A stretch of DNA of 52,576 bases. Source: an uncultured Verrucomicrobiota bacterium (GTDB taxonomy: Bacteria; Verrucomicrobiota; Verrucomicrobiia; Chthoniobacterales; JACTMZ01). Position numbers and translations under genes: made by a program. Position 1 is the first letter of the stretch, and the number at the start of each line of letters is the position of its first letter. The notes beneath the pieces were generated by a model. That model was not told the DNA's origin and did not search any database. It worked only from the letters and a program-made list of their open reading frames with translations. Of this stretch, positions 1 to 52,576 are shown piece after piece. The stretch is from NCBI GenBank assembly GCA_903934135.1, contig CAIZMQ010000122.1, forward strand, positions 1 to 52,576. The letters are read 5' to 3'.

Positions 1-3000
1 CCATCCCTGCAGGCCCAGACTACCAATATCTGGAATTTCAATTTCTCCGGTTCGATCGTCCAATGGACGGTGCCAAGCAGGGGATACTATGACGTGACGG
101 CCTACGGGGCGCAAGGTGGCGGCTACATCAACGCGCAAACCACTAACGGGACGCCCAGCGTCCCCGGCGGCCGCGGAGCCGTGATCGGCGGGCTATTTCT
201 GTTCGAACAAGGAGAGGTTTTGAACATCCTGGCTGGCGGGGCCGGGTCTTATTCCAGCGGCGGCGGCGGGAGTTTCGTGGTGAACTCGTCCACCAATCCT
301 TTGGTCGTGGCCGGAGGCGGAGGAGGAACTGCACTCAATGGAGAGCTTTGGCCGGGTGCCTCGATCACCACCTCCGGAAATGACGCAACGTATGTGAACG
401 AGAACGAACAGGGCTCTGGTGGCACGAACGGCACTGGAGGAACCATTGGCAGTGCTCCATCTTCATCTTTAAGAGGAGGTGCGGGCGGTGGGGGCTTCTT
501 CGGTAACGGGCAATCTCACTACGGGCCAGCCCCCAGTTATGCTGCTTCGGACATGTACTCTGCCGGCGGAACCAGTTACCTCGACGGCGGTGCTGGCGGA
601 AGCGGAGGATACTATTACAATCACGGCCGCGTAGAAGGGTGGACCGGACCGACCTATGCCTCCGATGGTGGATTTGGAGGGGGCGGGCAGGCGATCCTCG
701 GCGGTGGCGGTGGCGGCGGCTACAGCGGCGGCGGCGGCGGCGGAGCTGATATGTTTTTTGGGTACAGCGGCGGCGGCGGCGGATCGTTTCTTGCTGCCTC
801 GGCCTCTAATGACGTGATGCGCGTCGGCCACATCGGCAACGGGCAGGTGAGCATTTCAGCGGCGGCGGTAAGCCTGATGGTAGGCAATAATTCCTCCAAC
901 CAAAGCATCACCATCAGCAGCGGCACCAATGACTATTACAATATCGTCCTCGGAGGTAACGTTGGTGACGCGAACAACAGCGTCTCCGTTACGAATGCAG
1001 GCACCGTCGTCAACGCCTCCAACTACGTCTTGGTCGGACAGAACGGTTCGAGCAACACTATGACGGTGTCGGGCGGGGCGAGCGTGGCCGATCAGGCATT
1101 CAGCGTGGTCGGACTCAACGCCACGGCTTCGGGCAACAGCCTGCGGGTGACGGGAACGGGATCGACCTGGAGCAGCGGCGGCCTTGTCATCGGCGACAGC
1201 GGATCGGGCAACAGCATGTCGGTCGAGGCGGGGGGCGGGGTCGTCAGTGCCGGGTCTGGAGTCGCCCTGGGTTACAATGTCGGATCCTCCGGCAACTCCC
1301 TCCTGGTCGACGGAAGCGGCTCAACGCTGACCAGCGTTTCCGACCTTATCGTGGGATTCGGCGGAAGCGGCAACTCCGTGGTGGTCTCCAACGGTGGAAC
1401 CCTGACCAACAGCCATTACAGCTACGGGGGCGTCATCGGCCTCAACAGCGGAGCGACCAATAACTCGGTGCTGGTGACAGGAAACGGATCCGCATGGAAC
1501 AGTGGCGGAGATCTTTTGGTGGGCTGGGGCGACTCGGGCAACACGCTCACGATCTCCAACGGCGGCGCGGTGACGAGCGGCCAAGTCAACTACGGTGGGG
1601 TCATCGGCTTTAATGCGTCCTCGACGAACAACAGCGTGCTGGTGACGGGAACGGGATCGACCTGGAGCAACAGCGGCGACCTGACGATCGGAGATGCCGG
1701 CGAGGGCACTCTGACCATTGCCAATGGAGGATCGGTTTCGGCCAACGCCGTCATCATCGCATCGCAAGCTGGTTCCTCCGGCACCCTGAACTTTGGTTCT
1801 CTTGGTGGGAGTGACACCGCGGGGAGCCTGATTGGGCCCGGGATCAGCTTCGGATCAGGCAGCGGCACGATCAATTTCAACCAGGTCGACAGCCTGATTG
1901 GCTCGGGTTTCTCCGGCAACGGAAGTCTGAATCAACTCGGCAGTGGCACCACGACCCTTTCGGGAACCAACACCTACAGTGGAACGACGACCGTCAATAG
2001 CGGGACGCTTGTGGTTCAAGGTCAGCCATCGCTCGGCACTTCCTCTGTCACGGTGAACGGTGGAACCCTCGTGGCAAGTGGAGTCTTCACGGAGTTTCCA
2101 TTGGCGCTCAATGCCGGAAACATGACCCTCACGGGAGCGGGATCCTCTTGGAATACCGGAACGAACACCCTTTCCGTCGGGAATAGCTCCCAGGGGGCCA
2201 GCGTGGTTGTCGCGGGCGGAGCCTCCGTGGTGAGTGAGGGCCTGCTCGCTCTTGGTATGAACGCAGGCGCCTCCAACAACAGCGTGCTGGTGACAGGAAC
2301 GGGATCGACCTGGAGCAACAGCGGCAGCCTGACGATCGGAGACGCCGGAGAGGGCACCCTCACCATTGCCAATGGAGGATCGGTTTCGGCCAACGCCGTC
2401 ATCATCGCATCGCAAGCTGGTTCCTCCGGCACCCTGAACTTCGGCTCCCTTGGCGGGAGCGACACCGCAGGGAACTTCCTGCCCCCCGTGATCAGCTTCG
2501 GATCAGGCAGCGGAAGGATCAATTTCAACCAGACCGACACGGTGGCGGCCACTGGTTTCTCCGGCAACGGAAGTCTGAATCAACTCGGCAGCGGGACGAC
2601 GATCCTGACGGGAACCAACACCTACTCGGGAACGACGACCGTCAATCGCGGGACGCTTGTGGTATACGACAAATCATTTCAGGGCACCTCCTCCCTGATG
2701 CTCAACGGCGGAACCATGATCCTTGCGGGATCGGGATCCTCGTGGAACACCGGAGCGAATACCCTTATTGTCGGGAATAACTCCCCGGGAGTCAGCTTGG
2801 TCGTTTCCAACGGAGCGTCTTTGACGAGTGGCTCTGGGATCCTTGGCCAAGACAGTGGAGCCTCCAATAACTCCATACTGGTGACAGGAGCTGGATCGAC
2901 TTGGACCAATGGCTCATACCTTTATGTCGGAGACCGTAGCTCGGGCAACTCCGTGAAGGTCAGCGCTGGTGGGACTGTTTCAGTCTTCGCTCTTTATGTC

Positions 3001-3921
3001 GGTAACTATGGATCTGGGAACAGTCTGGAGGTCAGCGATGGTGGACATCTTGTTACAGGCGGTGATTATTCCGGTAGTTGCAACATTGGCTCCGCCACGG
3101 GCTCCTCCAACAACAGCGTCCTGGTGACCGGCTCGGGATCATCTTGGAACAACAGCAGCACTATGAACATCGGACGATATGGGAGCGGAGCTGTTACCGT
3201 TGCCAACGGGGGAAGCATGACAGCCGGATATCTGAGCATTTCAACATATGGGGGCTCAGGCGCTCTGAACATCGGTCGATTGGGAAGCAATGACACGGCG
3301 GGCACCTTTTCCGCATGGTCCCTTGCGCTTGGTACGGGTGGTGTCATCAACTTCAATCAGTCCGACTCCACGACGTTCTCAACGGTCATCTCCGGCGACG
3401 GAAGCGTCAATCAGCTCGGCAGCGGGACAACAACGCTCACCGGAAACAACACCTACACGGGACCGACGACGGTGGAGGACGGCACCCTTTTGGTCGGCGG
3501 CCAAATCAGCCTGAGCGATGTGTCCGTCTTGAACGGCGCCGCCATCGGTGGCGCTGGCACGCTCGGCGGCAGCCTCTCGCTGGCGGCCGGCGCGCAATTT
3601 GTTTTCAGTCTGAACGGCGCGCTCACGGTTAACGGGGCCTCGGTGACCTTCGGAGACTTCGGGATCGACGACCTGGTCGGGCTGGACAGCAATGTGGCCA
3701 ACGGCGCCTACACCCTCATCACCGGCAACGCGGCGATCAACTTTTCCAATGTCGCCAATCTCGGCGCGCAAAACGCCGTCGGGATCAGCGGCGGCAAGCA
3801 AGCCTACTTCAGCGAAGGCAGCCTCGTGGTCAACGTGATCCCTGAGCCTTCGACTTACGCCTTGCTCGGACTCGGTGCGATTGGCATTTTCGCTACTTTG
3901 CGCCGCCGCAGGTTCCTCTGA
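1..3921 (+). CDS. PEP-CTERM giant surface protein, 5'-truncated at window edge: ALK/LTK-type glycine-rich domain, T5SS/PEP-CTERM-associated repeats, autotransporter-associated beta-strand (PATR) repeats
   Basis: Frame is open from base 1 (PSLQAQTTNIWNFNFSGSIVQWTVP...), upstream of the GTG used by the ORF track at 70. Repeats of NSVLVTGxGSTWSNSGxLxIG and GSGTTTLSGTNTYSGTTTVNSGTLVV; C-terminus IPEPSTYALLGLGAIGIFATLRRRRFL. Confidence 0.9.
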   Translation, partial: PSLQAQTTNIWNFNFSGSIVQWTVPSRGYYDVTAYGAQGGGYINAQTTNGTPSVPGGRGAVIGGLFLFEQGEVLNILAGGAGSYSSGGGGSFVVNSSTNPLVVAGGGGGTALNGELWPGASITTSGNDATYVNENEQGSGGTNGTGGTIGSAPSSSLRGGAGGGGFFGNGQSHYGPAPSYAASDMYSAGGTSYLDGGAGGSGGYYYNHGRVEGWTGPTYASDGGFGGGGQAILGGGGGGGYSGGGGGGADMFFGYSGGGGGSFLAASASNDVMRVGHIGNGQVSISAAAVSLMVGNNSSNQSITISSGTNDYYNIVLGGNVGDANNSVSVTNAGTVVNASNYVLVGQNGSSNTMTVSGGASVADQAFSVVGLNATASGNSLRVTGTGSTWSSGGLVIGDSGSGNSMSVEAGGGVVSAGSGVALGYNVGSSGNSLLVDGSGSTLTSVSDLIVGFGGSGNSVVVSNGGTLTNSHYSYGGVIGLNSGATNNSVLVTGNGSAWNSGGDLLVGWGDSGNTLTISNGGAVTSGQVNYGGVIGFNASSTNNSVLVTGTGSTWSNSGDLTIGDAGEGTLTIANGGSVSANAVIIASQAGSSGTLNFGSLGGSDTAGSLIGPGISFGSGSGTINFNQVDSLIGSGFSGNGSLNQLGSGTTTLSGTNTYSGTTTVNSGTLVVQGQPSLGTSSVTVNGGTLVASGVFTEFPLALNAGNMTLTGAGSSWNTGTNTLSVGNSSQGASVVVAGGASVVSEGLLALGMNAGASNNSVLVTGTGSTWSNSGSLTIGDAGEGTLTIANGGSVSANAVIIASQAGSSGTLNFGSLGGSDTAGNFLPPVISFGSGSGRINFNQTDTVAATGFSGNGSLNQLGSGTTILTGTNTYSGTTTVNRGTLVVYDKSFQGTSSLMLNGGTMILAGSGSSWNTGANTLIVGNNSPGVSLVVSNGASLTSGSGILGQDSGASNNSILVTGAGSTWTNGSYLYVGDRSSGNSVKVSAGGTVSVFALYVGNYGSGNSLEVSDGGHLVTGGDYSGSCNIGSATGSSNNSVLVTGSGSSWNNSSTMNIGRYGSGAVTVANGGSMTAGYLSISTYGGSGALNIGRLGSNDTAGTFSAWSLALGTGGVINFNQSDSTTFSTVISGDGSVNQLGSGTTTLTGNNTYTGPTTVEDGTLLVGGQISLSDVSVLNGAAIGGAGTLGGSLSLAAGAQFVFSLNGALTVNGASVTFGDFGIDDLVGLDSNVANGAYTLITGNAAINFSNVANLGAQNAVGISGGKQAYFSEGSLVVNVIPEPSTYALLGLGAIGIFATLRRRRFL

Positions 3922-3955
3922 TTCGGTGCCTTTAATTCACGACAAACCCATCGCT

Positions 3956-6900
3956 ATGAAAAAAACCATTCTCAATCCGTTGCTTGCCCTTGCCGGCTGT
4001 TTCGCTGCTTTCAACGGCACGTCCACCCTGCATGCCCAGACCACCAATATCTGGAACTTCAACTTCTCCGGTTCGATCGTCCAGTGGACGGTGCCGCAAA
4101 CCACCATGTACAGCATCACGGCTTACGGTGCTGCGGGTGGAACTGGCACGACCCAATCCGGAGGTCTGGGAGCTGTGGTCTCCGGGAACTTTCAGCTAAA
4201 CGCCGGGGAAGTCCTCTCGCTCTTGGCTGGCGGCCAGGGGAACGGTAGTGTTGGTCAGTCTGGCGCCGGCGGCGGAGGCGGAAGCTTCGTTGTGCTCGGT
4301 GCGACTAACACTCCCCTCGCAGTCGCGGGCGGGGGTGGAGGAGCTGGATACCATACGGACGCGCAAGTAAATGCGACTACCAACACTACGGGAAACAATG
4401 CTTGGTCCTCCGGCGCGAATCAGCAGGGCTCGGGAGGATCCAACGGCGATGGTGGGACCATCGGAAGTGATTCACAGGATACTGGAGGCGGAGGTGGCGG
4501 AGGATTCTATACGGATGGCGGGACGCATCTCGTGACCGAACTCATTAATAGGGGCCAGGTCAATGTTGCCGGAGGTTCCAGCTATCTCAATGGAGGTGCA
4601 GGTGGAAGCGCCGGAATTTCCGGTGGGCAGGCGGGCGGCTTCGGAGGCGGTGGGCAAGCTGGCATTACTCGCGCTCAAGGTGGCGGAGGCGGAGGAGGAG
4701 GGGGAGGTTGGAGTGGTGGTGGTGGCGGATCGGGTAACAATAGTGGCGGCTCCGGCGGAGGTGGCGGATCCTTTCTCGCCGCGTTTGCATCGAATGGGGT
4801 GATGAGTGTGAGCAACACCGGCAACGGTCTGGTGACTATCACGCAGTTAATCATTGACCTGTTTGTCGGTAATAACGCCTCCAACCAGAGCGTCAGCTTC
4901 ACGGGAGAGACTAATATCTATCCTACTCTTTACCAAAACATCTTAGTTGGCGTGAACACGGGTGACTCCAACAACAACCTCACGGTTGAAAACGCAGGCA
5001 CACTCCTTGAGGCTTTGACCAACGTCGTTGTCGGATACGGTGGATCCGGTAATAGCATGATGGTTTCCAACGGCGGCAAGGTGCTGACTGGCGTTGGTAC
5101 CAATAGCGGCTCAGCGATCGGCGGGGTCATCGGTTACGATACCAACTCCTTCGGTAACAGCGTGCTCGTCACCGGTTCGGGATCGACGTGGAGCAACACC
5201 GGGAATCTCACGGTTGGGTACAACGGATCGGGCAACAGCCTGGTGATTTCCAACGGGGGAAACTTGACCAACGGACAACATAGCTACGGTGGAGTCATCG
5301 GCCTCAACAGCGGAGCCATCAATAACTCGGTGTTGGTGACAGGAAACGGATCCGCATGGCACAATGGTGGGGATCTCTTTGTGGGTGAGAGTGGAGCCGC
5401 TAATTCCTTGGTGATCACCAACGGAGGTACGCTCATTAATGGACAGGTCAGCTACGGCGGAGTCATCGGACTCAATACAAGTGCCAGCAACAATAATGTC
5501 TTGGTTGTGGGAACCGGATCCTCATGGAGTAATAGGGGAAACTTGACGATCGGTTGGAATGGGGCCAACAACAGCATGGCGGTCATGTCTGGAGGACAAG
5601 TCGTCAGTTCACAAGGCATCGTGGGGGATGTCTCCTCAAACAACAGCGCTGTGGTTACGGGAAGCGGCTCCACCTGGAGCAATAGTGGGGATCTGATTAT
5701 CGGAGCGAGTGGCTTGTCGAATACAATGGTGATCTCCAATGGAGCGACGGTAGCCAATGGGCAGGTGAACTACGGAGGAGTCATCGGGCTGAATGCCGGA
5801 GCCAACAACAACAGTGCACTGGTCACCGGAAACGGATCAGCATGGAACAACGGCGGCAACCTCACGGTTGGGTACGACGGATCGGGCAACAGCCTCGTGA
5901 TCGAGGCCGGTGCCAGTGTGACGACTGCCGGTTACAATGCGCCGGGTGGAGTGCCGGTTGGTGGAATCCTTGGATACAACGCAGGGTCCTCTGGCAACAG
6001 CGTGCTGGTGACTGGATCCGGATCGGGTTGGAGCATTAGTGGGGCGTCCCTTACGGTCGGCAACGGCGGCTCGGGCAACAGCTTGGTCGTCAGCAATGGC
6101 GGGCAGGTTTCAGCCGAGTATTCCAACATCGGCCGCAACGCCGGCAGTAGTAACAATAGCGTGCTGGTGACGGGTAGCAGCTCCATGCTGAGCAACACCG
6201 AGAATGTCGTGATCGGCAATTCCGGATCGGGAAACAGTCTGGTGATCAGTGACGGGGGAAGAGTCTCCTCAATCAGTGCCTACATCGGCGCCAACGCTGG
6301 GAGCAGCAACAACAGCGTGCTGGTGACGGGAAGCGGATCGAGTCTGAGTAACAGCTCGTTTTCTGGCACCATCATTGGAAGCGCGGGGGAAGGAACCCTC
6401 ACCGTGGCCAATGGCGGCGTGGCGGCCTCAACGCAGCCACAGGGAATCACCGTGGCATCGCAAGCCGGTTCCGTCGGCACGCTGAACATCGGTGGCTTCG
6501 GGACCAACGACGTTGCCGGGACGATCAACGCCCCGGCCATCACCTTCGGTGCCGGCACCGGCACGATTAACTTCAACCAGTCCGACACCACGACGCCTTC
6601 GACGGTCATCTCCGGCCACGGAAGCGTGAACCAGCTTGGGAGTGGAACGACGATCCTGACCGGAAACTATACCCCCGGGGGAAACACCTACAGCGGAACC
6701 ACCACCGTGAGTGCAGGAACACTGCTCGCCAGCAGTGCCAGCGGCAGCTCCGCCATAGGTAGCTCAACGCTTATGGTGAGCAACACGGGCACCTTCGGTG
6801 GTAAAGGCGTCGTTCAAGGGGCCGCCACCATCGCAAGTGGAGGCACGCTGGCCGTAGGGCTGGACGGAGTCGGATCGCTGAGCTTCAACGGGGGTCTGAC

Positions 6901-7294
6901 TCTTGAGGCGGGATCGACGACCATATTCCAGGTTCATGCCACGGATGACTTTACCTCAGTCTATCTCAGCGGGGGGAGAGTGACCTACGGCGGCGCGCTG
7001 GTCTTTAGCTTGGTCGACTTCACACCTGTGGCCGGAGATGAGTTTGAGGTGTTCATCCTGATAGTAGCCGCCGAGAGCGGGAACTTCTCCTCGGTCGAGG
7101 TCGGAGGCAGCGACCTGAGCAGCGAACTCAACGGCCTATGGAGCGGAATGAACGCCGGGGTGACCTACCAGTTCAACGTAACGACGGGTATCCTCGCCGT
7201 GCAGGCCGTCCCGGAACCCTCAACTTACGCGTTGCTCGGGCTAGGCGTGGTTGCCCTCGGTGCGTGCGTCTTGCGGCGTCGCCGCCGCGTCTGA
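3956..7294 (+). CDS. PEP-CTERM giant surface protein, tandem paralogue of the preceding CDS
   Basis: ATG at 3956 gives signal peptide MKKTILNPLLALAGCFAAFNGTSTLHA, then QTTNIWNFNFSGSIVQWTVP identical to the preceding gene. Gly-rich domain, same repeats, C-terminus VPEPSTYALLGLGVVALGACVLRRRRRV. Confidence 0.92.
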   Translation: MKKTILNPLLALAGCFAAFNGTSTLHAQTTNIWNFNFSGSIVQWTVPQTTMYSITAYGAAGGTGTTQSGGLGAVVSGNFQLNAGEVLSLLAGGQGNGSVGQSGAGGGGGSFVVLGATNTPLAVAGGGGGAGYHTDAQVNATTNTTGNNAWSSGANQQGSGGSNGDGGTIGSDSQDTGGGGGGGFYTDGGTHLVTELINRGQVNVAGGSSYLNGGAGGSAGISGGQAGGFGGGGQAGITRAQGGGGGGGGGGWSGGGGGSGNNSGGSGGGGGSFLAAFASNGVMSVSNTGNGLVTITQLIIDLFVGNNASNQSVSFTGETNIYPTLYQNILVGVNTGDSNNNLTVENAGTLLEALTNVVVGYGGSGNSMMVSNGGKVLTGVGTNSGSAIGGVIGYDTNSFGNSVLVTGSGSTWSNTGNLTVGYNGSGNSLVISNGGNLTNGQHSYGGVIGLNSGAINNSVLVTGNGSAWHNGGDLFVGESGAANSLVITNGGTLINGQVSYGGVIGLNTSASNNNVLVVGTGSSWSNRGNLTIGWNGANNSMAVMSGGQVVSSQGIVGDVSSNNSAVVTGSGSTWSNSGDLIIGASGLSNTMVISNGATVANGQVNYGGVIGLNAGANNNSALVTGNGSAWNNGGNLTVGYDGSGNSLVIEAGASVTTAGYNAPGGVPVGGILGYNAGSSGNSVLVTGSGSGWSISGASLTVGNGGSGNSLVVSNGGQVSAEYSNIGRNAGSSNNSVLVTGSSSMLSNTENVVIGNSGSGNSLVISDGGRVSSISAYIGANAGSSNNSVLVTGSGSSLSNSSFSGTIIGSAGEGTLTVANGGVAASTQPQGITVASQAGSVGTLNIGGFGTNDVAGTINAPAITFGAGTGTINFNQSDTTTPSTVISGHGSVNQLGSGTTILTGNYTPGGNTYSGTTTVSAGTLLASSASGSSAIGSSTLMVSNTGTFGGKGVVQGAATIASGGTLAVGLDGVGSLSFNGGLTLEAGSTTIFQVHATDDFTSVYLSGGRVTYGGALVFSLVDFTPVAGDEFEVFILIVAAESGNFSSVEVGGSDLSSELNGLWSGMNAGVTYQFNVTTGILAVQAVPEPSTYALLGLGVVALGACVLRRRRRV

Positions 7295-7407
7295 TCGCGC
7301 ACAACTTTCGGGAAAACCGATCCCTCTCCGTGCCGCAGAGGAGTCTCGGGCCCCGGAGACGGATTTGGTGTTGCGGCATGTTCTGTGCGTGGCATCCTTT
7401 TGAGCGC

Positions 7408-8166
7408 ATGAAACCGACATCCCTCGTTGTGGCTTTGATCCTTGCCGCGGCAACCCTCTTTTCGCCTCTCAGTTCTGCACGGGCTGACGCCTCGACCCTG
7501 GTTAATAATCTTCCCGGACAGAATTCTTACGGCGGCTGGAACGATTGGCCGTTCGGGTCCGCGCAGCTGACCAACTCGAGCAACTACGCCGCCCAGCGAT
7601 TCACTTCCGGCGGCAGCAACTACGTCAACCAGTTGCTCACCGTCACCCTGTGGTCCCAGACGCTGGCCGGCGCGGCCGCCATGCCTCTCAGCATCTACAC
7701 GGGAAGTTCGACTGCCCCGGGCTTCAATCCGGGCAACCCGTCGAACAATTTGGTGACACAGTTGGGTTTTCAAGGTGCATTCGATATCGCCGACGGAACG
7801 CTGGTCGCTTCTCCAACCACGTCGAATGCCTATCTCAACCGGTATGCATCCGCTTCCGCCCTGACCTTGTCCGCCGGCCTCAACTACTGGGTGGTGGCAA
7901 GTGGCCTTGACGGTTCGGACTTCGTCTGGGACTCCGGCCCCGACCAGATCCCAGTGACCAATGCGCCCCCTGGAACGACGTTCGGGAGTGGGTTCGCCTG
8001 GGGCAGTAACGCCCAGTGGGACGGGTCGAGTTGGCAGCCATACAATTCCAGCGAAGCGCTGATGATGGAAGTGCAGGCCGTCCCCGAGCCTTCCTCCTAC
8101 GCGCTGCTGGCCATCGCCCTTGCCGGCCTAGGGGCGCACGTGCTGCGCCGCCGCCGCTCGGCCTGA
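7408..8166 (+). CDS. PEP-CTERM protein, choice-of-anchor-R-like
   Basis: ATG at 7408 with signal peptide MKPTSLVVALILAAATLFSPLSSARA; C-terminus VPEPSSYALLAIALAGLGAHVLRRRRSA. Confidence 0.85.
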   Translation: MKPTSLVVALILAAATLFSPLSSARADASTLVNNLPGQNSYGGWNDWPFGSAQLTNSSNYAAQRFTSGGSNYVNQLLTVTLWSQTLAGAAAMPLSIYTGSSTAPGFNPGNPSNNLVTQLGFQGAFDIADGTLVASPTTSNAYLNRYASASALTLSAGLNYWVVASGLDGSDFVWDSGPDQIPVTNAPPGTTFGSGFAWGSNAQWDGSSWQPYNSSEALMMEVQAVPEPSSYALLAIALAGLGAHVLRRRRSA

Positions 8167-8175
8167 GTTTTTCTT

Positions 8176-8469
8176 TTAATCGTCGCCCGCCAGCAGCAAC
8201 TGGAAGGTGCGCAGGATTTCCGCGGACGCGGTGCTGTCCAACTCGCCGACGCGTTTCAGCGCGGCGGTGTTGATAGGGCGCAGCAGATCGCAGGCCACCA
8301 CATAGTCGTCACCGCTCCAGCGGATCTTCACGCGCAGCGGGGTGAGCGAAAGATTTTCGCGGAGCGGACAAACCAGTTGCGTGGGCAAAGCGGACAGGGC
8401 GGGATGCTGCAAACCGACGAGATTGGGTCGGGAGATGTCCGCGGTGGAAGAATACAACGGCAGATTCAT
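8176..8469 (-). CDS. MazF/CcdB-superfamily-like toxin
   Basis: 97 aa; C-terminal CDLLRPINTAALKRVGELDSTASAEILRTFQLLLAG resembles the MazF C-terminal helix region. ATGA overlap with the upstream gene. Confidence 0.6.
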   Translation of the reverse strand: MNLPLYSSTADISRPNLVGLQHPALSALPTQLVCPLRENLSLTPLRVKIRWSGDDYVVACDLLRPINTAALKRVGELDSTASAEILRTFQLLLAGDD

Positions 8470-8711
8470 TCCGCGGCGATCGGCGTTTCTTCGTTGAGCT
8501 TGATCGTTTCCAACCGCACGTCCGGCGTGTAGGACGCGACCGCGGTCCGGTAGAAAGCCTCACGCTCGCGGCGCTTCTTTTCCTTGGCCAGCAACTCCTC
8601 GACAAAGACCGATTTCGGCACGGCGCCGCGCAAGCTGTCCAAGATGCCGAAGGCGCTGCGGGTCAGAGTAAGAGTCTGCCGATTCGAAGGCGATTTTGAG
8701 GCGACTTTCAT
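8466..8711 (-). CDS. Cognate antitoxin (MazE/RHH-like)
   Basis: 81 aa; TLTLTRSAFGILDSLRGAVPKSVFVEELLAKEKKRREREAFYRTAVASYTPDVR; overlaps toxin start by 4 nt. Confidence 0.55.
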   Translation of the reverse strand: MKVASKSPSNRQTLTLTRSAFGILDSLRGAVPKSVFVEELLAKEKKRREREAFYRTAVASYTPDVRLETIKLNEETPIAAE

Positions 8712-8782
8712 ACGACTAAAATGAATCCACTCCTCCTTTTGTCAACCTCATCCTGCAGAGTTATGCTTTGTCACCTTGGAGG

Positions 8783-8932
8783 CCTTCCTCGCTGCCTCCG
8801 TGCTCTTCGTGTCTCCGTGAGAGGTTTCCTGTTCCCGGGCCAGAGCTCAGGAGGCGGGGAGCGGACATTGCTCTCACCAAGGCACAGGGATCACGGAGAG
8901 GAAATGGCCTGAGTTTTGGCCCAGATGACTGG
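8783..8932. repeat. ~150-bp dispersed intergenic repeat, copy 1
   Basis: ccttcctcgctgcctccgtgctcttcgtgtctccgtgagag...gagcggacattgctctcaccaaggcacaggga...gagttttggcccagatgactgg; near-identical to 14524-14675. Confidence 0.85.
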
Positions 8933-9160
8933 GGCGCGCGCCGCCGTGCGCTGAGGATTTTTCCAATCGAGGCCGGGGAAACGCGCGAAGTCGCTGTCGT
9001 AAGTCACTGTCGTTGGTGCAGAGGGTGGCGCGGTTTTCCATCGCGTGGACCGCCAAGGAGGCATCGGAGGTCAGCGCGCCGACAGCAAATTTTAGACCAG
9101 GCTGTCCGCGTCGCCACCCGGGCCGGTGATCGTTTCGTTGGATTTTTTGCAGTTCAATTT
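8874..9160 (-). pseudogene. Decayed PIN-domain (VapC-like) C-terminal remnant
   Basis: Minus-strand reading ...LKFAVGALTSDASLAVHAMENRATLCTNDSDLRQRLRAFPRPRLEKSSA resembles the PIN C-terminal pattern (LxSDAxLAxxAxxxxATLxTxDxDF...L). No complete N-terminal PIN half seen. Confidence 0.45.
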
Positions 9161-9281
9161 GACTTCGCGGCCGGGCTACATATTTTGGCGATTCTTCGTC
9201 GCAGGGGACGGCCGCGCTTCTCCTCTGATGAAAGCTGTTTTAATCTAATCTGCCTCGGTCGCGGCTTAGAAAAACACATCC

Positions 9282-12200
9282 CTGAAACGTCATCCGCTCC
9301 TTTTTCTTGCCGGTGCTCTCTTTTTGACCTCGTCCTCGGGGAGTGAGGCGCGTGCGGACTGGTATTTTCCGACGGCTTCGTCACAAGACGTCTCCCTTCA
9401 CCTCACCAACGGCGACGTCGTCGTCTCGTGGGACAAGACACATACGGGTGCGGTGGATGTCGAGTATAGTTCGGACCTGTCGAGTTGGACCACTCTTTCC
9501 CAGACTAATATCAACGGCACCTTTCGGCATGAGTTGTCAAATGAACTCACCATGCCTAATCCCAAAGCGCCACCACTGGTTAAAATTGAGACTGTGCTCG
9601 TGGGCGACAAGGGCAATGCAGCCGACAGCACCGGCTACGGCGCTGTGGCCGATGTCTTCGCCATCGGCAAATACGAGGTGACGATTGGGCAATACACTAC
9701 GTTCCTCAACAGCGTAGCCAAGACTGACCCTCACTCACTTTACAAATCGCACATGGCAACGGATCTGAACATTGCTGGAATCGCGCGGACAGGAAGCCGC
9801 GGGAGTTTTTCCTACTCGGTGATCGGTAGCGCCAACCGACCGATCTCCTATGTGAATTGGTTTGACGCGGCGCGTTTTGCCAACTGGATGAACAATGGTG
9901 CAACCGATGAGGCGAGCACCGAAACCGGGGCTTACACGCTCGATGGGGCGACAACAGGCATCATCCCCAAGAACGCCGGTGCGACTTGGTGGATTCCCAG
10001 TGAGGACGAGTGGTATAAAGCGGCCTACTATAAGGGCGGCGGGACCAATGCCGGTTACTGGCTGTATCCGACAGAGAGCGACAGCGCCCCAGGCAACACG
10101 ATCGGCGGGGCAGCCAATCAAGCCAACTACTACACTTCTGCCAAAAACGGGGTTTTTTCCGTTACGCAGGACAGCGTATATGTTGGCTGGCAAAATTATC
10201 TGACCGATGCGGGTGCCTTTAGCGGCAGCGCAGGTGCCTATGGCACCTTCGATCAAGCCGGCAATGTTGGGGAATGGAATGATGCCGTGATCGGTTCGTC
10301 CCGGGGCTACCGCGGGGGCTCTTGGGGATATTACGAGAACCAGCTGCAGTCTTCCTTCCGCGGGTCCGCCGCCCCATCATCCAGCGGGCCCCTCGCGGGA
10401 TTTCGCCTCGCCAGTGTCCCCTATGCGGCGGCGAGAGGATACTACCGATTGCGGCCTGTTCCATCGCCCCCGACGGCGGTGAGGAACCTTACCGTCAAAC
10501 CGACCGGCGTGGGAACACTCACCGTCTCTTGGAATGCCCCGTCAGAGGGGGCGGCTACGAGCTATACGGTCACCATGACCACACAGCCGTCGAACCAAGA
10601 AGAGGCAACAGAAGAGGTCTTCGTCACCACCACGCCTTCGCTCACTGTTGGCAATCTCTCGCCATACGAGACGTTCTCCTTTCAAGTTGCCGCAAGCAAT
10701 CGCTTTGGAACTGGCGAAAGAACTGTCCTTTCGTATTCAGCAACAACGAATTTTTTAGCCATCGCCTCGTTCACCATGAACCCAACGGCGATGCTCGCGG
10801 CGTCAGATGGCTCTGTGTGGATTGGATACGAGGATTCGTTAGTGCCGACTGTCGTAGCGAACATCCTCAATGGCGTGACACAGATCCCTGTGCCGCAGAA
10901 TCTGCCACCTCAGGTGCGCCAGTATGTCCTAAGGGACGGTGCGTGGGAGCATCGAGCAACGATCCTCACGGAGGGCGTCAGCTACGGGCTTGCCGAAGAC
11001 AAGAATGGAGACATTTGGACTGCGAACAACACGACGCATCAATCGTGGTACGGGCATTTGTTTCCAAATTCGCACACTACAGGTGTTGTTCAGCGGATCA
11101 CCTCGACGGGCGGCTCGTACGGCATTACAGAAACCCTAGATCTCGACGGCGGCCCGCTCCCCGAGACCCTCATCACGATGCCGAGCGGTGAGCTCTATGT
11201 CAGTGTCTATGGGAAGGGTCTGGCCAACGGCGTTATCCAGGGAATTGCCGTTCACCCTGGAACGTCGGCGGTGTTCACTACGTCGTTCGGCCCTTACATG
11301 CATCCCATCGTGAGCCTCGCCGCCCGTGATGGTGAACTGTGGGCCCTTGAGTCCGTTCCTTCGGGGCGTGTCTGGGACGTTCCTTCGGAGTTGTCGACAC
11401 ACTCGGTGATTCGTCGCATCGACTTGCACAACCTGTCCGACCAATACTTCAAGTGGGTCAGCCCGGGTGCCAGCGCGATCGCTCTTCTACCACATACGGA
11501 TTCAACGACGAGTTCCGTGGCCATCGCTGACCACCACAGAGTCCTTAAAGTAACCTTCAATGGCCACCATTTAAAACATGATGGCGACATGCGACTTGAA
11601 GGACAGGTGAAGAGTTTCTCGTTTGCTGCTGACGGGTCGCTATGGGTAGCGAGTCGCGGAAAGTTCGGAGCGATCAAGGAGCAGTTATTTTTGTCGATTA
11701 TCTCCAGTATTGGCGGAATGCCCTTGGAACTCTACGTTGAGCTCGAGCAGGCCTTGGGGAATCTGCCAGAGCCGGAAGGAAAGCCAGGGTTTATTCAACA
11801 GATCTGGACTCCTTGGCAGCCATTTGTTGCGGGAGAAAAACTTGAGTTCGCGGGCAGCACTCGTATGGCTGCCGGGGTCAACGCGCCGCTGGCGGCGCCC
11901 ATTTCGTCCGGCATGTGGGTAAGATCGGCAAACGAACCATTATTCCTGCCCTCGACACCGTTCAAACCTCACGGTCTCGCCGCTGTTTTTGGGCCGGGCC
12001 CGGGCCAGATTACGCTTGCTTGGGAAGCGCCCGATGTGAACGGAGGTGTGGAAGTCGTCGGTTATTCCGTCACGGCGGCGCAGGGAGAAAATGTGCGGTC
12101 CATGTTTGCAACAGGCACTTCGGTCACGTTCGATGGGCTGTCGTGGGGGGATTCGCCAACATACTTCACGGTCACCGCAGCAAACTTCATCGGCGAAAGT

Positions 12201-13376
12201 AACGCCGCAACGCTTTTCATCAATAAATACGGCATCCCCATCCCCGAAAAGAACACTGTTGTCGGAATGTCCACCGACGGTGAGGTGGTTCTTTCGAACG
12301 GATATGTCAACGACCTGCATAGCCGACGGTGGGGGCTCGACGGTTTTGGCAACACGTATTCCTATCAGGCGATGGGGAACGCCGCGTCGGGCGGGATGCG
12401 GGTCGGCAGCACGCTGGCCTGGAATGGGGTGACCTTCGACCTCGCTGACCCGAATCAACCGAACTTCACCTGGGCCGCCGGGCAGACGATTGCGGTGTTA
12501 CAAGGCAACTACACCACGCTGAACCTGGCCGGTGCGGGAGTGAACGGGTCCCAGCAGAACCAGCAAATCACGCTGACCTTCACCGACGGCTCGAGTGTGG
12601 TGTGGACGCAGTCGTTCAGCGACTGGGGTAGCCCGCAGAACTACGGCCACGAGGCGATTGTCTCGACCCAGTCCTACCGCAACACGGCATCGGGCGGCAC
12701 GAATCAGTTCACCAACCACATCTACGGTTACAGCTACACGATCCCCACCGGCAAGACGCTGGCCAGCATCTCGCTGCCCAATAACCCGAATCTTCGCCTG
12801 CTCGACGTCCAGATGTCGAACTCAACCCCAGTGAACCTGTCGGGCGCCTACACCTCGTGGGGCATCGCCAACGGGGAACATCAAGTGGCCAACCATCAGG
12901 GCTTCGATGGTGGTGGCTATTACTACTACTCCGGGAATCTCCAGTCCACGATCACCTGGAGCGGGGCGACCTTCCAGTTCGGTCCGGTGCCAAACTCCAG
13001 CGACGGGCAGAACAACTTCGTCCAAGCCAAGGGGCAGTCGATCGATCTGCCGCAGGGCGACTATGGCTGGCTCTACCTTGCCGGCGCCGCGGCCAATGGC
13101 AGCCGGCCGAACCAGCAGATCACGCTGACCTTCACCGACGGCACGACGGACACGTGGACGCAGTCGTTCAGCGACTGGTGCGGGCCGCAGAGCTACGCAG
13201 GCGAGACGATCATCCAGATGCAGCCCAATTGGGTGAACCAAGTCGGCAACGTCCACCCCCAGACCAACTACGTCTACGGCTACGCCTACCAGATCCCGGC
13301 GGGCAAGACGCTCGCTTCGATCACACTCCCGAACAACCAGAACGTTGGCATCTTGGGGATGACGATGGTGGAATAG
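9282..13376 (+). CDS. Secreted multidomain protein: FGE-sulfatase (SUMF1)-fold domain, fibronectin III, propeller-like region, FN3, two C-terminal repeats
   Basis: In-frame CTG at 9282 gives signal peptide (M)KRHPLLFLAGALFLTSSSGSEARA; ORF track starts at TTG 9324. FGE-like GKYEVTIGQYTTFLN...WWIPSEDEWYKAAYYKGG...QAGNVGEWND...RGGSW; duplicated NQQITLTFTDGxxxxWTQSFSDW domain. Confidence 0.8.
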   Translation: MKRHPLLFLAGALFLTSSSGSEARADWYFPTASSQDVSLHLTNGDVVVSWDKTHTGAVDVEYSSDLSSWTTLSQTNINGTFRHELSNELTMPNPKAPPLVKIETVLVGDKGNAADSTGYGAVADVFAIGKYEVTIGQYTTFLNSVAKTDPHSLYKSHMATDLNIAGIARTGSRGSFSYSVIGSANRPISYVNWFDAARFANWMNNGATDEASTETGAYTLDGATTGIIPKNAGATWWIPSEDEWYKAAYYKGGGTNAGYWLYPTESDSAPGNTIGGAANQANYYTSAKNGVFSVTQDSVYVGWQNYLTDAGAFSGSAGAYGTFDQAGNVGEWNDAVIGSSRGYRGGSWGYYENQLQSSFRGSAAPSSSGPLAGFRLASVPYAAARGYYRLRPVPSPPTAVRNLTVKPTGVGTLTVSWNAPSEGAATSYTVTMTTQPSNQEEATEEVFVTTTPSLTVGNLSPYETFSFQVAASNRFGTGERTVLSYSATTNFLAIASFTMNPTAMLAASDGSVWIGYEDSLVPTVVANILNGVTQIPVPQNLPPQVRQYVLRDGAWEHRATILTEGVSYGLAEDKNGDIWTANNTTHQSWYGHLFPNSHTTGVVQRITSTGGSYGITETLDLDGGPLPETLITMPSGELYVSVYGKGLANGVIQGIAVHPGTSAVFTTSFGPYMHPIVSLAARDGELWALESVPSGRVWDVPSELSTHSVIRRIDLHNLSDQYFKWVSPGASAIALLPHTDSTTSSVAIADHHRVLKVTFNGHHLKHDGDMRLEGQVKSFSFAADGSLWVASRGKFGAIKEQLFLSIISSIGGMPLELYVELEQALGNLPEPEGKPGFIQQIWTPWQPFVAGEKLEFAGSTRMAAGVNAPLAAPISSGMWVRSANEPLFLPSTPFKPHGLAAVFGPGPGQITLAWEAPDVNGGVEVVGYSVTAAQGENVRSMFATGTSVTFDGLSWGDSPTYFTVTAANFIGESNAATLFINKYGIPIPEKNTVVGMSTDGEVVLSNGYVNDLHSRRWGLDGFGNTYSYQAMGNAASGGMRVGSTLAWNGVTFDLADPNQPNFTWAAGQTIAVLQGNYTTLNLAGAGVNGSQQNQQITLTFTDGSSVVWTQSFSDWGSPQNYGHEAIVSTQSYRNTASGGTNQFTNHIYGYSYTIPTGKTLASISLPNNPNLRLLDVQMSNSTPVNLSGAYTSWGIANGEHQVANHQGFDGGGYYYYSGNLQSTITWSGATFQFGPVPNSSDGQNNFVQAKGQSIDLPQGDYGWLYLAGAAANGSRPNQQITLTFTDGTTDTWTQSFSDWCGPQSYAGETIIQMQPNWVNQVGNVHPQTNYVYGYAYQIPAGKTLASITLPNNQNVGILGMTMVE

Positions 13377-13463
13377 CTGAAGCCCGCGATGACGGTCCCT
13401 TTGATCATCCCCGGAGCACGGAGCCACACCGTGAGTGCGGGCCGCGCAAAAAAAAATCAGATC

Positions 13464-14447
13464 ATGAAAAAAACTATCCTTCCCTTGGCGCTCGCCGCCT
13501 TGACCCTTAACTTCAACGTCCAGGCGGCGCTGCTCACGATCGACACGGTCACGGTGGGCGATGCGGGCAACGCGGCCGACACCACCACCTACGGTGCGGT
13601 GGCCGATGTCTTCGCCCTCGGCAAATACGAGGTGACCATCGGGCAATACACCACCTTTCTCAATGCCGTGGCGGCGACAGACACTTACTCGCTCTACAAC
13701 CCGGGTATGACAACGGACCAGAACATTGCTGGAATCACGCGGACCGGAAGCAGTGGGGGTTATTCTTATTCGGTGTCGGGCAGTGGCACCCGGCCAATTA
13801 CTTATGTGAGTTGGTTTGATGCGGCCCGTTTTGCCAACTGGATGAACAATGGCGCGACCAATGGGGCAAGCACGGAGACGGGTGCTTACACCCTCAACGG
13901 GGCGACCAGCGGGGTCAGCTTCACCAAAAACGCCGGGGCGACTTGGTGGATACCCAGCGAGGACGAGTGGTATAAGGCCGCCTACTACAAGGGTGGCAGC
14001 ACCAATGCCGGTTACTGGAATTATCCGACCCAAAGCGACAGCGCCCCGGGCAACGAGGTCGGCGGGGCGGCCAATCAGGCCAACTACAACAATGGAGTTT
14101 ATTCCGTCACGCGGTCGGCTGATTACTCCGGCCTTCTAAATTATCTCACCGATGCCGGCGTGTTCAGCAACAGTACCAGTGCCTACGACACCTACGACCA
14201 AGCGGGCAACGTGATCGAATGGAATGATGCGGTGACCGGTTCCAACCGGGTCATCCGCGGGGGCTCTTGGAACCTTGCCGGGACCTTCCTTCAGTCTTCC
14301 CACCGCAATAGCGTCAATCCCGTGGTCGAGGACGGCTACGTGGGGTTCCGCGTGGCCAGCGTCCCCGAGCCGAGCACCTACGCGTTGCTGGCTCTGGCGA
14401 CGGCGGGATGGGGCGCGCATTGGTGGCGTAGAAAGGTTACCTTTTGA
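13464..14447 (+). CDS. PEP-CTERM protein with FGE-sulfatase-fold domain
   Basis: ATG 13464 MKKTILPLALAALTLNFNVQA; FGE-like domain paralogous to that in 9282-13376; C-terminus VPEPSTYALLALATAGWGAHWWRRKVTF. Confidence 0.9.
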   Translation: MKKTILPLALAALTLNFNVQAALLTIDTVTVGDAGNAADTTTYGAVADVFALGKYEVTIGQYTTFLNAVAATDTYSLYNPGMTTDQNIAGITRTGSSGGYSYSVSGSGTRPITYVSWFDAARFANWMNNGATNGASTETGAYTLNGATSGVSFTKNAGATWWIPSEDEWYKAAYYKGGSTNAGYWNYPTQSDSAPGNEVGGAANQANYNNGVYSVTRSADYSGLLNYLTDAGVFSNSTSAYDTYDQAGNVIEWNDAVTGSNRVIRGGSWNLAGTFLQSSHRNSVNPVVEDGYVGFRVASVPEPSTYALLALATAGWGAHWWRRKVTF

Positions 14448-14523
14448 TCTTTGGGACTATTGATCCTTTGTGGTGGAAGCGGTGGTAAAGGTGAGGGCAG
14501 GTTGCCCCGGATGCTCTATCTCT

Positions 14524-14675
14524 CCTTCCTCGCTGCCTCAGTGCGCTTCGTGTCTCCGTGAGAGTTCTCAGTTTCCCGGGCCAAAGGCTCGGGAGGCAGG
14601 GAGCGGACATTGCTCTCACCAAGGCACAGAGATCGCGGAGAGGAGATGGCCTGAGTTTTGGCCCCAGATGACCGG
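14524..14675. repeat. ~150-bp dispersed intergenic repeat, copy 2
   Basis: ccttcctcgctgcctcagtgcgcttcgtgtctccgtgagag...ggagcggacattgctctcaccaaggcacagagatcgcggagag...cctgagttttggccccagatgaccgg; matches 8783-8932. Confidence 0.85.
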
Positions 14676-14852
14676 AGCCGCACGGGCGCTCGGAAGTCTA
14701 CTGAACAAAGAGGGCAACAGGTTTCCGGGATTTACCTTTGTTCCGTTGACTCCCTCGCTCCTGCTTATCTCGCCTGCGGTGGCCTGTGGCCATCTGACCC
14801 GAGCGCCCGCGCGCTCCGGTGCCCGTTATCTTCTGTTGAAACCCGTCTGGGG

Positions 14853-17126
14853 TCAGGCTGGTGCGAAGTCCAGCTGTTGCTTGAAGGGATCGACGCGGGC
14901 CACGACCACTTCCAGTTTGTCGCCGGCTTGGTAGACCTTCTTTTTCTTCCGGCCGATGAAACGTTGGCGCGCCTGGTCGAAAGTGTAGAAGTCGTCGCCC
15001 AAGGCGGAGACGTGGACGAGGCCGCCGGCCATGATGTCGGGCAATTCGATGAACATGCCGAAGTTGCGCACTTCGAGGACGACGGCTTTGAAGGTTTGTC
15101 CGGTTTTCTTGGCCAGTTGCTGACGGAAAAATTCGAATTTCTTCAAGCGCACCGCTTCGCGCTCGGCCTCGGCCGCGTTGCGCTCGGTCGTTGAAATGTG
15201 CCGCGCGATCTCGCCGAAGGGAATGCGTCCTTTCGGTTTGGCGTAGCCGCAGACGTCGGAAAGGACGCGATGGACAATGAGGTCCGCATAGCGGCGGATC
15301 GGACTGGTGAAATGAGTGTAGTCGCTCTTGGCCAAGCCGTAATGCCCGGCCGGCTCGGGCGAGTAACTGGCGCGCTTCAGGCTCTTCAACAGCGCGGTCT
15401 TCAGCGCATATTCCTCGGGCTGCCCGCGCAGCATTTTGAGGAAGCGGGTCAGTTCCTTGCGCACCGAGAGGTTGCCGACCTTGTGCCCGTGCATTTGCAC
15501 GCGCTCGCGGTATTCGTTGAGCTTGGCCTCGTCCGGCTTCTCGTGCACGCGGTGGATGGCCGCCGCGGGGGTCATGCGGAAGAAGCGGGCCACAGCCTCG
15601 TTGGCCGCGAGCATGCATTCTTCAATCAGTTGATGGGAAATGTCGTTTTCGATCCGCTCGAGGCGCGTGGCGTGCCCGTGCTCGTCGAGCCAGACTTTCA
15701 CCTCGGGGAAATCGAGGTCGAGCGAGCCTTCCTCGAAGCGCTTTTTGCGCAAGACAGACGCCATGGCCCACGCTTCGTGCAACATGTGATCGAACTTGTC
15801 GGCCGGTTTGGCCTGCAGGCGGGCGAAGGCTTCCTTGTAGGTGAAGCGGCGCGCGCTGCGGATGATACATTTGGCGAAGCGCGACTTGCGGATCTTGCCG
15901 TCACGCGAAATTTCCAGGAAGGCGGCAAAGGTGAGACGGTCTTCGTCCGGACGCAGGCTGCAGAGCCCGTTGCTCAGCGCTTCGGGCAGCATGGGGATAA
16001 CGCGGTCGGGCAAATAAACGCTGTTCCCCCGCTTGTAGGCCTCCTGGTCGAGCGGGGTGGCCGGAATGACATAGTGCGAGACGTCGGCCACGTGGACAGT
16101 CAGCTTCCAGCCGTCCTTGGTTTTTTCCACATTGATCGCATCGTCGAAGTCCCGGGCATCGTCCGGATCGATGGTCACGACCAGCGTGCCGCGGCAATCC
16201 TCGCGCCCGCGCGCGGCGGACTCCGGGACGGTGTCGGGGAACGACTTCGCCGCGGCCAGGACGTCCTCGGGGAATTTGGTCGGCAGGTCGAACTTGCGGA
16301 TGATCGATTCGATGTCGATGCCGGGTTTGTCCGCGGGCCCGAGAACCTCGACAATTTCGCCTTCCGGATTGGTATGCCGGGAGGTCCACTCGCCGAGTTT
16401 GACCACGACCTTGTCGCCTTGGTTCGGACGCAGCGGGGCGGCGGGCTGGGGGACGTAGATGTTGTGGACGAAATATTTGTCGTCGGGCACGACATGCCAG
16501 AAGCGGTCCGATTTCTCGAGCGTGCCGACGGCCATGGTGGTGCCGCGCTTGAGGATGCGGATGACGCGTCCGCAGGGTTGATACCCGCGGTGCGGTGGCT
16601 GGTCGCGCAGATGGCGGACGACCACGCGGTCGCCGGGCAGGGCGGTCGCGGTGTTTTCCGGGGAAAGATAAAATTCCGGATCGCCCGGTTTGTCGCGCAA
16701 GAGGTGGGCCGACCCATCGCGATGGGTTTGCACCGAGCCGACTACGAGGTCGGCTTCCTCCGGGAGAGTGAAACGGTCCGAGCGCACGCGCACGATGTCG
16801 CCGGCGATTTCCAAATCATGAAGAACGCGCGCCACGGAGGGTGCGTCTTTGCCGCGGGCTTGGAGGACCTGGGCGATTTCCTGGAGCGACGGAGGGGATT
16901 GGCGGCGCTTGCGCACGAGTTCGAGCACGCGGGCGGCCAACTCGGGATCGGAAAGACCGGCGGGGGTGAGGACCGGACCGGGGGTCGGCGGGGTGTTTTC
17001 CGGTTTCTTGCGGGCGGCCGGTGGTTTGGCGCGGCGGGGGCCCGCGGAGGCATTTGGGCGGGAGGAGGGCCGGCGGGATTTGGCCTCGGGCCGGCGGCGG
17101 GATCTTGGCATGTCGGGGGGAACCAT
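14853..17126 (-). CDS. rnr: Ribonuclease R (RNB-domain exoribonuclease)
   Basis: RNB signature TIDPDDARDFDDAINV, LPDRVIPMLPEALSNGLCSL, HFTSPIRRYADLIVHR, plus C-terminal S1 domain. Start ambiguous (17126 or 17111). Confidence 0.93.
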   Translation of the reverse strand: MVPPDMPRSRRRPEAKSRRPSSRPNASAGPRRAKPPAARKKPENTPPTPGPVLTPAGLSDPELAARVLELVRKRRQSPPSLQEIAQVLQARGKDAPSVARVLHDLEIAGDIVRVRSDRFTLPEEADLVVGSVQTHRDGSAHLLRDKPGDPEFYLSPENTATALPGDRVVVRHLRDQPPHRGYQPCGRVIRILKRGTTMAVGTLEKSDRFWHVVPDDKYFVHNIYVPQPAAPLRPNQGDKVVVKLGEWTSRHTNPEGEIVEVLGPADKPGIDIESIIRKFDLPTKFPEDVLAAAKSFPDTVPESAARGREDCRGTLVVTIDPDDARDFDDAINVEKTKDGWKLTVHVADVSHYVIPATPLDQEAYKRGNSVYLPDRVIPMLPEALSNGLCSLRPDEDRLTFAAFLEISRDGKIRKSRFAKCIIRSARRFTYKEAFARLQAKPADKFDHMLHEAWAMASVLRKKRFEEGSLDLDFPEVKVWLDEHGHATRLERIENDISHQLIEECMLAANEAVARFFRMTPAAAIHRVHEKPDEAKLNEYRERVQMHGHKVGNLSVRKELTRFLKMLRGQPEEYALKTALLKSLKRASYSPEPAGHYGLAKSDYTHFTSPIRRYADLIVHRVLSDVCGYAKPKGRIPFGEIARHISTTERNAAEAEREAVRLKKFEFFRQQLAKKTGQTFKAVVLEVRNFGMFIELPDIMAGGLVHVSALGDDFYTFDQARQRFIGRKKKKVYQAGDKLEVVVARVDPFKQQLDFAPA

Positions 17127-17227
17127 CCTCCTTCTTGGCTCGCGGTGCAAGATGATTGCCGGGGCAGGGCCCCGGAGCTTCTTTTCTGCTCTGCGGCCGG
17201 TCACGGATGCGGGTATAAAGCGCCAAG

Positions 17228-17716
17228 GTGCTTGTTCCGGTGTCATGGATCAAATCCGCGGTCATCGTCGCGCTGGCCGCATCGGCCCTGGGGTTATTCC
17301 AACTCTGGCAGCCGGCCAGGCAGGTGGAGTTGCATACCCGGAATTTGCTCCGGCGCGCGTCGGCCCGCGACTGGGTGGCGGTCGAGCAGATGATGTCGCC
17401 CGGTTACCGCGACGGGTGGGGGCATGACCGGGCAAGAGCGATCGGCGAGGCGCGTTTGTTGTTTAGTCACTTCTTTGCCTTGCACCTCACGGCCACGGGG
17501 CCGTGGCAATTCACGGGGGACGGCCGCACTTGGTCGGCGAGCGGACCGCTCGGGGTTTTCGGCTCCGGTTCGCCGGTGGCCCATGCCGTGATGGACGAGG
17601 TGCGGGCGGCAGGGGGAAGGTTCGAGTTTCGCTGGGAGAGAAGCGGCAGCTGGCCTTGGGCCTGGCTGCTGACGGAAGTTGGCCACGAGGAGCTCGCAGC
17701 CCGCCACCGGCGTTGA
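17228..17716 (+). CDS. Hypothetical membrane-anchored protein
   Basis: 162 aa with N-terminal hydrophobic anchor SAVIVALAASALGLFQLW; no family recognised. Confidence 0.6.
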   Translation: MLVPVSWIKSAVIVALAASALGLFQLWQPARQVELHTRNLLRRASARDWVAVEQMMSPGYRDGWGHDRARAIGEARLLFSHFFALHLTATGPWQFTGDGRTWSASGPLGVFGSGSPVAHAVMDEVRAAGGRFEFRWERSGSWPWAWLLTEVGHEELAARHRR

Positions 17717-17720
17717 GCAA

Positions 17721-18431
17721 CTATTCGACGGACGGGCGGTTGGCCAGACGCTCGAGGGCGTCGAAATCGATCGCCTCGGCCGCCGCCCGGAGTTGCGCGG
17801 GATCGATGTTGTCGCCCTTGATCTCGACCATGAAGCGTCCGGCGACCATCACCTTGGCCGAGCCGGTGCGGTCGATCGTCCGGTATTTTTCCACCCCCCG
17901 CCGCCCCTCGTACTCCGTGGTGCGCTCGTATCCGTCGTCGCCCTCGCTGTCGATTTCCGCCGAGATCCATCCGAAATCGGCCATGGCAGCGAGCGGGCCC
18001 ATCGCCGCGAGATCGGTGATTTGCATCACGAGCTGCGGGGTGCCCGCCTCGCCGTAGTCGCCCGTGGCTTCGGAAACACCCGCGCCGAAAGCACCGGTCT
18101 TCTTCCCGCGCGCCGCGGTGCGGCGCAGTCCGGCCGCTTCGGCGGGCAGCAGGGCCCGCAACTCGCGGAAATCGACGGCCGGACGGGCGCCGATGGCGGC
18201 CAACGGATTGTTCGTCCCTCCTTGCAAAGCCTGGAACAATTGCGCGGCCGCGGCCAGCGGATCCGGAGTGCCCCCGGGGTCAGAGCCGTCCGGCGAGGAG
18301 GCGCCCCGGAAAGCTTTGATCATCCCGGCCAAGGCCGCCATGGGGTCGGGTTGGGGGGCCGGATTGGTGCTTTGGGCGCCAACCCAGACAGGCCAGGCCC
18401 CCAGCAAGAGGGCCAGAAAAGGCATTTTCAT
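17721..18431 (-). CDS. Hypothetical secreted protein
   Basis: 236 aa, signal peptide MKMPFLALLLGAWPVWVGAQ. Confidence 0.65.
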   Translation of the reverse strand: MKMPFLALLLGAWPVWVGAQSTNPAPQPDPMAALAGMIKAFRGASSPDGSDPGGTPDPLAAAAQLFQALQGGTNNPLAAIGARPAVDFRELRALLPAEAAGLRRTAARGKKTGAFGAGVSEATGDYGEAGTPQLVMQITDLAAMGPLAAMADFGWISAEIDSEGDDGYERTTEYEGRRGVEKYRTIDRTGSAKVMVAGRFMVEIKGDNIDPAQLRAAAEAIDFDALERLANRPSVE

Positions 18432-18549
18432 CGAGGAACAAAGCTAATCCGTCCGGCATCGCGGGCAAGTCCGCAGACCCCAATTTCCTTTGCGGCCGGG
18501 GCCCGGACGGATAATTTGCAGGTCCTCCCGCCGCGGCGCGGATGCAGAC

Positions 18550-21501
<2,952 letters not shown>

Positions 21502-21612
21502 GGAGATTTCCGGTGCGGCGGCTTGGCGCCGCTTTTCACCGCGGGTGAATCCCTCTTCGCGTGAAGGGAAAAATGCCGGCTGCGCCGGCGCACGGCAAAG
21601 CGCGGCACGCTC

Positions 21613-22023
21613 CTACCCGACCCACTCGAAATCGACTGGCTTTTCCATCTCCGCGCTCAAGCTCTTGTGTACGGGGCAGGTCAGCGCGGCATTTTCGAGC
21701 AGCGCGCGCTGGGGATGCTCGGGTGGCAGCGGCACTTTGATCGTCGTCGCGAGCTTGGCAATGCGGCGCGGCAGGTCCGCCGACATCACCTTGGTCACTT
21801 CGATTTGCATCCCGCGCAAATCCAGTTGATGGCGCTCGGCCGCGATGCCCATGATCGTCGCCATGCATGCGCCCAAGGCGGTCGCCACAAGATCGGTCGG
21901 GGAAAAGGACTCGCCGCGGCCGTGGTTGTCGACCGGCGCATCGGTCTGCAGGGTTTGTCCGGACGGCCCGTGCGTCGCCGCGCAGCGCAGGCCCCCTTCG
22001 TAGCGGATATCGATCTTGACCAT
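21613..22023 (-). CDS. OsmC family protein
   Basis: PTDLVATALGACMATIMGIAAER and NAALTCPVHKSL are OsmC-family motifs. Confidence 0.88.
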   Translation of the reverse strand: MVKIDIRYEGGLRCAATHGPSGQTLQTDAPVDNHGRGESFSPTDLVATALGACMATIMGIAAERHQLDLRGMQIEVTKVMSADLPRRIAKLATTIKVPLPPEHPQRALLENAALTCPVHKSLSAEMEKPVDFEWVG

Positions 22024-22105
22024 GATTCCGGATGGTCATCTTGCAGGTCGCCGCCGACAAGCTTGTTTCACTTGCAGTCGGCGCTGAAGCGGAGATGTTG
22101 GTCCC

Positions 22106-23059
22106 ATGATGGTTCCCCGCCTCGGCCTGCCGGTCCTCCTCCTGGCTCTCCTGCCTTGCGCCGCAAGCGCCGTGGTCGTGGCGGGAGCCAACGGGGGCGG
22201 CAACACGACGAACAACACGACCTCCGCGCAGATGACCGCGCAATTGGGTCTGACCAACACGACGTTCTATGACAATGTGCTGCCTTACAGCGATGCCGGT
22301 TCCGTTTATCTCGGGTGGGCCAACACGTCTTCCGGATCGAGAGCCTACCTCCTTTCGGCCATGCATATCACGCTGAGCAACACCATGCTGATCAATGCCG
22401 TTTCCTATTCCGTGACGCGCCAATCGATCAGCGGCTCGGACCTCGCGCTGCTCACCTTGGCCAATGTCGACGGTATTATGCCCTCTTTGCCCGTGGTCGC
22501 TCTGGCCTCCTCCACACCGTCCGTCGGAACAAGTGTCATCATGGCCGGCTTCGGCCGCAACCGCGTGCAGGCAGCGACGACCGATGCGAGCGTGTCGGAT
22601 GCCGTCACGCTGACCAACGGCACCGGCTACACCACCACGTCGCCCCAAGTGCAAAGGTGGGGGACCAACGCCACAGTGCGGGCCAATTCATTTGGGCAGC
22701 CCTCGCCCACGACATCCATCAATGTTGGCACGAATCCCACCACGGTACTGGTCACGCAGTTCGACACGCCGGTGAGCAACAGCTGGCTCTCCACCAGCGA
22801 GGCGCAGGCGGTTTTGGGCGATTCGGGCGGCGGCCTTTTCACCACCAACGGAACATTGGCCGGCATCGTGGCAGCGGTTTCGGCCAACGGGCTCGAGGCC
22901 GAATTCGGGGAAAAAACCTTTTTTGCCAACATCGCGTCCTACAAGACGGCGGTCGATAACGCGATCGGCTACCCCCTTGTACCGGAGCCGGCCACTTCGG
23001 CGTTGGTGGCCTTCGGGGCGGCTGCGGCGTTTTTTTTCGCCCTGCGCCGCCGGTCTTAA
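22106..23059 (+). CDS. PEP-CTERM trypsin-like serine protease
   Basis: Catalytic-type motifs LLSAMHI (His), SDLALL (Asp), GDSGGGLF (Ser); C-terminus VPEPATSALVAFGAAAAFFFALRRRS. Confidence 0.82.
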   Translation: MMVPRLGLPVLLLALLPCAASAVVVAGANGGGNTTNNTTSAQMTAQLGLTNTTFYDNVLPYSDAGSVYLGWANTSSGSRAYLLSAMHITLSNTMLINAVSYSVTRQSISGSDLALLTLANVDGIMPSLPVVALASSTPSVGTSVIMAGFGRNRVQAATTDASVSDAVTLTNGTGYTTTSPQVQRWGTNATVRANSFGQPSPTTSINVGTNPTTVLVTQFDTPVSNSWLSTSEAQAVLGDSGGGLFTTNGTLAGIVAAVSANGLEAEFGEKTFFANIASYKTAVDNAIGYPLVPEPATSALVAFGAAAAFFFALRRRS

Positions 23060-23066
23060 TCCCCGC

Positions 23067-24047
23067 TCACTTTTTTCCCGCGACCAGTGCGAGGAAAAAG
23101 AGGCAACCGAGTGCGCCGGTGACCACCCCGACGGGTAGTTCGGTCCCGGCCAGAAGCGTCCGGGCGGCCAGGTCGGCGCCGACGGTCAGAGTCGCACCGA
23201 CCAGCATGCTGCCGGGCACGGCAACACCATGCGGCGCGCCGACCAATTTCCGCGTCAAGTGCGGAGCCATCAGCCCGACAAAGCCGATCGTACCGCAAGC
23301 CGCGACGGTGAGCGCCGCGAGCACCGCGGCCAAGGCGATGCCGGCTGTCTGCAGGAGCGGGACCCGCACGCCGAGGTGATGCGCGCTCTCGCCGCCGAGG
23401 GCGAGCAAATCGAGCGGCCGGTGGAGCAGCCAGATGGCCAGGCCGCCGACTAGGGCCGCGGGCAACAGCATCCACACCTCGGTCCATCCGCGTCCGGCGA
23501 AGCTGCCCATCAGCCAGAAAAGAATGCTGCGCAAGGCGCCGGGATCGAAGCGCAGGATGATGGCGGTGGTGAACGCTTGCGCCAGGGCACCCAAAGCCAC
23601 GCCGACGAGCAAGAGCGAAGGAAGGTCGGCGGCGATGCGTCGCCGGCAAAAAAGAAGCACGATGGCGGCGAGGGCCAGGCTGCCGGCCAGCGCGGGCCAA
23701 GTCACGGAGGCCGCGCCGGCGGCCAGCGCGACCACGGCGCCCAAAGCGCCGCCCGAGGAAAGCCCGAGCAAATAAGGCTCGGCCAGGGGATTGCGGAAGA
23801 TGGCCTGCAGGAGGAGACCGCCCAGGGCCAAATTGGCGCCGGCCGCGGCGGCGAGCAGCACACGGGGCAGACGCAACTCCCAAAAGACAAGCGACGCACG
23901 CTCCAACTCCGGGGTGGCCACGCCGGTCCTCAGCAATTCAAACCAGCGCGGCAGGTCGAGCAAATGGGTCGGACCAATGCACACCGCGGCGACGAAGACG
24001 GCCAGCGACGCGGCGGCGAGGAGACAAAGCCGGGGCAATGCGTTCAT
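23067..24047 (-). CDS. btuC: FecCD/BtuC-family ABC transporter permease
   Basis: RLPRVLLAAAAGANLALGGLLLQAIFRNPLAEPYLLGLSSGGALGA; ATGA overlap with ATPase gene. Confidence 0.87.
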   Translation of the reverse strand: MNALPRLCLLAAASLAVFVAAVCIGPTHLLDLPRWFELLRTGVATPELERASLVFWELRLPRVLLAAAAGANLALGGLLLQAIFRNPLAEPYLLGLSSGGALGAVVALAAGAASVTWPALAGSLALAAIVLLFCRRRIAADLPSLLLVGVALGALAQAFTTAIILRFDPGALRSILFWLMGSFAGRGWTEVWMLLPAALVGGLAIWLLHRPLDLLALGGESAHHLGVRVPLLQTAGIALAAVLAALTVAACGTIGFVGLMAPHLTRKLVGAPHGVAVPGSMLVGATLTVGADLAARTLLAGTELPVGVVTGALGCLFFLALVAGKK

Positions 24048-24838
24048 GGGGCGAAGAAGGTTCCCGGACGTCCGGTGAAAGGATTTGGAGCAACCCGGAG
24101 CGCCTCGCAACGGAAGACCTCGCGCAAGTTGGGTTCGGTCAGGACTTCTTCCGGCGTTCCGGCCGCCTGCACCCGTCCCTGTGTCATAATGATCATCCGG
24201 TCGCTGAATTCCGCCGCCAGATTGAGATCGTGCGAAACGCAGAGCACCGCGCGGTTTTGCTCCCGCGCCAGCGAACGCAGCAGGGTATGCACGGCGAAAC
24301 GGTGTCCGGGATCAAGGTGCGCGGCCGGTTCGTCGAGCAGGAGCAAAGGAGCCTCCTGGGCCAAAGCCCGGGCCAGCAAGGTGCGCTGCCATTCGCCGGT
24401 GCTAAGCGAGCGGATGCTGCGCTCCCCGAAACCCGCGAGGTCGGTTTCTTCCATGGCCCGGGAGGCAGCGTCGCGATCTTGTGCGGTGGCGGCGGCGAGC
24501 GGAGGCCGGTGGGGGTGGCGACCGAGCAAAACGAATTGGCCGACCGTGTAGTCGAACATCGGCGCTTCGACCTGCGGTTGCACCGCGCAACGGCGCGCGC
24601 GTTCTTTGGCGGAAAGGACCCCCAGAGGTGTCCCGCCGATGCGCACTTCGCCCCCGCGGAGGGGGAGGAGACCGGTCACGGCGCGCAGCAGGGTGCTTTT
24701 TCCGCTGCCGTTCGGCCCGGCCACGCAGAGCACTTCGCCGCGGCGGACTTCGAGGTCGATACCCCGGAGTACTTCGCGACCGGAGTAGCCGGCGCGGACG
24801 GCCCGTGCTTGGAGAAACGGCTCCTGCTCCGCTTTCAC
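24044..24838 (-). CDS. btuD: ABC transporter ATP-binding protein (BtuD/FecE-like)
   Basis: Walker A GPNGSGKST, signature LSTGEWQR, Walker B LLLLDEPAAHLD. GTG start at 24838 overlapping the upstream stop (GTGA). Confidence 0.9.
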   Translation of the reverse strand: MKAEQEPFLQARAVRAGYSGREVLRGIDLEVRRGEVLCVAGPNGSGKSTLLRAVTGLLPLRGGEVRIGGTPLGVLSAKERARRCAVQPQVEAPMFDYTVGQFVLLGRHPHRPPLAAATAQDRDAASRAMEETDLAGFGERSIRSLSTGEWQRTLLARALAQEAPLLLLDEPAAHLDPGHRFAVHTLLRSLAREQNRAVLCVSHDLNLAAEFSDRMIIMTQGRVQAAGTPEEVLTEPNLREVFRCEALRVAPNPFTGRPGTFFAP

Positions 24839-25617
24839 AGTTTCTCCACCTCGTCGCGCAATTTTTGCCCCGCTTGCAGTGCCGCGGGCCCCGGGATGCT
24901 GAACGCCCGGGCTGGAAAAACGACCACGCGGTCCTCCCGCACGGCGCGCAAGTGCCTGCGCACAGGATGCCCGCGGAGCAGAGCAAGGACCGCTTCTCTC
25001 TTCGCCCCGCCGTAGTCGGCCACGATGATGACGTCCGGGTCGGAGGCGAGGAGAAATTCCTCGCCGAGTTGCGGCCAGGGACCGGACGCCTCGGCTGCGA
25101 TGTTGTGCAGACCGGCGGCCCCGAGGATCTCGTGCGCGTGCGTCCCGCAACCTGCGCTGTAGGCAGTGTCCGCCCCGAAGAGCAAAACCGCAGTGCGGGA
25201 AGGGCGGACGCCGTCCGGGGCTGGCTCGCGGGGTGCGTCCCGCCCGAAAATCCCGGCCAGCCTCGCCGTTGCCGCGCGAATTTCTTCCAGCGACCCGGTG
25301 GCGAAGACCTCGGTGCGGATGCCGAGACGGCGGAGTTGGCGCAGGGTTGGTGCCGGGGTGATGGAAGAGGCCAGTACCAGGTCGGGTCCGATGGCCAGGA
25401 TGGTTTCGGCCTCGGGCTGCATGCCGCCGGCCACGCGCGGCACCTCATCCGGGGCCGCGCAAAAAGGGGTTACCCCGGCAAGCGATTCCCCGGCGCCGAG
25501 GTGCAGGACCATGTCCGTGAGATTGGGGGCGAGGCTGACCACCCGGGCCGGAGGATCCGCCCGCACGGCAACTGCCGTGGCAAGCATGAGCGGCCAAATC
25601 CGGAACGCGCGGATCAT
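24835..25617 (-). CDS. btuF: Periplasmic cobalamin/iron-siderophore-type substrate-binding protein (BtuF-like)
   Basis: RVVSLAPNLTDMVLHLGAGESLAGVTPFC...VPRVAGGMQPEAETILAIGPDLVLA. Confidence 0.85.
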   Translation of the reverse strand: MIRAFRIWPLMLATAVAVRADPPARVVSLAPNLTDMVLHLGAGESLAGVTPFCAAPDEVPRVAGGMQPEAETILAIGPDLVLASSITPAPTLRQLRRLGIRTEVFATGSLEEIRAATARLAGIFGRDAPREPAPDGVRPSRTAVLLFGADTAYSAGCGTHAHEILGAAGLHNIAAEASGPWPQLGEEFLLASDPDVIIVADYGGAKREAVLALLRGHPVRRHLRAVREDRVVVFPARAFSIPGPAALQAGQKLRDEVEKL

Positions 25618-25620
25618 GGC

Positions 25621-25968
25621 TTAGAGATGAATCCCGGCGCGGGCCAGGGCGAGCGCCATGACCGCATAGCCGGCGGCCGTGGCGAGGCAGGCGATGGTCA
25701 GTGCGAGGTAAAACCCCGCTTTGGGCAGCAGCCACGGCAAGAGAACGAAAAAGAGCAGACTGGGCAGGACGAACCAGAAAACGCTGCGGGAAAAATCCGC
25801 GATTTTGGCCGCGTCGTGCGTCTCGATCCATATCCACCCGATGGCCAGCAACGAGACCAGCGGGAGCGAGGCGATGAGGCCTCCGAGGTAGCCGCTGCGC
25901 TTGGAAATTTCGCTGATCGCCACGATGAGCCCGGCGCTGAGGAAAAGTTTCACCAAATAGTAGGTCAT
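25621..25968 (-). CDS. DUF3147 family membrane protein
   Basis: MTYYLVKLFLSAGLIVAISEISKRSGYLGGLIASLPLVSLLAIGWIWIET; four hydrophobic segments. Confidence 0.75.
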   Translation of the reverse strand: MTYYLVKLFLSAGLIVAISEISKRSGYLGGLIASLPLVSLLAIGWIWIETHDAAKIADFSRSVFWFVLPSLLFFVLLPWLLPKAGFYLALTIACLATAAGYAVMALALARAGIHL

Positions 25969-26082
25969 GGCCGGGCAAGTCTAGGACCGGGGCCGTCCGC
26001 CGCGAAGCAAAAGAGCGCTGGTCGGCCGCCCCGCCTTGATCCGGGGTAAGGGGCAGGTCAAACTGTCCGGTCCGCATCTCCC

Positions 26083-27135
26083 ATGAAAAAACTCCTCGTC
26101 ACCGGATCCTCCGGCCTCATCGGCTCGGAAGTTTGCCTCCACTTTGCCCGCCTCGGCTGGGAAATCCACGGTCTCGACAACAACCAGCGCGCCGTTTTTT
26201 TCGGGCCGCAGGGTGACACCCGCTGGAACCAGGAACGCCTGGCTGCGCTGATCAAAAACTTCCACCACCATGAACTTGATATCCGCGACCGCCAAGGAGT
26301 GCTCGACCTCCTGGCCGGACTTAAGCCCGATGCCGTGGTCCACACTGCCGCGCAGCCCAGCCATGACCGCGCAGCGGCCATCCCGTTCGACGACTTCGAC
26401 ACCAACGCGGTCGGCACCTTGAATCTGCTCGAGGCCGTCCGCCGCACCTGCCCGGAATCGCCCTTCGTCCACATGTCGACCAACAAGGTCTACGGGGACC
26501 GTCCGAACTTCATCCGGCTCAAGGAACTCGAAACCCGGTGGGACTATGACGATCCTGCTTATGCCGACGGCATCGCGGAGGATTTTTCCATCGACCAATC
26601 GAAGCATTCCCTTTTCGGGGCGTCGAAAGCGGCGGCCGACATCATCGTCCAGGAATACGGCCTCTACTTCGGCCTGCCGACCTGCTGCCTGCGCGGCGGA
26701 TGCCTGACCGGGCCGAACCACTCCGGCGTCGAGTTGCACGGATTTCTCAGCTACCTGGTCAAATGCAACCTGGAGGGCAAGGAATACAAAGTCTACGGCT
26801 ACAAGGGCAAGCAGGTGCGCGACAACATCCACAGCCATGACGTCGCCCGCTTCATCGAGGAGTTTCTCAAGGCCCCCCGGGTCGCCGCGGTCTACAACCT
26901 CGGCGGCGGACGCGACAACTCGTGCTCCATCCTCGAGGCTTTCGCCCTGACCGAAAAATTCACCGGTCAAAAACAGGTCCACACTTACCTCGATGAAAAT
27001 CGCATCGGCGACCACATCTGCTACATCAGCAACCTGGCCAAGATGCGCCGCGATTACTCTGCGTGGGACATCACCATCTCGCTCGAAGACACCATCCACC
27101 AAATCGTCGATGCTTGGAAATCTCGGGGGGCTTGA
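26083..27135 (+). CDS. NAD-dependent epimerase/dehydratase, CDP-tyvelose/paratose 2-epimerase-like
   Basis: [14 protein letters not shown] Rossmann motif; [39 protein letters not shown]. Confidence 0.88.
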
Positions 27136-27144
27136 GGTTGTGCC

Positions 27145-27414
27145 ATGCCCGAACTCTCGCGATTTCATGGCATCATTATCCGCATGTTCGCGGAGCCCTC
27201 AGCAGGTCATCACGAGTCTCATTTTCACGCTTATTACCAAGAGCATGCCGCAGTTTTTACCATTCGTCCGGTCGCTCTTACCGCCGGCTCTCTGCCGCAG
27301 CGCCAGCAAAGACTGGTTGAAGCGTGGGCTGAACTGCACCAGAGTGAGCTTGAAGCTGATTGGCAGCAATTGATCAACGGGCGTTCGGCCATGCCGATCA
27401 GGCCTCTGGAATAG
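27145..27414 (+). CDS. DUF4160 family protein
   Basis: MPELSRFHGIIIRMFAEPSAGHHESHFHAYYQEHAAVFTI. Confidence 0.75.
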   Translation: MPELSRFHGIIIRMFAEPSAGHHESHFHAYYQEHAAVFTIRPVALTAGSLPQRQQRLVEAWAELHQSELEADWQQLINGRSAMPIRPLE

Positions 27415-27416
27415 CC

Positions 27417-27758
27417 ATGACTCATCCCGTCCACAGGATTACCGGATTCGAGCGCGTCGCGCCCTATGCGCTTCGTCTTCGCTTTGAGGACGGGGTCGAG
27501 ACGGTCGTTGATCTTGCCGATATGCTTGAAGGGGAACTTTACGGCCCGCTCCGCGACCCGTTTGTCTTCGCCCGTGTCGCGCTCGACTCTGAGGTTGGGA
27601 CCGTTGTCTGGCCGAATGGCGCGGACTTCGATCCCGCGGTTCTCCATGACTGGCCACTGCACAAAGATGCTTTTGCCGCTGCGGCCCAACGATGGAAATC
27701 CCGCATGACCGCCCGCGTCGCTGAAAACCCAGAGTCGGGCTCTCCTCGTCATCCGTGA
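27417..27758 (+). CDS. DUF2442 family protein
   Basis: VAPYALRLRFEDGVETVVDLADMLEGELYGPLRDPFVFARVALDSEVGTVVWPNGADFDPAVLH; ATG at 27417, immediately after DUF4160. Confidence 0.8.
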   Translation: MTHPVHRITGFERVAPYALRLRFEDGVETVVDLADMLEGELYGPLRDPFVFARVALDSEVGTVVWPNGADFDPAVLHDWPLHKDAFAAAAQRWKSRMTARVAENPESGSPRHP

Positions 27759-27822
27759 CCCGCAACTGATGACCGCCGACGTCAGACCGGAACCCGGCTC
27801 CAAGCTCCCCGCTCCACACTCC

Positions 27823-29091
27823 ATGCGCAAACACGTCGACTGCCTCATCGTCGGTGCGGGATTTTCCGGCCTGACCGTGGCCGAGCGTCTCACCACGGAG
27901 CAGGGAAAGACCTGTCTTTTGGTCGAGAAGCGCGACCACCTCGGGGGCAATGCTTATGACAAATATGACGCGGCCGGGGTTCTGGTCCACGCTTACGGGC
28001 CGCATTACTTCCGTACCAATGCCCCGCGCATTGTCGATTACCTCAGCCAGTTCACCGCGTGGCATCCGGTTGATTACAAAATCCTCTCCTACTCCGACGG
28101 CCGCTACTGGAATTTTCCGATCAACCTGAACACCTTCGAGCAATTTCTCGGGCGTCCGTCCACCTCGGAAGAAATGGAGCAGTGGATCGCCGAACACCGC
28201 GTCCCCATCGACAATCCGGCCAACTCCGAAGAGGTGGTGGTCAGCCAGGTCGGCTGGGAACTTTACGAGAAATTTTTCAAAGGCTACACGCTCAAGCAGT
28301 GGAGGCGTCATCCCAAGGATCTCGATGCGTCGGTCTGCGGACGCATCCCGATCCGCACCAACCGGGACGACCGTTACTTGCGCGAGGACTTCCAGGCCAT
28401 TCCCAAGGACGGCTACACCGCGATGTTCGAACGCATGGTCGCGGCTTGCGGAGACAAGTTGGAAATTCTCCTCAACACCGAATTCCGCGCCATCCTCCCG
28501 CAGGTCCGCTGCAAGCATCTCGTCTACACCGGGCCGATCGACGAATACTACGATTACTGCCACGGACGCCTCCCGTACCGCTCGCTCCGCTTCGAACCCG
28601 AGTCCTTCACTTCCGAGCAGCTCGCAGATCCATCAACCCTCAATTGCCTGCGGCCGTCTCCGCCCAGCTCCGGCTCCCATCTCTCCACTGAGAAGCCTGC
28701 TCCTCCGGGCTTCTTCCAGCCCGCGATGCAGGTGAATTATCCCAACGACGAGGAGTTCACTCGCATTGTCGAAATCAAACATGCCACTGGCCAACAGTGC
28801 GCCAATACGACCATTGTCCGCGAATATCCGGACGACTTCGGTCCCGGCAAGGAAGCCTACTACCCGGTTCCCGCCCCCGATTCCGCGGCCCTCTACCAGA
28901 AATACAAATCGCGGACCGAGACCGACCCTTTTCCCCCGCACCTTCGCGACCTCTGTGCTCCCGGGGCCGCCGCGGATCCCACGGTCTCCTTCATCGGGCG
29001 CTTGGCCACCTATCGCTACTATAACATGGACCAGATCGTCGGCATGGCGCTGAAGGAAGCGGAAAAAATGGCGGCAACACCGGCCGCTTGA
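27823..29091 (+). CDS. glf: UDP-galactopyranose mutase
   Basis: DCLIVGAGFSGLTVAERL, YGPHYFRTN, YRSLRFEPESF, FIGRLATYRYYNMDQIVGMAL. Confidence 0.93.
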   Translation: MRKHVDCLIVGAGFSGLTVAERLTTEQGKTCLLVEKRDHLGGNAYDKYDAAGVLVHAYGPHYFRTNAPRIVDYLSQFTAWHPVDYKILSYSDGRYWNFPINLNTFEQFLGRPSTSEEMEQWIAEHRVPIDNPANSEEVVVSQVGWELYEKFFKGYTLKQWRRHPKDLDASVCGRIPIRTNRDDRYLREDFQAIPKDGYTAMFERMVAACGDKLEILLNTEFRAILPQVRCKHLVYTGPIDEYYDYCHGRLPYRSLRFEPESFTSEQLADPSTLNCLRPSPPSSGSHLSTEKPAPPGFFQPAMQVNYPNDEEFTRIVEIKHATGQQCANTTIVREYPDDFGPGKEAYYPVPAPDSAALYQKYKSRTETDPFPPHLRDLCAPGAAADPTVSFIGRLATYRYYNMDQIVGMALKEAEKMAATPAA

Positions 29092-29099
29092 AAGGGAAG

Positions 29100-29172
29100 T
29101 GGAGCCATGGGGATTCGAACCCCAGACCTCCTCAATGCCATTGAGGCGCTCTACCAACTGAGCTATGACCCC
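29100..29172 (-). tRNA. tRNA-Ala (anticodon GGC)
   Basis: Reverse complement ggggtcatagctcagttggtagagcgcctcaatGGCattgaggaggtctggggttcgaaccccatggctcca: 7-bp acceptor stem, cctca/tgagg anticodon stem, GGTTCGAACC T-arm; CCA not encoded. Confidence 0.97.
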
Positions 29173-29271
29173 GGAAAACCGAAGGGAATATAAAGCATTC
29201 CCCGCGCGGGTTGGCAATGGCATTCGGTCGGGCCGCGCCGCAGGGACGGTGCCTGTCGGGATGCTCGCGGC

Positions 29272-31008
29272 TTAGCTGGTCCGGGAAAAAGCCGCGGCGG
29301 GGGTGCCTTCGCCGTTTTCGGTCGGGCGGAGGTGCTGGACTTCGAGCTGAAGGCTGATGCGCTGGCGGTATTCGTTGCGAACCAGTTTGAAGGCGACGTC
29401 CCAGGGGGCCCGGGGGAAGTCGTCGCGGGCGCCGTTGAAATAAATGGCGGCGAGCAGTTCTTCGCGGCCGCGGACCCGGAAGCGGACATGTTTTTCTTTG
29501 AGCACGTCGGGGCCGTGCACGGGGGCGACGGCACGGGCGTAAAAGAGTGGTGCGGGGTTGCCCATGCCGCATGGCTCGAGGAGGGAGAGTTCTTCAAGGT
29601 GGGCGTGTTCCAAATCGGCCACGTCGATGCGGGCGTCGAGTTTGATCCGGGGAACGAGGTCGTGCGGCTGCAAGCGTCGCCCGGCGGCCAAGGTGAATTT
29701 TTCGCGGAAGCCGGCAAAGTTTTCCCGCGTGACGCTCAGACCGGCGGCCATGTGGTGGCCGCCGAAAGGCCCGAGCAAGTCGGCGCAGTCGCCGAGGGTC
29801 TCGACGAGGGAGAGGGCGTCGATGCTGCGTCCGCTGCCGTGACCTTCGCCCTTCTCGTCGAAGCCGACCACGATGGCCGGGCGGTGGTATTTGCGGCAGA
29901 GGCGGGAGGCGACGATGCCGACCACGCCGGCGTGCCAGCCGTCGCCCCCGACCACCACGGCGCAATCGCGTCCGGGGTCGAAATCTTTGTCCAAGGCGTC
30001 CAGGGCGGCTTCGAGGACGTGTTGCTCGAGGTCCTGGCGTTCGCGGTTGCAGACGTCGAGTTCGCGGGCGAGGCGCCGCGCTTCGTCCGGATCTTCGCTG
30101 AGGAGCAGTTTGAGCGCGGCCTCCGCAGTGTGGAGGCGCCCGGCCGCGTTGAGGCGCGGTCCGAGGCGGAACCCGACTTCGGCCGTGGTGATGACCGGCG
30201 GCGTGACGGAAGAAACTTCCATCAAGGCACGGAGTCCTTCCCATTTGGTCTGGCTGAGTCGGGCCAGACCGTGGCGGACGATGACCCGGTTTTCCCCGCG
30301 CAGCGGGGCGAGGTCGCAAATTGTGCCCATCGCGGCGAGGTCGAGGAAGTCGCGGAGGTCGGGTTCCCGCCGGCCGCTGACTTTCTGGATGCCGTGGCAG
30401 ACCTTGAAGACCAGCGCGGCGGTGCAGAGGTCGGTGTTGCCGCCGAGGGCCTTCGGGTTGACCAGCGCGGCGCAGGGGGCCGCGCCGTGTTTCGGTTCGT
30501 GGTGGTCGATGATGACGAGGTCAACCCCGCGTGCGGCCAGCCAGGCGGCTTCTTCGTGCGACCCGGTGCCGCAGTCGAGGGCGACCAGAAGGGTGGGCTG
30601 GCGGGCGGCAAAGACGCGGTCGAGGCCGTCGCGGCTCAGCCCGTAGCCTTCGGATTCCCGCAGCGGGAGAAACCAACCGGCTTCGAGTCCGTGCGCGGCG
30701 AGGAAGCGGTGCATGATGGCCAGAGAGGTCACGCCATCCACGTCATAGTCGCCGTAGAGAACGACGTTCTCCCCGCGTTCCACGGCCAGGGCGATGCGTC
30801 GGGCGGCGGCTTCCAACCCGGGAGTGGCCAGCGGGTCGGGAAGCGAGGCGAGGCGGGGGTGGAGGAAGTGGTCCGCCTCGCCGGGGTCGGTGATGTCGCG
30901 CGAGGTGAGGAGGGACGCGAGGAGGGCGGAGATGCCGAGTTCGCGGACCAGATTCTGCGCGATGACGGGATCCGCGGGATCCCGGGTTTCCCAGCGGGTG
31001 GTCGGCAT
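29272..31008 (-). CDS. recJ: Single-stranded-DNA-specific exonuclease RecJ
   Basis: VVLYGDYDVDGVTSLAI, LVIIDHHEP, RLNAAGRL, GSGRSIDALSLVE, FGGHHMAAGLSV. Confidence 0.95.
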   Translation of the reverse strand: MPTTRWETRDPADPVIAQNLVRELGISALLASLLTSRDITDPGEADHFLHPRLASLPDPLATPGLEAAARRIALAVERGENVVLYGDYDVDGVTSLAIMHRFLAAHGLEAGWFLPLRESEGYGLSRDGLDRVFAARQPTLLVALDCGTGSHEEAAWLAARGVDLVIIDHHEPKHGAAPCAALVNPKALGGNTDLCTAALVFKVCHGIQKVSGRREPDLRDFLDLAAMGTICDLAPLRGENRVIVRHGLARLSQTKWEGLRALMEVSSVTPPVITTAEVGFRLGPRLNAAGRLHTAEAALKLLLSEDPDEARRLARELDVCNRERQDLEQHVLEAALDALDKDFDPGRDCAVVVGGDGWHAGVVGIVASRLCRKYHRPAIVVGFDEKGEGHGSGRSIDALSLVETLGDCADLLGPFGGHHMAAGLSVTRENFAGFREKFTLAAGRRLQPHDLVPRIKLDARIDVADLEHAHLEELSLLEPCGMGNPAPLFYARAVAPVHGPDVLKEKHVRFRVRGREELLAAIYFNGARDDFPRAPWDVAFKLVRNEYRQRISLQLEVQHLRPTENGEGTPAAAFSRTS

Positions 31009-31093
31009 GGGAGAAAGTTTAGGTCGGAAGCGGCGGTGTGGCAATGCGAAGGGATTTGCCCGCCGGGCGGGCGCTGGTTACGCTCGGATCGGC

Positions 31094-32167
31094 ATGGGCA
31101 AAACGAAACCACCGACCAAAAAGAAATCCTCCAAAGGCGGAAGCACGCCGCGGCCGGCGTTCTCCGGCAAGGACCGTTTTCTCGTCACCGGCGGGGCCGG
31201 TTTCATCGGAAGTGTGCTCGTCGGGGCGCTGAACCGCTGGCACGGGACGGATCGCGTGGTCGTGGTCGACCAACTCGAGAGCGACGAAAAGTGGCGGAAT
31301 CTTTCGCCTTTGCGCTTTGAGGAATTTGTCGAGGCCGATGAATTTTACGACCGCTTGGCGGACAAGGCGGGCGCGTTCGGCGAATTCACCCATGTGTTCC
31401 ACCTCGGGGCGTGTTCCTCGACCACGGAGCGGGATGCGGATTATTTGCTGCGCAACAATTTCGGCTGCACGCGTCAATTGGCCGAGTGGGCCCTCGGCCG
31501 CGGGTCGCGTTTTGTTTATGCGTCCTCGGCTGCGACCTATGGCGACGGCTCGGCCGGGATGGATGATTTGTCCGACGAACTGTCCGCCTGGCGCCCGCTC
31601 AATGCCTACGGGTATTCGAAGCAACTTTTCGATCTTCACGCCCAGCGCGAGGGATATCTGCGGCGGATGGTCGGGCTGAAGTATTTCAACATTTTCGGCC
31701 CGAACGAGGAGCACAAGGGCGACATGCGCAGCGTGGTGAGCAAGGCCTGGCGGCAGATCGAGGAGACGGGGCTGGTAAAGCTTTTCAAGAGCTACCATGC
31801 GGACTATGCGGACGGCGGGCAGATGCGGGATTTTCTTTATGTCAAAGACGCGGTGGCCATGACCTTGCATCTGGCCGCCACGAAGAAAGCCGGAGGGTTG
31901 TTCAATATCGGATCGGGCGAGGCGCACACTTGGCTCGACCTGGTCCACCCGATTTTCGAGGCGATGGGAAAGGAAGCGCGGATCGAATTCATCGAGATGC
32001 CCGAAGCGCTGCGCAGCCAGTACCAGTATTTCACCCAGGCGGACATCACCAAGCTGAAGTCCACCGGTTATGCGGGGGGAGTCACTCCCTTGCCGGAGGC
32101 GGTGAAGGAGTATGTGGCGCGCTACCTGATGCCGCGCAGGCACTTCGGAGACGGGGCGGGGGACTGA
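31094..32167 (+). CDS. hldD: ADP-L-glycero-D-manno-heptose-6-epimerase
   Basis: FLVTGGAGFIGSVLV, HLGACSSTTERDADYLLRNNF, YASSAATYGDG, LKYFNIFGPNEEHKGDMRSVV. Confidence 0.93.
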   Translation: MGKTKPPTKKKSSKGGSTPRPAFSGKDRFLVTGGAGFIGSVLVGALNRWHGTDRVVVVDQLESDEKWRNLSPLRFEEFVEADEFYDRLADKAGAFGEFTHVFHLGACSSTTERDADYLLRNNFGCTRQLAEWALGRGSRFVYASSAATYGDGSAGMDDLSDELSAWRPLNAYGYSKQLFDLHAQREGYLRRMVGLKYFNIFGPNEEHKGDMRSVVSKAWRQIEETGLVKLFKSYHADYADGGQMRDFLYVKDAVAMTLHLAATKKAGGLFNIGSGEAHTWLDLVHPIFEAMGKEARIEFIEMPEALRSQYQYFTQADITKLKSTGYAGGVTPLPEAVKEYVARYLMPRRHFGDGAGD

Positions 32168-32228
32168 AAGTCGGCTCCGGCCGTTTGACAGGTTGTCGCA
32201 GGAGCGGTAAGTTTTCTGTTTACTTGCC

Positions 32229-33020
32229 ATGACTTCCCCCTTTTGGCGCCGGTTGATTTCCGCTGCGTTGGCCCTCTTCCCATTCGCTTCTGCTTGGGCG
32301 CTGACCCAGTTGAATGTGGGTGAGGATCAGGCCAACCAAGGCATGTATAATGGCGGGTGGAATGTCGGCTCGGGTGGTGACAATGGTTTTTTTGCCTGGA
32401 AGATGGTGTCCAAGTCGGATGGCGAGGGGAGTTTTGCCGGGCATTATCTGGGCAAGCTGGCCGAGAAGCCTGAAGTCGCACCGATTACCACAGATCGCGC
32501 GTTCGCACTTTTCGCCAACGGAAAAAGCTACGAGGAGTCGGCGGCTTTCCGCGGGATCGCCATCCCGCTTGAACCGGGCGACAATTTTACTTTCGAGATC
32601 CTGCACGGGCCTTTCCAAGACAAAGGTGGTCAGGATGATCCGGCACCGGGCGAGGTTGGAGTGACTTACCGCACGGGCCAGGCCGACGGTTCGGTCGGGG
32701 ACGTCGATCTCGGGGCGCGTCTGAGATTTTTTGCCCGTGAGGGTTCGGCCAATTACCTGATCACGGACCGCGAGCAAGAGTTCGACACGGGGATTCCGAT
32801 GACCGAGGAGGCGCTGGCTCTGACCCTGACCTTGGTCGATGCCGACACCTATGATTTGGAAGTGATCAATCTGCGCGACAAGTCGGTCAAACTTCTTGCC
32901 GGCCGCAAATTCGGCGGCGAAGCGGGCGCGCCGATCCAAAGCCTGGCCTTTTTCAACCGCAATGCCGAGAGGCACGACTTTTTCTTCAATAATTTCCAAT
33001 TGAGCCGGAATATCGAATAG
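32229..33020 (+). CDS. Hypothetical secreted protein preceding the GH57-like gene
   Basis: Signal peptide RRLISAALALFPFASAWA; 20-bp gap to the downstream hydrolase suggests co-transcription. Confidence 0.7.
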   Translation: MTSPFWRRLISAALALFPFASAWALTQLNVGEDQANQGMYNGGWNVGSGGDNGFFAWKMVSKSDGEGSFAGHYLGKLAEKPEVAPITTDRAFALFANGKSYEESAAFRGIAIPLEPGDNFTFEILHGPFQDKGGQDDPAPGEVGVTYRTGQADGSVGDVDLGARLRFFAREGSANYLITDREQEFDTGIPMTEEALALTLTLVDADTYDLEVINLRDKSVKLLAGRKFGGEAGAPIQSLAFFNRNAERHDFFFNNFQLSRNIE

Positions 33021-33039
33021 CCCGCCCCTCCCCGGCATC

Positions 33040-36000
33040 ATGCGCCTGTCCCCCCGACTTCTCGGCACTGCCTTCTGCGCCGCGCTTTTTTTCCCCGGCA
33101 CCGGCCTGGCCAACGGCAACGTTTATGTCTCCCGCTTCTGGCACAATCACCAGCCGCTCTACTGGCCGGAGTGGAACGGCAACGGCGCGGAGACCCAGCG
33201 CGGCCAATACGCCTGGGACTCGATCGTGCTCAAACCGGGTCAAAATTACGGCGGCCTCAGCCCGAAGCAGCATCCGGAAAACAATCTGACCGAAATTTTC
33301 AGCATCAACGACCGGGTCAATTCCTACCAAAGCGGCCCGCGGAACTCGCTCAGCGGGCTGAACAGCGCCGCCGGATTTGCCCTCAGCTACTCCGGTTCGC
33401 TCATCGACAACGTGCGGCAACTTGGTTCGGTCGGCCAGCTGGGCTACGGCCGCGGATGGAACAACGGTTACAAGGAAGCGCGCGGGTGGAAGACGCCGTC
33501 CGGTTCGCCCCGCCTGGACCTCGTCGGCTTCACCTATCATCACTCGCTGGCCCCGCTCCTGCCCAAATCGGTCTTCCGCAAGGAACTGCAGATCTTCAAG
33601 CAGGCCTGGTGGAAAGCGTGGGGCGGCAAGGCCGACTTGAGCGACCATTCGAAAGGATTTTTCCCCACCGAAATGGGCTACTCGCGCCACCTTATCGAGG
33701 TGCTGCGCGAGGAAGGCTACGAGTGGGTTATCGTGGCCAGCCACCACCTCAGCCGCACGTGCCCGACCTACAACACGGTGGCCAACCCCGAGAGCCGCTA
33801 CAACATTTTCTCCAGTCCGCCGAACAAGGCGGACCAGCTCGGACCGTCCCCGACCGAAGGCTGGTGGTATGGCGAGCCGAATCCGGGGAACGCGGCATGG
33901 AATGTCGCGCCCTACGCTTACCAACTGCACCGGGTCAAATATGTGAACCCGGAAACCGGGGCGGAAACAACCATGTATGCCGTGCCGTCCGACGACGTGC
34001 TCAGCTACCGCTACGGCTACGCCAGCGAGGGAATCGGCAAAATCCGGGAGTTCATCGCGCCCCACGCCACGGACGCCCGTCGGCCGGTTCTGGTCATGCC
34101 TTCGACCGATGGCGACAACGCATGGGGCGGCGGATCCAGTTCCTGGTTTGAGGCGACCCCGCAACTTTTCGGCCAATCGGGTGCCGCTGGTTACCGGCAG
34201 AGCGCGCCGCAGGATTTCGTCAATGCCGCGATCGGCGCCGCCGGCGGGGGGAATAACATTCCGGTGGTCCACATCGAGGATGGCGCGTGGATTTTTCCCG
34301 AGATGGATTACGGATCCCCGTCCTTCCTCAAGTGGATCGAGCCGCCGGTGGCCACGGTGGCCAACCGGGGAGTGACCACCGTGCCCGGCACGCAGATCGA
34401 CCTGGAAACGCCGGGTTTCGCCCTCAAATTTTACAGCTACGCGCCCTTGATGGCCGGGGCCAACTGGTGTGAAACGGCCGAACAAATCCTGCACGACGAG
34501 GGCGGTTCGGTCGAGGCCTGGAAAATCCAGGCGCCTTACGAATGGGACGGGAGGTGGAACAATCCCAACGAGGTCGAACTCGCCTGGCATATTTATCTCA
34601 AGGGACTGGATTCCGGCTTCAACTACTACGGCGGGCTCGGCAATGACGACGAGATGAAGCCCGGGCTGGCCACCCGGCGTGCCGTGGAAAAATTGACCCC
34701 GTGGATGACGACGGCGCGCCGCAACAACGACCGCACCCCGCCCACCGTGCTCAAACCGCAGCGCTTCCCCTACAACCCGGGAGCCTACACGTTCGGCTGG
34801 TTCAACAATGTGCCCGGGGGCGACACCTCGTTTCTCAAACGGATGAATTCGGATTTTTATGTCTGGACGCACGCTTATGACATCAGCGGCATTCCCTCCG
34901 GCCAGGTGAAGTTGAAAGTGCGCATCGACAACGACGGCACCAACCCACTGGCGAGCAACCAGAACGAAACTTACGCCGGCGGCGGCGAGGTGGGGCCGTG
35001 GGTGACGCTCGACATGACCAAGCGCGAATTGCCCAAGACGCGCGAGGCGCTCAACGCGGCGGCGGCCAACAACCAAATCGATTACTTCCTGCCGGTGCAA
35101 CCCGACGCGGTGGCGGATTACTATTTTGTCAAAATTACCGACACCAATCTGCCCGGATTCCGCAGCAAGCTGCTCGACTATTACATCGAGGCGACCGACG
35201 CGAAGGGCAACGTTTCCCGATCGGAAATCCAGCACGTGTGGGTCGACGACTACAGCGGGCAGACCAACGGCGGCGGTGGCGGTCCATCCGGCACGGTCTT
35301 GACCACCACCCCGAATCCCCCGGTGGCCGGCCAAACGGTCACGGTCACCTACCAACCGGCCGGGCGGAACCTGGCTTCGGCCAGCGCGGTCAATATCCAC
35401 CACGGCTTCAATGGGGGGAATTGGACGGTACTGCCCGGCGTGGCCATGACGAAAAGTGACACCGCCTGGACGTTCGCCTACACGGTGCCGGCCGACGCCA
35501 CGACGATCGCCATGGTTTTCAACAATGGCGCCGGCCTCTGGGATAACAATGGCGGCAACAATTGGAATCTGAGCGTGACTTCGGAACCTCCCTCCGGACC
35601 GCCCGACGCACCGACCGGGCTGAGTGCCGCGGCTACCGCGCACCACCGGATCGATCTTGCTTGGACCGCCGTTTCCGGGGCGGCGTCCTACACCATCCGC
35701 CGCGGCGGCACGCAAATCGGCACCAGTCGCACGGCGTCCTATGCCGACACCACGGTGCAGGCTTCCACCTCCTACGAGTACACGGTCGCTGCCGTGAATT
35801 CCGCCGGCGACTCCGCGCCCTCCGCGGCCGTTTCCGCGACCACGCCGGTGCGTCCGGTGCAACCGCCCGACTTCAATCTGGCCGGAGAAAACCGTCCCGG
35901 CTACCTGCTGACCGCGCCCGGCATGAAAATCCACGCGGCGGTGCGGGGGACAAAACTTTACGTCGCCACCTGGTTCGCCGCCCCGGCCAATGGCAACGAC

Positions 36001-36660
36001 CATTTTATTTTCGTCACCGATCGGCTCCTCGCTTCCGCCTCCGCGGTCATGGCCGGAGCGTGGAACAAAGCCGGCCAGATTGCCATGGCGACAAGCAAAC
36101 CCTACCTCGCGATGGAAAGCGCCAACGGCTACGTGGGCTGGACCGGAGCACCAGCCTCTTCGACCGCCAAGGCGAACCGCACCGGCAATATTTTCGAGGG
36201 GGTGATCGATTTGGCCGAGGCCTTCGGCCCAACCGTGCCGGCAACCATTTATCTGGCTGTCGCGGCCATCCAAACCGCCGACAACGGGGTGCTCGCGGCG
36301 CAAGCTCCGGCGGCCGTCACGGCCAATGGCAACATTGAGCCCGGCGAATTTCTCGCCATCCCCGTGGCCTCGGTGGCCGACACCGCGGGGGACAACCGCC
36401 TCGACCGCCTCGATGCTACCCGCCAGTTCCGCGTGTCCGCCCTGCGGCGCTCCGGACCGGATTTTGCCCTCGAACTGCCGACCGTCCCGGGCGTGCCCTA
36501 CCGGGTGGAATACAAAGCGCGTTTGGCCGATCCGGAATGGACTCCGACCGGCGCCTTGGTCACGGGTGACGGGACCGCGGACCAAACCCTCCCCGTGACC
36601 CGACCGGAGGGAACGCCTCCCGATGAGCAGGGCTTCTTCCGGGTGGTGGCCGACCCCTGA
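33040..36660 (+). CDS. Secreted GH57-like glycoside hydrolase with CBM25-like module, fibronectin III and C-terminal DOMON-like region
   Basis: VYVSRFWHNHQPLYWPEW near N-terminus (GH57-type HxHQP); NIHHGFNGGNWTVLPG..WTFAYTVPADATTIAMVFNNGAGLWDNNGGNNW (CBM25-type); PDAPTGLSAAATAHHRIDLAWTAVSGAASYTI (FN3). Confidence 0.78.
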   Translation: MRLSPRLLGTAFCAALFFPGTGLANGNVYVSRFWHNHQPLYWPEWNGNGAETQRGQYAWDSIVLKPGQNYGGLSPKQHPENNLTEIFSINDRVNSYQSGPRNSLSGLNSAAGFALSYSGSLIDNVRQLGSVGQLGYGRGWNNGYKEARGWKTPSGSPRLDLVGFTYHHSLAPLLPKSVFRKELQIFKQAWWKAWGGKADLSDHSKGFFPTEMGYSRHLIEVLREEGYEWVIVASHHLSRTCPTYNTVANPESRYNIFSSPPNKADQLGPSPTEGWWYGEPNPGNAAWNVAPYAYQLHRVKYVNPETGAETTMYAVPSDDVLSYRYGYASEGIGKIREFIAPHATDARRPVLVMPSTDGDNAWGGGSSSWFEATPQLFGQSGAAGYRQSAPQDFVNAAIGAAGGGNNIPVVHIEDGAWIFPEMDYGSPSFLKWIEPPVATVANRGVTTVPGTQIDLETPGFALKFYSYAPLMAGANWCETAEQILHDEGGSVEAWKIQAPYEWDGRWNNPNEVELAWHIYLKGLDSGFNYYGGLGNDDEMKPGLATRRAVEKLTPWMTTARRNNDRTPPTVLKPQRFPYNPGAYTFGWFNNVPGGDTSFLKRMNSDFYVWTHAYDISGIPSGQVKLKVRIDNDGTNPLASNQNETYAGGGEVGPWVTLDMTKRELPKTREALNAAAANNQIDYFLPVQPDAVADYYFVKITDTNLPGFRSKLLDYYIEATDAKGNVSRSEIQHVWVDDYSGQTNGGGGGPSGTVLTTTPNPPVAGQTVTVTYQPAGRNLASASAVNIHHGFNGGNWTVLPGVAMTKSDTAWTFAYTVPADATTIAMVFNNGAGLWDNNGGNNWNLSVTSEPPSGPPDAPTGLSAAATAHHRIDLAWTAVSGAASYTIRRGGTQIGTSRTASYADTTVQASTSYEYTVAAVNSAGDSAPSAAVSATTPVRPVQPPDFNLAGENRPGYLLTAPGMKIHAAVRGTKLYVATWFAAPANGNDHFIFVTDRLLASASAVMAGAWNKAGQIAMATSKPYLAMESANGYVGWTGAPASSTAKANRTGNIFEGVIDLAEAFGPTVPATIYLAVAAIQTADNGVLAAQAPAAVTANGNIEPGEFLAIPVASVADTAGDNRLDRLDATRQFRVSALRRSGPDFALELPTVPGVPYRVEYKARLADPEWTPTGALVTGDGTADQTLPVTRPEGTPPDEQGFFRVVADP

Positions 36661-36826
36661 GCCGATTTCGCTTGCGCTTTGGGTGGTTCGGACGATCTTC
36701 ACCCCTGACAGTCGACAAGTTCAGGTCAGAAAGCGCACCCCCGGGTTGAGTTTACGTTCGTGGGAACCTGCGCAGGCACCGGACGGCTTGGAGCCTGGCA
36801 GTAACACACAACAGAAAGATAATAGT

Positions 36827-37258
36827 ATGGGTAACAAACTCTATGTGGGGAATCTCCCCTTCAGCACCACCGAAGACTCGCTGCGCGACGCCTTCGGACA
36901 ATGTGGCACCGTGACCGACGTCATGATTGCCGTCGATCGTCAGACCGGCCGCTCCCGCGGTTTCGGTTTTGTCACTTTCTCGAATGACGAGGAAGCCAAC
37001 GCGGCCGTCGGCAAATTCCATGGCCAAGACATGGACGGCCGTTCGATCCAAGTCAACGAAGCGCGTCCCCGTGAAGACCGTCCGCAAGGCGGCGGTGGCG
37101 GCGGCGGATATCGCGGCGGTGGCGGCGGTGGTGGTGGCGGCGGTGGCTATCGCGGCGGCGGCGGCGGAGGCCGTAGCGGCGGCGGTGGCGGCGGCTACCG
37201 TGGCGGTGGCGGCGGTGGCGGCGGTGGATACCGCGGCAGCGACCGCGGCGGCTACTAA
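36827..37258 (+). CDS. RRM-domain RNA-binding protein with glycine-rich C-terminus
   Basis: KLYVGNLPFSTTEDSLRDAF (RNP2) and RSRGFGFVTF (RNP1), followed by GGGGGGYRGG repeats; ATG at 36827. Confidence 0.95.
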   Translation: MGNKLYVGNLPFSTTEDSLRDAFGQCGTVTDVMIAVDRQTGRSRGFGFVTFSNDEEANAAVGKFHGQDMDGRSIQVNEARPREDRPQGGGGGGGYRGGGGGGGGGGGYRGGGGGGRSGGGGGGYRGGGGGGGGGYRGSDRGGY

Positions 37259-37281
37259 GCCGGCACGCAAAACCAATTCAC

Positions 37282-37311
37282 AAAGGGCGTCCCGCGAGGG
37301 ACGCCCTTTTT
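37282..37311 (+). terminator. Rho-independent terminator of the RRM gene
   Basis: aaagggcgtccc-gcga-gggacgccctttttg hairpin plus T-run. Confidence 0.9.
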
Positions 37312-37348
37312 GTTGCCCGCTTTGGGCAGTGCGCCGGCTGGGACGGCG

Positions 37349-38491
37349 TCAGATCAACTCGGAGGCGATTTCGTCGGCCAGGAGGCGGCCTCGGTCGGTC
37401 AATCGCACGCGCGGTCCGTGGTCCTCGAGCAATCCTTCGGCCCGCAAGCCGGCGACCAGATCGCGCCGCTCGGCCAGCCGTGCCGGGTCGATGCCGGCAT
37501 TCATGCGCAAACCGAAGGCGATTTTCTCCGCTTCCCGCGTGGCCGCGGGCAGGATTTCTTCGTCGCGGACCGGACGCACCCCCGCTTGGATGGCGCGGAC
37601 GTAGGCCGCGGTGTCGGGCACGTTTTGCCAACGGCGCTCGCCGACCGTCGACCAGGCGCTCGGGCCGAGACCGAGGTAGTCCGCACCTTCCCAGTAGGCC
37701 AGGTTGTGGCGGCACTGGTGTCCGGCTTGCGCGTAGTTGGAGATTTCGTATTGCCCGTAGCCGGCCGCCCCGAGGAGCGCGACGCCGCGTTCGAAAAATC
37801 CGGCATCGCTGTCCCGGTCCTCGGCAAATTCGCCCCGCGCCTGGCGCTCGAAGAATTCGGTGTCCTCCTCGTAGGTCAGGCAATACGCCGAGATGTGCTC
37901 GGGCCGGAGTGCGGCGGTCTGCCGGATGCTCTCCTCCCACTGCGCGAGGGTCTGGCCCGGAATCCCGTAGATCAGGTCGAGGTTAAGGTTGTCGAATCCG
38001 GCGCGGCGCAAGATGGCGAAGGATCGACGGACCTGCTCGGCATCATGGACGCGTCCGAGCAATTTGAGCAGGTCAGGGTCCCATGATTGCACGCCCATGC
38101 TGACGCGATTGACCCCGGCGCGGCGGAGCAAGTCCGCCTTGCGCTTCGTCACGGTGGCCGGGTTCATCTCGATGGTGAATTCCTCGACCCGGGTGAAATC
38201 CATTTGCTCGCGCAAACCGGCGAAGAGCCGCTCCAGTTGCGAGACGGATAGTGCGGTCGGGGTGCCGCCGCCGATGAAGATGGTGCGCGGCGCGATCCCG
38301 CGGCCGAACCGTTCTGCCTCGCGCACCACGGCCTCGACCAGCGGATCGGCCTTCCCCGGTCCGGCGAGGTCCTTGTAAAAACTGCAGTAAGGGCAGATCT
38401 GCAGGCAGAACGGGATGTGGATGTAGAGATGGTGTGCATTCTGCGCCGTCGGCGCAGAGTTTTCCGTTTTCGGTGATTCAGTTTTCAGCAC
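37349..38491 (-). CDS. hemW: HemW-like radical SAM heme chaperone
   Basis: HLYIHIPFCLQICPYCSFYK (radical SAM CxxxCxxC), FIGGGTPTAL, NLDLIYGIPGQTLAQWEE. Confidence 0.92.
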   Translation of the reverse strand: MLKTESPKTENSAPTAQNAHHLYIHIPFCLQICPYCSFYKDLAGPGKADPLVEAVVREAERFGRGIAPRTIFIGGGTPTALSVSQLERLFAGLREQMDFTRVEEFTIEMNPATVTKRKADLLRRAGVNRVSMGVQSWDPDLLKLLGRVHDAEQVRRSFAILRRAGFDNLNLDLIYGIPGQTLAQWEESIRQTAALRPEHISAYCLTYEEDTEFFERQARGEFAEDRDSDAGFFERGVALLGAAGYGQYEISNYAQAGHQCRHNLAYWEGADYLGLGPSAWSTVGERRWQNVPDTAAYVRAIQAGVRPVRDEEILPAATREAEKIAFGLRMNAGIDPARLAERRDLVAGLRAEGLLEDHGPRVRLTDRGRLLADEIASELI

Positions 38492-38540
38492 GGCATTAGG
38501 CGGTCAGAGACCGCCGCGACAAACTGAACACCGTAAACGG
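38465..38540. repeat. Inverted-repeat element between aroB and hemW
   Basis: Arms ccgttttcggtgattcagttt (38465-38485) and aaactgaacaccgtaaacgg (38521-38540) around a perfect GGCGGTC-aga-GACCGCC hairpin (38500-38516). Confidence 0.75.
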
Positions 38541-38560
38541 AACACTGCCAACTCCGCGCT

Positions 38561-39649
38561 TCAGACGCGCAGCGTCTGTAGCGCGGCGCGGAGATCGTCT
38601 TCGGTCACATCCTCCGCGACGAAGGCTTCGCCCAGACGGGGGATGACAACGTAGCGCACCCGGCCGCCGGTGAACTTTTTGTCCCGGCGCGCGGCGGCGA
38701 GAAGGTCGTCGGCGGAAAGATCGGCCGCGAGGGTGAGGGGCAGGCCGAAAGCGGCCAGCTTGGCGCGCACGCGGTCGGCCTCCGGGGCGGAAAGTCCGGC
38801 TTTGCTTTGCGAGATCTCCACGGCGGCGGCCAGCCCGAGGCTGACCGCCTCGCCGTGCAGGAACCGTCCGTAGCCGGCCACATTTTCGATGGCGTGGGCG
38901 ATGGTGTGGCCGAAGTTGAGCAGGGCGCGTTGGCCGGTTTGTTCGTGTTCGTCCGCCGCCACGATGGCGGCTTTGATCGCGATGTTGCGGGCGATGAGCG
39001 GGGCCAGAGTGTCGCGCGGGGCGGCGGGGTCGAGGGCATCGAGCAACGCGGCGTCGCGGATAGCCGCATGTTTGATCACCTCGGCAAAGCCTTCGCGGTA
39101 TTCGCGGTCGGGCAAGGTGGCCAGCGTGCTGGTGTCGGCCAGCACGAGGCACGGTTGGTGGAACGCGCCGATGAGATTTTTGCCGGCCCGGGCATTGACC
39201 CCGGTTTTGCCCCCGATGGAGCTGTCGACCTGGGCCACGATGGTCGTGGGGATTTGCACCAACGGGATGCCCCGCTGGTAAATGGCGGCAACGAAGCCCG
39301 CCAAGTCGCCGACCACCCCGCCGCCCAAGGCGACGACAAAGGAACCGCGGTCGAGTCCCGCTGCGATCATGCGGTCGCAGACGTCTTCGGCCGTGGCGAG
39401 GCACTTTGATCGCTCGCCGGCGGGCACGGTAAGAAGGACGGTCCGGATGCCCGCCGCTTCGAGGGAGTTCCGCACGGCCGCGCCGTGGAGGGGTCCGACA
39501 TTTTCGTCCGTGATGACAGCACAGGTGCCGCCCAACCCGCTGTCGCGCGCCAATTGGCCGGTGCGGGCGAGGAGGTCGGGACCGACCAGCACGCGGCACT
39601 TCCGGCCGGGAATGCCGACCGGGACTTCGATGGGCGCGGGGGCTTTCAC
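38561..39649 (-). CDS. aroB: 3-dehydroquinate synthase
   Basis: [62 protein letters not shown] start at 39649 overlaps the upstream stop. Confidence 0.95.
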
Positions 39650-40416
39650 GCGGTCGCGGCGCTCCCGGCCGCCACAAGGGCCGCGCCGATTAGTCCGGCC
39701 TGGTTTTGCAACTGGGCCGGCACGACGGGGACCTTGACCATGCCTTGCACGACGGGAAGGAATTTTTCCGCTTTGCGGCTCACGCCGCCGCCGATGATGA
39801 CGAGGTCGGGATTGAGCAGGAAGGCGAGGCGGGCGATGACCTCGCCGACCCGTTCGCCCCATTGTTCCCAAGCGAGGTCCTTCTCTTCGCGCACCCGGTC
39901 GGAGGCACGGGCCTCGGCATCCTTGCCGCGCACTTCCATGTGGCCGAATTCCGTATTGGGCACGAGCTGGCCGTCGAGAAAAACGGCACTCCCCACGCCC
40001 GTGCCGAGGGTGAGCAGGATCACCGTGCCGCCGATGCCGCGCCCGGCACCGAAACGCATTTCGGCCAGACCGGCGGCATCGGCATCGTTGATCACCAAGG
40101 CGGGGCGGCCGAGCTTGGCCGAGAAAAAGGTGGCCGCATCAAAGCCGATCCACGCGGGATCCATATTGGCGGAGGTGAGGATCCGTCCATGTTTGACCAC
40201 CCCGGGGAAGGTGATGCCGACCGGCCCGCCGGTGGTGCCGAAACTCTCCGTGATTTGACGGATCACCCCGGCCACGGCATCCGGAGTGGAAGGCGAGGGG
40301 GTGGCGAGGCGCAAGCGCTCGGCCACAAGATTTCCTGCTTCAATGTTGACCGGGGCGCCCTTGATGCCCGAACCGCCGATGTCGATGCCGAGGAGTTGCA
40401 TGCCTGCGGATTGCAT
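39646..40416 (-). CDS. ppgK: ROK family, polyphosphate-glucose phosphotransferase-like
   Basis: [57 protein letters not shown]. Confidence 0.85.
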
Positions 40417-40447
40417 AGCAGCGGGCGCGAACGGGGCAAGAACGGAT

Positions 40448-40670
40448 CCGCGCCGCGGCCGCTGGGCCGCGGCGCGGAGTGTTCAGTGGTTCAGTGTTGG
40501 CTAAGGCCCGTCTCGAAGACTCGGCTCAGTTTTCAGTTTTTGCTGTGCGGCTGGCACACGTTCCGCCGCGTCGCCTTGATTTTCATTCAGGCTTCAAGTC
40601 TCAGCCCTCGGCCTTTTCCTCCCGCCGGATCCACTGGACACCGAAAACTGAAAACTGAACACTTGGTAGC
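40448..40670. repeat. Intergenic palindrome plus inverted 'GAAAACTGAACAC' repeat region
   Basis: Perfect 13-bp stem ccgcgccgcggcc-gctg-ggccgcggcgcgg (40448-40477), then gagtgttcagtggttcagtgttgg...gttttcagtttt...ccgaaaactgaaaactgaacacttgg. Confidence 0.7.
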
Positions 40671-40689
40671 GCGCTCCGGGCGCAGCCCC

Positions 40690-41385
40690 ATGTCCCTCCG
40701 TATCGACCTCCATGTCCATTCCTTCTTCTCCGCGGACGGCGTGAGCAGTCCCGAGGACTTGATCGCCTCAGCCCGCGCGGCCGGGCTCCACGGATTCGCC
40801 ATCACCGACCACAACACGTGCGATGCGGTGGGTTACATGGTGGAACGCGGACTGATGCGGGCCGATGGCCAGCCGGTCGACGGATTCCTCGTCATCCCCG
40901 GGATCGAGGTGACCACGGCGGACGGTCACCTGCTCTGCCTGGGCTGCACGCTGCCTTCTTCGCTCAAAGGGATGCCCGCCGCCGAAGTTTGCCGTCTGGC
41001 TCACGCCGCCGGCGGGATGGCCGTCGCGCCGCACCCTTACGACTTGTTCCGCGCCGGCATCCGCGAGTCCGTGCTCGATAGTTTGCCGCTCGATGGGCTT
41101 GAGGTGTTCAACGCCGCGACGACCTTGAAGCGGCACAACCGCAAGGCCTATGACTACGCGTTGCGCCGCGGGTTGCCCATGACGGCCGGCAGTGACGCCC
41201 ACCATGCCGGGGCGGTCGGGGTGGCCTGCACCATTCTCGAGACGGACGACTTCAGCGTGCGCGGCGTGATCGGCGCGATCCAGCGCGGCACCGAATTGGA
41301 GCAGCAATACCTCTCCACCCGCCAAACCATCCGCAAAACCTGGAACAACTGGTTCCGCCTCCGCGGCAAGACCCGCGCCAGATAG
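40690..41385 (+). CDS. PHP-domain metal-dependent phosphoesterase
   Basis: RIDLHVHSFFSADGVSSPEDLI, FAITDHNT, GIEVTTADGHLLCLG, AGSDAHHAGAVG. Confidence 0.9.
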   Translation: MSLRIDLHVHSFFSADGVSSPEDLIASARAAGLHGFAITDHNTCDAVGYMVERGLMRADGQPVDGFLVIPGIEVTTADGHLLCLGCTLPSSLKGMPAAEVCRLAHAAGGMAVAPHPYDLFRAGIRESVLDSLPLDGLEVFNAATTLKRHNRKAYDYALRRGLPMTAGSDAHHAGAVGVACTILETDDFSVRGVIGAIQRGTELEQQYLSTRQTIRKTWNNWFRLRGKTRAR

Positions 41386-41488
41386 GGCTAGGCGTCTTTG
41401 GGGTTGCGGAAACCCGGAAAAGGAAGGGCGTCAGAGAGAATCAGGCCGTGGCCGGTGACATTTTTTCCACATATCAACGAAAAACCTT

Positions 41489-41517
41489 TTGACGAATCAG
41501 CTCGGTAGGAGTAAAAA
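41489..41517 (+). promoter_or_regulatory. Candidate sigma70-type promoter of PEP-CTERM gene 41551
   Basis: TTGACG, 17 nt, TAAAAA; weak -10. Confidence 0.3.
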
Positions 41518-41550
41518 CTAAAAAAGTCATAATTCATCCAATTAACCCCT

Positions 41551-42285
41551 ATGAAAAAAGCCCTTCTTTCAACCCTCATCGCCGGAGCGTTTGCGGCTGG
41601 CGCCAATGCGCAAACCCTTAACTCACAAGTATTCACAGATTCTCCGACTGACGCTTATGTTTCAGCCGGCGGGACTGCGGAAATCTTGTCCATGGAGGTC
41701 TCCAATACGACCAGCGACCTTAGATTTTCGCTCACGGTTGGTGGAAATGTCGCCACGACGGATTGGGTGAAATTCCTTGTTGGTATTTCCACCGGTCAAG
41801 GTCCAAGCACGACCACCGGCAATGGGTGGGGTCGCCCGATCAACATGAACTCGCCAGTCGGGGGGATGAACTACTGGATGGGGTCTTGGGTCGATAGTGG
41901 CGGAGCGGCACAATTCTTTAGTTACAGTGGCTCCGCCTGGGTTGGTGGGACGGCGCCGGCATTCAGCATCACCTCTGGCTCAAATAGTGTGATTAACCTA
42001 ACCATACCTCTCTCCGCGATCGGAATTTCTTTGAATGACACCATCTATTTCGACGCCTACACCTCTGGCGGGAACAATACTGACTCTGCTATAGACGCAC
42101 TGGCAAACCCGACGCAGTCCATCACCGCCTGGGACCAAACCTACACCTCCGAGGTCAAGACCGGCAGCGCTGCGCCGGGCATCTATTCTTACACCGCGGT
42201 CCCCGAACCCACCACCTACGCCCTGCTCACCCTCGGTGCCTTGGGCTTGGCGGGTTATGCCGCCCGGCGCCGCGCGCGGAAATAA
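41551..42285 (+). CDS. PEP-CTERM protein
   Basis: Signal peptide MKKALLSTLIAGAFAAGANA; C-terminus VPEPTTYALLTLGALGLAGYAARRRARK. Confidence 0.92.
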   Translation: MKKALLSTLIAGAFAAGANAQTLNSQVFTDSPTDAYVSAGGTAEILSMEVSNTTSDLRFSLTVGGNVATTDWVKFLVGISTGQGPSTTTGNGWGRPINMNSPVGGMNYWMGSWVDSGGAAQFFSYSGSAWVGGTAPAFSITSGSNSVINLTIPLSAIGISLNDTIYFDAYTSGGNNTDSAIDALANPTQSITAWDQTYTSEVKTGSAAPGIYSYTAVPEPTTYALLTLGALGLAGYAARRRARK

Positions 42286-42306
42286 ATTTCCCCCCGAGTC
42301 CCACAC

Positions 42307-42346
42307 AAAAACCCCGGTCCGGATTCTTCCCGGTCCGGGGTTTTTG
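42307..42346 (+). terminator. Rho-independent terminator after PEP-CTERM gene
   Basis: aaaaaccccggtccggattcttcccggtccggggttttt hairpin with T-run (one stem mismatch). Confidence 0.82.
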
Positions 42347-42390
42347 ATCTTCGGGTCTGTCCCATGGCGCGTGGCCGGCGCGGTGCTTGA

Positions 42391-42422
42391 GCGGCGCGGT
42401 GGATCTTGTGTCCACCGACCGC
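42391..42422. repeat. REP-like palindromic repeat, solo copy
   Basis: gcggcgcggtggatcttgtgtccaccgaccgc; matches the RAYT-flanking unit. Confidence 0.8.
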
Positions 42423-42528
42423 CCCAGGCTGCGTCCCGGGCCGTCTGCCCATGAGATCCCCCGGTCACCAGAATGCCCCCCGTAGCATTGGCCTCCGCGC
42501 CCTTCTGGCCTAGAGTTCCCTCCACCCC

Positions 42529-44595
42529 ATGGCCAAGAAAACCCCCAGCACCCACCTCCCGATCTCGCCGGCCAAGCGTCGGCTCTTCATTGTCATCACC
42601 GTCGCGCTGCCTTTCCTTTTTCTCGCCGCGGCGGAATTGATCCTGCGCCTCTTCGGCTGGGGCGGCTACCCGGCGTGGATCCGTGAGGCCGGGACACTGC
42701 CCTCCGGCGCGACCCTTTGCATGGTCGAGCCCGCGGCGGCCAAACCCTACTTCTTCGCCAACCCGACCCGCCCGGGCTACGCCGAGCAGGCCAATTTCCT
42801 CCTGCCCAAGCCCGCGGATACCGTGCGTATTTTCCTCGTCGGCGAGTCCGCGGCCAAGGGCTACCCGCAACCGCGCAACCTCGCGATGTCCTCCTTCCTC
42901 CAAGCCATGCTCTCCGATGCCTGGCCGGGGAAAACCATCGAAGTGATCAACCTCGGCACGACCGCGGTGGCCAGCTTCCCGCTCGTCTATCAAGTGCGCG
43001 ATGCGCTCCGCTTCTCGCCCGACCTGTTCATCTTCTACACCGGCAACAATGAATTCTTCGGCGCCTACGGCACAGCCTCGATCAACGCGGCCGGCTCCCT
43101 CCCGCCCTGGGCCTTGCGCGCGATGCGCGCCGCGCGGGGCCTGGCCCTCGTTCAGGTGCTGGACAGCTGGCTTTACCGCAGCGCGGACGAAAACCGGAGC
43201 CTGATGGAGGAAATGATCGGCCAGACTGTCATACCCGCCGACTCCCCGTTGCGCGAAGCGGCGGCCCGCAATCTCGCGGCCAACCTCGGCACCATGCTCG
43301 ATGAAGTCAAAGCGGCGGGCGTCGCCTCCATGGTCTGCACCACCGCGAGCAACGAGTCGGGTCTCGCTCCGCTCGGGGAGGACGACACCGCCGGCCTCGA
43401 TGAGACGCAGCAGCGGGAGTTGCGCCGCCTCCTGGGCGAGGCGGCCGACGCGGCCGGGACCGATGACTTTCCCCGGGCGGTCAACCTCCTCCGTCAAGCC
43501 GTACAACTCGCCCCGCGCCACGCCCGGGCCCGCTTTCTCCTCGGCCAGGTGCTGGCCCGCGCCGACCAACCGGAACTGGCCCGCACCGCATTCCTCGAGG
43601 CTCGCGATTTCGACACCATGCCCTGGCGCCCGATCTCGCGGACCGAGCAGGCCATCCGCAACACTGCGCTGGTCAAGGGCGCCGTCCTTTGCGACATGGC
43701 CGAAATCTTCCGCCAGGAGAGCCCCGACGGGGCCACCGGCTGGGATTTGCTCGATGATCATGTCCACCTCACGCTCTCCGGTCAGGCCCTCGCCGCCCGG
43801 GCCATGATCGGCGCCATGGTCAACCTTTCCGGACCCCTCCAGCTCGGCCCGGACGAACTCGCCCTCGTGCAGGAGGATGAAGCCTACGCGGAAACCCTCG
43901 GCACCAACCGCTATGACGACTACCGGGTCAACCACACCCTGCGCGTCCTCTTCGGCGTGCCGTTCATGAAAAAGACCAATGCGGGGGCCTTCGGCGTCTT
44001 CAGCGGGCTGTGCCGCGAGGAGGAGGAAGGCATGAGTCCCGAGGTGCTGGCCGCGGCGCGCGAGTGGCAGACCTTCGGGCCGCACGCCGGCGGGCTCCGT
44101 CCGCTCACCGGTATGGTGGCCCGCGTCCTCCTGCGCGAGGGCAAGACGGAAGAAGCGCTCAAGTTCTACCAAATCGCGGCGCGCCAAGTCCCCGATTACA
44201 CCTCGTGGTATCTCGAATACGTCTACTTCGCCCTGGCCTGCCGGCAGAAAATCGACGGCACGCTCGACCCCGGAGCATTGGCCGAGGCGGCCGAAGCCAT
44301 CGCCCAAGGACAATTCCTCCTCACCCACGGGTATTCCGAGAGCGGGCTGACCGAGCGCTACCTCGGGCGCTTGCATCAGCTGCGGGGGGAATGGGCCGAG
44401 GCCATTCCCTACCTCCTCGCCGCGCGGGGCAAGATGCAGGCCGAAGACCTCGTTGCCACCGACCAGGCGCTGATTTTGTCCTTCCTGCAAACCGGGCAGA
44501 AGCAGAAGGCCTTGGCCCTGGCCGACGATGGAATCAAGAACAGCGGCCAGTTCGCCGAGATCTACCGCCGCCTGCGGGCCGAGGCCGGGCGGTAG
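42529..44595 (+). CDS. Membrane-anchored SGNH/GDSL-like hydrolase with inserted TPR region
   Basis: N-terminal TM LFIVITVALPFLFLAAAELIL; blocks VGESAAKG, YTGNNEFFG and DDHVHLTLSG; TPR-like AVNLLRQAVQLAPRHARARFLLGQVLARADQPELARTAFLEA between them. Confidence 0.78.
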   Translation: MAKKTPSTHLPISPAKRRLFIVITVALPFLFLAAAELILRLFGWGGYPAWIREAGTLPSGATLCMVEPAAAKPYFFANPTRPGYAEQANFLLPKPADTVRIFLVGESAAKGYPQPRNLAMSSFLQAMLSDAWPGKTIEVINLGTTAVASFPLVYQVRDALRFSPDLFIFYTGNNEFFGAYGTASINAAGSLPPWALRAMRAARGLALVQVLDSWLYRSADENRSLMEEMIGQTVIPADSPLREAAARNLAANLGTMLDEVKAAGVASMVCTTASNESGLAPLGEDDTAGLDETQQRELRRLLGEAADAAGTDDFPRAVNLLRQAVQLAPRHARARFLLGQVLARADQPELARTAFLEARDFDTMPWRPISRTEQAIRNTALVKGAVLCDMAEIFRQESPDGATGWDLLDDHVHLTLSGQALAARAMIGAMVNLSGPLQLGPDELALVQEDEAYAETLGTNRYDDYRVNHTLRVLFGVPFMKKTNAGAFGVFSGLCREEEEGMSPEVLAAAREWQTFGPHAGGLRPLTGMVARVLLREGKTEEALKFYQIAARQVPDYTSWYLEYVYFALACRQKIDGTLDPGALAEAAEAIAQGQFLLTHGYSESGLTERYLGRLHQLRGEWAEAIPYLLAARGKMQAEDLVATDQALILSFLQTGQKQKALALADDGIKNSGQFAEIYRRLRAEAGR

Positions 44596-44610
44596 CACGC
44601 CGGACTCGCC

Positions 44611-44752
44611 TTTCCCGTCCACGGGGACGAGCCCCGTGGCGCGGGGGACGGTGGTGCGGACCTTGAGGGAAGAGAGGGATGAGACTTGAGTTTGAAACTT
44701 GAGTGAAATGCTGGGCGGCGCGGTGGACCTTGTGTCCACCGACCGCAACAGG
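44611..44752. repeat. Composite REP-like module at the 3' side of the RAYT-like gene
   Basis: Hairpin CCACGGGG-acgag-CCCCGTGG (44619-44639), spacer ttgagggaagagagggatgagacttgagtttgaaacttgagtgaaatgctg, then gggcggcgcGGTGGACcttgtGTCCACCgaccgc (44713-44746). Confidence 0.88.
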
Positions 44753-44756
44753 CGGC

Positions 44757-45560
44757 TCAGCGCCGCCGCACGTGCGCGAGCGGATAGGAGGAAAACGTCC
44801 CCGCGTAAACCCGCGAGTCGAAAAGCAGACACCCCGCCGCACGATTGAGCGCCCCTCGTAGCGCGCCGGCGATCGCGTCCGGCGACTGCGCGGACGGCCC
44901 ACGCACCGCCAGATGCACGTGATCCGGCATCACGGCGAGAGAATGCACCCCCGGCCGCGCCTCCCCCGGGCCGCCCGCCGCCGACAGCTCCGCGCTCCAA
45001 GACCGCACGGCCGCCGTCACCTTGGGCAGAAAATCCTCCCGCCCGATCCGCCAGCGACCGCCGGTCACCGCGACGAGGTGCAGGTTATACCAATAACGGC
45101 CGTGCCCACTGGCCAAGGGCTCGTCGAGATCGACGGCCCCATCCTCCCAGGCTGCCTCCGCCAGCGAGTGGGCGTAGCGCGGATCGGCCAGATCCGCGCG
45201 ATCCAATTGGGTGGCGATGTAGCGGAGCACGACCTCGTGGGTGTTTTCCCCGAGGGAACGCACCGCGACTTTGCGCTGCAGGCCGTGACGCCACCCGGCT
45301 CCGCGCAAGGCATGATCAAGGCGGCCCTTGGCGCGGGCTGCGACGAATTCCGGCGAGGCATTTCCCGGTGCTTCGAAGGTGAACTGGACCAAATCCGGTT
45401 GCCAGCGGTGGGCGAGGCGGCGCAGGCCGTCGGAGGCCCAGGCCGCGTCGAGGGTGGGGAGGAAGTCGTCGCTCGGCTCGGGTGGAAAGGGTTCGTCCTT
45501 CGGCCAGCCTGTCCAGGAATACGCGATGCGGTGGACGAGGTCCGTGCGTCTCGTGCGCAT
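44757..45560 (-). CDS. REP-associated/IS200-like HUH (Y1) transposase family protein (RAYT-like)
   Basis: LAVMPDHVHLAVRG carries the HUH motif; upstream VAARAKGRLDHALR..RKVAVRSLGENTHEVVLRYIATQ and GRYWYNLHLVAV; Tyr-containing C-terminal SRVYAGTFSSYPLAHVR. ATG at 45560. Confidence 0.75.
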   Translation of the reverse strand: MRTRRTDLVHRIAYSWTGWPKDEPFPPEPSDDFLPTLDAAWASDGLRRLAHRWQPDLVQFTFEAPGNASPEFVAARAKGRLDHALRGAGWRHGLQRKVAVRSLGENTHEVVLRYIATQLDRADLADPRYAHSLAEAAWEDGAVDLDEPLASGHGRYWYNLHLVAVTGGRWRIGREDFLPKVTAAVRSWSAELSAAGGPGEARPGVHSLAVMPDHVHLAVRGPSAQSPDAIAGALRGALNRAAGCLLFDSRVYAGTFSSYPLAHVRRR

Positions 45561-45577
45561 AGGCGGACCTTGGCCCT

Positions 45578-45900
45578 CTCCCGTCCACGGGGACAAGCCC
45601 CGTGGCGCGGGGATGGTAGCGGAGTGAGGGGCAGACCAACGGCGAGCTCCGGGCGGCGCGGTGGACCGTGAGGGAAGAGAGGGATGAGACTTGAGTTTGA
45701 AACTTGAGTGAAATGCTGGACGGCGCGGTGGACCTTGAGGGAGGAGAGGGGATGAGACTTGAGCTGTGTGGGCGGTGGGCTCTGCTCCGGGCGGCGCGGT
45801 GGACCTTGAGGGAGGAGAGGGGATTGGGACTTGAGCCGTGTGGGCGGCGGGCTCTGCTCCGGGCGGCGCGGTGGACCTTGTGTCCACCGACCGCAACGGG
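45578..45900. repeat. Composite REP-like module expanded into a ~70-bp tandem array at the 5' side of the RAYT-like gene
   Basis: Hairpin CCACGGGG-acaag-CCCCGTGG (45585-45605); gggcggcgcggtggacc-like unit starts near 45651, 45719, 45789 and 45861; the last has the full GGTGGACcttgtGTCCACCgaccgc palindrome. Confidence 0.88.
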
Positions 45901-46029
45901 TCCTCCTCCAGGCGGCGGCCCCGAACCTTGGGGTTAGGGGAGGGGGGACCCGCACCGCCCCGAAAACCCGCCCGGAAGAGGGGTCCCCCGGGCCCCGGCA
46001 GCGGGGTCGAAATTCTTGAAAAATTTTCG

Positions 46030-46058
46030 TTGACCTGCCGGCAAATCGGGCGTACGTA
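46030..46058 (+). promoter_or_regulatory. Candidate sigma70-type promoter of PEP-CTERM gene 46132
   Basis: TTGACC, 17 nt, TACGTA, preceded by ttgaaaaattttcg. Confidence 0.35.
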
Positions 46059-46131
46059 ATTTCCATAAATGGCACAGTCTTTTTGAGGCTGCGGCCATTG
46101 CAAATACCCCCAACACCTTAATTCCCCCCTT

Positions 46132-46794
46132 ATGAAAAAACTCCTCCTTGCGGCGGCTGTGATGGCTGCTGCCTTTGTATTGGCATCTAACAGTGTTCAG
46201 GCCGCCAGTGGCATCTATGGCGGTTACGTCACGATTGGTGGAATAAAATACAAATCCAGCTCCACATATGCCGGCTCTGAACCTACCTTGGGAGCAACGT
46301 CATTGGGAAGCTTCGCCATAGGCGGCAATCTTGTGCTTTCTGCTGCCGAAACTTTGGCATTTCAAGACGGCGGCAGTTCTACTTTCGCGGGAGCTTTAGC
46401 TTATCGGGTTCGTTTATCTACAGCCCCCAAGTCGACCAATCCGAGTGATTACACCTTTCAGGACATGGGCAATGGCGTTAGTATAGGTGGTAACAACAGA
46501 AAATTTGATTTTTCCGGTGGATCCTTCAATTTGCTAAGTGGATATAGCCCCGCATCCCCCACAGATTACAGCATCGATATCGTGCATAAAATCGGGGCCA
46601 ACGATGGCGGTGGCGGTTCCAACTTCGAGTGGTTGGCCAATCTCAACAGCACGCAACCCGGCAACACAACTTGGGGAGCTATCAATGCCTTCACCGCCAC
46701 GTACACCGTTGTCCCTGAGCCCTCGACCTATGCACTGCTTGGTTTAGGAGCAATTGCCATCTTTAGTTATGCCGTGCGTCGTCGTAAGTCATGA
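46132..46794 (+). CDS. PEP-CTERM protein
   Basis: Signal peptide MKKLLLAAAVMAAAFVLASNSVQA; C-terminus VPEPSTYALLGLGAIAIFSYAVRRRKS. Confidence 0.92.
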   Translation: MKKLLLAAAVMAAAFVLASNSVQAASGIYGGYVTIGGIKYKSSSTYAGSEPTLGATSLGSFAIGGNLVLSAAETLAFQDGGSSTFAGALAYRVRLSTAPKSTNPSDYTFQDMGNGVSIGGNNRKFDFSGGSFNLLSGYSPASPTDYSIDIVHKIGANDGGGGSNFEWLANLNSTQPGNTTWGAINAFTATYTVVPEPSTYALLGLGAIAIFSYAVRRRKS

Positions 46795-46909
46795 AGGTGC
46801 GCACTTCTCAGCAAAAAATGTGAGGTCCTGTTCTGCACGGCTTTTGACCAGTGTGTATACGACACCCGCTCGTCTTTTCCTTTAAAGTCTTCTAAATCAG
46901 GCAGTGGCT

Positions 46910-47860
46910 TTATTCGCCGCTCCTGATGGTTTTCTCCTCAGTAATTTCCTCGAGCATTTCTTGCGCCTGAATTTGCCCGCCTTCGGCCGCCTTCTTGAGC
47001 CACTTGATTCCCTCGCTGCGACCGTGCTCACCAAAACTTTTGCCTCGAAGGTAGAGAGTGGCGAGTGCGAATTGGAATTCAACGTTTCCGGCTTTTGCTA
47101 GGGGTAGCGTCATTTCGGCGGCCTTTTCCTCGTTTTTCTCCAGCCCATAATCGCCGTGTGCGGTGGCCCCAGCCAAGAAAAACAGCGCCTCAGAATACCC
47201 CTCATTCGCCGCGCTGGTGAGCCAGGACATAACTTCCGAATTTACTTCAGGTTCTTCCTCGTTGCTCAAAACTGCTAACGCCAAGGAGTATTTAATTGGG
47301 TTACTGCCTTGCGCGGCAGCCGTGCGGGCCCAAGCCAAAGCTGCGTCTCGGTCGACAGGTGTCCCCCGCCCTTCGAAATACATCATGGCCAATTCGAACT
47401 GCGCCTCGGCGAATCCCAACTCCGCCGCGCGTTTCATCTGCCCGAAAGCATTAAGGTTGGACTGCTCGACGGCAACTCCGGTCGCGCTGAGAGTGGCCAG
47501 AAGATAGATCGCTTCGGCGTCATCCTGCTCCGCCGCTTGGCGCAAGAGCTCGACCCCGCGCTGCTGGAGCTGTGTGTCTTCGATGTTTGTCACATAGGCT
47601 TTTCCCAACTTTGTCTGGGCCCAAGCTTCGCCGCGCGTGGCGGCGTCGGCATATTCGGATTCCAAGCGGGTCGACAAGCGCTCGATTTGCCGCATCTCCG
47701 GCCGCGACAAATCCACGGGTGCTTTTTCCGGGGCCAGGCGTTCGCCGGAGAGGGTCACTCCCGCCGGTTTGGTCGAGAGGCCCGGATCGGTCTGGGCTGG
47801 GCCGGTCGCCACGTTGGCCAGGAGGAAAGCCGCCCCGCAAACCGCATGTCTCTTCTTCAT
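46910..47860 (-). CDS. Secreted Sel1-like repeat protein
   Basis: MKRAAELGFAEAQFELAMMYFEGRGTPVDRDAALAWARTAAAQG, WLKKAAEGGQIQAQEML; N-terminal signal peptide. Confidence 0.9.
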   Translation of the reverse strand: MKKRHAVCGAAFLLANVATGPAQTDPGLSTKPAGVTLSGERLAPEKAPVDLSRPEMRQIERLSTRLESEYADAATRGEAWAQTKLGKAYVTNIEDTQLQQRGVELLRQAAEQDDAEAIYLLATLSATGVAVEQSNLNAFGQMKRAAELGFAEAQFELAMMYFEGRGTPVDRDAALAWARTAAAQGSNPIKYSLALAVLSNEEEPEVNSEVMSWLTSAANEGYSEALFFLAGATAHGDYGLEKNEEKAAEMTLPLAKAGNVEFQFALATLYLRGKSFGEHGRSEGIKWLKKAAEGGQIQAQEMLEEITEEKTIRSGE

Positions 47861-48108
47861 TTTATAAACCTACTTCCACCCTCGACCGCCCTCAAGCTTC
47901 GGGCGGCGCGGTGGCGGGGTGAACGTCCGTTTACTTTTCGACTATGGATCGAGTGGTGGGGCTGGGCGTTTGCCTCGGGGCCATCTTCACTGCGTTCCGG
48001 TTGGACCGGCCGTGTTGAATCCCCGAGAAGGTTCGCGGTCGGCCCGGAGGTCCGACCCTACCCCGGGGCGGAAGGACAAAGTGCAAATGCGGTGCCCCAA
48101 GCGTCGGC

Positions 48109-49263
48109 TCAGTAGATCAATCCGATCGACGCGGTGTAGGCGTGAAGGAAATTGCGGCCGGCCACGGGACCGATTTCGCCGTTGCAGAAGAAGCCGGCGG
48201 AGGGGAGGGGTCCGAGTGCCTCCGCGACGACCCGGGCGTCATGGTCGGGGCTGCCGAAAAGATTTTTGCCCCGGCCGTTGCAGCAGAAGAGAAGCGAGGC
48301 GACCGGTTTTTCGGCCCGCCGGGCGAGGGGGGCAAGGAGGGCTTTGAGTTCTTCGTCCGCGCTGACCGCATCGCGCAACTGGTATTGCAAGGTCTGCCCG
48401 GTGCGCGGATGCGCGCCGACCACCACCGCGCCGGTGGCGGGATCGGCCCCGAGGATGTTGCGCACCAAAAAATCACCGCGGGCGAATTTCTCTTTGTATT
48501 CGTCGACGACCAAACCGGCGAAAAGATTGCCGCGGGCGCGTTGTTTGTCCGCCTCGGCCAGCGTGTTGAAAGCCTGCTCAAGCACCTGATAAGCGGGGCG
48601 GGAGCCGAGTTCATAGAGGAGATGTTCTTCCGCCCGGGTAACCGGCAGGGCCTCGCCGATCGGACGGCATCCTTGGCTGACCACCGTTTCGATCCGCACG
48701 CCGTCCAGGGCGATGGCGAGGGCATCGGAGGTGTCGCCAATGGCCGGACCGAAAACGGTCACGTCCTCGTCCCCGCGGGGTCCGCCGGCCAGGCCGCCGA
48801 GGACGGGGGCGCCGGGGAAGGCGAGGTTCCATTCGCGCAGCCAGGTGTCGGCGTCGAAGCGGAACGGATTGGCCAGAAAGAGCCAAGCTTGAGCCGGACC
48901 GCCGGCCGCTTCATGCCAAAACGAGTCGCCCTGCGAGGTCTCGACCTGGGCTTGGGAAAGTGGGACGGCGCGGACTTTTGCCTCCGGCAGATGAAGAAAA
49001 AGAAGGGAGAACCCCTCGGTCGTCTCGCCTTCGCAGGACGTGCCAATCAGACCGGAACCGGTGCAACCGGCGAGAAAGGGAACATGGCCATGCACCGCGA
49101 CGATCTCTTGGAATTCGGCCAGGTGGGGGGTGTAGCCGGCCGAGAGGAAAGCCAAGGCCAGGGTCGGGGCTCCGCCCAATTCCGCCCGCATTTCTTCCGC
49201 GGCCGTGCGCACGCGTGATTCGTCGAACGCGTGCAAAACAAGGCGGGAGACGGCACGGTTCAT
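48109..49263 (-). CDS. FIST N/C sensory-domain protein
   Basis: FLAGCTGSGLIGTSCEGETTEGFSLLFL, VLGGLAGGP, VSQGCRPIGEALPVTRAE, GRGKNLFGSPDHDARVVAEALGPLPSAGFFCNGEIGPVAGRNFLHAYTASIGLI. Start may be 49356. Confidence 0.88.
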   Translation of the reverse strand: MNRAVSRLVLHAFDESRVRTAAEEMRAELGGAPTLALAFLSAGYTPHLAEFQEIVAVHGHVPFLAGCTGSGLIGTSCEGETTEGFSLLFLHLPEAKVRAVPLSQAQVETSQGDSFWHEAAGGPAQAWLFLANPFRFDADTWLREWNLAFPGAPVLGGLAGGPRGDEDVTVFGPAIGDTSDALAIALDGVRIETVVSQGCRPIGEALPVTRAEEHLLYELGSRPAYQVLEQAFNTLAEADKQRARGNLFAGLVVDEYKEKFARGDFLVRNILGADPATGAVVVGAHPRTGQTLQYQLRDAVSADEELKALLAPLARRAEKPVASLLFCCNGRGKNLFGSPDHDARVVAEALGPLPSAGFFCNGEIGPVAGRNFLHAYTASIGLIY

Positions 49264-49432
49264 CAATGGGGAAAGATCCCCGCTGCTGGGCAGCAGGTCA
49301 AATGAAGGTTTTTGGTTTATTTGCGGCGTTTTTGGTTGAACATCTGCGTCTTCCAACCTGTCGAAGGAAGAGGTTGAAAAATTTTCGTGTCGGGCTTCAT
49401 TGACAGATCAACCAACTTTCTTCCCTTCTCCC

Positions 49433-52400
49433 ATGAACCCCGCTCTCCGCCAGCCATCCGCAAAGCGCTTTTCCCCGGCGCGCCTGGCCTGCGTTTTACT
49501 GGCCCTGCTGCCTCTGACGGCCGCCGCCCAGCAGGCCAATATCTGGCACCTTTCGGCGTCGACGCAGGAGGGCATCCCCGGGACGATGCGCGATCCGGCC
49601 ACCCCGGGTGCCAGCCAGGGCGTGACCTTTTACCAGGGTGTCTGGAAGGGGGATGGGGCCAACCAGACGGGGGGGCGGCTATTTTACCGGATCAACGGGG
49701 GGAGTTGGCAACCGGTCAGTCTCGGTTTCCACTCGAATGTCGGTTCCGGTCAAAGTCTCAACCAATTCTGGAAGGCGTCACTGACCATGCCGGGCGCGGT
49801 CGGTGCGGTGGTGCAGTATTACTTCATCACCGACTTCAGTAACCGCTCTCCAACCTTTGTCCACTCGGGCAACACGGTGGGAACCGTCGAGTCCGCAGCG
49901 CAGGCCAATCCGTTTTCCTTCACCGTGGCCCCGCCCCGCCCGGTCTTTACGGTGAACGGAGCGAATGGCGACTATTCGAAGTCCAACTTCTACCTCGACG
50001 AGAACAACGACCCTGCTTTCCCCACCTTGCCCGTGCGCGTGAACCCCGGGATCGCCGCACAGGTCGAGGTCTTCACCAACCTGAACAACCGCGACCGGGC
50101 GAATGATGACTTCAACAATGACGGGATCGAGGATGGCATTCTTCCGCCGGATGGCAACCTGACCACGACGGCCGACACCGGGGCTTATTTCCAGGCCTAT
50201 GCGATGGCCGATCCGGACAACGACGGCACCTACGAGCTGGATCTTCCCGTGCTCAAGACCGGGGCCTACCGGGTCACCGCCCGCTACCGGGCCGGGCCGA
50301 ACGATGCGTGGACCTGGCTGGGCAGTTCCGGGATCCGCGACCATGCCGTGGTTGTGGCGCCGAAGATCGCCCGCGACATGCGCGTCTACGAGCTGCATGT
50401 GGCCAATGCCAACGCCACGGCAGCCAACTTCGCCGGACGCGGGACCTTCGAGGATCTCCACGATCCGGCCAAACGGGTCAATATTACCTGGCTGCAAAAT
50501 CTCGGGGTCAACTGGATCTGGTTCCAGCCATTCCATCCGCAGGGGCTGGAAGGACGCCAACCCGATCCGGCCAACAACAACCAGCCCTACGATCCGGGCA
50601 GTCCTTACTCGATCCGCAACTTCTGGGAAATCAATCCTCTCTACACCCGCAGCTACAACGGCAATTTGAACGACCCCGCGGCGAATCCGGCCAACTACAC
50701 CGCATCGATGACCGCTTTCCGGAATTTTGCCCTCGCGGCCGATCAAGGCGGAATCCAGCTGATGCTGGATTTTCCCTTTAACCACACCGCGCCGGACGTG
50801 GTCCTCGGGTCCAAAGGCGTGGAGATTTTCGGCGCGGCGGGCGGTTGGCAACCCGGGGACAAAATCCGCGACCGCGTCCCGGGATTCTTTTCGACCGACG
50901 GCAGTGGCGGAGCAGCCGCTTACAGCGCGCCGGCCCAGACGGCCAGTCAGATTGCCACCGCGCCCGATCGCAACGATTTCGGCAAGTGGAGCGATGTGCG
51001 GGATGTTTATTTCGGCAAATACGCGACGCTCGTCATCGGCGATCCCAGCGCCGAGACCAGTCGCGCCACCACCCGCAACGAGGGCGACTGGATGGACTTC
51101 GGCGGGATGTCCGCCACGACAAGAGGGGTCTGGCGCTACTTCGGCGAGGTGCTACCCCATTGGATCGTCCAGTCGGGTCACCGCGGATACAACTCGACCA
51201 GTGCGGACGGCGCATCGCGCGCCGAGCTGGATGCCGCGGGGATCGATGGCCTGCGCAAGGACTTCGGCCAGGGGCTTCCGCCCCACGCCATGGAATACCT
51301 CATCAACCGCACGCACGAGGTGAAGTGGAGTTTCGTCTTCATGACCGAAAGTCTCGACGGCGAGCAGGTAACCTACCGCTCGAGCCGCCACTTCCCCGTG
51401 CTCAACGAGAACATCGTGTTCCCCCTCCAGGGCGCCACGACCACGTCCGCTTACCGCTCGATCATGGAGGGCCGCCGCAGCGCCTACGGTCAGAGCCTTG
51501 TCCTACTCAACAACACCTCCCACGACGAATTGCCCTACGCCGACCCTTGGGAAGCGCTCATCCGCTACACCACGGTCTCCACGACCGACGGCGCGCCCAT
51601 GCTGATGTACGGCCAGGAAATCGGCACCGGGCAGAAAGCGCAGAATTCCGTGCCCCAAGGCGGCTTCGATTGGTACGAGGAAAATTTCGGAAAATTCATC
51701 CCGCACTTCAAAAAGTGGAATTCAATGCAGCCCCAGTGGAGCGCCTATGACCGCAATGCCTTCGGCGTGCAGTTCCTCCGCCCTGCCTACGCGGCCGTCG
51801 GCCAAGCCCGCGCTTCGAGCCCCGCCCTGCGCAGCTCCAACCGCTGGTTCCTTAATCCCCGGGGGAGCAACGACCCCGATCCGGACATCTTTGCGGTGGC
51901 CAAATACACCTCCGGCGGGTCGCCCGTCGCGCAGCAGGATGTGGTCCTCGCTTTCACCAGCCTCGATCGGAGCAACCCGCAAGCCAATACCTTCGGCGTG
52001 ACCTCCGCGCTGGCCGACATCCTCGGCCTGCGAGCCGGGCGAATCTACAATGCGAAGAACATCGCGGCTTACGCCGGCCGGGACAACGAGCAGAGTAATC
52101 GCCGCGAGCAATGGATCTGGGGTTCCGGTGTCGCGCGTTCCCGGATCGAGGCCGATGGCATCTCCGTCTCGTTCAACCCCGTGCCAATATCGGACGCCGC
52201 GTGGGCGACCGCACCCTACGAGGCCAAGTTTCTTCAAGTCTATGACGTGACCCCGCCGACCGGTGCGCCGACCGGGTTGCAAGGTCCCAATGCCGCCGCC
52301 TTCGCCGTCGGCCGCAGCGTTCCGTTCTCCTGGCCAGCCCTGCCCGCCGATGCGGCCGGTGTCGTTCCGGCTTACGAAGTCACGGTCACGGTCAACGGAA

Positions 52401-52576
52401 CGGCACGTCCGCCCGCCGTTGTAGTGGACACCAGTTACACGGCGGACGCGGTCAATCCCGGTGACGAAGTGAGCGTGAGTGTCCGCGCGGTCAATCCCTA
52501 TGACACGGCAAACAAGGCCGGTTCCGCGGTTCCCCTGCCCTCCATCCGGGTTCTTGCCGCGGCCGGAGATGAGGAC
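49433..52576 (+). CDS. Secreted GH13-like alpha-amylase family protein, 3'-truncated at window edge
   Basis: Open frame from ATG 49433 to the window end (1048 codons, no stop). Signal peptide PARLACVLLALLPLTAAAQ; MLDFPFNHT, GIDGLRKDFGQG, FVFMTESLDGE and NNTSHDE resemble GH13 conserved regions I-IV; FN3-like segment at 3' end. Missing from the ORF track. Confidence 0.88.
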   Translation, partial: MNPALRQPSAKRFSPARLACVLLALLPLTAAAQQANIWHLSASTQEGIPGTMRDPATPGASQGVTFYQGVWKGDGANQTGGRLFYRINGGSWQPVSLGFHSNVGSGQSLNQFWKASLTMPGAVGAVVQYYFITDFSNRSPTFVHSGNTVGTVESAAQANPFSFTVAPPRPVFTVNGANGDYSKSNFYLDENNDPAFPTLPVRVNPGIAAQVEVFTNLNNRDRANDDFNNDGIEDGILPPDGNLTTTADTGAYFQAYAMADPDNDGTYELDLPVLKTGAYRVTARYRAGPNDAWTWLGSSGIRDHAVVVAPKIARDMRVYELHVANANATAANFAGRGTFEDLHDPAKRVNITWLQNLGVNWIWFQPFHPQGLEGRQPDPANNNQPYDPGSPYSIRNFWEINPLYTRSYNGNLNDPAANPANYTASMTAFRNFALAADQGGIQLMLDFPFNHTAPDVVLGSKGVEIFGAAGGWQPGDKIRDRVPGFFSTDGSGGAAAYSAPAQTASQIATAPDRNDFGKWSDVRDVYFGKYATLVIGDPSAETSRATTRNEGDWMDFGGMSATTRGVWRYFGEVLPHWIVQSGHRGYNSTSADGASRAELDAAGIDGLRKDFGQGLPPHAMEYLINRTHEVKWSFVFMTESLDGEQVTYRSSRHFPVLNENIVFPLQGATTTSAYRSIMEGRRSAYGQSLVLLNNTSHDELPYADPWEALIRYTTVSTTDGAPMLMYGQEIGTGQKAQNSVPQGGFDWYEENFGKFIPHFKKWNSMQPQWSAYDRNAFGVQFLRPAYAAVGQARASSPALRSSNRWFLNPRGSNDPDPDIFAVAKYTSGGSPVAQQDVVLAFTSLDRSNPQANTFGVTSALADILGLRAGRIYNAKNIAAYAGRDNEQSNRREQWIWGSGVARSRIEADGISVSFNPVPISDAAWATAPYEAKFLQVYDVTPPTGAPTGLQGPNAAAFAVGRSVPFSWPALPADAAGVVPAYEVTVTVNGTARPPAVVVDTSYTADAVNPGDEVSVSVRAVNPYDTANKAGSAVPLPSIRVLAAAGDED

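Follow-up and report, generated by a model that had tools for sequence, protein, structure and literature searches.

A two-module Y1 transposase-like protein of Verrucomicrobiota, probably a single-chain pseudo-dimer, and its flanking REP-like hairpins

On a contig of an uncultured Verrucomicrobiota bacterium, a gene resembling a HUH transposase lies between two copies of a palindromic module, which raises the question of what kind of enzyme it encodes and what ties it to the hairpins on either side. The window, that is the whole stretch of DNA analysed here, comprises 52,576 nucleotides (GenBank assembly GCA_903934135.1, contig CAIZMQ010000122.1). The gene occupies 44757..45560 on the minus strand (ATG at 45558-45560, stop at 44757-44759) and encodes a two-module Y1 transposase-like protein of 267 aa. 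The original prediction was that of a RAYT with an HVH (HUH) motif, a long extra N-terminal half and two types of flanking hairpin, representing a poorly described lineage. Searches turned up relatives in Chthoniobacterales, Planctomycetaceae, Lentisphaerae and one further verrucomicrobial genome; of 394 Verrucomicrobiota genomes, 38 have family matches at E <= 1e-3, about 26 of them strong. The viral contigs, phages and plasmids searched contained no relative.

The HUH motif is real: D213-H214-V215-H216 (44913..44924, minus strand) lies in a C-module (residues 151-267; 44760..45110, minus) that corresponds to a Y1 domain ending before the tyrosine helix. The extra N-terminal half precedes the HUH region as described but has an explanation, since this N-module (residues 1-150; 45111..45560, minus) is, judged from its alignments, a second Y1 domain that has lost its HUH and bears the sole canonical tyrosine helix. 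The spot aligned with HVH reads L57-V58-Q59 (45384..45392, minus), with HUH absent in 28 of 28 covering sequences. Further on, Y114 and Q118 form a Y-x3-Q motif (45207..45221, minus) and are predicted to serve as catalytic tyrosine and as third ligand of the metal. This tyrosine and glutamine are retained, together with H214 and H216, in all 29 aligned sequences, none of which has an HUH in the N-module. The tyrosine motif sits 100 residues before the HUH, in a separate Y1 domain, and the family departs from the usual Y1_Tnp order, in which one domain has the HUH and, after it, the catalytic tyrosine helix. Invariant columns in the alignment of 23 are K78, G79, R80, R96, G104, V111, Y114, Q118 and D126, followed by Y156, H161, V163, V165, R169, D213, H214, H216 and P227.

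Profile comparisons were made for the whole protein and for the separate modules. The protein matched PF01797 (Y1_Tnp) above the curated cut-off (24.1 bits, cut-off 23), as had been anticipated, with the match confined to the HUH surroundings (residues 205-238), and 23 of 23 alignment members matched at E <= 0.01. At E 0.001 the gene was missed when its entire genome was searched with Y1_Tnp, although the protein scan caught it; simple HMM surveys could therefore pass over the family. Taken alone, the N-modules of all eight tested relatives matched PF01797 through its last profile position, two of the eight coming from no close relative of the window's protein (E 4e-8 to 2e-3; 3 of 8 above the gathering score). 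By means of hhalign, the N-module matched the IS200 TnpA profile with E 5e-7, placing V58-Q59 over the HUH and Y114/Q118 over the catalytic Y and Q; the C-module matched with E 1e-19 in an alignment that ends before the tyrosine helix. IS608 TnpA, of known structure, aligns to positions 22-120 of the family profile, which is the N-module (E 0.001), and Y114/Q118 correspond to its Y127/Q131 by alignment. Single-domain TnpAs match the family model as two pieces in inverted order, the HUH part to the C-module and the tyrosine tail to the N-module. Direct comparison of N- and C-module gave a weak match (probability 2.8%, E 0.006), so the homology of the two modules is argued from their separate matches to IS200.

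The predicted structure shows a duplicated b-a-b-b-a-b fold in two successive units, with IS200 TnpAs as best PDB matches, which bears out the expected HUH fold at modest model confidence (pLDDT 71, pTM 0.65). A second model, of another family member, is weaker (65 and 0.52) and has the same b-a-b-b-a-b topology. The two-module architecture is well supported. In IS608 dimers each trans site takes Tyr127 and Gln131 from one subunit and His64/His66 from the other (PMC5934647, PMC6006769). The conserved residues suggest that the present family likely has one active site of this kind, built across both modules, in which Y114/Q118 would meet H214/H216 in space.

Counted against such a composite site is the nearly invariant C-module tyrosine Y259. 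The C-module could be the whole enzyme, using its own Y259 or the nearly invariant Y252 in cis, with the N-module only holding DNA or shape; it is also the closer of the two to canonical TnpA, and the TnpA-REP of E. coli has been described as monomeric (PMC6006769). However, Y259 lies 43 residues past the second His, as compared to 61 in IS608, and has no Q or N four residues on. Furthermore, Y114 and Q118 are invariant across all three subfamilies. In subfamilies 1 (the window and 22 others) and 2 (L055-L058), only the C-module carries the HUH and only the N-module the tyrosine helix, while subfamily 3 (L059-L061) retains a C-terminal tyrosine helix in which W replaces the metal-binding Q. 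We therefore regard a self-sufficient C-module as unlikely.

The modules that bracket the gene contain two hairpins each. Hairpin A, with arms CCACGGGG-loop-CCCCGTGG, is found at 44619..44639 (loop CTCGT in gene orientation) and at 45585..45605 (loop CTTGT), both as reverse REPs; the second lies 24 bp upstream of the ATG, close to the predicted 25. The exact CCACGGGG/CCCCGTGG hairpin, with its stem of 8 bp, occurs twice in the window, with 0.03 expected, so both predicted copies stand. Hairpin B, with arms CGGTGGAC-loop-GTCCACCG and the palindrome GGTGGAC-CTTGT-GTCCACC, is found in both modules as a forward REP, at 44721..44741 (palindrome 44722-44740; lower stem and bulge extend the element to about 44715-44746) and at 45869..45889 (palindrome 45870-45888), each with loop ACAAG in gene orientation. 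An extra copy with one mismatch lies at 42397..42417 (palindrome 42398-42416), upstream of a TPR-type gene. With at most two mismatches, palindrome B occurs three times in the window, with 0.31 expected; the counts of both hairpins are beyond chance. Read in gene orientation the loops are ACAAG for B and CTTGT or CTCGT for A; the supposed two types are thus a single class of hairpin, with A and B facing opposite ways.

As predicted, both module copies are in direct orientation; however, the upstream copy is stretched, with about 265 nt from hairpin to hairpin versus about 82 in the other, and three half-palindromes GGCGCGGTGGACC fill the stretch (45655..45810, starting at about 45655, 45722 and 45793). 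The predicted shared spacer also exists, with 97% identity over 75 nt. The palindrome next to the stop codon lies 16 bp from it rather than about 10. A spacer motif, GACTTGAGTTTGAAACTTGAGTG (44683-44705 and 45688-45710), has partial copies at about nine other places in the genome without hairpins. It was considered as part of the REP and rejected because of this recurrence; it is a separate short dispersed motif.

Hairpins of the same class accompany the family. Across Verrucomicrobiota, hairpins that combine an 8-bp stem with an (A)CAAG loop and a 3' bulge flank the gene in the majority of relatives, and the repeats are in this sense related to the gene family throughout the phylum, as the original prediction implied. 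In the surroundings of 30 family genes, 72 hairpins with CAAG/CTTG loops lie within 500 bp (27.2 kb) versus 5 farther off (125.4 kb), while hairpins with other loops number 30 near and 115 far at the same loci, at much the same density. Because the loop class first came to light in these very flanks and the loci from Chthoniobacterales are closely related, P values should be taken as nominal; the association of hairpin and gene rests more firmly on the other-loop control and on covariation. The covariation score of 34 non-redundant hairpins is 0.643, versus 0.174 +/- 0.021 when shuffled and at most 0.154 when slid, and 90.9% of cells in this alignment pair. Compensatory changes occur in 10 of 12 base pairs, three of them in the lower stem, which was not used in hairpin selection although its register was chosen from the same sequences. 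The consensus comprises a foot near (A)TCTTnnGCT, a 4-bp lower stem, a one-nucleotide 3' bulge, an 8-bp upper stem and the loop (A/G)CAAG. The nearest hairpins on each side tend to point their feet at the gene (29 of 39).

Copy number differs between genomes. The hairpin core GGGACAAGCCC outnumbers its reversed control by 7 or more in 11 of the 26 genomes that carry the gene versus 11 of 368 non-carriers, with a cut-off chosen after the data were seen and a tally made by hand. Carrier G188 has 48 copies, 22 of which form 11 pairs spaced 76-143 bp, all 11 in -/+ orientation; the pairs share a unit of about 37 nt that is also found beside the gene. Inverted REP pairs of this kind constitute the REPIN layout (PMC3116915), and the G188 pairs are a REPIN-like dispersal. 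Core counts suggest dispersal in G068 and G218 as well. In the window's own genome, for which a REP count had been proposed, hairpins hardly occur outside the locus apart from one degenerate tandem array, so that recent mobility in this genome would be conjecture. This array of degenerate B hairpins has a period of about 101 bp (L004 1480-1810, G000:C40; also G405:C59), and no match to the window's transposase was found near it. Two other genomes are rich in the core, G297 (127 versus 15 in the control) and G292 (15 versus 0). Searches for the family gene found none in either, which counts against a strict link of hairpin and gene; it may have been lost, be missing from the assembly or be too divergent.

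The gene might encode a domesticated, non-catalytic hairpin binder, for instance a regulator or nucleoid protein. It is single copy in its own genome, syntenic and apparently vertically inherited within the genus, and it is under purifying selection: dN/dS against relatives is 0.13-0.24 with both modules alike constrained, hence the whole two-module protein is maintained. Against mere binding stand the catalytic and metal-binding residues, none of which has been lost and which occur just once each in the subfamily of the window, and the ordered hairpin pairs dispersed in G188, so that we find domestication quite improbable. Simple tandem duplication, or another enzyme, could have produced the modules with the gene as bystander; in favour are the scarcity of hairpins outside the locus in the host genome and the resemblance of the half-palindromes to slippage products. 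Yet most relatives, from different taxonomic families, have hairpins of this one class beside the gene, and carriers show the core excess (with its post hoc threshold and hand tally), which makes a bystander role very improbable. An ordinary RAYT/TnpA-REP with its REPs, as originally proposed from the REPtron-like layout and the Y1/HUH domain, can practically be dismissed, since the motif is Y-x3-Q and not Y-x3-NP, no GT[AG]G foot was observed, the tyrosine precedes the HUH, there are two Y1 domains and the nearest structures are IS200 TnpAs.

Taken as a whole, a single-chain asymmetric IS200-type pseudo-dimer acting on the flanking hairpins is probably the best explanation. Two Y1 domains are fused in one polypeptide, of which the second would give the metal-binding HUH and the first the nucleophilic Y114 and third metal ligand Q118; each polypeptide would thus hold one composite site, the single-chain counterpart of the IS608 dimer trans site. 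The enzyme would most likely bind the flanking hairpins as folded single-stranded DNA, recognising the 8-bp stem, (A)CAAG loop, 3' bulge and pyrimidine-rich 5' foot. It would cut near the hairpin foot via a 5'-phosphotyrosine link and join ends, whereby inverted hairpin pairs, at times enclosing the gene, would be copied, moved or lost; cleavage by the protein and enzyme-driven mobility are our inference. With somewhat less assurance we favour an evolutionary reading in which fusion and complementary loss made the symmetric two-site IS200 dimer a single chain with one composite site and its own (A)CAAG-loop REP/REPIN class, a second independent origin, outside RAYT, of the partnership between REPs and a transposase. 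The locus is best read as a REPtron-like, previously undescribed lineage built on a single-chain asymmetric transposase, and the predicted poorly described lineage, with a Y1/HUH protein bracketed by REP-like modules, is to that extent borne out.

Among known systems, the family shares with IS608/ISDra2 TnpA (IS200/IS605, TnpA-Y1 class 1) the Y1 fold, HUH, Y-x3-Q and bulged terminal DNA hairpins, and the IS608 dimer trans site would correspond to its putative composite site. Unlike these homodimers of about 150 aa, it has 267 aa, two fused half-site modules with presumably one site instead of two, a TnpB-free neighbourhood and REP-like flanks; the multiple near-identical copies of class 1 are absent, a single copy being accompanied by hairpins as REP-like modules. 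With RAYT/TnpA-REP (class 2, e.g. E. coli subclass 2.2) it has in common the REPtron-like layout, low gene copy number and inverted pairs of hairpins scattered through a carrier genome, while RAYTs have a single Y1 domain and the family foot is CTTnnGCT-like. TnpA-Y1 class 3, found in Planctomycetes among others (PMC6006769), likewise has a Q-type tyrosine motif and atypical flanking hairpins; going by the class description (Quentin et al. 2018; median 178 aa, NHVH, Y-x4-Q, foot CnGA) the family is set apart by its length, DHVH, Y-x3-Q and foot near CTTnnGCT. CGTC-tagged REPs without known transposase (Di Nocera et al. 2013, PMC3733652) are similar in their 8-9 bp stem, 4-5 nt loop and inverted pairs, but, compared by stem and foot, their stems almost always start A-T with foot CGTC whereas those of the family start C-G. 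A survey of Y1 proteins (PMC6006769) places tyrosine motifs downstream of the HUH and contains no mention of a fusion of two domains. Provisionally, no precedent for such a fusion was found in the open PMC literature. A natural fusion with residues for one composite site offers a direct test of the need for two sites and touches on the path from a symmetric excising transposase to a repeat-spreading enzyme. If true, our reading would link a transposase with a class of hairpins that lack the GTAG foot and add a second evolutionary route to REPINs.

Within the genus the gene is present in 4 of 11 genomes, and the same TPR-type gene adjoins it in 4 of 4. Genomes G404 (L105, G404:C137) and G403 (L108, G403:C55) are sister genomes that have the TPR-type gene with a single hairpin module at the corresponding site and no transposase gene; the G404 genome is 88% complete, with the site itself assembled. 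Since G404 is nested inside the gene-bearing clade of the TPR tree (support 95/94), gene loss that left one module is the simplest reading for G404. Either the enzyme or ordinary recombination between module copies could have caused this loss.

Neighbouring genes, assigned by eye, encode a PEP-CTERM-type (46132-46794), a Sel1-repeat-like (46910-47860) and a FIST-like protein (48109-49356); TnpB is not among them. L024 and L025 were considered as two copies in one genome and rejected as such: a PEP-CTERM-type gene lies upstream of both, and L025 shares a Sel1-like gene with the window, which makes L025 a probable strain variant of the L024 locus and not a transposed copy. In L026 (3985-4010), provided that translation starts at the upstream ATG, the B palindrome falls within the opening codons of the transposase gene (AGGHKVHRI).
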